The notes under the pieces: model-generated | Told to the model about the DNA's origin: nothing | Database searches by the model: none | Seen by the model: the letters and a program-made list of their open reading frames with translations, nothing else | Translations under genes and position numbers: made by a program | Part shown: positions 1 to 40,278 of the stretch, one piece after another | How positions within the stretch are numbered: position 1 is the first letter of the stretch | How the letters are laid out: each line of letters starts with the position of its first letter | Assembly: GCA_016280915.1 (NCBI GenBank) | Contig: JAEEHQ010000077.1 | Coordinates: forward strand, 1-40,278 | Direction of reading: 5' to 3' | DNA from: Bacteroidales bacterium | Lineage (GTDB): Bacteria > Bacteroidota > Bacteroidia > Bacteroidales > P3 | Length of the DNA stretch: 40,278 nt

Positions 1-1
1 C

Positions 2-1807
2 GAGGTGAACCGCAGCCTTAACAATGTGGAGATACACTATACCGTCCAGGGTCACGACTACTATCATCCCGTTGTCAAGGTCGGTGTCAGCGACGCCGGC
101 GGTGCCAACCCCCTCTGGCTCGACTCCTCCGTCGTCCTTGGTGGCTCCCATGAATTGAGCCTTTATCTCAATGGTTTCACCGGCTCGCAGCGTCACATCA
201 TCTTCAATGGCGATTTTCAATCTTATCTGATTGAGGTGCGTATCGAGGAAATCAACGCCTGTGTCCCCGTCGCTCATGTCGGGGTGCACCAGCTCACCGA
301 CACCACAGCCCTCCTTCAGTGGGAGCCCGCAGCCGAAGAGAACGCGTGGGCCGTCTATCTGGATGGCACCCTGCAAGGCATCACTACGACTCCCTCCTTC
401 GCCCTCAATGGTCTCACTGCTTCTACAAGCTATACCGCCGCTGTGCGTGCTATATGTGCCGCCGCCGATACTTCGGTGGCTACCACCGCGACATTCACCA
501 CCGCCTGCTCGCAAGCCTCCCTGCCTTGGAATGAAGATTTCACTGCCTATGATTACACGGTGTCTTCTTTTACCGCCACCTGCTGGCGTCTGTATCTCCG
601 TGCTTCCGACACCTATGCCCGAGCCACCATTAATCGCACGGGCATCGCCGACAACTACATGCATCTTGAGGACTACGGTTTGTTCTACGACAACCCTGCC
701 GGAATAGAATACAACTATGTTGTCTCGCCCCTTATCGACCCGCAGGGACACCACCTCCACATTTCGTTCCAAGGGGTGATGACTTTCTATCAGAACACAC
801 CTGGCAACTCTACCCTCGGCATTGTCACCGACATAACCGACACATCCACCTTCATCCCACTTCTCGACTTCGAAGAAGCCCTCAACCTCAACACCTACTC
901 CAACTATCAGGTCAACACCGACACGCTCGTCCCTGTGGCAGTGTTCAACCAGCCGGTTGCATTAGCCTTCCGCTGGCGTGGAGTACAGGTGGAGTGCAAC
1001 ATCGATAATATCAATGTCACCGTCAGCACCCTGCCACTGATACCCGACACCGTCTGGCGTACTGTCGAGGTAGCTAGTAGTGATACAAGTCTGGGTATCG
1101 TCACGGGTGGTGGCGTGTATGCCGATAGTAGTCTTGTCACCATCACTGCCCTGCCCAACAGTGCTCCCATGCCTGATGTCCATTACGAATTTGACCACTG
1201 GAACGACGGCAATACTATCAACCCGCGTCAGTTGATGGTGGTCAGCGACACCGCCTTCGTGGCCTATTTCCGTGTCGTCAACGACACCACCATCGAACCT
1301 CCCGACACCGTTTGGCGTACCGTCATAGTCAGTAGCAATGATGAGAGTCTTGGTATCGTCACCGGTGGCGGTGTCTATTTGGATAGCAGTATCGTCACTC
1401 TTGTCGCGCAGCCCCTCACACCTCCGACGACGGAGTTCCATGTGGTGTTTGACCGTTGGGACAATGGCGACACCACCAATCCGCGCCAACTGATGGTCGT
1501 CAGCGACACTGCTTTCGTTGCCTATTTCCGTGTCATCGACGACACTGTAGGCATTGCTCAAGCTCAATCTGCCGACCTCCTTCTTGTGCCCAACCCTGCC
1601 AGACAGCGTGTAGAGGTGGCTGTATCAGGAATGACGCTCCCCGTGGAGCTACAGCTTTTCGGTGTCGACGGTCGTTGCGTGCTGGAACGTACCCTCACGT
1701 TTGAGCGCACGATGGTTGACCTTTCACACCTAAGTTCAGGCACCTACTATGCTAGGGTGACCCATCCTGCCGTAACTGTGGTTAGAAAACTGCTAATAGC
1801 TCACTAA
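2..1807 (+). CDS. T9SS-exported surface protein, 3' part (fibronectin III-like and InlB-type repeats)
   Basis: The reading frame is open to the left edge, so the true start lies outside the window; the GTG at 5 is only an internal codon. About 600 residues remain. A fibronectin III-like segment lies around residues 90-165. Next comes a jelly-roll-like stretch with many aromatics, and then two tandem copies of an 86-residue unit (about DNA 1043-1300 and 1301-1546) with the GGGVY and F(D)xW(ND)xG signatures of divergent InlB B-repeat (Flg_new_2-like) domains. The last 80 residues match a T9SS type A sorting domain: VPNPA near its start, a central LFGVDGR and the ending LSSGTYYARV...KLLI. Family knowledge says such proteins cross the outer membrane by type IX secretion and are anchored or released at the surface. 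Substrate and role are unknown. It ends 10 bp from a convergent gene. Confidence 0.85.
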   Translation, partial: EVNRSLNNVEIHYTVQGHDYYHPVVKVGVSDAGGANPLWLDSSVVLGGSHELSLYLNGFTGSQRHIIFNGDFQSYLIEVRIEEINACVPVAHVGVHQLTDTTALLQWEPAAEENAWAVYLDGTLQGITTTPSFALNGLTASTSYTAAVRAICAAADTSVATTATFTTACSQASLPWNEDFTAYDYTVSSFTATCWRLYLRASDTYARATINRTGIADNYMHLEDYGLFYDNPAGIEYNYVVSPLIDPQGHHLHISFQGVMTFYQNTPGNSTLGIVTDITDTSTFIPLLDFEEALNLNTYSNYQVNTDTLVPVAVFNQPVALAFRWRGVQVECNIDNINVTVSTLPLIPDTVWRTVEVASSDTSLGIVTGGGVYADSSLVTITALPNSAPMPDVHYEFDHWNDGNTINPRQLMVVSDTAFVAYFRVVNDTTIEPPDTVWRTVIVSSNDESLGIVTGGGVYLDSSIVTLVAQPLTPPTTEFHVVFDRWDNGDTTNPRQLMVVSDTAFVAYFRVIDDTVGIAQAQSADLLLVPNPARQRVEVAVSGMTLPVELQLFGVDGRCVLERTLTFERTMVDLSHLSSGTYYARVTHPAVTVVRKLLIAH

Positions 1808-1817
1808 CGTCGGGCGA

Positions 1818-2708
1818 TTAGTCCATCTTGCGCTTGGGAAGGTCTGGGGTTAGCATATCGGGCTTTTCCACGTTGCCGTAGCTTTCGGAGGCTTGGGCCA
1901 ACGCCTCGTCGGTGGTGTATTGCTCATATAGACGGCAAGTGGTGAGCACCTTCTGTGTCGAAGCACTCTGCTCCTTTTCACCGAACAGCACCACTGCCCA
2001 GCCCGTGTTCTCATCGTCGGCACCGCCTATCGCCAGCCGCCCGTCGTGCGAGTAGAACTGCCAGCTCTGCAACGCGGGATTCTGCCGCGGGTCGTTGTCC
2101 AACGCCAACTCACAGCAGTTCACCATCACCTTTGGGCAGTCGTCCTGCATCCGTTGCTCAAAGTGGTAGAAGCGCACCTTGTCGCCAGGCATCAGCTGCG
2201 GGTTACGGCTTCTGCTGCAGAGCAGTTGGCGCAAATCGTCGTTGCAGCCGATGCTCAGCCCCCGCGTTTCTCGCTCATCAATGCCGGTCAGCAGGTTGGT
2301 CAGCACCACCCGCTCACCACTTCCCAGCACCGCAAAGTCGTATTCCACCTCCGGCAGCCGCCCCTCCGACACCACCATCCTCGGCATCAGCAACGCCGCC
2401 CCCTGTTGCGCCTGCTGCTTAGAAAGGTAAACCGTCGGCAAAGCCGAGTTCGCCCGCAGGAAGGCGTTGTAGGCTATCGCTCCATCCGACGCTGTCATCA
2501 ATGGTTTGTAAGTGGAGCAAAAACTCTTCCACAAAGCGATGCTGTGCCGCATCTTTTCCCGTGTCTTAAACTGACCCAATGACTGCTTGTCCGACACAGC
2601 ACGTGTACTAGTGCGTGCAATAATCTTCCCACGACGACGATAGAAGGTTATTCCCTGCCCAGCAATGCGTCCAATGAAAACAAGTGTTGTATTCTGTGCT
2701 TTACTCAT
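1818..2708 (-). CDS. Conserved hypothetical protein, possibly DUF6266-like
   Basis: A 296-residue protein with no signal peptide or membrane segment. I do not recognise it with certainty. The N-terminus has a short basic stretch (GRIAGQGITFYRRRGK) followed by ARTSTRAVSDKQSLGQFKTREKMRHSIALWKSF, which is close in style to the Bacteroidota DUF6266 family (a Gly-rich start, then a TPAQ-like region and a conserved F/W). The rest is beta-rich with many short strands. The C-terminal 30 residues are polar and probably disordered. The start is the only ATG at the head of the frame, 144 bp downstream of a good promoter. It converges on the T9SS gene with 10 bp between the stops and no terminator seen. 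Function unknown; the DUF6266 link is a visual resemblance only. Confidence 0.75.
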   Translation of the reverse strand: MSKAQNTTLVFIGRIAGQGITFYRRRGKIIARTSTRAVSDKQSLGQFKTREKMRHSIALWKSFCSTYKPLMTASDGAIAYNAFLRANSALPTVYLSKQQAQQGAALLMPRMVVSEGRLPEVEYDFAVLGSGERVVLTNLLTGIDERETRGLSIGCNDDLRQLLCSRSRNPQLMPGDKVRFYHFEQRMQDDCPKVMVNCCELALDNDPRQNPALQSWQFYSHDGRLAIGGADDENTGWAVVLFGEKEQSASTQKVLTTCRLYEQYTTDEALAQASESYGNVEKPDMLTPDLPKRKMD

Positions 2709-2851
2709 ATTATAATAATTGATTTAATGTATGTTTATTCTTAATTAGAAACAATCATGAAAAGATATAGAAAATACATAGAAAATATATAGCATATAAA
2801 TAATTCAGGAACAATTAATTGTAAGTAATGGCTATTCGTTCTTTCAAAACG
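2709..2851. other. AT-rich leader/intergenic DNA
   Basis: This stretch holds only the leader of the minus-strand gene. It is rich in A and T with short repeats of an ATATAGAAAATA type. No open frame or stable hairpin was recognised. Confidence 0.5.
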
Positions 2852-2881
2852 CAAATATACAACTGATTTTCAACATACAAA
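2852..2881 (-). promoter_or_regulatory. Bacteroidota-type promoter for the 1818-2708 gene
   Basis: Read on the minus strand there is TTTG (2881-2878), an 18-base spacer, then TATATTTG (2859-2852), which matches the TTTG/TAnnTTTG consensus. It leaves an AT-rich leader of about 140 bases before the ATG at 2708. Confidence 0.6.
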
Positions 2882-2981
2882 GAAAAAACTTTCAAAATTC
2901 ATGAAAACAAGAATGATGCCTTATTGGTCCTTGTGCGATATGTCCGGTTATACCCCGAAAAACAAGGGTAATAATGCAACT

Positions 2982-3001
2982 TTTTCGGTTATATCCGAAA
3001 A
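2982..3001. promoter_or_regulatory. Operator-like perfect inverted repeat
   Basis: TTTTCGG, six bases, CCGAAAA: a perfect 7-bp inverted repeat that overlies the -33 region and spacer of the promoter at 3008-3015. A second, imperfect copy of the same CGGTTATA..CCGAAAA sequence lies about 41 bp upstream (2945-2962). Paired palindromes over a promoter suggest binding by a dimeric regulator. No regulator gene is adjacent. Confidence 0.4.
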
Positions 3002-3007
3002 TATTCG

Positions 3008-3015
3008 TATATTTG
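3008..3015 (+). promoter_or_regulatory. Promoter (-7 box TATATTTG) of the 3285-6595 operon
   Basis: TATATTTG fits TAnnTTTG exactly. A TTTC about 21 bases upstream (2983-2986) is a weak -33 element. Transcription would start near 3020 and give a leader of about 265 bases before the first gene, containing the structured element at 3104-3240. Confidence 0.55.
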
Positions 3016-3103
3016 CATCGTCAAACAAAAATAGAAAGATATGGCATAAATTAAAGAGAATAGTAGAAAAAAAGACATATTGAAGCGTATTCACTTTTCT
3101 TTG

Positions 3104-3240
3104 CAAGTGGAAATCTGGTAAATTTCTTCAAACTTACAGCAATAGAAAGGAGAAACGCTCACGATACCGTGAGCTTTCTTGTTGCTGTAAGGGTTTTACC
3201 AGAGCCTCCACTTGAACAAATGAAGTTCACGGCTTTTTAT
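3104..3240 (+). ncRNA. Structured RNA leader (nested long-helix element), family not recognised
   Basis: Five nested helices form one rod. CAAGTGGA (3104-3111) pairs with 3207-3214; TCTGGTAAA (3114-3122) with 3195-3203; CTTACAGCAA (3133-3142) with 3182-3191; AGAAAG (3144-3149) with 3174-3179; and GCTCACG (3157-3163) with 3168-3174, closing a four-base ATAC loop. The element is followed by a small TGAAC/GTTCA hairpin and a GGCTTTTTATT tract that could terminate transcription. It lies between the promoter and the first gene of the operon, so it could be a cis-regulatory leader or attenuator, or a separate small RNA ending near 3240. I cannot place it in a named Rfam family. Confidence 0.55.
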
Positions 3241-3284
3241 TGTCACCATCAAATGGCATATTAACAATATAAAATCACATTATA

Positions 3285-3791
3285 TTGAATCGGATAATTG
3301 TAAAAATGCTTGAAAAAGCAAAAGAAAAAGGCTATATCACAGAATGTGACAAAAGCCGTATCCTTACTATGGCAGAACGATACAACATCAAAGCTACTGA
3401 CATTGAAAAACTATTGGATAGTATCAGTATCAAACCAAGCCATAATGCTGAATTCAACAGAGATTTGTTGCCAGAACTTGTATCTTTTGAAGAAGCAAAA
3501 AAATGGGTTGAGAAACATAAACAACCTATTAAAATATACCCCTATGGTGGGAGGGCGCAATACCCATTCCATGTGCAAATAAAGGGCGATGACCTTCTTC
3601 TGACAGGTGACGAGCAAAATGGTAATCCCAGTAGATACCTCCTTACAGAGGCAAGGTGGAGAAGTTTTTATGATTACGTAGAGAAACATCCCAACATGTG
3701 CCGTGGTGAGTTAGGCGAAAAATACAAGAATTATGATTGTGACGATAGACGATATTGGCCGTCAATCATATCTATCTGTAAGAGTATGTAA
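3285..3791 (+). CDS. Hypothetical protein: AKEKGYIT N-terminal module plus MCRGEL/WPSIISICK domain
   Basis: 168 residues, soluble. The first 50 residues (LEKAKEKGYITE..., ending ...EKLLDSI) form a helical module shared with the next gene and resembling a SHOCT-like element. Residues about 62-168 form a domain paralogous to the 4576-4938 product, sharing RY-LT-W-SF-YV-HP-MCRGEL-Y-Y-C-WPSIISICK. A TTG start at 3285 is preferred over the ATG at 3306 because the 17 residues from TTG align without gaps to the 17 residues of the next protein up to the shared KEKGY. It is the first gene after the structured leader, and the stop is 17 bp before the next ATG. Domain and function are not recognised; the conserved Cys, Trp and His could mark a binding site. 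Confidence 0.7.
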   Translation: MNRIIVKMLEKAKEKGYITECDKSRILTMAERYNIKATDIEKLLDSISIKPSHNAEFNRDLLPELVSFEEAKKWVEKHKQPIKIYPYGGRAQYPFHVQIKGDDLLLTGDEQNGNPSRYLLTEARWRSFYDYVEKHPNMCRGELGEKYKNYDCDDRRYWPSIISICKSM

Positions 3792-3808
3792 ACTAAAAAA
3801 ATATAATT

Positions 3809-4561
3809 ATGCATCAAGATGTCGAAAAGCTGCTCAATGCAGCAAAAGAGAAAGGTTACATTACGGAGCGTCAACGGGAGATTATTATCTCTAAAGCACA
3901 ACAATTAGGAGAGGATATGAGCGAGGTTGAATTTCTGTTGGATGATATTCCAATAAAACAGCAAGAATCACTATCATCAAGTGTAAATAATGACCCTCGT
4001 CCATCCTCAAATAAGCAAGGCAGTGTGCGGAAATGTCCAGTGTGTGGAGCCATTGTGCAAAGTTATATGGTATCCTGTCCTGAATGCAAGTATGTATTTG
4101 AAAATGTATCTGCAAATAGTTCAATGGAGAGACTTTTGGAATTATTGCAGGTAGTTGATAACACAACAAATGATTCCAGTGTGTTTGATGACAACGTGTT
4201 TAGGAAGAAGAAATCAATTATTCAGAACTTTCCTGTTCCTAATACGAAAACAGACATAATCGACTTTATCATTGCTCTACAGCCCAAAGCATTAAATATA
4301 AATGACAGACTTGCTAAATCTTATTTTGTCAAATATGAAGAGTGTATTAACAAGGCAAAGTTATTATTTCCTGATGATAAAGAAATAGCTCTATTGTTAC
4401 TGGAATATGAGAAAGTTCGAAGAAAGGCAAAATTTTCATCAGAAGGAAAATATTCAGGTGCTACTCGATTCGCCGTAAAAGGCTGTCTTTGGTATCTTAT
4501 AATTACGATTGCATTTACTATTATTTGTTTTATTTTAGCGGCTATTGCAGGGGAGTTTTAA
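3809..4561 (+). CDS. Zinc-ribbon protein with C-terminal membrane anchor
   Basis: 250 residues. Residues 1-50 repeat the AKEKGYIT module of the preceding protein. C76, C79, C90 and C93 (CPVC...CPEC, ten residues between pairs) form a zinc ribbon. Residues 110-215 are helical and polar. A single membrane segment (about 224-247, LWYLIITIAFTIICFILAAIA) ends the protein, so the bulk should lie in the cytoplasm. A zinc ribbon plus one membrane helix next to an SPFH gene recalls YdjG beside YdjI in the Bacillus ydjFGHI (PspA-associated) operon; that is an analogy from layout, not shown homology. The next gene starts 14 bp downstream. Base composition is AT-rich like the rest of this locus. Confidence 0.75.
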   Translation: MHQDVEKLLNAAKEKGYITERQREIIISKAQQLGEDMSEVEFLLDDIPIKQQESLSSSVNNDPRPSSNKQGSVRKCPVCGAIVQSYMVSCPECKYVFENVSANSSMERLLELLQVVDNTTNDSSVFDDNVFRKKKSIIQNFPVPNTKTDIIDFIIALQPKALNINDRLAKSYFVKYEECINKAKLLFPDDKEIALLLLEYEKVRRKAKFSSEGKYSGATRFAVKGCLWYLIITIAFTIICFILAAIAGEF

Positions 4562-4575
4562 TCCAAACAAGAAAA

Positions 4576-4938
4576 ATGAAGAAGTACAACAAAGATATTC
4601 AATTGACATCCTATAAAGATGTATTCAACTGGCTTGTGTCTTGCGATGCCACGAAGCAGAACCCTATTTCTATTGAGAAATATGGAGGTCAAAGTCCTCG
4701 CCCATTTAGGACACATATTGAAGGGGGAGATATTATTCTGCGAAGCAACCCACTAGATTCAATCCAACGTAGATATATATTGACAAGGGAAAAATGGGAT
4801 TCTTTCTGCCATTATGTGACAGCGCATCCAGACATGTGCCGTGGCGAATTGGCCAACAATTACAGGCAATATGAATGTACTAACAAGTATTTCTGGCCAT
4901 CCATTATTTCCATCTGTAAACGATACCATAATAATTAA
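4576..4938 (+). CDS. Hypothetical protein, stand-alone MCRGEL/WPSIISICK domain
   Basis: 120 residues from the ATG at 4576. The frame is open further left to 4489, but that would overlap the preceding gene by 73 bp, so the internal ATG 14 bp after the preceding stop is preferred. The whole protein aligns with the C-terminal two thirds of the 3285-3791 product: an F-I/V-GGD-x-x-L strand, then RYILT, W-SF, HPDMCRGEL and the terminal WPSIISICK. It lacks the N-terminal AKEKGYIT module. Its stop is 4 bp before the next ATG, so translation is probably coupled to the SPFH gene. Function unknown. Confidence 0.75.
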   Translation: MKKYNKDIQLTSYKDVFNWLVSCDATKQNPISIEKYGGQSPRPFRTHIEGGDIILRSNPLDSIQRRYILTREKWDSFCHYVTAHPDMCRGELANNYRQYECTNKYFWPSIISICKRYHNN

Positions 4939-4942
4939 CAAT

Positions 4943-6244
4943 ATGGGACTATTCAATAAAAAAGAAGGTGGCGTGATGGATGTTATCCGTTGCGACGAAA
5001 AAGATTATTTAGTGTGGAAGTGGCGTCCTGCAGGGCAAGGCTTGAATTCCACACATAAAGAGAATGCTATTCGTTATGGCAGTACCCTGCATGTAAAAGA
5101 TGGCGAAATGGCAGTGTTTGTCTATAAGCAGAACGATGGTACTCAGCAGGACTACATTACGGGACCCTACAATGACACTATCAGGACGGCTAATTTCCCC
5201 GTGCTGACACGCATTGTGGGGTTGGCTTTCGGTGGTGAGTCACCATTCCCTGCAGAGGTCTATTTCTTCAATCTGCAAGGAAACAACCAAGTACGCTTCG
5301 CTGTGCCTTATTTCCCTGTAGCAGACCCACGCTTTCTGGATTTTACAGTACCTGTTGCTGTCCGTGGACAGTTAACGTTTAACCTTACAGACGTACCGAC
5401 ATTCATCAAACTGAACCGCTTGGTGGACTTCTCTTTGGATCAATTCATGGAACAAATAAAGGGTATGGTCGTCAAGTTTACTAAGAATTATGTGGCAAAC
5501 TATCCTATTGATAACGGTATTTCTGTGCTGCAGATAGAACGCAAGGTGGTGGATATTTGCGACATGATGCAGGCTCGGCTCGCTCCTCAAATGGCAGAAG
5601 ACTTTGGTGTGAACCTGAAGCGTCTGGATATCTCGGCCATAGAAATAGACCAAGAGAGCGAAGACTACATAGAGTTTGTGCATGTCACCAAAGAGCAGCA
5701 AAAGATAATCGCTGAGCAGGTTGGACGTCGTGCTGCCATTGAGACCGATATCTATGAACAGCAAGGTCAATTGGCGACAAAAAGCCAATACATACAGGCT
5801 CATGCCATCAATCAGCAGGCCGAGGTATTAAAGGCTGCTGCAAACAACCTTGGCCAGATAGGGCAGATGGATATTGGCAATGGAATTGCAGCAGGGATGA
5901 ACCCGGCAGGTATGATGATGGGCATGGCTATGGGCGGTGCTATGGGTGGTCAGATGGCCAATATGATGACCGGCATGGGTCAAATGCAGCAACAGGCTAT
6001 GCAAACACCGCCACCAATGATGCAGTATTATGTTAATGTTAACGGACAGAACCTTGGACCATGCAATATGCAGCAACTGCAACAAATGGCTCAAAGTGGA
6101 CAACTCACACAGCAAACTTATGTTTGGAAACAGGGTATGGCCAATTGGGATTTTGCTAGTAATATTCAAGAATTATCATTATTGTTCGGTGCCGTACCTC
6201 CTCCGTTGCCCCCAGCCCCTCCTGTTCAGTCTCAAAATAATTAA
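4943..6244 (+). CDS. SPFH-domain protein of the YdjI/virion-core-like type with C-terminal GYF_2 domain
   Basis: 433 residues from ATG 4943. An upstream ATG at 4841 is in frame but would lie deep inside the preceding gene. Residues 1-300 match the bacterial SPFH/Band 7 subfamily represented by YdjI: an MGLFNKK start, a VWKW motif, FxVPYFPVADPRF, then a long charged helix around EQQKIIAEQVGRRAAIETD. Residues about 305-358 are a Met/Gly/Gln-rich linker. Residues 359-405 (YYVNVNGQNLGP...LTQQTYVWKQGMANW) form a GYF_2-like domain, and a Pro-rich tail follows. Family knowledge: SPFH proteins oligomerise at membranes, and Bacillus YdjI supports PspA at stressed membranes. No pspA lies in this window. 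The gene is richer in G+C than the three before it. It is followed after 3 bp by a small membrane protein. Confidence 0.88.
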   Translation: MGLFNKKEGGVMDVIRCDEKDYLVWKWRPAGQGLNSTHKENAIRYGSTLHVKDGEMAVFVYKQNDGTQQDYITGPYNDTIRTANFPVLTRIVGLAFGGESPFPAEVYFFNLQGNNQVRFAVPYFPVADPRFLDFTVPVAVRGQLTFNLTDVPTFIKLNRLVDFSLDQFMEQIKGMVVKFTKNYVANYPIDNGISVLQIERKVVDICDMMQARLAPQMAEDFGVNLKRLDISAIEIDQESEDYIEFVHVTKEQQKIIAEQVGRRAAIETDIYEQQGQLATKSQYIQAHAINQQAEVLKAAANNLGQIGQMDIGNGIAAGMNPAGMMMGMAMGGAMGGQMANMMTGMGQMQQQAMQTPPPMMQYYVNVNGQNLGPCNMQQLQQMAQSGQLTQQTYVWKQGMANWDFASNIQELSLLFGAVPPPLPPAPPVQSQNN

Positions 6245-6247
6245 AAT

Positions 6248-6595
6248 ATGAAAGTAAAAGTTATACCTACTATTATTGCTTGTGGCATCAGCTCACTGCT
6301 TGCGTATGCATTTTACAACATCTGCCATACGGAAGGTAAGGAATTGTTGCTTGCTATTGGTGGTGGATTATGTATATTTGTGACTTTAGCTACAAGTCTT
6401 GGTCTCCGTTTCGAACAACCAAGAACTTCAGCAAATGTAGCTTTTGTCGGAGTTGTGTTCTTCTTGTTGATGCTTGTGAGCAACGCCATTTTTGCCTATT
6501 CGCACTTCGTGACGCATTCATATGTCATTGTTAATGGGTTATTACTGTTGTCTTTTTTATTGATTTCTTATTATGTGACAAAAGCGAAACAGTAA
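6248..6595 (+). CDS. Small integral membrane protein, four predicted helices
   Basis: 115 residues with four hydrophobic segments (about 7-26, 34-52, 64-85 and 91-110) and almost no soluble part. It ends in a short basic tail, TKAKQ. It starts 3 bp after the SPFH stop, so it is almost certainly co-translated with it and could be a membrane partner of the SPFH protein. No family recognised. A 6-bp hairpin just after the stop (6595-6612) lacks a T tract, so no clear terminator ends the operon. Confidence 0.75.
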   Translation: MKVKVIPTIIACGISSLLAYAFYNICHTEGKELLLAIGGGLCIFVTLATSLGLRFEQPRTSANVAFVGVVFFLLMLVSNAIFAYSHFVTHSYVIVNGLLLLSFLLISYYVTKAKQ

Positions 6596-6755
6596 GACAA
6601 GTATTATTGTCTAAAGGATGCTCGTGTTGAAGCTCTTTGCTTTCTGCAACGTCTAATACAAGTTAGGCAGAATTGAGGCAAAAAAGAATTGGAGACACAA
6701 AAAAAATTTCTGTCATTTGTGTTACTTAATTAGAATTTATAACAATTCAACAATA

Positions 6756-6803
6756 ATGAAGACAAATGGGGCTGCATTACACCAAAATGGTTTTACATTA
6801 TGA
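6756..6803 (+). CDS. Possible 15-residue leader peptide overlapping the TPR gene start
   Basis: ATG at 6756 opens a 15-codon frame whose TGA (6801-6803) overlaps the ATG at 6800 in an ATGATG arrangement. Such overlap allows translational coupling. It may equally be chance: there is no ribosome-binding site to judge by. Confidence 0.2.
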   Translation: MKTNGAALHQNGFTL

Positions 6804-7471
6804 TGCGTAATCGGAAAAGACATCAGACACCGAGGAGGTGGGTTGTAACTCTGGGGTCGTTGCGGTTTGAGGCGCGGGGAGTGCGATATGGGGCAAAGAA
6901 ACGGGCAGAGGTAGCGGCGGAGAATCTGTTTTATCAGGCTTATTGGGATGATGAGCATCCGGAACGACAGGTGGAGCTTTTCTGCGAGTCGTTGGCGTTG
7001 AATCCGCGGGACGGCATCGTTTATTTGAATCGCGGCATTGCCTACGATGCGTTGGGTGATATGGAGCGGGCGATGGCCGACTTTGAGCAGGCGATTCGGC
7101 TGTGCCCCAAACGGGCGGAGGCATATAACAATCGCGGCTATTTGCGCTATAAGCAGGGGCAGTATGAGCAGGCGATAGCCGACTTCACGAAGGCAATAGA
7201 GCTGAATCCCGACTACGCGCAGGCTTTTTGCAGTCGGGGCAGTGCCTACGGTATGTTGGGACGCCATGAGCAGGCGATGGCTGATATAGAGAAGGCCATC
7301 GAGATAGACCCCGACTTCTTGTTGGCATACGTCAATCGCGCTGCTTACTATCTTAATTTCAACCGAGTAGGTGAGGCTGAAAAGGAACTGAAGTATGTGC
7401 TTGACCACGAGCCCGACGATTCGACCCGCGAGCTAGCAGCAGTATTTGGCCATGTGCCAAGAGAGAAATGA
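6800..7471 (+). CDS. Tetratricopeptide repeat (TPR) protein
   Basis: 223 residues, no signal peptide. The first 50 residues are basic and without repeats (RNRKRHQTPRR). Residues about 70-205 hold four TPR units with the usual pattern (W/Y..G.AY...G....A..D...AI...P): AYNNRGYLRYKQGQYEQAI is the clearest. TPR domains mediate protein-protein contacts; the partner is not evident. It stands alone, 200 bp after the SPFH operon and convergent with queF. It is richer in G+C than the locus before it. Start is ATG 6800 or 6803. Confidence 0.85.
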   Translation: MMRNRKRHQTPRRWVVTLGSLRFEARGVRYGAKKRAEVAAENLFYQAYWDDEHPERQVELFCESLALNPRDGIVYLNRGIAYDALGDMERAMADFEQAIRLCPKRAEAYNNRGYLRYKQGQYEQAIADFTKAIELNPDYAQAFCSRGSAYGMLGRHEQAMADIEKAIEIDPDFLLAYVNRAAYYLNFNRVGEAEKELKYVLDHEPDDSTRELAAVFGHVPREK

Positions 7472-7584
7472 GAAGTAATAGCGTGCCCGTTGCTCAACGC
7501 ATGCTGCCTTCCGCATTGGAACTCACTTTTTGCGATATGAGGGGTAAATCCTCTTGGACTGTTGAAAAACAGTCGCATACCAAT

Positions 7585-7613
7585 TAAAACCAACCTCAAA
7601 AGGTGTGGTTTTA
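7585..7613. terminator. Bidirectional terminator between the TPR gene and queF
   Basis: TAAAACCA (7585-7592) pairs with TGGTTTTA (7606-7613), with a further CCT/AGG pairing inside. The A/T flanks give a T-rich 3' side on both strands. A second hairpin, GACTGTT-gaaa-AACAGTC, lies just to the left (7558-7575). Confidence 0.5.
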
Positions 7614-7635
7614 CGAAAGTCTCACCTTTCCATTC

Positions 7636-8094
7636 TTACTCGTGGGTAGCAAAGCGCTGGTGAGCCAGCTGCTCGTATTGGGTGCCTTTGCGACCGTAGT
7701 TGGCGTAGGGGTAGATGCTGATGCCGCCACGGGGCACGAAGAAGCCGGTAACCTCGATATATTTGGGATCCATGAGGTTGATGAGGTCTTTGAGGATGAT
7801 GTTAATGCAGTCCTCGTGGAAGTCGCCATGGTTGCGGAAACTATGGAGATAGAGTTTGAGGCTCTTGCTTTCAACCATGCGCTGGTCGGGAATGTAACTG
7901 ATGCGGAGCTCGGCGAAGTCGGGCTGTCCTGTAATAGGACAAAGGGTTGTGAACTCGGGACAGTTGAAACGCACCCAATAGTCGTGGTCGGGGTGCTGGT
8001 TCTCGAAAGTTTCGAGGACACGGGGGTTGTAGTTGTCTTGGTATTGGGTTGGGTTACCCAACTGCTGGAGACCCTCTTGATTGCGGTTACTCAT
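7636..8094 (-). CDS. queF: NADPH-dependent 7-cyano-7-deazaguanine reductase (preQ0 reductase)
   Basis: 152 residues, the length of the short (unimodular, type I) QueF. It reduces the nitrile of preQ0 to the aminomethyl group of preQ1 on the way to queuosine in tRNA. The catalytic Cys52 and Asp59 lie in CPITGQPDF, and the QueF signature ESKSLKLY follows at about 75-82, with the conserved [11 protein letters not shown] after it. The C-terminus has the expected [14 protein letters not shown]. It begins 2 bp after the stop of the queuosine-precursor transporter gene, so the two form an operon. No other queuosine genes (queC, queD, queE, tgt) lie in the window. Confidence 0.96.
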
Positions 8095-8096
8095 GA

Positions 8097-8801
8097 TTAA
8101 AGGTCACGGATTTTAAATGGATTGTAAGAAATATTGATGTCGTAGGTGTCGATGCCTTCGTGGCGTTTGACACGGGCGACGACCATCTTGGTAACAGGGA
8201 GGATGAGGATTTCGTAGAGCACCTTGGCGGAAACCTGACAAACCATCATGGTAAGGACGGCCTTGAGGCCCATGGCCCAAAACATAATGGGAATGAAAAT
8301 GAGGGAGTCGGCACATTCACCCACAAGGGAGGAAACGATGGCACGGAGCCAGAAGTTTTTGCCCTGTTGGAGCACTTTCATGCGACTGAGGACCCATGCG
8401 TTGAGGGTTGAGCCAGCCAAGAACGCCATGAGGGAGGCGATGGTGGCACGGGGAGCGGCTCCGAAGATGGTACGGAAAGCATCGTCATTGGGCCAAAATG
8501 GGGCACCTGGCAGCAGAATGGCCAACTGGGTGATAAGCACCACGAAGAAATTCATGAGGAATCCCATCCAAATGACCAGGCGGGCACGGCGGTAGCCGTA
8601 TACCTCGCTGAGGCAGTCGTTGATGATGTAGGAGATGGGGAAAACGATGACGGCAGCCGGCAGGGTGATGCCCAGGACAATGAAGACCTTAGAGGCAATG
8701 AGGTTGGAGATAATCAGGCAGGTGCAGAAGAGCACGGCCATGAAAACGAAAGTGGGGGAGAACGTTGGACGCTGTTCTCGAGCGAGATTGTTTTTTGTCA
8801 T
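8097..8801 (-). CDS. yhhQ: Queuosine precursor transporter (YhhQ/QPTR family)
   Basis: 234 residues with about six membrane helices. The N-terminal region [39 protein letters not shown] is typical of the family (formerly DUF165/VUT). The loop [15 protein letters not shown] is the strongest signature. In Escherichia coli YhhQ imports preQ0/preQ1. Its position directly ahead of queF, 2 bp apart, supports a preQ0-linked role here. A leader of about 60 bases precedes it. Confidence 0.92.
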
Positions 8802-8866
8802 TAATTCTTGTTTTTAAAGTGGTTATCAAGTACACTAGTGCAGGAAAGCTCCCGCAAAAACAGTTG

Positions 8867-8874
8867 CAAAATTA
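8867..8874 (-). promoter_or_regulatory. Promoter of the yhhQ-queF operon (TAATTTTG)
   Basis: On the minus strand TAATTTTG matches TAnnTTTG. The transcript leader contains a hairpin (8840-8855, GCGGGA-gctt-TCCTGC as transcribed). It does not match the preQ1-I pattern by eye. Confidence 0.45.
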
Positions 8875-8926
8875 CTACTTTTTATTGAAATGGTAAAAAA
8901 AAGTTCGTAATATGGCGAAAAAGGTG

Positions 8927-8934
8927 TATTTTTG
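8927..8934 (+). promoter_or_regulatory. Promoter of the EFR1-type gene (TATTTTTG)
   Basis: TATTTTTG fits TAnnTTTG, with a TTCG about 20 bases upstream as a weak -33 element. A small GGCT-tgc-AGCC hairpin follows in the leader. This promoter is divergent from that of yhhQ about 50 bp away. Confidence 0.45.
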
Positions 8935-8976
8935 CATGATGGCTTGCAGCCAACAACAATACAAATGTAGAACTTT

Positions 8977-9744
8977 ATGATTTTTTATTTTTCAGGATTG
9001 GGCAACAGTCACCATGTGGCGAAAGGCCTCGTCGAAGAGGGCGAGCGACTGTTTTTTATACCCGAAGTGGAGCGGGCAGGATGCCTCGACTACACCATTG
9101 AGAAGGATGAACGGTTAGGGTTTGTCTTCCCTGTGTACTCTTGGCGGGCACCCCGGCTGGTATCGGACTTTGTGCAGCGGATGCGGCTAAAAGGGACTCC
9201 GGGTTATACCTTTATGGTGTGTACCTGCGGCGATGACTGTGCCAAGACTGAAAGCTATTTCCGCAGAGACCTTGGGCGAGCAGGGCTGACATTAGATGCT
9301 GCCATAGCCATACAGATGCCCAACACCTACGTCAACCTGCCTGGCATGAACGTGGACCCTACCGAGTTGGCCAACGACAAGCTAACGAAGGCCGAAAGAC
9401 GCATTGCGGATGTGAGGGCACTGTTGCAGCGACGGGAGCGGGTATCGCAGATGATTGTTACCGGTGCGGCGGGCTTGAAGTCGGATATCATACAGCCGTT
9501 GTTTTATCGTTTTCTCGTGAAGGACAAGCCATTCCATAGTACCGATGCCTGCGTGTCGTGCGGCTTATGCGCCAAGAGTTGCCCGCTGCAGAATATCAAG
9601 ATGGTGGAAGGCCGTCCACAATGGATGGGCAACTGCACCACCTGTTTGTCGTGCTATCACCATTGTCCGCAGCACGCGGTGCAGTTTGGCAAAGCCACCG
9701 CAAACAAGGGGCAATACTACTATGATGAAAACAAGAAAGCATGA
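8977..9744 (+). CDS. EFR1-family flavodoxin/ferredoxin fusion protein
   Basis: 255 residues. The N-terminal flavodoxin-like half starts MIFYFSGLGNSHHVAKGL, where the phosphate-binding loop (SGLGNSHHVA in place of the usual SGTGNS) is seen at residues 5-14. The C-terminal part, about 188-232, has two 4Fe-4S motifs, CVSCGLCAKSCP and CTTCLSCYHHCP. This order (flavodoxin fold then two clusters) defines the EFR1 family, small cytoplasmic electron carriers of anaerobes. Physiological partners are not shown by context: it lies alone between queuosine and xylose genes, 112 bp before xylE. Confidence 0.9.
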   Translation: MIFYFSGLGNSHHVAKGLVEEGERLFFIPEVERAGCLDYTIEKDERLGFVFPVYSWRAPRLVSDFVQRMRLKGTPGYTFMVCTCGDDCAKTESYFRRDLGRAGLTLDAAIAIQMPNTYVNLPGMNVDPTELANDKLTKAERRIADVRALLQRRERVSQMIVTGAAGLKSDIIQPLFYRFLVKDKPFHSTDACVSCGLCAKSCPLQNIKMVEGRPQWMGNCTTCLSCYHHCPQHAVQFGKATANKGQYYYDENKKA

Positions 9745-9772
9745 GAATCATTAGAAGCGAATAATACAATGC

Positions 9773-9801
9773 TTTGACATAACTAATCAACTTATTTGAT
9801 T
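9773..9801 (+). promoter_or_regulatory. Possible promoter/operator region of the xyl operon
   Basis: AATCAA (9785-9790), five bases, TTGATT (9796-9801) is a perfect inverted repeat. It overlaps a poor -7-like TATTTG (9793-9798), with TTTG at 9773-9776 upstream. A regulator could act here, but no xylR-type gene is adjacent. Confidence 0.3.
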
Positions 9802-9856
9802 CTATCGGGGAAATCAGTCTTATAACAAACAAGAACCTTTTAGAAAAATAAAATAT

Positions 9857-11338
9857 ATGAATAGTAAGAATCAAGAGGGTAGCAAGCTCTACCTCTTTTC
9901 GATTGTTATAGTGGCCGTTATCGGAGGTCTGCTCTTCGGTTATGACACCGCGGTAATCAACGGTGCTGAGAAGGGGCTACAGGCCTTTTTTATGCAAGGC
10001 GACTTCAACTACACCAACTTCATGCATGGCATCACCTGCTCGTCGGCCCTGATTGGGTGTGTGATAGGCAGTGCCATTTCGGGCCTCTTAGCCAGCCGAC
10101 TGGGACGCAAGCGGTCGCTCTTTGTGGCAGGACTTTGCTTCTTCTTCTCAGCAGCAGGGTCGTTCTATCCGGAGTTTCTATTCTTTTCCAAAGGAGAAGC
10201 ATCGGTAGGACTGTTGGTAGCCTTTAACCTCTACCGAGTGCTGGGGGGCATCGGAGTGGGCATGGCATCGGCCTTATGTCCCATGTACATTGCCGAGGTG
10301 GCTCCAAGCAACCTGCGCGGCACCTTAGTGTCGTGGAACCAATTTGCCATCATTTTCGGCCAACTGGTGGTGTATTTTGTCAGTTTTGTCATTGTGGGCA
10401 ACCACGTGATACCTGCCATAGAAAGGATGGCGGACGGAATGAACATGGTGACCAATGCCGCAGAGGCCCAATGGAGCATCGAGGAGGGGTGGCGACTGAT
10501 GTTTGTGAGCGAATGCGTGCCGGCAGGATTGTTTGCGCTGCTGATTCTTTTGGTGCCTGAAACACCTCGCTACTTAGCCATGAACGGTAAGGACGACAAA
10601 GCCCTGAAGGTTCTCAGCCGCATCAATGGTGCCCAGAGAGCAGCAGAAATACTGGCAGAAATCAAGTCCACCACAATGGAAAAGAAAGAAAAACTGTTCA
10701 CTTATGGCTACATGGTGGTGTTCATAGGCATCATGCTGAGTGTCTTCCAGCAGGTGGTGGGCATCAACGCGGTGCTATACTACTCCACCACCATCTTTGC
10801 CTCCATGGGCATGGAGAACCCAATGGTGAACACCGTTATCATGGGGGTAGTGAACATCCTGTTTACCCTTATCGCCATCTTTACGGTGGAAAAGGTGGGA
10901 CGGAAACCACTGCTGATTACCGGATCGCTGGGCATGGCCGTGGGAGCATTTGGTGTGGCATTGTGCAGCATCTTCCCTACCCTGCCACCCATTCTCAACG
11001 TCATCAGCATCATCTTTTATAGCGCCTGCTTTATGTTCAGCTGGGGGCCCATCTGTTGGGTGCTCATCAGCGAGATATTTCCCAACACCATCCGCGGTGC
11101 TGCTGTGGCCATTGCCGTGGCATTTCAGTGGGTGTTCAACTTCATCGTCAGCAGTACCTTTGTGCCGATGTACAATCTGGAGCTGGGGCCGATGGGGGCC
11201 AATTTCGGACATTTGCTGGCTTACGGATTGTATGGAGTGATGTGTGTGGTGGCGGCCATCTTTGTGTGGCGGCTGGTACCTGAAACCAAGGGCAAGACAT
11301 TGGAAGAAATGAATGAGTTGTGGAGGAAGCGCTCTTAG
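9857..11338 (+). CDS. xylE: Xylose:proton symporter, major facilitator sugar porter
   Basis: 493 residues, 12 membrane helices, the length of E. coli XylE. Sugar-porter signatures are in place: GYDTAVINGA in helix 1, RLGRKRS in the 2-3 loop, PETPRYLAMNGK after helix 6, QQVVGINAVLYY in helix 7, GRKPLL, and PETKGKTLEEM at the C-terminus. It imports D-xylose with a proton through the inner membrane. The substrate is assigned mainly from the two genes that follow, xylose isomerase and xylulokinase. An insert between helices 5 and 6 (HVIPAIERMADGMNMV) is normal for this group. It is first in the operon, 71 bp before xylA. Confidence 0.93.
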   Translation: MNSKNQEGSKLYLFSIVIVAVIGGLLFGYDTAVINGAEKGLQAFFMQGDFNYTNFMHGITCSSALIGCVIGSAISGLLASRLGRKRSLFVAGLCFFFSAAGSFYPEFLFFSKGEASVGLLVAFNLYRVLGGIGVGMASALCPMYIAEVAPSNLRGTLVSWNQFAIIFGQLVVYFVSFVIVGNHVIPAIERMADGMNMVTNAAEAQWSIEEGWRLMFVSECVPAGLFALLILLVPETPRYLAMNGKDDKALKVLSRINGAQRAAEILAEIKSTTMEKKEKLFTYGYMVVFIGIMLSVFQQVVGINAVLYYSTTIFASMGMENPMVNTVIMGVVNILFTLIAIFTVEKVGRKPLLITGSLGMAVGAFGVALCSIFPTLPPILNVISIIFYSACFMFSWGPICWVLISEIFPNTIRGAAVAIAVAFQWVFNFIVSSTFVPMYNLELGPMGANFGHLLAYGLYGVMCVVAAIFVWRLVPETKGKTLEEMNELWRKRS

Positions 11339-11409
11339 GTTTATTGAAAAGTTATTCGTTTATAATCCATCATTCAATTATCAAGAATAAGAAATAAGAC
11401 AATATAGTT

Positions 11410-12723
11410 ATGAAAGAGTTTTTCCCAAACATTGACAAAATTAAGTACGAAGGACCTGCGTCCAAAAATCCTATGGCTTTTCGTTATTATGACGCAGAGC
11501 GCATAGTAAATGGCAAGAAGATGAAAGACTGGATGAAGTTTGCCATGGCATGGTGGCATACCCTATGCGCAGAAGGCACTGACCAGTTTGGCGGCAATGC
11601 CAAGTCATTTCCTTGGAATGCTAAGCTGACAGAGGATCCCATTGCAGCCTCTAAGGAAAAGATGGATGCCGGATTTGAGTTCATGACCAAGATGGGTATC
11701 GAATATTTCTGCTTCCACGACGTGGACCTGGTACCGGAAGCTGACACGGTGGAGGAATATGAGAAGAACTATCAGATTATGCTCGATTATGCAGAGCAAA
11801 AGATGAAGGAGACGGGTATCAAACTGCTATGGTCAACCGCCAATGTTTTCGGTCATCGTCGCTATATGAATGGAGCTGCCACCAACCCCGATTTTGACGT
11901 GGTGAGCCGTGCCATCGTTCAAATAAAGAACAGTATCGACGCAGCCATCCGCTTGGGTGCCACCAACTATGTTTTTTGGGGCGGACGAGAGGGCTATTGC
12001 AGCCTGCTGAACACCGACATGAAGCGCGAAAAAGACCATCTGGCCATGATGCTGAAGATGGCTCGCGACTATGGCCGCAAGAATGGTTTCAAAGGCACCT
12101 TCCTCATTGAGCCCAAACCCATGGAGCCCACAAAGCACCAATATGACACCGACACGGAGACCGTGATTGGATTTTTGCGCCACTACGGATTGGACAAAGA
12201 CTTTAAGGTGAACATCGAAGTAAACCACGCCACCTTGGCAGGACATACTTTTGAGCACGAACTGGCATGCGCAGTGGATGCAGGAATGCTGGGTTCCATC
12301 GATGCCAACCGAGGCGACTATCAGAACGGCTGGGACACCGACCAATTCCCCATCGACCATTTTGAACTAACGCAGGCATGGATGCAGATTCTGCGTAACG
12401 GCGGCTTCCAAGACGGTGGCACCAATTTCGATGCCAAGACCCGACGCAACAGTACCGACCTTCAAGATATTTTCATCGCCCATATTTCTGGCATGGATGC
12501 CATGGCACATGCTTTCCTTAGTGCCGTAGAAATCATGGAACAGTCACCTCTACCTAAAATGCTAAAGGAACGTTATGCCAGTTTCGACAGCGGCATAGGC
12601 AAACAGTTTGAAGATGGCAAACTGACGCTGGAGGATGTCTACAACTACGGCAAGAAAGTTGGCGAGCCAAAGCAGATGAGCGGACAGCAAGAACTGTATG
12701 AGGCCATCGTAAACATGTACTAA
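11410..12723 (+). CDS. xylA: Xylose isomerase
   Basis: 437 residues, a class II (long) xylose isomerase. It converts D-xylose to D-xylulose in the cytoplasm using two divalent metal ions. Catalytic and metal-site motifs are all visible: FHDVDLVPE (catalytic His and Asp), VFWGGREGY, the metal ligands in IEPKPMEPTKHQYD and NIEVNHATLAGHTFEHEL, and SIDANRGD...WDTDQFP. The N-terminal region KIKYEGPASKNPMAFRYY is the usual class II start. It lies 18 bp before xylB. Confidence 0.98.
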   Translation: MKEFFPNIDKIKYEGPASKNPMAFRYYDAERIVNGKKMKDWMKFAMAWWHTLCAEGTDQFGGNAKSFPWNAKLTEDPIAASKEKMDAGFEFMTKMGIEYFCFHDVDLVPEADTVEEYEKNYQIMLDYAEQKMKETGIKLLWSTANVFGHRRYMNGAATNPDFDVVSRAIVQIKNSIDAAIRLGATNYVFWGGREGYCSLLNTDMKREKDHLAMMLKMARDYGRKNGFKGTFLIEPKPMEPTKHQYDTDTETVIGFLRHYGLDKDFKVNIEVNHATLAGHTFEHELACAVDAGMLGSIDANRGDYQNGWDTDQFPIDHFELTQAWMQILRNGGFQDGGTNFDAKTRRNSTDLQDIFIAHISGMDAMAHAFLSAVEIMEQSPLPKMLKERYASFDSGIGKQFEDGKLTLEDVYNYGKKVGEPKQMSGQQELYEAIVNMY

Positions 12724-12741
12724 TTTACTGCTTAACGCAAG

Positions 12742-14253
12742 ATGCAGAACTACCTTTTAGGCTATGACGTGGGAAGCAGCTCTGTTAAGGCCGCAATCGT
12801 GGATGTTGGGAGTGGCAAATGCATCGCTACCGACTTTTACCCAAAACAAGAGGCTCCCATTAAAGCACACAGAGCAGGATGGGCAGAACAGAATCCTGAC
12901 GACTGGTGGGAGTTTCTCAAACATGCCACCAAGTCGGTGATTGCTACCGCCAAAAAACAAGGGGCATTCTCCCCTAAGGAGATTTCAGCCATCGGCATTT
13001 CATGGCAGATGCATGGACTGGTGTGCGTAGACAAAATGCTGAAGCCAATGCGCGATGCCATCATTTGGTGCGACAGCAGGGCAGTATCCTATGGGCAGAA
13101 GGCTTTTAACTCACTTGGCGAGGAATACTGCTTGGGACATTTGCTCAATAGTCCCGGCAATTTCACCGCTGCCAAGTTGGCTTGGGTTAAAGAGAATGAA
13201 CCAGCACTATTTGAACGCATCCACCGTATCATGCTCCCCGGCGACTATATAGCCATGAAACTATCGGGCGAATGCACCACAACTATCGAAGGCCTTTCTG
13301 AAGGAATGATGTGGGATTTTGCCGAAAAACGCGTTGCCACAGAGTTGCTCGACTATTATGGATTCAGCCATGATTTAATCCCACCCATCGTGCCTAATTT
13401 CGGATTACAGCAGCATTTGAGCCGAGCTGCAGCAGAGAAATTGGGACTATGGGAAGGCACACCCATTACCTACCGTGCTGGTGACCAGCCCAACAATGCC
13501 CTTTCGCTCAATGTACTCAATCCTGGCGAAATAGCAGCAACAGCAGGCACATCGGGAGTGGTTTATGGTGTCAGCGATGCGTTGACTCATGACCCAAAAA
13601 GCCGCGTAAACACCTTTGCACATGTAAACTATACCCCTGACCTCACCCGACTGGGGGTATTGCTGTGCATCAATGGAACCGGCATCTTAAACTCATGGCT
13701 CAAACACAACGTGGTTCCAAAGGGAATGTCCTACGACGAAATGAACCGTGTGGCCTCCCAAGCTCCCATTGGGTGCGATGGACTCAGCATCCTACCTTTC
13801 GGCAACGGCAGCGAGCGTATGCTTGGCAACAACGACATCGGCTGCAGTTTTCACGGACTCTCATTCAACCGCCACGGCCTGTCCCACCTGCTACGAGCTG
13901 CACTAGAGGGCATCGCCTTCTCGTTCCGCTACGGGGTCGACATCATGCGTTATTTAGGCATTGACCTAACCACCATCAGGGCTGGACACAGCAACATGTT
14001 CCTTAGCCCGCTCTTTGTCCAAACCCTGTCCACCGTCTGCAATGCCGACATCGAACTGATGAACACCGACGGGGCCACCGGTGCCGCCCGTGGAGCCGGA
14101 CTCGGAGCGCAAATATATGCATCTCCCACCGAAGCTTTCAACTCACTAAAGCAACTTTCTGTTGTCCACCCAGAGATTACCCAACGTGCCGAACTAGTAG
14201 ATATTTATGGCCAATGGCTGGAACACCTGAACAAACTGGTGCCAACAACCTGA
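12742..14253 (+). CDS. xylB: Xylulokinase
   Basis: 503 residues, FGGY carbohydrate kinase family. It phosphorylates D-xylulose with ATP to xylulose-5-phosphate, feeding the pentose phosphate pathway. The N-terminal nucleotide-binding motif GYDVGSSSVKAAIVD and the substrate-side GISWQMHGLV...IIWCDSRA are visible, as are GDQPNNALSL with the likely catalytic Asp, and the C-terminal GATGAARGAGLGA. It starts 18 bp after xylA and is the last gene of the operon, followed by a long hairpin at 14278-14323. Confidence 0.96.
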   Translation: MQNYLLGYDVGSSSVKAAIVDVGSGKCIATDFYPKQEAPIKAHRAGWAEQNPDDWWEFLKHATKSVIATAKKQGAFSPKEISAIGISWQMHGLVCVDKMLKPMRDAIIWCDSRAVSYGQKAFNSLGEEYCLGHLLNSPGNFTAAKLAWVKENEPALFERIHRIMLPGDYIAMKLSGECTTTIEGLSEGMMWDFAEKRVATELLDYYGFSHDLIPPIVPNFGLQQHLSRAAAEKLGLWEGTPITYRAGDQPNNALSLNVLNPGEIAATAGTSGVVYGVSDALTHDPKSRVNTFAHVNYTPDLTRLGVLLCINGTGILNSWLKHNVVPKGMSYDEMNRVASQAPIGCDGLSILPFGNGSERMLGNNDIGCSFHGLSFNRHGLSHLLRAALEGIAFSFRYGVDIMRYLGIDLTTIRAGHSNMFLSPLFVQTLSTVCNADIELMNTDGATGAARGAGLGAQIYASPTEAFNSLKQLSVVHPEITQRAELVDIYGQWLEHLNKLVPTT

Positions 14254-14277
14254 CGTTTGGTGACCCCACCTAACATA

Positions 14278-14323
14278 GTGGCCAATTTACATCCCTTTGT
14301 CAATCGTGATGTAAGTTGGCCAC
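14278..14323 (+). terminator. Long hairpin ending the xyl operon
   Basis: GTGGCCAATTTACATC (14278-14293) pairs with 14308-14323 over 16 positions with one mismatch and a 14-base loop. CCCCTTTATGTT follows, so the T tract is poor. It may stabilise the mRNA end or act with Rho-dependent termination. Confidence 0.45.
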
Positions 14324-14550
14324 CCCTTTATGTTCAGCACATTTGCTTCGGGTAGATACTGCCACGATTACCAATCTATTCCAAAATGGTACCAAGTGAT
14401 GATGGGATTTTGGGCTGGAATGAAGGTGGTCGGTAGTGTCCGTTTGGTACAAGATGCCAATAGACATAATACGACTTGCAATAAGAATCTGTTTTGAGAG
14501 ATTGTCAAATCCTGTTAAATAACCGGTAATATATCTGCTAATAAAACATA
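14324..14550. other. Intergenic DNA without recognised gene
   Basis: No reading frame, RNA gene or mobile-element end was recognised. A GTACCAA/TTGGTAC pair about 60 bp apart is the only repeat noted. Confidence 0.4.
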
Positions 14551-14580
14551 AAACTCCCAGCCTCTTGTGGTTGGGAGTTT
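14551..14580. terminator. Terminator hairpin, probably for the minus-strand gene at 14617
   Basis: AAACTCCCA (14551-14559) pairs exactly with TGGGAGTTT (14572-14580). On the minus strand the stem is followed by TTTTATGTTTTATT, a fair T-rich tail; on the plus strand by CATTTATT, so it may work both ways. Confidence 0.6.
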
Positions 14581-14616
14581 CATTTATTACAAATTTAATG
14601 TCAATGAATGGGCATA

Positions 14617-15603
14617 CTAGTACTCCGGCACATCTGTCAGTCGGGTGATATCGGAGAAAAACGAGGTGGCGGTGAGTTGAGGATAACGCAAAAGGGAGGA
14701 AATCATATTGGGGTGGGCAGCACGAATGGCAACCATTTCCTTCTCAATCTCTTCGGCTATGGGCAACTGCTCCTCTAGGCGGACCCTCATGGCCTTCTCG
14801 ACCGCAGTTCGCTGGATGGGTGCGATCTCCTGATAATACTTGAGTGTTAGCTGAATCTGTTCCTTTTCGCTGGCGCCGGACTTCTGCGGCCCATATTTCT
14901 TGTATATCTCCTTGCATTGGGCATCGGCCTCAGACAGGTATTGGTCGGCCTTCTTCCCCGCTGCCTCCCACTTGTCAATCATAGGTTGCAATGGCTCCAG
15001 ATATTCACCGGCCTCGACCGCCTGCTCCATCAGAGCCGCCTCGGCCTGGCCCTGTTGATAATGAGCCGCCAAATAAGCCTCTTGCTCATCTTCGGGCAAG
15101 GTGGCTAAGTAGTCTATCTGCTCCTGAGTCAAACCTGTGTACTTCTGGGCCAAAGAATAGGCATTTTCAACCACTTGCGCTGAGTCTGCTCCCTCCATTG
15201 GGACGGACAAAACCTTCATGGACAAACTCGTCACCTGAGCGCTAAACTTGGTGACCGGACTTGACAACAACCTCAATGTCTGGCCGTTCAACTCATATTC
15301 CTTGTGACTGACCAACTGCTGCACCGTAGGCAACTCAGGCACCTGGCTCATTAGTCCCACGTAGGTGAGCTGGTCGGCCGTTGAAGCAGTCGACTGTCGA
15401 CTGTCGGTAGGTTTCTGCGGCTGATTCTGATTCATTTTCTCCTCCAAGGCTTTAGAGGCAGCCTCGGCAGCTTGATCGGCTAGTTTCTCAGTAACTTTCT
15501 CGGTGGTTTTCTTGGCAGCCTTCTGCAAAAGTCCCCCCAACTGTGCTTGAACGGGAACGCAAAAGAGTGAAAAGCACAATGTAATAATAACAATTTTTTT
15601 CAT
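14617..15603 (-). CDS. Secreted hypothetical protein, helical
   Basis: 328 residues from the ATG at 15603. An upstream ATG at 15630 would put nine extra residues before the signal peptide and is less likely. The signal peptide KKIVIITLCFSLFCVPVQA is followed by AQ, so the mature protein is periplasmic or exported. After it comes LLQKAAKKTTEKVTEKLADQAA, an amphipathic Ala/Lys/Glu helix, then a Gln/Ser-rich linker, and a helical region with EQIDYLATLPEDEQEAYLAAHYQQGQAEA around residues 180-215. I do not recognise the family. It has a terminator downstream and over 800 bp of gene-free DNA upstream, so it is probably a single-gene unit. Confidence 0.7.
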   Translation of the reverse strand: MKKIVIITLCFSLFCVPVQAQLGGLLQKAAKKTTEKVTEKLADQAAEAASKALEEKMNQNQPQKPTDSRQSTASTADQLTYVGLMSQVPELPTVQQLVSHKEYELNGQTLRLLSSPVTKFSAQVTSLSMKVLSVPMEGADSAQVVENAYSLAQKYTGLTQEQIDYLATLPEDEQEAYLAAHYQQGQAEAALMEQAVEAGEYLEPLQPMIDKWEAAGKKADQYLSEADAQCKEIYKKYGPQKSGASEKEQIQLTLKYYQEIAPIQRTAVEKAMRVRLEEQLPIAEEIEKEMVAIRAAHPNMISSLLRYPQLTATSFFSDITRLTDVPEY

Positions 15604-16374
15604 AGTTTTAATATTAATAGTTTCTTTCATAACGTCAACTGGTCTAATTTATTGCCTGCGAATATAAAATTACAGACCACACCTCCCCTACCCGAGTTTC
15701 GGTTCAAACCACAAAAAGATGTTTCTTTTTACATTTCGAACCAAAATAATAATCAGATTTTAATAGTTGTCTAATAAACACTCCAGTATATAATATGACT
15801 GAATCCACCAACCTATCCCATTGTTGCCTCCCTTCAGGAAACTGGCCGTAGTGAGTCTGTTTAGCCAACATAGCGTACCTAATGTGGGGTTATTAAGATT
15901 CAGCCTCTTTGAGGTTGTTAAATAAACAGTCATATATACGATAGCAAATATTAATTGAATATTACAATGACAGCAAGCTACTGTCCCCCCTCGATGGTCT
16001 GACTATTTTCGCTGGAAAAGTGACCAGATACAGTCCAACGCTAAAAGGCGAGTGCAATCAATCGTTTTCGCTAGGCCAAGGGCAGTATGCAAGTAGCACA
16101 GTGTATGCCCTCGGACGAGGAAAGAAAGCATCTACTTCAAAACAATCAGCCGGACAGTCCCAGTTGAGGGTTTGCTGAAGGTACGTTGAAGATTCGCTCA
16201 GTCCAACGGATAAACAACGGATTCCCAATAGAATAACCATTTGTCATTCGAGCAAAAGGGGCTAAAAGGAGAAGAAATCAATCGGTTAGGATTGGCCCAC
16301 TGTGAGTTTCCCCCTACACTACGTGTAGGGGCGGACAGGACAAGAGAGAAAGAAAAAGAGAGTAGACGGAAATG
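15604..16374. other. Long gene-free region with diverged repeats
   Basis: About 770 bp without a credible reading frame. It contains two similar segments 220 bp apart (near 16040 and 16261, both GCTAAAAGG then AATCAATCG), and a 9-bp hairpin CCCCTACAC-tac-GTGTAGGGG at 16311-16331. A purine-rich run follows at 16332-16379. No tRNA other than tRNA-Leu and no known RNA family was recognised; an unannotated small RNA is possible. Confidence 0.4.
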
Positions 16375-16402
16375 AAAAAGGCAGGAGGGTTACTCCTGCC
16401 TT
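16375..16402 (-). terminator. Rho-independent terminator of tRNA-Leu
   Basis: Transcribed leftwards: AAGGCAGGAG, five bases, CTCCTGCCTT followed by TTT. A perfect 10-bp stem with a T tract, 8 bp downstream of the tRNA 3' end. Confidence 0.85.
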
Positions 16403-16410
16403 GGGGTTGT

Positions 16411-16491
16411 GCGGATAGGGGGACTCGAACCCCCACGGCTTGCACCATTAGATCCTAAGTCTAACGCGGCTACCAATTACGCCATATCCGC
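16411..16491 (-). tRNA. tRNA-Leu (anticodon UAG)
   Basis: The 81-base gene folds as a type II tRNA. The acceptor is GCGGATA/TATCCGC and the anticodon stem TTAGA/TCTAA with loop CTTAGGA, giving anticodon TAG (reads CUA/CUN). The variable arm is 13 bases, and the T arm is GGGGG-TTCGAGT-CCCCC. The long variable arm and discriminator A fit leucine. CCA is not encoded. It lies 72 bp after the stop of the PepSY-like gene and has its own terminator. Confidence 0.95.
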
Positions 16492-16563
16492 AGGATGGTT
16501 GTGTTTTGGCTGAAACAAGAGATGATGGCGAGTCAACCCAAAACACAACTGTTTATTACTATC

Positions 16564-17619
16564 TTACTGGATGTCGTTTTTGTCGATGGGCTGAGCCAAG
16601 AGATTGGTGAAGTTGCCTGATGCATCAAACTCCATGCGGGTGTACTGAAGTTTGTTGCCAAGGCCTTTGACCTTTTGGCTGATAACCACATAGGTGTAGG
16701 GCTTGGGTTTCTTGCCATCGATACGCCATTTGGAATCGTAAGTATAGACAATCATACGTTCAATCTTATATTTCTCGCCTTTATATTTCTGATTGAGATA
16801 CTTAACGATAGCAGCAGTATAATGGTCTTTGTCAAGCACCTTGCCAGTCATCATATGAGCCTCACTGGCCACATCGTAGACCTCTTCCATCTCAACGCCC
16901 TGACGGTTGTAGTAGTAAGCCACTACGCGTCCACCTACACGATTGACCCATTCGGGAATAGTGGTGAGCTTGGATTCAGGACAAATCTTTCTGAAATGAG
17001 CCATGATGGCAGCAGTAGTGTCGACATTCACCACCTCGGGAGTATCCTCCACAGGGGCGGGGCGCTTGCCTCCCTTGTTGCTCTTGAGGTTGCGAAGACG
17101 CTCGTCCTGTCCCTCATCGTTGTCGTCGGGGTTGTTGAGGGTGTAGTATTCACGTTTTACGGCATCAGGGTCAGGAGCGTTGCTTTTCTGAAGACGGCCA
17201 CGGGGATCGAAGATAAGCTCATTGTCGCTAAAGCCCACACCTGTCTTCACAATCATCATGCGGTAGTAGACATCGCCATCCATCTGCTCCACATATTCGA
17301 TAGAACGGATACGGTAGCCAGGATAATTGTCCAAGAAATAGCTATTCATAGCCGTGGGGCAATCAGCCTGCTTGGTGGGGAAGGTAGTGTACTGCCAATC
17401 GCCATTATGGGTAAAATAGGCACGACCATTCTGACCGTCGGTAGAGAACTCGGCAATGTACTGTCCGGGCGACTTATACCAAGTCTTAACCTTATATGAA
17501 TCATATTTCTTATCCAGAGAAATAAGAACCGACTTGGGTACCTGGGTTTCCTTAATCTTGTTCTGCGCAATGGTGACCAAAGGCAGGGTAAGAAGGAGGA
17601 GAAGAACTACTTTTTTCAT
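16564..17619 (-). CDS. Periplasmic PepSY-like (DUF2874-type) protein, two domains
   Basis: 351 residues. Signal peptide MKKVVLLLLLTLPLVTIAQ, so exported. Residues 20-140 hold a PepSY-like beta/alpha unit of the Bacteroidota DUF2874 group: VPKSVLISLDKKY..., WYKSPGQYIAEF, FTHNGDWQYTTF, then a helix and YPGYRIRSIEYVEQ. Residues 205-345 look like a second, diverged unit. They are joined by a charged linker with DDNDEGQDERLRNLKSNKGGK. Such proteins are thought to bind or inhibit envelope proteins; the target is unknown. It is downstream of purA on the same strand but 73 bp away. The second unit is assigned by pattern only. Confidence 0.75.
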   Translation of the reverse strand: MKKVVLLLLLTLPLVTIAQNKIKETQVPKSVLISLDKKYDSYKVKTWYKSPGQYIAEFSTDGQNGRAYFTHNGDWQYTTFPTKQADCPTAMNSYFLDNYPGYRIRSIEYVEQMDGDVYYRMMIVKTGVGFSDNELIFDPRGRLQKSNAPDPDAVKREYYTLNNPDDNDEGQDERLRNLKSNKGGKRPAPVEDTPEVVNVDTTAAIMAHFRKICPESKLTTIPEWVNRVGGRVVAYYYNRQGVEMEEVYDVASEAHMMTGKVLDKDHYTAAIVKYLNQKYKGEKYKIERMIVYTYDSKWRIDGKKPKPYTYVVISQKVKGLGNKLQYTRMEFDASGNFTNLLAQPIDKNDIQ

Positions 17620-17692
17620 CGTCTGTTCAATATTGTTTAGCCCTTAAAACGAGGTTATTGTTAAAATATTGTGTACGAAGTGTTATTTTTTC

Positions 17693-18985
17693 TTATTTGA
17701 AAAGAACATCCTTACGGTCTGGACTAATTGATACGGCCTTGACATTCACACCAGTAACCTTTTCGATTGCCACAATATAGTCGCGGAGATTCTGTGGCAG
17801 GTCCTCATACTTGGTAATTCCAGCGAGGTCCTGTTTCCAGCCTTTATACGTGACAAACTGAGGTTTGATTTCAACAGCATTGAACTCAAAGGGAAGCTCA
17901 TCAGTCACCTTACCGTTTATTTCATAGCCGGTGCACATCTTGATTTCATCGAAATCGTTCATCACGTCGGATTTGGTGACAAAGAAGTCGGTAACACCAT
18001 CAAGCATGCAGGCATAACGAAGTGCGGGAATGTCTATCCAACCACAACGACGGGGACGGCCCGTAGTAGCTCCGTATTCATGACCCAATTCGCAGAGACG
18101 ACGCCCTGTCTCGTCAAAGAGCTCTGTGGGGAAAGGACCTGCGCCCACACGAGTGCAGTAAGCCTTGATAATACCCATCACACGGCCAATGCGGGAAGGA
18201 GCCACACCAAGGCCGGAGCAGACACCGGCGGTGACTGTGTTGGAAGAGGTTACAAAAGGATAGGATCCGAAATCGATGTCGAGCATAGAGCCCTGGGCAC
18301 CTTCGGCCAAAACCTTCTTACCCTCATCAAGGCATTTATTGATAAAGTACTCGCTATTAATTAATTGAAACTCCTTAAGAGTCTCGAGAGAGGCAAGCCA
18401 CTGCTTCTCATACTCATCAAGAGTCATGTTGTCGATACGGAAACTATCGAGGTCGAATTTAAGCGTATGGGCAGTCTGCAGATGTTGGAACTTGAGCAGC
18501 TCGTAACGCTCACGGAAATCGGATTCCAGAATATCGCCAATACGGAGACCTGAGCGGGCAATCTTGTCAGTATAGGCAGGACCGATACCCTTAAGGGTTG
18601 AGCCAATCTTGGCGCTGCCCTTGGCATGCTCATTGGCAGCATCAAGCATGCGGTGAGAAGGAAGAATGAGATGTGCCTTCTTGGAGAGATAGAGGTTCTT
18701 GGTGGCATCGACACCTTTGGCGGCCAGCGACAGCACCTCCTGACGGAAAATGTTGGGCTCGACCAGAACGCCATTGCCAATGACATTCATCTTGTGTTCG
18801 TGGAAGATACCCGAGGGGATGATATGAAGCACATGCTTAATGCCACCAAATTCGATGGTGTGGCCGGCATTAGGACCGCCCTGGAAACGAGCGATAACAT
18901 CATACTCAGGAGTTAGGACATCGACAATCTTTCCCTTGCCCTCGTCTCCCCACTGGAGACCCAACAGAACGTCTACTTTACTCAT
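17693..18985 (-). CDS. purA: Adenylosuccinate synthetase
   Basis: 430 residues, normal length. It joins IMP and aspartate with GTP to make adenylosuccinate in AMP synthesis. The GTP-binding loop GLQWGDEGKGKIVD is at residues 8-21, with the catalytic Asp; GGPNAGHTIEF with the catalytic His follows at 35-45. Next come GIGPAYTDKIARSGLRIGD (IMP site), EGAQGSMLDIDFGSYPFVTSSN and the C-terminal VSISPDRKD. All expected residues are present. A TATCTTTG promoter box lies 42 bp upstream. Confidence 0.98.
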   Translation of the reverse strand: MSKVDVLLGLQWGDEGKGKIVDVLTPEYDVIARFQGGPNAGHTIEFGGIKHVLHIIPSGIFHEHKMNVIGNGVLVEPNIFRQEVLSLAAKGVDATKNLYLSKKAHLILPSHRMLDAANEHAKGSAKIGSTLKGIGPAYTDKIARSGLRIGDILESDFRERYELLKFQHLQTAHTLKFDLDSFRIDNMTLDEYEKQWLASLETLKEFQLINSEYFINKCLDEGKKVLAEGAQGSMLDIDFGSYPFVTSSNTVTAGVCSGLGVAPSRIGRVMGIIKAYCTRVGAGPFPTELFDETGRRLCELGHEYGATTGRPRRCGWIDIPALRYACMLDGVTDFFVTKSDVMNDFDEIKMCTGYEINGKVTDELPFEFNAVEIKPQFVTYKGWKQDLAGITKYEDLPQNLRDYIVAIEKVTGVNVKAVSISPDRKDVLFK

Positions 18986-19027
18986 TATATTATTATTAGT
19001 AAGAATTCTTTAAATCAAAATCGATTG

Positions 19028-19035
19028 CAAAGATA
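19028..19035 (-). promoter_or_regulatory. Promoter of purA (TATCTTTG)
   Basis: TATCTTTG on the minus strand matches TAnnTTTG, about 42 bp before the purA ATG, with a TTTC about 21 bases further upstream. Confidence 0.5.
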
Positions 19036-19099
19036 CGATTTTTTTTAGATATATAGAAAAAATATACAATCCGATAGAGGTAGGTAAGCAGGGAGGGGG

Positions 19100-19738
19100 C
19101 TATTTCTCGCGTGAGCGCTTGAACCAGTCGACAAACTCGGGAAGGTCGTCGAGGGGACGGAAACCCTCCTTAAAAGGCTCCTTAGGCATAGGGCAGACTT
19201 CAAGATAGCCAACCAAGGTAGTGCAGTCAAACTCGCCAAGAAGGGCCTCAAGGGTAACATAAACTCCCACCAGCAAGTCATCATCATCGGGATTGTTCTC
19301 GACAGGTTTATAATTAGCCGGAAGGTTGGGCAATGCCACACGAAGGCCAATGATGTCGGGTTCCTCTTCGCTCTCCAACTGCATGAAAGCCATCTTGGTA
19401 GTGTCGAACCGATACTTATCAAAAGTAACTTTAAGCGACTTGCCCTTGGGTTGTTTGAATGGAACGAACTCCCACCAATCGACATCGGGAGCGTTGTCCA
19501 CCAACTCCACCACATAGCGGAAGAGGTCGAAATCGCCTTCGGCGCTGAAGGTGACGGTGCGGCCTTGGGCCGTTTGTTCGCTGACCTCGAAGGTGAGTCC
19601 CTCACAGTAAGCGTCTAGATGCTGTTGCATCTGTTCAAGCAGTTGCTTACCCTCAGATTCGGGAATATCATTTAACATGGTGAGCTGTTCGGCATTAGAG
19701 ACGAACCAATTCCAGAAAATTTCAGGGGATTTTTGCAT
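19100..19738 (-). CDS. Conserved hypothetical acidic protein
   Basis: 212 residues, cytoplasmic by appearance (no signal peptide or membrane helix), and strongly acidic with runs such as NNPDDDDLLVG. The N-terminus SPEIFWNWFVSNAEQL is followed by a helix and then a beta-rich region: LTFEVSEQTAQGRTVTFSAEG, VDWWEFVPFKQPKGKSLKV. I recall similar uncharacterised proteins in Bacteroidales but cannot name the family. Between murB (80 bp upstream) and purA (114 bp downstream) on the same strand, so possibly at the end of the murB transcription unit. Confidence 0.7.
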   Translation of the reverse strand: MQKSPEIFWNWFVSNAEQLTMLNDIPESEGKQLLEQMQQHLDAYCEGLTFEVSEQTAQGRTVTFSAEGDFDLFRYVVELVDNAPDVDWWEFVPFKQPKGKSLKVTFDKYRFDTTKMAFMQLESEEEPDIIGLRVALPNLPANYKPVENNPDDDDLLVGVYVTLEALLGEFDCTTLVGYLEVCPMPKEPFKEGFRPLDDLPEFVDWFKRSREK

Positions 19739-19818
19739 ATATTTTTCGTATTGCTATGTTATCAGATTGATGATTATGTGTTTTGTAATTAATTGATAAA
19801 CTGAAAAGTGTATATCTT

Positions 19819-20811
19819 TCAAATGATGATGGCCTCTTTTTCAAGAATGACACCAAATAACTTTTGGACGTCATCGGTGACAGCATCAGCAAGTGCCAAT
19901 ACCTCCGACCCAGAGCATCCTCCACGATTGACCAAGACAAGGGCTTGCTTCTCATAAACTCCGCAACGTCCCATGTCGCGACCTTTCCAACCAGCCTTCT
20001 CGATAAGCCAGCCTGCGGCCAGTTTATAGCCATCAGAAACAGAATATGCCACTATATCGGGATAAAGAGATTTAAGTCGTTCATAATGTTCGACAGAAAC
20101 AACCGGATTTTTGAAGAAACTGCCAGCACTCCCCATCTGTTCTGGTCGTGGCAATTTTCTCCAACGAACCTCGGTGATGATATCGGCCAACTGCTGAGGA
20201 GTGGGGTTCTTTATGCATGCCGATTGAAGCGCATCGGAGAGTGCCTTATATTGAAGGTCTGGCGCAAAGACTTTGTGCAGACGGAATACCACAGACCAAA
20301 TGATAAAGTGATTGCGGAGTGTTCCTTTAAAGATGCTGTTACGATAGGCAAACTGACACTCCGCATTGGTGAAAATACGTTCTTGACCGGTGAATATATC
20401 AAAAGCACGGACACTATAGATGACATTCTTTGCCTCTACCCCGTAGGCTCCCACATTCTGAACAGGAGCAGCCCCAACAGTACCCGGAATGGCGACAAGA
20501 TTTTCAGCACCATACCAACCGTGGGCGATACAGTAATGCACAAAATCATCCCACACCTCACCAGCCGCAGCCTCGACAAGGACATCATCCTGTGATGGCG
20601 ACTCCTCAAGCAGACAGATGCCTTTGTTTTCAAGGTGGATGATGGTGCCAGGGAAATGCTTTGTAAATACCATATTGCTGCCACCACCTAAGATTAGATA
20701 AGGATGGTTTATCTGGTTGGTGCTGAGTAACGTCCTGAGCTGACTCTCGTCACGGACGACAAGATAGCGGTCGGCTGTGGCTGGGAGACCGAAAGTATTG
20801 TATATTTCCAT
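19819..20811 (-). CDS. murB: UDP-N-acetylenolpyruvoylglucosamine reductase
   Basis: 330 residues from ATG 20811. The frame is open 36 bases further, but that would overlap the preceding gene; the chosen ATG lies one base after that gene's stop (TAA-C-ATG), which implies coupling. The enzyme reduces UDP-GlcNAc-enolpyruvate to UDP-MurNAc with NADPH and FAD in peptidoglycan synthesis. FAD-binding motifs: LGGGSNMVF near residue 40 and AIPGTVGAAPVQNVGAYG near 110. AGSFFKNPVVS holds the catalytic Ser, and the C-terminal type I region ends in GSEVLALADAVTDDVQKLFGV. Length and motifs fit the E. coli type. Confidence 0.97.
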   Translation of the reverse strand: MEIYNTFGLPATADRYLVVRDESQLRTLLSTNQINHPYLILGGGSNMVFTKHFPGTIIHLENKGICLLEESPSQDDVLVEAAAGEVWDDFVHYCIAHGWYGAENLVAIPGTVGAAPVQNVGAYGVEAKNVIYSVRAFDIFTGQERIFTNAECQFAYRNSIFKGTLRNHFIIWSVVFRLHKVFAPDLQYKALSDALQSACIKNPTPQQLADIITEVRWRKLPRPEQMGSAGSFFKNPVVSVEHYERLKSLYPDIVAYSVSDGYKLAAGWLIEKAGWKGRDMGRCGVYEKQALVLVNRGGCSGSEVLALADAVTDDVQKLFGVILEKEAIII

Positions 20812-20812
20812 G

Positions 20813-23143
20813 TTAGAAGACATAGCCAATATTGAGATACGCACCAACGCGATGAGTGAGACTATTCCAGTAAAGGTCGGCAGCTATGGGGCCAATAACC
20901 GACTTGTAAGCCACCCTCACACCAAGACCTAAAACACTCCTAAGGTCATGCTCCAGAAATTCGAATTCCTCCACATCAGCCATATAATTCAACATCAGAT
21001 AAGTATAAAAGTTACCATAGATGTTATAGCGGGTGTCGAGACGCAGAATGGCAGCATAGTTGCTAATATACATAGGATTGGAGAAACCAATGAAAGGCAT
21101 CTGATGGTCGAGATAACGACCCGGAAGGGCACCGCCTACAAAGTTGTCATACCAGGGAGAGTTTTTACCCATGACAAAACGCACAAACCCCTGAGGAATG
21201 AAGGTGAGCCGTGGACTTGGCGACACGTATGTTTGGAACGATGCTGTGGCAACAGCAAAACCAGAGTCGACAGAGGTGTTGAAGATATACCTGTTCTCTT
21301 TTCGCCAACTGAGATTAAATGTTCCATACAGGCCCTTAGTGGCAAAATAGGCATCGTCAAGATTATCGTACCGACCCTTTAGGTAAACACCGAAGAAATT
21401 CTTGGTGCGGTCAAGATGGAAGAGACCATCGCTGAGCATATGGTCTAGAGAGAATCCACTTCGGTCGGCATAGAAATCCTCATCAAAGCCTGTAGCAAAA
21501 CTAAAGTCACGGAAATTGAACTCTGAGATGTACAAGCTAATATTGTGGTGGTCGACAAATCCGGCAAAGGCCATCGAGTCATTGTTGCTTACATTGACTG
21601 AGCTATTGTGGTAGCGATAGGCAAAATTAACATCCCCGAGACCCAGACCGACGTAGGAGACCTTAGCATCCCAACGGAAATTGTAATTGAGATTGACATT
21701 AAGGGAGGCTTTAATTCCTGCCAAACGCTGCTCGTTCCATCCAAAATGGAATAACAAAGAGGCACTTTCTTCCGAATCATAACGGAAACCGATAGCGAAG
21801 TTGTGAGGCTCTGCCGGCATGAGGTTGATAATGAGGCGGTAGCTCTCACGTCCAAGAGCATCAGAGAAAACCATGTGGGTGAGCCAGTACTCCTCATCGG
21901 TTTCATGCAGTTTGTATGTGATGCTGGCAAAGGAGCCCGTGCCTGTTAGGATATTAATAGCATGTTCAATATCGTCAACCGTCATGGGCATACCCGTTTC
22001 CAAACCATCCTGCTTTTTCAGCCATTCGACCTCCTCGTCAGAAACGCCATTGTAAATAATATTGGCCAACACAAAAGTATCGGTTGCAGTAAGATACTTG
22101 GCGCGAGGAGCTTGATAGACTTGTCGAGAATCGCCATAACGGTCTATGGAATCCTTGATTTTCATCAACTCTGCATGGTGCGACTTGGCACATTCATACC
22201 CACGCCGAACCAAGGTATCGATAGCATCATGAGTAAAACTGAGCATGTTGTAACCTGAAACATTGGGATGGATTAGAAGGTAGCACGAATCTCGGTTGTT
22301 ACTACGGTTGCTCGACACGGCAATGCTGAGATACTGAGAAAGTTGCTGTGGTAATGATTTCAATTCTTCGGGAGTGGCAGCCATCTTGTCGGCCAGATCA
22401 ACGCCGATGACGATATCAGCTCCCATGCCAAGACATACGTCCACAGGAAAATTATCAACCAATCCTCCATCTGCAAGGAGGTAGCTGTCCCATTGAACAG
22501 GTGCAAACACGCCTGGTATGGCCATACTTGAGCGGATGGCCTTGGCAAAATTGCCACTATGAAGGACTACAGAATCGCCAGTAAGGATGTCTGTTGCCAC
22601 ACAGGCAAAAGGGATGGGAAGCTTATTGAAATCGACAGAATCGTTGTAGCCGATGCTGAGACGATTGAAGAGATTGATGAGGCTGGCACCATTGATGACA
22701 CCACTGGGCAAAGTGGAAAGAATGTCCAAAGAACGCCGTTCGAAATCGCCAGTTCCAAAGGGAACAGACAGCAGAAACTGGCTGTTCTGTTCACGACTGA
22801 TGGAAGACTGGTAGGAACGCCCCACACCATTGCTCATATAAAAGGACCAATCCATATTGGCAATTAGATATGCCATCTCTTCTGGAGTATAGCCCAAGGC
22901 ATAAAGTCCCCCGATAATGGAGCCAATGCTGGTACCTGCTATATAATCAACAGGTATGCCAATCTCTTGCATATATTTGAGCACCCCGATATGGGCAGCA
23001 CCCTTGGCCCCCCCGCCACTAAGGGCAACACCAATTTTAGGACGGTGAGGTTGAAGAGTATCACCTTTATACTCGTTCGTTGCCTTTCCCATGACTGGAA
23101 CCAGGGAGAAAAGAAGCAGAAAGACAACAATAATTTTTTTCAT
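20813..23143 (-). CDS. Patatin-like phospholipase fused to an outer-membrane beta-barrel
   Basis: 776 residues from ATG 23143 (MKKIIVVFLLLFSLVPVMG signal peptide). The ATG at 23170 would add nine residues before it. The patatin domain, about 35-260, has the oxyanion loop SGGGAKGAAHIGV, the nucleophile GTSIGS and the dyad Asp in DGGLVDNFPVDV. Residues 315-400 resemble a POTRA-like segment (VSDEEVEWLKK...). The C-terminal 350 residues are a BamA-superfamily-style barrel with alternating aromatics, ending in IGYVF with a terminal Phe. This is the layout of PlpD-type type V secreted lipases, in which the barrel exports the patatin part. Whether the lipase is released is not shown. It precedes murB by one base. 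Confidence 0.92.
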   Translation of the reverse strand: MKKIIVVFLLLFSLVPVMGKATNEYKGDTLQPHRPKIGVALSGGGAKGAAHIGVLKYMQEIGIPVDYIAGTSIGSIIGGLYALGYTPEEMAYLIANMDWSFYMSNGVGRSYQSSISREQNSQFLLSVPFGTGDFERRSLDILSTLPSGVINGASLINLFNRLSIGYNDSVDFNKLPIPFACVATDILTGDSVVLHSGNFAKAIRSSMAIPGVFAPVQWDSYLLADGGLVDNFPVDVCLGMGADIVIGVDLADKMAATPEELKSLPQQLSQYLSIAVSSNRSNNRDSCYLLIHPNVSGYNMLSFTHDAIDTLVRRGYECAKSHHAELMKIKDSIDRYGDSRQVYQAPRAKYLTATDTFVLANIIYNGVSDEEVEWLKKQDGLETGMPMTVDDIEHAINILTGTGSFASITYKLHETDEEYWLTHMVFSDALGRESYRLIINLMPAEPHNFAIGFRYDSEESASLLFHFGWNEQRLAGIKASLNVNLNYNFRWDAKVSYVGLGLGDVNFAYRYHNSSVNVSNNDSMAFAGFVDHHNISLYISEFNFRDFSFATGFDEDFYADRSGFSLDHMLSDGLFHLDRTKNFFGVYLKGRYDNLDDAYFATKGLYGTFNLSWRKENRYIFNTSVDSGFAVATASFQTYVSPSPRLTFIPQGFVRFVMGKNSPWYDNFVGGALPGRYLDHQMPFIGFSNPMYISNYAAILRLDTRYNIYGNFYTYLMLNYMADVEEFEFLEHDLRSVLGLGVRVAYKSVIGPIAADLYWNSLTHRVGAYLNIGYVF

Positions 23144-23200
23144 GTATCGGTATGGATTCTTAAGTTTCACAGTAAGAGAAGTTTAGGGAGTAGATAGTAT

Positions 23201-24637
23201 TTATTCTGGATGATTAGGGCCGCGTTCTTTCTTCGGCTTACGAATAGGTGCCTGATAGCCAGGCTTGAAGACCTTGAGTTGCGTCAGTAAGAGTGAACCG
23301 GAAAGAAGTGCGCCACAAACATCGCTGATGGTCATGCTACACCAAACACCCATCAAACCATCACCACCAGCCTTAATGAAAACCATGGGAACGATAAACA
23401 TCAGCGGTATTAGGAAGATGACCTGTCGAGAGAGACTGGTGACTATTGCAATCCAGGGTTTGTCGATGGATTGGAAAAACTGAGAATTGGTGACTGTGAA
23501 TCCTATCAAAGGACACATCACCATTAGGAAGCGGGTGGCAGGGATGGCTGTGGCAATGAGACTATCGTCTTCGCTGAACATTTCCACAAGTAGTTGTGGG
23601 AAAATCATGGCAATAATAGTGCCAACAACACCAGTGCCGACATTCCATTTCAGCGTTAGCAAATAGGTCTCCTTCAAACGGGAATGAAGGCCGGCTCCAT
23701 AGTTGTAGCCGGCAATAGGCTGCATGCCCTGACAGATACCCATCATGAACATGAAGACCAGCATGGCAATACGGTTGACCACACCGTAAGAACTGACGGC
23801 TATGTCGCTACCGTAGTTAATCAGTTGCGTGTTGAGTAACGCAACTACCAAGCAGGCAGCCACGTTCATGGAAAACGGGCTGATGCCGATGGCAAGGATA
23901 TTCTTAACAATATACATACGGGGCCTCCATGCATGACGACGGAACCGTATAAAAGACTTGGGCGAAACGAAGTGGAGAAGGGCCAACATAGCCGAGAACG
24001 CCATGGAGATGGTGGTTGCCCAGGCTGCGCCACCAATGCCCTTGTCAAGCAGAATGATGAAGATATAGTCAAGCAGGATATTGAGCAAGGCACCACTTAT
24101 CTGAATCCACATCGACCGAGTGGCATATCCTGTGGCACGAATCAAACCCGAGAGGTTGAAACTAAGGGTGGTGAGGAACATGCCCGGCAAAACAATGACC
24201 ATGTACTCGTGAGCCAATCGTATGGTCAAGTCCGACGCTCCGAACATGGACAGAATAGAATCCATGAACAGGTAGCCGGCCGAAAGAAACAACGCTCCAA
24301 AGAAAAAAGTAAGGAACATGCTGGTGCCAAGGATATTCTCAGCCCATTTGAAATCCTTCCTGCCCAACACTATACTCATGCGTGCACCGGCACCAGCACC
24401 CACTAAAGAGCCGAAAGCATGGATGATGTTCATGATAGGCAGCACGATGGCCAATGCGGCAAGGACGAGTGCTCCATTAGTTGCATGGCCTAGGAAAATA
24501 CTATCCACAAGATTGTAAACCGTGGCAATAATCTGCGTTACAACTGAGGGCAACGCATATTTCCACAATAGATGGGGAATCTTCTTTTCACCCAATTCTG
24601 CTGTCGTATCTATTACATCCACCTTCTTGTCCGACAT
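23201..24637 (-). CDS. MATE family efflux transporter
   Basis: 478 residues from ATG 24637, 5 bp after the stop of the M20 gene. The ATG at 24670 would overlap that gene by 28 bp. About 12 membrane helices in two halves. The N-half begins LLWKYALPSVVTQIIATVYNLVDSIFLGHA, the MATE signature with conserved Asp, and includes GAGAGARMSIVLGRKD. The C-half has GICQGMQPIAGYNYGA, the matching family motif. MATE proteins extrude drugs or metabolites with Na+ or H+; substrate unknown. The C-terminus is basic (PIRKPKKERG). Confidence 0.93.
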   Translation of the reverse strand: MSDKKVDVIDTTAELGEKKIPHLLWKYALPSVVTQIIATVYNLVDSIFLGHATNGALVLAALAIVLPIMNIIHAFGSLVGAGAGARMSIVLGRKDFKWAENILGTSMFLTFFFGALFLSAGYLFMDSILSMFGASDLTIRLAHEYMVIVLPGMFLTTLSFNLSGLIRATGYATRSMWIQISGALLNILLDYIFIILLDKGIGGAAWATTISMAFSAMLALLHFVSPKSFIRFRRHAWRPRMYIVKNILAIGISPFSMNVAACLVVALLNTQLINYGSDIAVSSYGVVNRIAMLVFMFMMGICQGMQPIAGYNYGAGLHSRLKETYLLTLKWNVGTGVVGTIIAMIFPQLLVEMFSEDDSLIATAIPATRFLMVMCPLIGFTVTNSQFFQSIDKPWIAIVTSLSRQVIFLIPLMFIVPMVFIKAGGDGLMGVWCSMTISDVCGALLSGSLLLTQLKVFKPGYQAPIRKPKKERGPNHPE

Positions 24638-24642
24638 CTCTT

Positions 24643-25839
24643 TTACTTTTTTACTCGATCCAACAAACACTTGTAAGCATTATAAGCCTCAAAGCCGCTG
24701 GCCACTTCCATCGAACGTTCGTCCACCAAAAGATTGGGGCGGTGGAGATTGCATACGGGTGTTCCGGGCACATGGATGCCCACGCGGAAGTAACAGGCAG
24801 GGATTTTCTGTGCAAAGAAAGCAAAATCCTCTGCTGTCATGCGAAGGTCGAGCCAGTCGACATTCGCCTCACCCAAGAAAGCCACCCCATTGTCATGCAC
24901 CTGCTGGGTGCAGATATCGTCGTTGATGACAGGTGGATACCCATAGTCAATAAAGAGGTCGCACTCGCCACCCATGCTTTCGGCTATGCCGCAACTTATT
25001 TTTCTAATCTTCTCATGGCATTCCAGACGCCAGTCGGCATCAAAGGTACGAATGATTCCCTCCATCTTCACCTCATCGGGGATGATATTGGTACGTCCCT
25101 CTCCTATGAAACGACCGAAGCTGAGCACCGTGGGCATCATGGGCGCCGCATTGCGGCTGACAATCTGCTGCAAGGCAACCACGATATGCGAGGCAATCAG
25201 GATGGGGTCGACACTCAGGTGCGGGGTGGCTCCGTGGCCTCCCTTTCCCTTGATGGTCCAATAGAGCTCATCGGTGGAGGCCATATAGCGGCCTTTGCGC
25301 ATACCGATGCGGCCCACCTCCATCTCCGGAAGGCAATGGAAACCATAAATCTCGTTGGGCATTACCTCATCAAAGAGGCCATCCTCCATCATCATGCGGG
25401 CTCCACCAGGGTACATCTCTTCCGAAGGCTCGAAAATCAACATCACGCTGCCGTTGAGTTCTTCGCGGATATCGCAGAGAATCTTGGCGGCACCCAATAG
25501 CGAACTGGTGTGCATGTCGTGACCACAAGCATGCATCACCCCAGGGTTCTCAGAGGCGAAAGGCAAACCAGTGGCTTCTGTGAGTGGAAGAGCATCGTAG
25601 TCGGCTCGAATTGCCACACAATAGCCGTCGGGGTCTTTGCCTCCACGAATCATGGCCATCACACCCGTTTTGCCGATGCCGACCTTGGGGTCCAGCCCCA
25701 TCTCGCGCAACCTTTCGGCCACAAAATTCATGGTGTTGAACTCTTGCTGGCTCAGCTCAGGATGACGGTGAAGCCAACGCCGCCATTCAATAACGGTGGC
25801 GGCATTGGCTTTGGCCAAAGATTTGATTCTTTCAATCAT
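24643..25839 (-). CDS. M20 family amidohydrolase (hippurate/N-acyl amino acid hydrolase type)
   Basis: 398 residues, the usual length. Metal ligands are visible: WLHRHPELSQQEF at the N-terminus, RADYDALPL, CGHDMHTSSLLGAA (Cys and His ligands near residue 101-106), and the catalytic EPSEEMYPGGA. The dimerisation region GKGGHGATPHLSVDPI carries a conserved His, and a late ligand His is in PVCNLHRPNLLVDE. Members cleave N-acyl or amidated amino acids; the exact substrate cannot be read from sequence. It sits 27 bp after ileS and 5 bp before the MATE gene, which makes export of a released product conceivable. Confidence 0.92.
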   Translation of the reverse strand: MIERIKSLAKANAATVIEWRRWLHRHPELSQQEFNTMNFVAERLREMGLDPKVGIGKTGVMAMIRGGKDPDGYCVAIRADYDALPLTEATGLPFASENPGVMHACGHDMHTSSLLGAAKILCDIREELNGSVMLIFEPSEEMYPGGARMMMEDGLFDEVMPNEIYGFHCLPEMEVGRIGMRKGRYMASTDELYWTIKGKGGHGATPHLSVDPILIASHIVVALQQIVSRNAAPMMPTVLSFGRFIGEGRTNIIPDEVKMEGIIRTFDADWRLECHEKIRKISCGIAESMGGECDLFIDYGYPPVINDDICTQQVHDNGVAFLGEANVDWLDLRMTAEDFAFFAQKIPACYFRVGIHVPGTPVCNLHRPNLLVDERSMEVASGFEAYNAYKCLLDRVKK

Positions 25840-25866
25840 TTTTTCTAAGATACTTGAACTACAGTC

Positions 25867-28800
25867 TTATTTTCTGACCCAAATGGTGGTTGGTTGGCCT
25901 TCAATAATCTCTATCGTCTGCTTGGCAGGGTCGTTAATAGTATCCACCAAGTTCAACTGGGTGCAGAGCACCTCGCTGCAGATGTAGTCAAGATGGGTCT
26001 TCACAGCCTCATCCCATTCGCCATGGAGCAGGTCGACACGGATGCGGTCGGTCACCTCAAAGCCCTCCTTACGGATACCCTGGATACGGTTGACCAGCTC
26101 GCGAGCAATACCTTCGGCCTTGAGCTCGGGACTGACAGTAATGTCGAGTGCCACCGTGAGGCTGCCCTCATTGGCAACCACCCAACCAGGAATGTCCTGA
26201 GTGGCGATTTCCACGTCAGAAATCAGTATCTCAACAGGCTGGCCTTCAACCGTAAGGTTGCACTTGCCGTCAGATTCAAGCGCAATGATCTGTTGCTGTG
26301 AGAAAGCCTGAATTTGCGCACTAATAGCCTTCATGATCTTGCCGTAGCGAGGACCCAAAGTTTTGAAGTTGGGTTTGATACGCTTGACCAGAATATCGTT
26401 ATCGGGAGCCAAGAACTCTATGCCCTTGATGTTCAACTCTGAGCAGATAAGGTCCTGAACGAGTTCTACTTGTTGACGGAAAGTCTCATTCTGCACAGGC
26501 AGCATAATCTTTGCAAGCGGCTGACGCACACGGATGTTGCTCTTCTTGCGAAGAGAAAGTCCCATTGAACAAATCTTCTGCGCCAATTCCATTCGCTCCT
26601 CCAAAGCCTTGTCTATCATACCCTCATGAATCTCGGGGAAAGGCACATGGTGGACCGATTGGGCATTGAAACGATGGGTGACCTCATTGAGGTCGAGGAA
26701 CATACGCTCGCTGAAGAAAGGAGCGATGGGTGACATTAATCGAGTCAATGTCTCCAAACAGGTGTAGAGCGTTTGGTAAGCAGACACCTTATCGGCGGTC
26801 ATTTCGCCCTTCCAGAAACGGCGGCGGCACAGACGCACATACCAGTTGCTGAGATTGGCATCAATAAACTCCTGGATGGCTCGTCCAGCGCGGGTGGGTT
26901 CATAATCAGCAAAGGCTTCGTCGACGGTCTTCACCAAGGTGTTGAGCTCGCTGAGAATCCAGCGGTCAATCTCGGGGCGCTCGTTGATGGGCAGGTCAGC
27001 TTCTTTGTACTCAAAGCCATCAATATTGGCATAAAGTGCAAAGAAACTATAGGTGTTATAAAGGGTGCCAAAGAGTTTCCGACGGACTTCGTCAACACCC
27101 AACATGTCGAACTTAAGGTTATCCCAAGGCTGACTGTTGGTAATCATATACCAACGGGTTGCATCAGGACCCTCCTTTTTGAGGGTATCGAAGGGATCAA
27201 CGCCATTGCCTAAACGTTTAGACATCTTATTGCCATTCTTGTCGAGTACCAAACCGTTGCTGATAACATTCTTGAAGGCCACGCTGTCGAAACACATCGT
27301 GGCGATAGCATGGAGGGTATAGAACCAACCGCGGGTTTGGTCAACACCTTCGGCAATGAAGTCTGCAGGGAATTGATCGGCCGTGAGTTCTTCACCCATA
27401 TAATGAATCTGTGCATAAGGCATGGCACCGCTGTCGAACCATACGTCAATCAAATCAGGTTCACGCATCATCTTGCGGCCAGTGGGCGAAACCAGCACCA
27501 CACCATCTATGTATGGACGGTGAAGGTCGAAAGTGGTGAAGTCGGAACTCTTATAGGGGTTTTCTGTCATGAAACCTGCGGCAACTGCCTTGTCAATCTC
27601 ATTGCTCAGTTCTTCTACGCTACCGATGCAGACCTCCTCTTTGCCATCCTCGGTGCGCCAGATAGGTAGCGGGGTGCCCCAATAACGACTACGGCTGAGG
27701 TTCCAGTCGACAATATTTTCCAACCAGTTTCCGAAACGACCAGTACCTGTGGCTTCGGGTTTCCAGTTAATGGTTTTGTTGAGTTCAATCATCCGGTCAC
27801 GCAAAGCTGTCGTGCGGATAAACCAGCTGTCTAAAGGATAGTAAAGCACGGGCTTGTCGGTACGCCAGCAATGGGGATAGCTGTGAGTATGTTTTTCGCT
27901 CTTGAAAAGTTTGCCCTGTTCTTTGAGCATGACCACCAACTCCACGTCGAGGCTAATATCCTTATCGGTCTTATTGGGGTCATAGGCATTCTTTACAAAC
28001 TTGCCAGCATACTGTTTATAGAGAGCCACGTCGACATTATCCTTCACCCAATCGGAATCCAAATCCTCTATCTTCCAGAACTTACCAGTTCGGTCAACCA
28101 TGGGTGCTTGCTTGCCGTCATGATCGTAGAGCAGCAGGTCGGCTATACCGGCTTTCTTGGCCACGCGGGCATCGTCTGCACCAAAAGTGGGAGCAATATG
28201 AACAATACCTGTACCATCCTCTGTGGTGACATAGTCGCCAAGAATAACACGGAAGGCCTCCCCTTCCTTAGCGGTACGATGGGTCTGGTTGGCCATGTCA
28301 ACCACAGTAGGCTTTACCCAAGGTATCAGCTGATCGTAGGCAATACCCTCGAGAGCGGTACCCTTACACTCGCCCAAAATAGTGGCATGAATAAGCTTGG
28401 ATTTCTCTTCGGGTTCTCCCTCGGTGAAGAAACTATCCACAAGAGCTTTGGCCATCACAATGCGACAAGGCTCTTGGGTGTAGGGATGGGTGGTGTCAAG
28501 CAGCACATAATCGATAGTGGGGCCCACACATAGTGCGGTGTTCGAGGGAAGAGTCCAAGGAGTAGTAGTCCATGCGATGGCATAAGTGGGCACATCGGCT
28601 GCTGGCACATCGAAACCTTTGAGTTCTTTCAGTTTAAAGAGTGCCACACAAGTGGTATCCTTCACATCACGGTAGCATCCTGGAAGGTTCAACTCGTGAC
28701 TGGAGAGGCCTGTGCCAGCTGCAGGACTGAAAGGTTGGATAGTGTAGCCTTTATACAGCAGACCTTTATCATAAAGTTTCTTCAGGAGGAACCAGAGTGT

Positions 28801-29271
28801 TTCGATATACTCATTTTCGAAGGTGATATAGGGGTGCTTCAGGTCAACCCAATAACCCATCTGACGAGTGAGTTCGTCCCAGAGGTCCTTGTACTTCAAC
28901 ACTTCGGTGCGACAGGCATGATTGTAATCGTCCACGCTAATCTTCTTGCCAATGTCTTCTTTGGTGATGCCAAGGGTCTTTTCCACACCCAATTCAACGG
29001 GCAGGCCATGAGTGTCCCATCCAGCCTTACGGTCGACATGGTAACCTTTCTGCGCCTTGTAGCGGCAGAAAACATCCTTGATGGTACGAGCCATGACATG
29101 GTGGATGCCGGGCTTGCCATTAGCCGACGGAGGGCCATCGTAGAACACGAAAGAGGGGTGCCCTTCAGACAATTCCTGTCCTTTCTCAAAAGTCTCATTC
29201 TCTTCCCAATATTTGCGGATTTCTTCGCCAATCTGGGTCATGTTAAGCTGTTTGTACTCCTTATAACTCAT
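25867..29271 (-). CDS. ileS: Isoleucyl-tRNA synthetase
   Basis: 1134 residues, the length of the long (type 2-like) IleRS. It charges tRNA-Ile in the cytoplasm. The HIGH-type motif appears as PGIHHVMA near residue 53-60, and KMSKS as NKMSKRLGN near residue 680-690. The editing (CP1) domain includes the GTGIVHIAPTFGADD segment, and WFDSGAMPY is the usual catalytic-core motif. A C-terminal anticodon and DUF5915-type extension with NIRVRQPLAKIML is present. Upstream lies a TATATTTG promoter box at 29348-29355. The lspA and dksA-like genes often found next to ileS in this order are not here. Confidence 0.98.
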   Translation of the reverse strand: MSYKEYKQLNMTQIGEEIRKYWEENETFEKGQELSEGHPSFVFYDGPPSANGKPGIHHVMARTIKDVFCRYKAQKGYHVDRKAGWDTHGLPVELGVEKTLGITKEDIGKKISVDDYNHACRTEVLKYKDLWDELTRQMGYWVDLKHPYITFENEYIETLWFLLKKLYDKGLLYKGYTIQPFSPAAGTGLSSHELNLPGCYRDVKDTTCVALFKLKELKGFDVPAADVPTYAIAWTTTPWTLPSNTALCVGPTIDYVLLDTTHPYTQEPCRIVMAKALVDSFFTEGEPEEKSKLIHATILGECKGTALEGIAYDQLIPWVKPTVVDMANQTHRTAKEGEAFRVILGDYVTTEDGTGIVHIAPTFGADDARVAKKAGIADLLLYDHDGKQAPMVDRTGKFWKIEDLDSDWVKDNVDVALYKQYAGKFVKNAYDPNKTDKDISLDVELVVMLKEQGKLFKSEKHTHSYPHCWRTDKPVLYYPLDSWFIRTTALRDRMIELNKTINWKPEATGTGRFGNWLENIVDWNLSRSRYWGTPLPIWRTEDGKEEVCIGSVEELSNEIDKAVAAGFMTENPYKSSDFTTFDLHRPYIDGVVLVSPTGRKMMREPDLIDVWFDSGAMPYAQIHYMGEELTADQFPADFIAEGVDQTRGWFYTLHAIATMCFDSVAFKNVISNGLVLDKNGNKMSKRLGNGVDPFDTLKKEGPDATRWYMITNSQPWDNLKFDMLGVDEVRRKLFGTLYNTYSFFALYANIDGFEYKEADLPINERPEIDRWILSELNTLVKTVDEAFADYEPTRAGRAIQEFIDANLSNWYVRLCRRRFWKGEMTADKVSAYQTLYTCLETLTRLMSPIAPFFSERMFLDLNEVTHRFNAQSVHHVPFPEIHEGMIDKALEERMELAQKICSMGLSLRKKSNIRVRQPLAKIMLPVQNETFRQQVELVQDLICSELNIKGIEFLAPDNDILVKRIKPNFKTLGPRYGKIMKAISAQIQAFSQQQIIALESDGKCNLTVEGQPVEILISDVEIATQDIPGWVVANEGSLTVALDITVSPELKAEGIARELVNRIQGIRKEGFEVTDRIRVDLLHGEWDEAVKTHLDYICSEVLCTQLNLVDTINDPAKQTIEIIEGQPTTIWVRK

Positions 29272-29347
29272 TTATATATAAATATTATTTAGTAACACAC
29301 ATATATGCAAACACTTGCACCCCTATAGGCGCAAAGTATACAAAATG

Positions 29348-29355
29348 CAAATATA
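29348..29355 (-). promoter_or_regulatory. Promoter of ileS (TATATTTG)
   Basis: TATATTTG on the minus strand, 77 bp upstream of the ileS ATG. No clear -33 box; a T10 tract lies directly upstream. Confidence 0.4.
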
Positions 29356-29386
29356 CAAAAAAAAAATGACTTTTGGGGAATTCTAA

Positions 29387-29539
29387 TTCTTGGAATTTGT
29401 TAACGGGAACCTTATTAAATCGTCATGGACGGCCAAACTCATAGACAACTACGAACTTCGTTTACAATTTAGCAACCTCTATAGTGGTACACGAGCCGAA
29501 TATACCGTAAGTATCAATACTTTGGCTACCACCTCATAG
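29387..29539 (+). pseudogene. Probable remnant of a fibronectin III-type coding region
   Basis: A 50-codon frame between a TAA and a TAG, without a start codon. It reads as the end of a beta-sandwich domain: SSWTAKLIDNYELRLQF, then NLYSGTRAEYTVSINTLATTS. The SGT..YTV pattern is that of fibronectin III modules in Bacteroidales surface proteins such as the one at the left of the window. The frame continues for six codons after the stop and ends again. Evidence is limited to this resemblance. Confidence 0.3.
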
Positions 29540-29839
29540 TCTGCTATTGATAGTGTATGAATCAGAGCGGCATACCGCCACTTGTAGCAGGAGACCACAG
29601 CCCATCACCATGCCGAATCCAAAAGTCGCCACAGTAAATACTAGCTGCCCCAGGTGAAGACATAAAATCTACTCACGTGAGCCATCTTCTGCCTTCCTGT
29701 TCTCCAAATAGCCCAAAGAAAGTCAAGGGAAAGGAAACAAATAAAGCACTTATAATCATAATATTACTCAAAACACAATTAATACCCTGTCTGCATTTTC
29801 TCTTGGCAAAGTAACGAAAAAAATCTTTAAAAAAAGAAC
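29540..29839. other. Intergenic DNA without recognised gene
   Basis: No credible frame, RNA or repeat was recognised between the fibronectin-like remnant and the terminator of the rpmG unit. It may be further decayed coding DNA. Confidence 0.4.
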
Positions 29840-29865
29840 AAAAAACCCCCGTTTCACAACGGAGG
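29840..29865 (-). terminator. Rho-independent terminator of the rpmG-DUF4295 operon
   Basis: Transcribed leftwards: CCTCCGTT, four bases, AACGGGGG, then TTTTT. An 8-bp GC-rich stem with one G-U pair and a T tract, about 50 bp after the DUF4295 stop. Confidence 0.8.
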
Positions 29866-29916
29866 CTAAAACAAAAGCGTATGAAAAAAAATATTATTAC
29901 TATTACTTTTGCAGTA

Positions 29917-30072
29917 CTATTTTTTCTTGAGGAATTCCTGAACCTGATCAGAGAGGATGATATTCTCTTCGAAGGTATAAGCATTGGTCTTGGGAGAGCG
30001 AACCATACGAATCACTTTTGCGTAGCTCTTACCGGTGCTGGTTTTCAGGGTTGCAACAACTTTTTTTGCCAT
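29917..30072 (-). CDS. DUF4295 family small protein
   Basis: 51 residues: MAKKVVATLKTSTGKSYAKV, then IRMVRSPKTNAYTFEENIIL and a Lys-rich end EFLKKK. This short basic protein is found next to rpmG across Bacteroidota and is probably ribosome-associated, though its role is not established. It begins 18 bp after the rpmG stop and is followed by the operon terminator. Confidence 0.9.
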   Translation of the reverse strand: MAKKVVATLKTSTGKSYAKVIRMVRSPKTNAYTFEENIILSDQVQEFLKKK

Positions 30073-30090
30073 AGTTCTCTATCTCCTATA

Positions 30091-30279
30091 TTATTTGATT
30101 TCTTTGTGAACAGTCATTTTCTTTAAGTACGGATTGTACTTCTTGAGCTCCAAACGCTCGGGAGTGTTCTTTTTATTCTTGGTGGTGATGTAACGGCTCA
30201 TGCCAGGAACACCGCTGTTTTTCTGCTCGGTGCACTCGAGGATAACCTGCACTCTAGCGTCTTTATTCTTTTTTGCCAT
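30091..30279 (-). CDS. rpmG: 50S ribosomal protein L33, zinc-free form
   Basis: 62 residues. The signature [32 protein letters not shown] is the L33 core. Of the four zinc-binding cysteines of C+ L33 only one remains (ILECTEQ), and the second pair is replaced (YNPYLKK), so this is the non-zinc (C-) form usual in Bacteroidota. It is the first gene of a two-gene unit with its own promoter. The L28 gene (rpmB) that often precedes it is absent. Confidence 0.97.
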
Positions 30280-30371
30280 GTCTTAAATCTATTTTTATCG
30301 TTCCTAATCGCTTTCTTATCCGCAAGGGAAAGAGCATCAACAATCCTCATTACGACCCTCGAAAGCGGTTG

Positions 30372-30402
30372 CAAAAGTACTACTATTTTTTGAATTATCA
30401 AG
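30372..30402 (-). promoter_or_regulatory. Promoter of rpmG-DUF4295
   Basis: On the minus strand TTG, 19 bases, TACTTTTG (30379-30372): a good match to the Bacteroidota consensus. It gives a leader of about 85 bases containing CGAAAGCGG. The DNA from here to 30577 holds no recognised gene. Confidence 0.6.
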
Positions 30403-30577
30403 CATTTTTCGCAAAAAAATCTTCACACTTAACACAATCAACTGTATATTAATACTATATGGATACTGTATTTAAAGACCCCATATGGAAAATAACATCT
30501 CAAACGCTTGATTATATTGAGTCATTTTGCAAAAATCAACCTTTTCTTCATCATCATTTCTCACGTTTTTGCAACGC

Positions 30578-31897
30578 CTACTCATTGGCATAAGTGCCAG
30601 CATAGGGGTCGTCCTCATAACTGTGGAAAATAGTATCATGAGAAGGTGGCTGGGGAACGGTGTCCTTCTTCACGTACTCCCAGCCTCTGGGCGGCCGCTT
30701 GCAGTTGCTGACACTACCTTGGATATAGGCGATTTCTTCATCAGTCAGTTCTTTGTCTCCGGGGATAAACCGATGACGCCAGAAAGGAAATTCTTCTGCC
30801 AGTTCGCCCGAGAAGTAAAAGTCGAAACCTATGGCTCCGAAGGTATAGACTCTGTCGCGCACTTTGATATGGCTACCGCCACAAACGGGGTTGGGCTTAG
30901 GCTCTGACTGAGCAAAGCCTACATTAAACAAGGTAAAGAGGATATCGGGTCGGTTGCTGATATCATATCCGGCGCGTTCCCATTGCATCTTGGTTTGGTG
31001 CAAAATACATGCCGTATAGAGATAAGAATAGAGGTGGTTGCGGTAATCCACCAAGCGGTTGTAACGCTCATCCTCCTGGGCCTTTCCTTCTACCGTATAG
31101 TCGAGCAGATGCTCATAGCGCTTGCCCATGTAGAAGGGTGAGGTGGGGTCTTTAAGATGGTCCTCGATGGTCTTGGCCGTGGACATTTTGATGCCATTCA
31201 CTCCATAAGAGAACTGCGACTGAACGCTCAACACCTTCACAGGACCCAAATATTGCTTGATGGTCTCGCGCTTGGTATTGAACAGACGAATCTGCTCGCC
31301 AATCAAGCAACCCACTATTAGGCGGGGTTCCACACCAGTCAGCCGCCCGACCTCGTCAATCAGGGCCTTATCTCGGACAATGGCCTCCTTCAGGGCTGCC
31401 CACTCAACACCCTGCATCCAAGGAATCACATTGGGGGTCTCCTGTTGAGGATAATTGTCCAACAGTTTGTTTATCTGTTGTAACAGCTTATTGTATTCCG
31501 ACTGGTCTTCAATATACATACTGCAAGCCCTAATCATGCGGTCGACATGCATGGGGTCATGACTGAACTGGGCAGCTTGGGTGATAAGCTGGGCATTGGT
31601 AGGATAGAACTTACTGAACGCAACCAATTTGGCATATTGTCGCATCCAGCTTTCTTGGTATTCCTGCTCGGTGAAGGTGGAGTCCTGCAAGGCCTTCATC
31701 TCATCAACAGAAAGCATATAGCGGTAGTTTTTGTCAACAGCACCGCGGTTTTTTGTGAAGCCGAGCTGGTAGAATGCCCAGGCTCCAATGATGGCAAACC
31801 CAGCCAGGGCGAAAAGTCCTACGACGATGTCGAAGATTTTGCGCCCTGCGCTGCGTCTACGCCAGCTTTGTATTGCTGAACTAAGTTTCTTTGCCAT
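30578..31897 (-). CDS. Membrane-anchored protein with lysozyme-like (lytic transglycosylase-type) domain
   Basis: 439 residues. A basic N-terminus (SWRRRSAGRK) and one membrane helix (about 20-44) place the rest in the periplasm. The region 185-345 has the layout of a lysozyme-like fold: VEPRLIVGCLIGEQIRLF with a candidate catalytic Glu, SVQSQFSYGVNGIKMSTAKTIEDHL, and further on YTACILHQTKMQWERAGYDISNRPDILFTLFNVG, which resembles the VALYNAG-type end of transglycosylases. DUF1402 is a possible family. The C-terminus is Pro/Asp-rich and disordered. It starts 27 bp after nhaD, so it probably belongs to the yidC-nhaD unit. Peptidoglycan cleavage is inferred, not shown. Confidence 0.65.
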   Translation of the reverse strand: MAKKLSSAIQSWRRRSAGRKIFDIVVGLFALAGFAIIGAWAFYQLGFTKNRGAVDKNYRYMLSVDEMKALQDSTFTEQEYQESWMRQYAKLVAFSKFYPTNAQLITQAAQFSHDPMHVDRMIRACSMYIEDQSEYNKLLQQINKLLDNYPQQETPNVIPWMQGVEWAALKEAIVRDKALIDEVGRLTGVEPRLIVGCLIGEQIRLFNTKRETIKQYLGPVKVLSVQSQFSYGVNGIKMSTAKTIEDHLKDPTSPFYMGKRYEHLLDYTVEGKAQEDERYNRLVDYRNHLYSYLYTACILHQTKMQWERAGYDISNRPDILFTLFNVGFAQSEPKPNPVCGGSHIKVRDRVYTFGAIGFDFYFSGELAEEFPFWRHRFIPGDKELTDEEIAYIQGSVSNCKRPPRGWEYVKKDTVPQPPSHDTIFHSYEDDPYAGTYANE

Positions 31898-31924
31898 TTA
31901 TTATTTAAAGGAAACGTTACTTTA

Positions 31925-33355
31925 TCAAGCGAGCGGAACCACGGCAGGTGCCACCAAAGCGGCAGCATTTGCAGCCTCGGCAGGCTCGAACAAAAAGATA
32001 TACATTAAGATGTAAGATACAACACCGGCCAGATAGCCAACCAGAGCTAACCAGGAAATCTTCTTGAGATACCAGATGAAGTCGATTTTCTCAATACCCA
32101 TCACGGCAACACCAGCAGCAGATCCGATGATGAGGAGGCTTCCGCCAGTACCAGCACAGTATGCCAAGCACTCCCAGAAAGCGTGGTCGGTGGCAAACAT
32201 GACATTCTCACCAACAATTGGGTACATCTTCATGGTAGCAGCCACCAGCGGCACATTGTCGATGATGGAGGAGAGGATACCAATGATAATGTCAATCAGG
32301 AAGAAACCGCTCACGCCCGCAACACTCTTGCCCAAGAAGGCATCGCTGAGACCGTTGGAGAGCATGCCAAGGATGCCGGCAGCATTCAGGGCGCTAACAG
32401 CCATCAAGATACCCAGGAAGAAAAGTACGGTGGGGGTGTCAACATGCTCCAAGGTGCTCATGACCGTAGGCATGGGTTTGCCTTCGCCTTCTTCTTTGAG
32501 GTGACGTCTGTGGCTGGCCACTTCGGTGATAACCCACAGAACCGACAAGCTGAAGAGCATGCCCAGATAGGGAGGCAGATGGGTAATGGTCTTGAAGATA
32601 GGAACGAAAATCAGACCGCAGATACCAATGATGAGGATGCGCATACGCCATTCGCGAGGAATATAGCTCTCATCTTCAGCAACAACATCAGGACGTTCAA
32701 TCTCACCCTTCATGACAGGCATGAGTGAAAGAATGAATACGGGAACTGCAATGCTCACGAGAGATGCCACAATGGTCTTGACCATGATGTTGACCGTGGT
32801 GACCTGGCCGCCAATCCACAGCATAATGGTGGTAACGTCGCCAATGGGGCTCCATGCTCCACCGGCATTGGCAGCAAGGATGACCATACCGGCAAACAGC
32901 CAGCGTTCTTTCTCATCCTTTATCAGTTTGCGGAGCAGGGCACACATGACGATAGCGGTGGTCATGTTGTCCAGCAGGGCAGACAGGAAGAAGGTGAGAA
33001 TGCTGAGAATCCACAGGAGTTTCTTACGGTTAGTGGTCTTGATGCGGTCGGTGATGATACTGAAACCCTGATAATTGTCAATCAGGGAGACAATCGTCAT
33101 GGCACCCAGCAGGAAAAACACCGTCTCAGCGGTCTCACCCAAATTCTCTATGAGGAGCGATTTGAGGAAAACATGCCAGGATTCGGGGTCGCTAATGTTG
33201 AAGCCAGCACCGAATATGTTCATCGAGAGGGCAAACATAACCCAAAGAACCACTCCTAAGAGCAGAGCAGAAGCGGTCTTGTTGACTTTCAGTGGGTGCT
33301 CCAGCGCGATGCAGGCATAACCCACGATAAAGGTGATAATAATTGCTACTATCAT
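31925..33355 (-). CDS. nhaD: Na+/H+ antiporter, NhaD type
   Basis: 476 residues, about 12 membrane helices, ion transporter superfamily. It exchanges sodium for protons across the inner membrane. Family motifs: SALLDNMTTAIVMCALL in the first half, AANAGGAWSPIGDVTTIMLW, and the second-half partner SSIIDNVPLVAATM. The paired DN-T/DN-P re-entrant motifs identify the family. The ATG is 93 bp after the yidC stop, with a stable hairpin (33405-33438) between them. Confidence 0.93.
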   Translation of the reverse strand: MIVAIIITFIVGYACIALEHPLKVNKTASALLLGVVLWVMFALSMNIFGAGFNISDPESWHVFLKSLLIENLGETAETVFFLLGAMTIVSLIDNYQGFSIITDRIKTTNRKKLLWILSILTFFLSALLDNMTTAIVMCALLRKLIKDEKERWLFAGMVILAANAGGAWSPIGDVTTIMLWIGGQVTTVNIMVKTIVASLVSIAVPVFILSLMPVMKGEIERPDVVAEDESYIPREWRMRILIIGICGLIFVPIFKTITHLPPYLGMLFSLSVLWVITEVASHRRHLKEEGEGKPMPTVMSTLEHVDTPTVLFFLGILMAVSALNAAGILGMLSNGLSDAFLGKSVAGVSGFFLIDIIIGILSSIIDNVPLVAATMKMYPIVGENVMFATDHAFWECLAYCAGTGGSLLIIGSAAGVAVMGIEKIDFIWYLKKISWLALVGYLAGVVSYILMYIFLFEPAEAANAAALVAPAVVPLA

Positions 33356-33404
33356 AATCTTTTGGTTTTAGTTAATATTTTGGATTCTGTTCCTATAACG
33401 ATAG

Positions 33405-33438
33405 GTGCGAAGGTGGGAGCAAGTCCCATCCTTCGCAC
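33405..33438 (-). terminator. Stable hairpin between yidC and nhaD
   Basis: GTGCGAAGG (33405-33413) pairs with CCTTCGCAC (33430-33438), and TGGGA pairs with TCCCA inside, leaving a five-base loop and one bulge. There is no T tract on either strand, so it is more likely an mRNA processing or stability element than a strong terminator. Confidence 0.45.
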
Positions 33439-33448
33439 TCAATCAATC

Positions 33449-35434
33449 TTATTTTCTCTTTTGTTGCTGACGCTGAGCCTCTTCAGCCATCTTTTGAGCC
33501 TGTTCCAAACGCTTCTGGAAATTGCTCTTCTTGGCGGGCTTGTTGCCGTGTTTCTGGTCGTAGGCGGCCATTCGGGCACGTACTTTCTTCTCGTTGGTGA
33601 ACTTACGAATTAGTATCATCTGCAGCATGGTGAGCGACAGGGAGACAAAGTAGTAGAGGTTCAAGGCTGCGGCCATGCTGTTGAACATAAAGAGCATCAT
33701 GAAAGGCATAAAATACATCACGAATTTCATGCCGGGCATGGAGGCCTGACCCTGATTGGAACGCATGGTGTACCACGTATAGAAGAACTGCATACCAAAC
33801 ATCAGCAGGCAGAAAAGCGAGACATGGTCGCCATAGAGCGGGATGTTGAAACCTAAGTCAAGGATACTGTCATAGGTGGAAAGGTCGTCACACCAAAGGA
33901 AACTCTTCTGACGCAACTCAACCGACTGAGGATAGAACATGAACATAGCCGTGAGGATAGGCATCTGCAACAACACAGGCAGGCAGCCCGCCAAGGGACT
34001 ATAGCCCGCTTTCTTTTGCAGACGTTGCATCTCCTGACTCTTCTTCAGGGCATCCTCTTGGTTGGGATATTTCTTGTTGAGGGCATCCATCTCAGGCTTA
34101 AGAATGCGCATGATGGCAGTACCCTGGTAGGATTTAAAGGTGAGGGGGAAGAGTAACAGACGCAACAGGATGGTGAAGACGATGATGATGATACCATAGT
34201 TCCAATTGAAAGTCTCCAAATAGTTGAACGTGGGAATGATGAAGATGCGACTGACAAACTTGGAGAAAATCCACCAACCCAGGGGCAGCATCTTCTCAAA
34301 GCCTTGATGTTGAGCATGAAGATCGCGATACTTGGTGGGGCCGAAATAGAATTCCATGGGCATCACCAGATTCTCTTTGGCCTCATAGGCCAAACCAATG
34401 GTACCCCTCATATCGCACAGATACCTGTCATCTTCCACTCCTTTTTCAGTCACCTGAGCTAAATCGGCATTCTCAAACGAACTGTCTGCCACCAAGATGG
34501 CGCAGAAGAACTGTTGCTTGAAAGCCACCCAGTCGAGATTGGTCTTCACCTGTTTGTCGCCGTCACGGCCACGCCCCACTTCCACTACGTCACCTGCTGA
34601 CCTATAGTAGACGCTGGAATAGAATTTCTCGGGGTCCTTATTGCGGTTGCGACTACCCTTAGAACTGGCATCCACCTTCTCCTGACGGTTCATACGGTTG
34701 TGCCACTCAAAGTCCATGTAGGGGTCTTGGCGGATTATCTTGTTAAGACCGTGGAAAGAGATGTCAAAATCAACGCTGTAGCTACTGCCGCCGAATGCAT
34801 AGTAGAACTCTACATATCTATCCTTGTTCAAGCCGTTGCTGTCGCCCACATAGGCTCGCAAACGAAGTTTCACCTCCTCATCGGCTGCAATCTCATATTC
34901 TGTATCTTCAGTAATCTGAACCAACTGCTTGTTCTGCTCAATGTAGGGCACGAACACCAAATCGCGTGTGTTGATGACACGGCTCTCCTCTGTGGAGAAA
35001 ATCAGGTTCATATTGTCGTCGGCAGGGGTAATCAGCTGCAATGGCATACTGTCGTAAGTGGTGTAGTCTTTGAGAACTACCTCACGCACCTGGGCACCCA
35101 TGTTGGAAATGTCAACACTCATCTTTTCGTTCTTCACAACGATATTGATGGTGTCGCCAAAGGCACTTGCATTAAAAGCACCCATGTCGCCACGCTGATT
35201 CATCTGCATCTGACGCTGGGCGGTAGTGTCGCCGGCCTTGGCAAGGCTGTCCAGCTCTGCCTGAATCTTTGCCATGCTATCGGCATAGGCCACGCTGTCT
35301 TCAAAGGCTGCCATGATGGAGTCTCTCACACGCTGACGCTCCGCCAATTCCTCTTTCGAGGGGGCCACCCAAAACATATAACCGACAAAGATTCCAAAAA
35401 TTAGAATAAGTCCGATAATGGATTTTTTGTTCAT
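33449..35434 (-). CDS. yidC: Membrane protein insertase YidC
   Basis: 661 residues. An N-terminal helix (IIGLILIFGIFVGYMFWV) is followed by the large periplasmic domain, about 50-360, with PSKEELAERQRVRDSI near its start. The conserved 60-kDa IMP core comes next, with five more helices: FNWGIIIIVFTILLRLLLFPLTFKS, the cytoplasmic coiled region LNKKYPNQEDALKKSQEMQ, GCLPVLLQMPILTAMF and FFYTWYTM. The C-terminus is long and basic (KKSNFQKRLEQAQ), typical of Bacteroidota. It inserts proteins into the inner membrane with or without SecYEG. A consensus promoter lies 55 bp upstream. Confidence 0.97.
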   Translation of the reverse strand: MNKKSIIGLILIFGIFVGYMFWVAPSKEELAERQRVRDSIMAAFEDSVAYADSMAKIQAELDSLAKAGDTTAQRQMQMNQRGDMGAFNASAFGDTINIVVKNEKMSVDISNMGAQVREVVLKDYTTYDSMPLQLITPADDNMNLIFSTEESRVINTRDLVFVPYIEQNKQLVQITEDTEYEIAADEEVKLRLRAYVGDSNGLNKDRYVEFYYAFGGSSYSVDFDISFHGLNKIIRQDPYMDFEWHNRMNRQEKVDASSKGSRNRNKDPEKFYSSVYYRSAGDVVEVGRGRDGDKQVKTNLDWVAFKQQFFCAILVADSSFENADLAQVTEKGVEDDRYLCDMRGTIGLAYEAKENLVMPMEFYFGPTKYRDLHAQHQGFEKMLPLGWWIFSKFVSRIFIIPTFNYLETFNWNYGIIIIVFTILLRLLLFPLTFKSYQGTAIMRILKPEMDALNKKYPNQEDALKKSQEMQRLQKKAGYSPLAGCLPVLLQMPILTAMFMFYPQSVELRQKSFLWCDDLSTYDSILDLGFNIPLYGDHVSLFCLLMFGMQFFYTWYTMRSNQGQASMPGMKFVMYFMPFMMLFMFNSMAAALNLYYFVSLSLTMLQMILIRKFTNEKKVRARMAAYDQKHGNKPAKKSNFQKRLEQAQKMAEEAQRQQQKRK

Positions 35435-35488
35435 ATCTTCTTGTTAATCTGTATTATCAATTTTATAGTCACACAATACGTGAGTCTG

Positions 35489-35519
35489 CAAAATTACCAA
35501 ATTAGAATGATATAACAAA
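35489..35519 (-). promoter_or_regulatory. Consensus promoter of yidC
   Basis: On the minus strand TTTG (35519-35516), exactly 19 bases, then TAATTTTG (35496-35489): a full match to the Bacteroidota housekeeping consensus. Confidence 0.75.
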
Positions 35520-36000
35520 AAATATTTTCTCCAATCAACATATTTCCCCACAAGCAATCCAACCCTCCTACCCCAATCTGGTCCTTTTCCGACCTCCATC
35601 ACCACCCCATTCCCACACCCCACTCCTACCCTTTCACACCATTCACCCGTTCATTCCCACCCATTTCCCATCCTACACACTCCTCCCAAACCTCTCCACC
35701 TCCCTTTTTCCTACCCACTACTTACACTACTAGGCCGCTATTTAAATAAGAATTATCTTAGATTTAGATTTTATTTTGTCTATATTTTATTTAATTCAGA
35801 TAATCAAAATATAATCTAATACTAATCTAAATAGAGCTACGAAGGCGGACTTAGGGCGGACATACGGTGGAGGAAAGGACACCGCAAGCAAATGAGATTG
35901 GGTGGAAAGGCAGTTGAAGTGGTGGCAGAAGAGTTGATTTATAGCAGACAATATGGCGGTTTGGAGGGGACGACGGAGCCGATTAGGAGCGGAAATTGAA
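35520..36000. other. Gene-free region with strand-composition switch and AT-rich core
   Basis: 35581-35700 has 64 C and only 3 G on the plus strand. 35841-36000 has 64 G and 20 C. Between them, about 35740-35835, lies an AT-rich core with paired TTAGAT (left) and ATCTAA (right) motifs in inverted order and AATTATC/GATAAT. No reading frame or DnaA box (TTATCCACA) was found. See findings. Confidence 0.6.
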
Positions 36001-36052
36001 GGCAGCTATCATTGTGTTAATAAATATTTTTTCTATTTTAAAAAGAATTGTG

Positions 36053-36060
36053 TATCTTTG
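36053..36060 (+). promoter_or_regulatory. Promoter of the lipoprotein/transketolase genes (TATCTTTG)
   Basis: TATCTTTG matches TAnnTTTG. The -33 position holds TTTC. The ATG at 36083 is 22 bp downstream, so the leader is very short, which also argues against the upstream ATG at 35996. Confidence 0.55.
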
Positions 36061-36082
36061 TACTTTCAAAATATCAGCAATT

Positions 36083-36493
36083 ATGATTAACAAGAAAGGT
36101 AGTTTATTACTCATTTTATTGGCCATTACGCCACTTCTGTTCCTCGGCTGCAAGAACTCGCAACCCGATGAGGAGCCCATTTTCGACACCGTTGTGCTCA
36201 GCGAACCCGAGCCCGAACCCGAGCCTGAACCCGAAATTGTAGAAGAGCCTGTCAACCCCGCACCCGTCGCTCGCAAAGTGACGCGCAAGGAACCCGCCAA
36301 GGAGGAGGTACTCTATATTTCAGGTCATGGCGCCAACGGCCGAGTTTGGGGTCACATCACCATGAAAGGCGACAAGGGAACCGGCAGCGTCACCGACGAG
36401 CATGAGAACGCCCTAGCTGTCACCTGCACCCGTCAAGGCGAAGAGCTCATCTGCTATGACCAGAACAGCCGCCAGTATATTTTCAGACTTTAA
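36083..36493 (+). CDS. Small lipoprotein with Glu-Pro repeat
   Basis: 136 residues from ATG 36083. A signal peptide with lipobox LFLGC (Cys23) marks a lipoprotein. The mature protein begins KNSQPDEE and has an EPEPEPEPEPE run (about residues 46-56), a rigid spacer probably holding the C-terminal domain off the membrane. Residues 80-136 are a small beta domain (YISGHGANGRVWGHITM...YIFRL). The longer frame from 35996 would start upstream of the promoter box. It lies 30 bp before the transketolase gene on the same strand. Function unknown. Confidence 0.8.
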   Translation: MINKKGSLLLILLAITPLLFLGCKNSQPDEEPIFDTVVLSEPEPEPEPEPEIVEEPVNPAPVARKVTRKEPAKEEVLYISGHGANGRVWGHITMKGDKGTGSVTDEHENALAVTCTRQGEELICYDQNSRQYIFRL

Positions 36494-36523
36494 TAACCGC
36501 AAAATTAGCTTAATTACAACATA

Positions 36524-37372
36524 ATGAAATCAACAAAAGAACTTCAGACCATCGCCACGCAAGTGCGTCGCGACATCCTTCGTATGACCACAGCCGCCAA
36601 ATCGGGACATCCCGGCGGATCACTCGGCACCGCCGACTGGATGACTGCCATGCAGTTTGAAATCATGCAGCACGACCCCGAACATTTCACTATGGACGGC
36701 AAGGATCAGGACATGCTTTTCATTTCGCAAGGTCACATCACCCCCGTGATATACAGCACGATGGCCCGCCGCGGTTATTTCCCAGTCAGCGAGCTCAGTA
36801 CCTTCCGCAAATTTGGAACCCGCCTGCAAGGCCACCCTTCCACCGAGCATGGCCTGCCCGGCATCCGTATGGCCAGCGGCTCTCTGGGTCAGGGGCTTAG
36901 CGTTGGCATCGGCGCAGCTCTTGGCAAGAAGATGACTGGCGACACCCATCTCGTCTACACCCTCCATGGCGACGGCGAACTGCAGGAAGGTCAGATTTGG
37001 GAAGGCGTGATGTTTGCCGGTGCCAAACATGTGGACAACCTCATTTCCACCATCGACTATAACCATCAGCAGATTGATGGCACCACCCAGCAGGTGATGG
37101 ACCTCGGCGACCTCAAGGCCAAGCTGGAATCCTTCATGTGGACCGTGGTAGTCATTGAGAATGGCAACGACATGCAGCAGGTGCTGGACGGCATGGCCAA
37201 GGCCAAGTCGCTTACTGGCAAAGGCAGCCCCGTGGCCGTCATTCTCACTACAGAAATGGGTTATGGCGTTGACTTTATGCAAGGCACCAACAAGTACCAC
37301 GGCTCAGTTCTCTCGGCCGACGACCTGCCCAAGGCGCTGGCACAGCTGGAAGAGACCCTTGGCGACTACTAA
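36524..37372 (+). CDS. Transketolase, N-terminal (thiamine diphosphate-binding) subunit
   Basis: 282 residues, equal to the first half of transketolase as found in split enzymes. The subunit holds the ThDP-binding signature HGDGELQEGQIWEG (residues 148-161), preceded by AKSGHPGGSLG and ASGSLGQGLSVGIGAALGKK, with NHQQIDGTT after it. The pyrimidine-binding C-terminal subunit, normally the next gene, is missing here: the following gene encodes a vWA protein. The intact frame and motifs suggest it is functional, with its partner elsewhere. The reaction is transfer of two-carbon units between pentose- and other sugar phosphates, which would use the product of the xyl operon. Confidence 0.93.
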   Translation: MKSTKELQTIATQVRRDILRMTTAAKSGHPGGSLGTADWMTAMQFEIMQHDPEHFTMDGKDQDMLFISQGHITPVIYSTMARRGYFPVSELSTFRKFGTRLQGHPSTEHGLPGIRMASGSLGQGLSVGIGAALGKKMTGDTHLVYTLHGDGELQEGQIWEGVMFAGAKHVDNLISTIDYNHQQIDGTTQQVMDLGDLKAKLESFMWTVVVIENGNDMQQVLDGMAKAKSLTGKGSPVAVILTTEMGYGVDFMQGTNKYHGSVLSADDLPKALAQLEETLGDY

Positions 37373-37376
37373 CCAT

Positions 37377-38768
37377 TTGCCACGTCCATTGAGAAGAATA
37401 CTCTCCATAGCAATTTTACTGGTCGGCCTCGGCCTGATGGCTGAAGCACAGAAACCCTCTGCAGCACCCGAGCGAACGCGGGTGCTGCTCATTCTTGACT
37501 GTTCCCAAAGCATGTGGGACAAGTGGCAGAGCGATGCCAAGATAAAAGTGACGCAGAAGGTGCTGCTTCGCCTATTGGACAGCATAGGAAACCTGCCGGA
37601 CATGGAAGTGGCCCTGCGGGTATACGGCCATTTGAACAAGGAGTCCTATAGCACTACGCTTGAGGTGCCTTTCGCCCCACAGAACATATACCGTTTGCAA
37701 AGTAAAATCAAGACCTTGGTGCCGCAAGGCGAGTGCGCCGCCGCCTCGGCGCTTAACAACTCCCTCAACGACTTTCCCCGCGACGGCAATGCCCGCAACA
37801 TCATCCTTATCATCACCGACGGTTTGGACGACTGCACGGGGAGCATTTGCGACGTGGCCCAACAGGTGCAAAGGAGCGGCACCGTAGTGCAGACCTTCAT
37901 AGTTGGCATCGGCAACCACGACGATTTCAAACACAAGCCCGACTGCGTCGGGCAGTTCACCTTTATGGAGGACGAAGAGCAATTCGATGCCGTAATGCAC
38001 AAGCTTTTATACCTCTCCGACCAAAAGGTGCAGGTGTTCTTCCGGTTGACCGACTCGGACCACAAACCCTATGAGGTCGAAGTGCCGATAGTCTTTTACG
38101 ACCATTTCACTCATGTGGTGCGTTATTCTACTATTTATCACTATGACACCGAGCATTCGCCCGACACCCTTTGCCTCGACCCCCTGACCACCTACGACAT
38201 CACTTTCTTCACCCAACCGCCCATCAGGCTAAAAAATTACCATTTCTCTCAGTTTCAACACATCGAGGTTCCCGCCGCTATGGGCAGCCTTCGCCTCCAT
38301 CAAGATGCCAAACGGACCACAGCACAGCTCTCCAGATACGAGGTGCTGGTGCGACAGCACGACAGCACTCACCTGTTGGCGACTCAACCCTTGGATGCCC
38401 GCAGAAATTATCTGGTTGGACGGTACGACATCGACGTGCTTTCCCGCCCTCCAATCCACCTTTCCAACGTGGCCATTCGCGACGGAGCCGCCACAGAGCT
38501 GTTGATTCCACTTCCCGGACAATTGGCCTTGAACAAACCCAAGGTTAATTCCTCAGGCAGCATTTTCGTCTCTCGCAACGGAACCATGCAATGGGTCTGC
38601 GACTTAGATCCCAATGCGCCCTCCGAACGTATTGAGTTGATGCCTGGAGAGTATCAGGTGGTGCTGAAACCGCAGAAAGCCACCGACTATAATTCTGCCC
38701 GCGCGGCACGCTTTACTATCACCTCCGGCAAACAAACCTCGGTGGACCTAGAGAAAGGAAGCCGCTGA
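37377..38768 (+). CDS. Secreted von Willebrand factor A domain protein
   Basis: About 463 residues from a TTG start at 37377 (or TTG 37389); no ATG is available, and the frame upstream runs through the transketolase gene. The predicted signal peptide RRILSIAILLVGLGLMAEA supports this start. The vWA domain, about 35-215, has the MIDAS motif LDCSQSM and ends in ITDGLDDCTG. The remaining 250 residues form two or three beta-rich modules with similar pieces (YEVEVPIVFYD, RYEVLVRQHD, RYDIDVLSRPPIHL, LMPGEYQVVLKP). It starts 4 bp after the transketolase stop. vWA domains bind ligands through a metal ion; target unknown. The non-ATG start is a weakness of this model. Confidence 0.8.
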   Translation: MPRPLRRILSIAILLVGLGLMAEAQKPSAAPERTRVLLILDCSQSMWDKWQSDAKIKVTQKVLLRLLDSIGNLPDMEVALRVYGHLNKESYSTTLEVPFAPQNIYRLQSKIKTLVPQGECAAASALNNSLNDFPRDGNARNIILIITDGLDDCTGSICDVAQQVQRSGTVVQTFIVGIGNHDDFKHKPDCVGQFTFMEDEEQFDAVMHKLLYLSDQKVQVFFRLTDSDHKPYEVEVPIVFYDHFTHVVRYSTIYHYDTEHSPDTLCLDPLTTYDITFFTQPPIRLKNYHFSQFQHIEVPAAMGSLRLHQDAKRTTAQLSRYEVLVRQHDSTHLLATQPLDARRNYLVGRYDIDVLSRPPIHLSNVAIRDGAATELLIPLPGQLALNKPKVNSSGSIFVSRNGTMQWVCDLDPNAPSERIELMPGEYQVVLKPQKATDYNSARAARFTITSGKQTSVDLEKGSR

Positions 38769-38841
38769 CATTTGCCTTAATTACATTATTCTTAAGATAA
38801 TCTATTTCAGACAAACAAAAAAAAGATACAATTCTAGGCAC

Positions 38842-39723
38842 ATGACTTACGAGGAAGCCATAGAAATCTGCAAAAACAGCAAACGTCTGACCGAGCAGCA
38901 ATCAAAGAAGATAAACCGCTTGGCAGACAATCTTATCTACGGAAAGAGGTGTACCGATGAAGACAAGGAGAGAGGGGTTAGATTGTATCTGGCAGCAGCC
39001 GAGGCCAATGATGCTCATGCAGAATACAATCTTGGCTACTACTATGGCAATGGCAACCAAAAAGACTATGAGCGTTCCATAGAGTGGTACTTGCGCGCTG
39101 CAAAACATGGAGATGCATGGGCAATGAACAACTTGTCGTATGCCTATCATCATGGTAAAGGGGTGGAAGTTAATGAAGTGACGGCTATTTTTTGGCTGAA
39201 GAAAGCCGCCCAAAAGGGTGACAGTTTGGCACAATATACTTTATACAACAGATACTATGAAGGGGATTGCGTACGCAAGAACCGCCCATTGGCAATGCGT
39301 TGGCTAAAGAAAGCCGCCGAAGGAGGAGAGGCAAAAGCCCAATACGACCTTTCGTGGCACTATCGTAAAGGCGATTGTGTGGAGCAAAGCGATGAACTGG
39401 AGATTTTCTGGTTGCGAAAAGCGGTCGCAGGCGGTGACGATTATGCTATAAACGCGCTCGGATATAATTACTGGAAAGGCATAGGCGTTGAGCAGGATGT
39501 GGAAAAGGCCGTGACTCTTTACAGGAAAGCCGCCCGCAAAAAGAACGAACACGCCGCCTTAAACTTGGCCTTATGCTACCGCGACGGCGTAGGCGTGGAG
39601 AAAAATTTAAAGGAAAGCATCCGCTGGTTCCGCCTTGCCCAACGCTGGTGCATCGACCTTGACCCTTTGGAAATACAGGATGAGATTGATGCATTAAAGA
39701 AAGAACTCAAAGAACAACAATAA
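38842..39723 (+). CDS. Sel1-like repeat protein
   Basis: 293 residues without signal peptide. From about residue 45 to 275 there are six Sel1-type repeats of about 36 residues, with the pattern A.YNLG..Y..G.GV..D...A..W..KAA..G. LGYYYGNGNQKDYERSIEWYLRAA is the first. Sel1 repeats are alpha-solenoids that mediate protein interactions. It lies 73 bp after the vWA gene. Role unknown. Confidence 0.88.
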   Translation: MTYEEAIEICKNSKRLTEQQSKKINRLADNLIYGKRCTDEDKERGVRLYLAAAEANDAHAEYNLGYYYGNGNQKDYERSIEWYLRAAKHGDAWAMNNLSYAYHHGKGVEVNEVTAIFWLKKAAQKGDSLAQYTLYNRYYEGDCVRKNRPLAMRWLKKAAEGGEAKAQYDLSWHYRKGDCVEQSDELEIFWLRKAVAGGDDYAINALGYNYWKGIGVEQDVEKAVTLYRKAARKKNEHAALNLALCYRDGVGVEKNLKESIRWFRLAQRWCIDLDPLEIQDEIDALKKELKEQQ

Positions 39724-39735
39724 AACAATATAACA

Positions 39736-39816
39736 ATGACCCACTACGAAAAACAATCAAGCAAAGAGTTGCGCGCCGGCATGGGCGAAGGTGGTGGTAA
39801 ATTTGATAAACAATAA
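39736..39816 (+). CDS. Candidate 26-residue peptide
   Basis: ATG 39736 to TAA 39816, 12 bp after the Sel1 gene stop and 17 bp before the next ATG. The peptide contains SSKELRAGMGEGGGKFDKQ, with a Gly-rich centre and charged ends, and no hydrophobic helix. Position between two genes fits a small coding unit of the same transcript, but nothing beyond spacing supports translation. Confidence 0.35.
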   Translation: MTHYEKQSSKELRAGMGEGGGKFDKQ

Positions 39817-39833
39817 AAACCTGTAGTGCTACA

Positions 39834-40278
39834 ATGAAAGATTTAAAACAAATACTATTTGTCATTCTGGAACTTACTGTTTTTATAGGGATAGTGGTTG
39901 GCTGCTGTTATTCAAGTGTATTCAGATGGATAACGCTTATTTTGGTTATAGTTCTTGTGATAGTGTTTGTTTGGCTTTATTTAAATCGAGATAAATATAG
40001 CAATCCACATTCCCCTGAAAATATATGGGGTACTGATTGGAAGAAATTGGTTGATGAAGGTAAATTAAGTACCACCAAGCCATACAAATGCAAGGAAAAT
40101 TGGTACTGCTCAAATAAGAAGGAGATAGAAAAACTTTCAGGGGTTAATATACCAACATTTACAGTATTGAACTGCGAGGAAACATTGCCAACTCCGATTG
40201 GAGACTATCGCGGGTTTATGGATATAGAGTTTAAGAAAGATATATCCGAGTTGTCTATACAAAAGATAAAATCCATAC
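39834..40278 (+). CDS. Hypothetical membrane protein, 3' end outside window
   Basis: Open from ATG 39834 to the window edge, at least 148 residues. Two membrane helices lie at about 8-27 and 32-49 (ILFVILELTVFIGIVVG and ITLILVIVLVIVFVWLYL). A polar region follows with PENIWGTDWKKLVDEGK and several Cys (CKENWYC), continuing beyond the edge. AT-rich compared with the genes before it. Not recognised. Confidence 0.7.
   Translation, partial: MKDLKQILFVILELTVFIGIVVGCCYSSVFRWITLILVIVLVIVFVWLYLNRDKYSNPHSPENIWGTDWKKLVDEGKLSTTKPYKCKENWYCSNKKEIEKLSGVNIPTFTVLNCEETLPTPIGDYRGFMDIEFKKDISELSIQKIKSI

Follow-up and report, generated by a model that had tools for sequence, protein, structure and literature searches.

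The window, by which we mean the whole 40,278-nucleotide stretch analysed here (Bacteroidales bacterium, assembly GCA_016280915.1, contig JAEEHQ010000077.1), carries five same-strand genes that span positions 3285-6595 with intergenic gaps of 17, 14, 4 and 3 bp, and ahead of them a leader with a promoter box, a minimal open reading frame (mini-ORF) and a structured element that we call element E (Table 1). The initial annotation had described this arrangement of the five genes, the shuffling of two modules among the first three genes (A with X, A with a zinc ribbon and a membrane anchor, X by itself), and the SPFH/GYF_2 protein and four-helix membrane protein that follow; these descriptions were borne out by recomputed ORF coordinates, by protein searches, and by Pfam together with hydrophobicity, respectively. 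For gene 1, the TTG start has support from three homologues of its product (P0012, P0017, P0021), whose first residue is a methionine at the position encoded by TTG. A single transcript for all five genes is plausible on sequence grounds. The only forward-strand -7 box of the Bacteroidetes type (TAnnTTTGC) before position 8926 lies at 3008, upstream of all five genes, and the sole forward-strand terminator-like site that was found lies inside the leader. Sigma-70-like matches also occur inside the genes, with no excess over expectation (17 on both strands, against 12.3 +/- 3.6 in shuffled sequences).

Table 1. Features of the five-gene locus and its leader, in window coordinates.
Feature	Position	Strand	Description or basis
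-7 promoter box TATATTTGC	3008..3016	+	matches TAnnTTTGC
Two-codon mini-ORF ATG-GCA-TAA	3041..3049	+	leader upstream of element E
Element E, structured RNA leader, candidate transcription attenuator	3083..3239	+	model R1, fold z, covariation
Putative long antiterminator hairpin	3104..3214	+	MFE structure
Antiterminator arms P1, P2	3104-3111/3207-3214, 3115-3122/3195-3202	+	MFE structure
Antiterminator arms P3, P4	3133-3142/3182-3191, 3157-3163/3168-3174	+	MFE structure
Predicted competing terminator: CCGTGAGC (3167-3174) with GTTCACGG (3225-3232), then T-tract	3167..3239	+	MFE of 3' half
Gene 1 (p1)	3285..3791	+	module A + domain X, 168 aa, TTG start
Gene 2 (p2)	3809..4561	+	module A + zinc ribbon + C-terminal TM, 250 aa
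Gene 3 (p3)	4576..4938	+	domain X alone, 120 aa
Gene 4 (p4)	4943..6244	+	SPFH (Band_7_1) + C-terminal GYF_2, 433 aa
Gene 5 (p5)	6248..6595	+	four-TM protein, 115 aa

The SPFH protein p4 scores far above the Pfam gathering cut-offs for both Band_7_1 (PF13421; 79.7 bits against 24, E 3.1e-22) and the C-terminal GYF_2 (PF14237; 67.3 bits against 25.8), while its operon partners differ from those of other proteins with this pair of domains. It lacks a transmembrane segment, no 19-residue window exceeding a hydrophobicity of 1.6. The CPxC/CPxC ribbon of p2 matches Zn_ribbon_3 below the cut-off (E 0.001, 18.9 bits against 27), and residues 221-250 at the C-terminus of the protein make up its single hydrophobic segment, as against four segments in p5. 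With a threshold of E<=1e-8, 85 of the 393 genomes sampled from the order contain a p4 relative. At the six loci of its closest relatives, homologues of p2 are present five times (E 1.8e-20 to 1.7e-38) and those of p5 four times (E 3.7e-21 to 2.3e-4), the E values referring to a small local set, and the core of A/zinc-ribbon protein, SPFH protein and four-TM protein is also seen in other families within the order. As for more distant p4 relatives, in at least four (L132, L140, L141, L143) the next gene, or the one beyond a small membrane protein, instead encodes a protein of 348-370 aa whose start is, by eye, Cys-rich; a relative of p4 in L129 (the same gene as in L004) appears by eye to carry Cys-rich ribbons at its C-terminus instead of GYF_2.

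The closest described system is PspA-YdjGHI of Bacillus subtilis, where, according to the part of PMC8581546 consulted, a soluble, anchor-less SPFH protein needs two co-encoded membrane proteins for its recruitment to the membrane. The window protein p4 resembles that protein in having no transmembrane segment of its own and in being encoded with two membrane proteins, p2 and p5, and differs from it in its C-terminus, which is GYF_2 here and a zinc finger in Bacillus; a further difference is that a Pfam scan of seven proteins (p1-p5 and the two nearest neighbours) found no PspA/IM30 homologue, and the consulted part names no counterpart of X or module A. The initial annotation had proposed a PspA-free complex of the YdjI type with X as a new component, and its first half is supported: soluble SPFH protein, two membrane partners, seven scanned proteins without a PspA, and a core that recurs.

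Its second half is not supported. Domain X, a rare small domain for which Pfam holds no family, is present in p3 and p1 (42% identity, E 1e-27), the latter being the sole other match of p3 in the genome, also when a profile is used. Module A (AKEKGYIT) is common to p1 and p2, and A+X, found in eight protein clusters (that of gene 1 and seven others), is by this recurrence a stable architecture. AlphaFold2 predicts the fold of X in p3 with pLDDT 93.1 and pTM 0.86, and no convincing match to it was seen among solved structures. A remote branch, X', aligns with X in hhalign at a probability of 95 (E 3.6e-8 over 115 columns; 95.6 in a rerun, against at most 5.2 for 40 column-shuffled controls and 0.2 for a reversed one); the two profiles match each other reciprocally, and the models have their secondary-structure elements in the same order, that of X' at a pLDDT of only 76.4. 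In one relative (G009), a gap of 5 nt separates X' from a different SPFH gene downstream of it, so that X or X' adjoins SPFH in two independent, divergent loci, those of the window and G009. That said, at 9 of the 11 readable X/X' loci the fetched stretch contains no SPFH relative (of 32 X protein clusters, two are the window's own and P0014 is the protein of locus L027; the neighbours of the other 29 fall outside this count), and the X profile has no match among the ORFs listed around the six SPFH genes closest to p4. In other words, X is found mostly apart from SPFH genes, which is what the initial annotation had itself named as refuting its proposal, and by this distribution X is the occupant of a variable slot outside the conserved core. 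As a separate matter, the idea that X belongs to phages, plasmids or viruses was considered and rejected, no relative being found in viral contigs or plasmids (the latter by tblastn with p3 only).

Are X and the SPFH genes then unrelated passengers of one accessory operon, with nothing but the leader in common? The 9 loci without SPFH, and the fact that element E leads many unrelated operons, argue for this, and we regard it as a serious alternative, albeit one that falls somewhat short of the reading preferred below. Namely, the two divergent adjacent cases, the presence of module A in both p1 and p2, which ties X to the partner of the SPFH protein, and the stability of A+X over eight clusters all speak against it. 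Given the two independent adjacent cases, a functional link between X and SPFH is possible.

Element E, which was absent from the initial annotation, is the most widely conserved feature of the locus. It is roughly 155 nt long and ends in a U-tract; the model R1 scores the window copy, itself part of the model, at 151.7 bits (3083-3237), and the fold z for 3070-3250 is -8.1. We aligned 41 copies, namely that of the window and 40 others taken from the best 50 of about 100 listed places in the genus (102 by hand count). Since these copies are related (five of them lead the same three-gene operon), counts over the 41 are not independent events. Alignment A6 and model R1 were built from 37 of them. 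MAFFT placed P1 badly in A6, and R1 consequently has a poorer structure of 17 pairs, without P1; its listed matches are still full length. For the long hairpin, arms P1, P2 and P4 (P3 was left out of this count) are paired in 98.5% of cells over the 41 copies, with 143 both-side changes, compared with at most 38.2% when the alignment is slid. The covariation score is 0.477 against 0.129 in shuffles that ignore the relatedness of the copies (0 of 500). Two of the five measures are less clear, namely the number of pairs with both-side changes (11 against 8.6 in shuffles, 2 of 500) and that of further pair types (26 against 23.1, 31 of 500).

The competing terminator forms in the predicted minimum-energy structure of the 3' half in all 41 genus copies, to each of which both alternatives are thus available; by a looser criterion the same is true of all 30 order-level copies that were examined as loci among the places matched, 28 of which lie outside the genus. 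Within the genus, its arms do not covary (both-side changes at 0 of 8 pairs; 98.2% paired against 98.1% in shuffles), and the case for this predicted pairing rests on conservation, not covariation. Support across genera is modest, with the 3' fold in L171 and L191 hardly above shuffles (z about -1) and no T-tract in the last positions of L191. When 3180-3245 of the window is folded without the CCGTGAGC arm, no excess stability is seen (z 0.46). The median energies are -51.5 kcal/mol for the long hairpin and -25.1 kcal/mol for the terminator, a roughly twofold difference in stability, and the 5' half of the long hairpin is transcribed first; therefore, read-through may be the default.

Upstream of element E, the TAnnTTTGC box is enriched in the window (18 against 6.1 expected, 0 of 100 shuffles), and T[AG]nnTTTGC precedes 32 of the 41 copies; among the 29 copies with both box and mini-ORF, the box lies 28-34 nt ahead of the mini-ORF in 25. 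One could propose that translation of this minimal ORF is the actual sensor, as in leader-peptide attenuation of the CTnDOT tetQ type. The tetQ leader, a structured Bacteroides leader, reportedly carries a three-codon ORF. The likeness is a very short ORF in a structured leader; the difference is that the mini-ORF at E has two codons or is a bare ATG-stop, and that E would control transcription rather than translation. In support of such a sensor, the 85 nt that precede the first hairpin contain ATG, none or one codon, and a stop in 37 of the 41 genus copies (11.3 expected from first-order Markov samples), six of these having lost the middle codon yet kept ATG-TAA, and the second codon varies (GCA 20, ACA 3, AGA 3, GTA 3, ATA 2). 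Against it, four genus copies (L072, L075, L082, L091) have no mini-ORF, and outside the genus the mini-ORF is not general, a string of this type standing within 70 nt in only 10 of 28 examined copies by raw count. What is more, 23-38 nt separate the end of the mini-ORF from the first small hairpin (35 in the window; its ATG lies 32-47 nt ahead of that hairpin), and therefore a ribosome there would not obviously block the switch. On balance, we consider translation as the sensor unlikely.

In the order, matches to E are found in 98 of 393 genomes and 65 of 206 genera, and the genes downstream are, where examined, mostly unrelated accessory genes, including restriction and methylase genes. Rfam 15 has no match to E in the window (E<=1), at 20 genus loci including L029, which is the window (E<=0.1), or at 18 order-survey loci, two of them from the genus (E<=0.5); phage records contain no copy; and E was not found in the published literature searched, where the human-microbiome candidate RNAs of PMC8040213, consulted in part, may include it as an unnamed motif. 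Could E instead be a mobile, MITE-like palindromic DNA repeat that lands near genes, its structure reflecting inverted repeats rather than RNA regulation? Copy number does differ between genomes (1-5 copies listed per matched genus genome, and up to at least 7 in the order survey, where the best 7 candidates per genome were scored and the numbers are lower bounds), several order-level matches are no more than 700 nt away from where a contig stops, as they would be near repeats, and weak reverse-strand matches (L156, L158, L129; 30-32 bits) are read as palindromy rather than as copies of E. We nevertheless find this improbable. In 30 of 41 genus and 26 of 30 order-level copies, an ORF of at least 100 aa begins on the same strand no more than 160 nt downstream, while divergent ORFs are seen in 5 of 41 and 2 of 30; the promoter box stands at near-fixed spacing; the covariation is found at a mean column identity of 69%; and there is a second conserved structure. 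A further match at 3910-4073 of L159 (29.5 bits), which lies 73 nt ahead of a gene, may represent a real copy of E that has diverged.

Having mutually exclusive predicted terminator and antiterminator folds ahead of genes, as computed for all copies examined (that in L191 without the T-tract), E is read here as an apparently undescribed transcription attenuator. It shares with attenuators and riboswitches two mutually exclusive conserved predicted folds, a U-tract and a place 5' of genes, and differs from them in having no Rfam 15 family, an antiterminator that is one long hairpin, and no consistent downstream function. More tentatively, and with doubt on our side, E might be a new class of regulatory RNA, spread through the order, that responds to one common signal and controls scattered accessory operons (surface proteins, restriction-modification, DUF6175 clusters, the SPFH/X module), and that in one genus gained an obligatory start-stop mini-ORF coupling the switch to translation initiation or termination.

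The explanation we prefer, with a probability of roughly one half, has two layers: a Bacteroidales SPFH membrane module made of p1-p5, and E as a transcription attenuator 5' of gene 1. For the protein layer, its computed basis is the domains, the TM segments, the conserved p2-p4-p5 set and the variable X slot. In this layer, p4 would be recruited to the inner membrane by tail-anchored p2 and four-TM p5 and would oligomerise there, with its GYF_2 end binding proline-rich partners; p1 and p3 would serve as cytosolic adaptors that can replace each other and that tune the module, and module A of p1, whose source was probably a p2-type gene, would dock X onto the same partner as p2. The control layer is based on the two mutually exclusive conserved predicted folds and on their position and orientation ahead of genes. 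Transcription would start just after the box at 3008 and cross the two-codon ORF; RNA whose 5' and 3' halves pair with each other into the long hairpin would allow read-through, which may be the default state, and a bound factor holding the 5' half would free the 3' terminator and U-tract to stop transcription before gene 1. The possible defence role raised by the initial annotation gained no positive evidence. SPFH proteins and zinc-ribbon/TM partners are known in some defence loci, and E also leads restriction and methylase genes elsewhere; an anti-phage system is nonetheless very unlikely here, PADLOC giving only weak matches, to p2, p4 and p5 (the best, at E 0.0039 and 14.3 bits, in the zinc-ribbon region of p2; absence from that library is not proof) and X having no relative in viral contigs; the flanking genes covered are two, by a Pfam scan.

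If the two-layer explanation is right, the SPFH module is a PspA-free arrangement in Bacteroidales, with a soluble SPFH scaffold, membrane partners and a swappable X that belongs to no known family. Likewise, should this reading of E be correct, one in four of the genomes sampled from the order has a so far uncatalogued transcription switch before accessory operons, which would offer a handle on how such bacteria hold accessory genes off until needed. Finally, known cis-regulatory RNAs accompany E at some other loci, although none is near E in the window: the DUF805 (RF03081) and DUF805b (RF02914) RNAs lie about 18-110 nt downstream of E in L043, L166, L181 and L031, as separate short elements that do not overlap with it.

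What proved more general than the operon itself is a structured RNA leader (element E) 5' of gene 1, which the initial annotation had overlooked. The region from 3070 to 3250, which encloses the element, folds at -67.1 kcal/mol, with a z of -8.1 relative to shuffled sequence, and of 99 related genomes, 46 have a BLAST match to E, 44 of these belonging to the window's own genus. In an alignment of 41 copies, helices P1, P2 and P4 of the long hairpin are paired in 98.5% of cells, as against at most 38.2% in a slid control, with both-side changes in 143 cells and four or five pair types at the outer P1 positions. The covariation score is 0.477, compared with 0.129 for shuffled alignments (0 of 500). 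Two further measures separate less clearly from the shuffles (2 and 31 of 500), and all these shuffles ignore the relatedness of the copies.

The 3' end of E consists of GTTCACGG and a T-tract, and has an alternative partner in the right arm of P4, CCGTGAGC. The minimum-energy structure of the 3' half contains this terminator pairing in every one of the 41 copies (with a median of -25.1 kcal/mol and a mean z of -4.1), the long hairpin having a median of -51.5 kcal/mol; within the genus the pairing is conserved, with no both-side changes. At the level of the order, Bacteroidales, both states are present in 30 copies by the criterion used, namely at least five terminator pairs and a long-hairpin z below -3; at loci L171 and L191 the 3' fold hardly exceeds shuffled sequence in stability, and there is no T-tract in L191. 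Counting by eye among order-level copies, A in the P4 arm goes with T in the tail in 5 of 5, and G with C or T in 25 of 25.

E is best read as a candidate transcription attenuator. Namely, pairing of its 5' half with its 3' half would give read-through, and folding of the 3' half on itself would give termination. The 5' half might be occupied by a protein, by an sRNA or by a ribosome at the leader's mini-ORF, although the mini-ORF sits far enough from the switch to make the last of these uncertain. On the same strand, 30 of 41 genus copies and 26 of 30 order-level copies are followed within 160 nt by the start of an ORF of 100 aa or more, compared with 5 of 41 and 2 of 30 on the divergent side. 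In the genus, a Bacteroidetes-type -7 box lies upstream of E in 32 of 41 copies; of the 29 copies that also have a two-codon or start-stop ORF, 25 have the box 28-34 nt 5' of that ORF. What is more, ATG-(0 or 1 codon)-stop occurs in 37 of 41 genus copies versus 11.3 expected; outside the genus the figure is 10 of 28, a raw count without a chance baseline.

A covariance model of E, run on 393 genomes of the order, matches 98 of them, in 65 of 206 genera. Two genomes of genus g26 (G115 and G309) carry at least seven copies each and, these figures being lower bounds, copy number there may be higher. The genes behind E are diverse: a Pfam scan matched six of ten chosen (a TonB-type receptor, a BspA-like surface protein, DUF6175, two ResIII helicase proteins and an N6 methylase), and the remaining four had no Pfam family. 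No Rfam 15 family matched E in any copy examined. At four loci, the leader that contains E also carries an Rfam DUF805/DUF805b RNA, in tandem with E and 3' of it. At L171, a SAM-I/IV riboswitch (54 bits) is located some 150 nt 5' of an E copy found ahead of a ResIII/HsdR-type gene, on the opposite strand to that copy.

Coordinates of features in the window and at the loci examined
Feature	Sequence	Position	Strand	Remark
CCGAAAA-like repeat	window	about 2943 and 2986		two copies
Operator-like region	window	2943-3003
-7 box	window	3008	+
Mini-ORF	window	3041	
Element E	window	3083-3239	
Second tiny ORF	window	3253-3264	
Gene 1 (p1)	window	3285-3791	+
Gene 2 (p2)	window	3809-4561	+
Gene 3 (p3)	window	4576-4938	+
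Gene 4 (p4)	window	4943-6244	+
Gene 5 (p5)	window	6248-6595	+
DUF805/DUF805b RNA	L181	1700-1765		reaches gathering score
DUF805/DUF805b RNA	L166	1436-1471		reaches gathering score
DUF805/DUF805b RNA	L043	1448-1483		reaches gathering score
DUF805/DUF805b RNA	L031	569-604		below gathering score
SAM-I/IV riboswitch	L171	1245-1348	-
Exported-protein genes	L127	2349-3323	
Small GYF_2-like protein	L127	6806-7159	
Small GYF_2-like protein	L131	7173-7881	
Remote X protein	L163	5103-5492	

As for the operon, the initial annotation of five genes and of their spacing holds, and the shuffling of modules among them was rightly observed. In particular, p1 consists of module A (the AKEKGYIT stretch) and domain X, p2 of module A with a zinc ribbon and a transmembrane segment at the C-terminus, and p3 of X without other modules; p4 joins an SPFH domain (Pfam Band_7_1, 79.7 bits) to a C-terminal GYF_2 (67.3 bits), and p5 has four hydrophobic segments. 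The TTG start of gene 1 is likely right, because p1 homologues have their initial methionine at the same place. The -7 box ahead of the operon is the single plus-strand match before 8926, sigma-70-like matches are at about chance level, and no terminator-like sites were found within the five genes on this strand. By eye, an operator-like inverted repeat, TTCGG-TTATAT-CCGAA, lies just 5' of the box; a sequence like CGGTTATA-nn-CCGAAAA occurs twice there, and its second copy makes that repeat. Between the leader U-tract and gene 1, ATG GCA TAT TAA echoes the ATG GCA TAA of the mini-ORF.

Matches to p4 at E<=1e-8 occur in 85 of 393 genomes of the order. At the six loci with close relatives (42-57% identity across the matched stretch), a p2 homologue is present at five (absent from L130) and a p5 homologue at four. 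The slot between p2 and p4, which holds X in the window, holds a 65-aa zinc-ribbon-like protein in L126, a 143-aa protein in L128 and an 81-aa membrane protein in L129, and is empty in L127 and L131; the X profile matched none of the ORFs neighbouring the six relatives. Given the recurrence of p2, p4 and p5 and the variable slot, the module is, by sequence comparison, p2, p4 and p5, with X an optional addition. In Bacillus subtilis, YdjI depends on YdjG and YdjH for membrane recruitment (PMC8581546), to which p4 with p2 and p5 may be likened. By this analogy, the operon would most likely produce an SPFH scaffold that p2 and p5 bring to the membrane, the X proteins serving as optional adaptors. 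Exported-protein genes precede the SPFH module in L127, where one product is, by eye, similar to the DUF6175 proteins encoded behind E in other genomes; in L130, too, such genes lie ahead of the SPFH gene. Directly behind the SPFH gene, L131 and L127 encode small GYF_2-like proteins that by eye correspond to the C-terminal region of p4, as if the domain had been copied out.

The initial reading, a PspA-free SPFH membrane complex with X as a component, was half right: such a module is plausible and conserved, and X is no fixed component of it, given the blank profile at the six loci and the scarcity of SPFH relatives beside X. Namely, a relative of p4 or of the SPFH protein of genome G009 is present at 2 of 11 readable loci of X or its remote branch X', i.e. 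in the window and in G009, where X' lies 5 nt 5' of another SPFH gene, whose protein has a GYF_2-like end; none was found at the other nine, three fetched stretches being shorter than 7 kb. That X and X' are homologous rests on profile comparison, controls, reciprocal profile hits and the same helix/strand order in two models, that of X' being of middling confidence.

No family in Pfam, NCBIfam or PADLOC covers X, and a search of 5.8 billion proteins gives 32 clusters of X at E<=0.001, including two from the window itself; the A+X architecture is seen in eight clusters, again including the window's. The two X copies (42% identity, E 1e-27) are the only ones in the window's genome by sequence and profile search, and this genome is the single one with X among 393 of the order and 120 of the genus. 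In the family to which the only other genome found belongs, the figure is 2 of 299, the second remote (E 7e-4), and two degenerate patterns returned one X locus from 84,980 species genomes; the X' profile has members in 8 of the 120 genus genomes. The X model, a confident one (pLDDT 93.1), has no convincing match among solved structures. Its invariant residues are for the most part aromatic and hydrophobic, a pattern more suggestive of a binding domain than of an enzyme. Elsewhere, X' neighbours are in several cases small lipoprotein-like or membrane proteins and once, reading the sequence by eye, a probable radical-SAM protein. In L163, the remote X protein adjoins two others, one of 725 aa whose CxxxCxxC stretch is radical-SAM-like and one of 341 aa that has hydrophobic segments, possibly a peptide-modification context.
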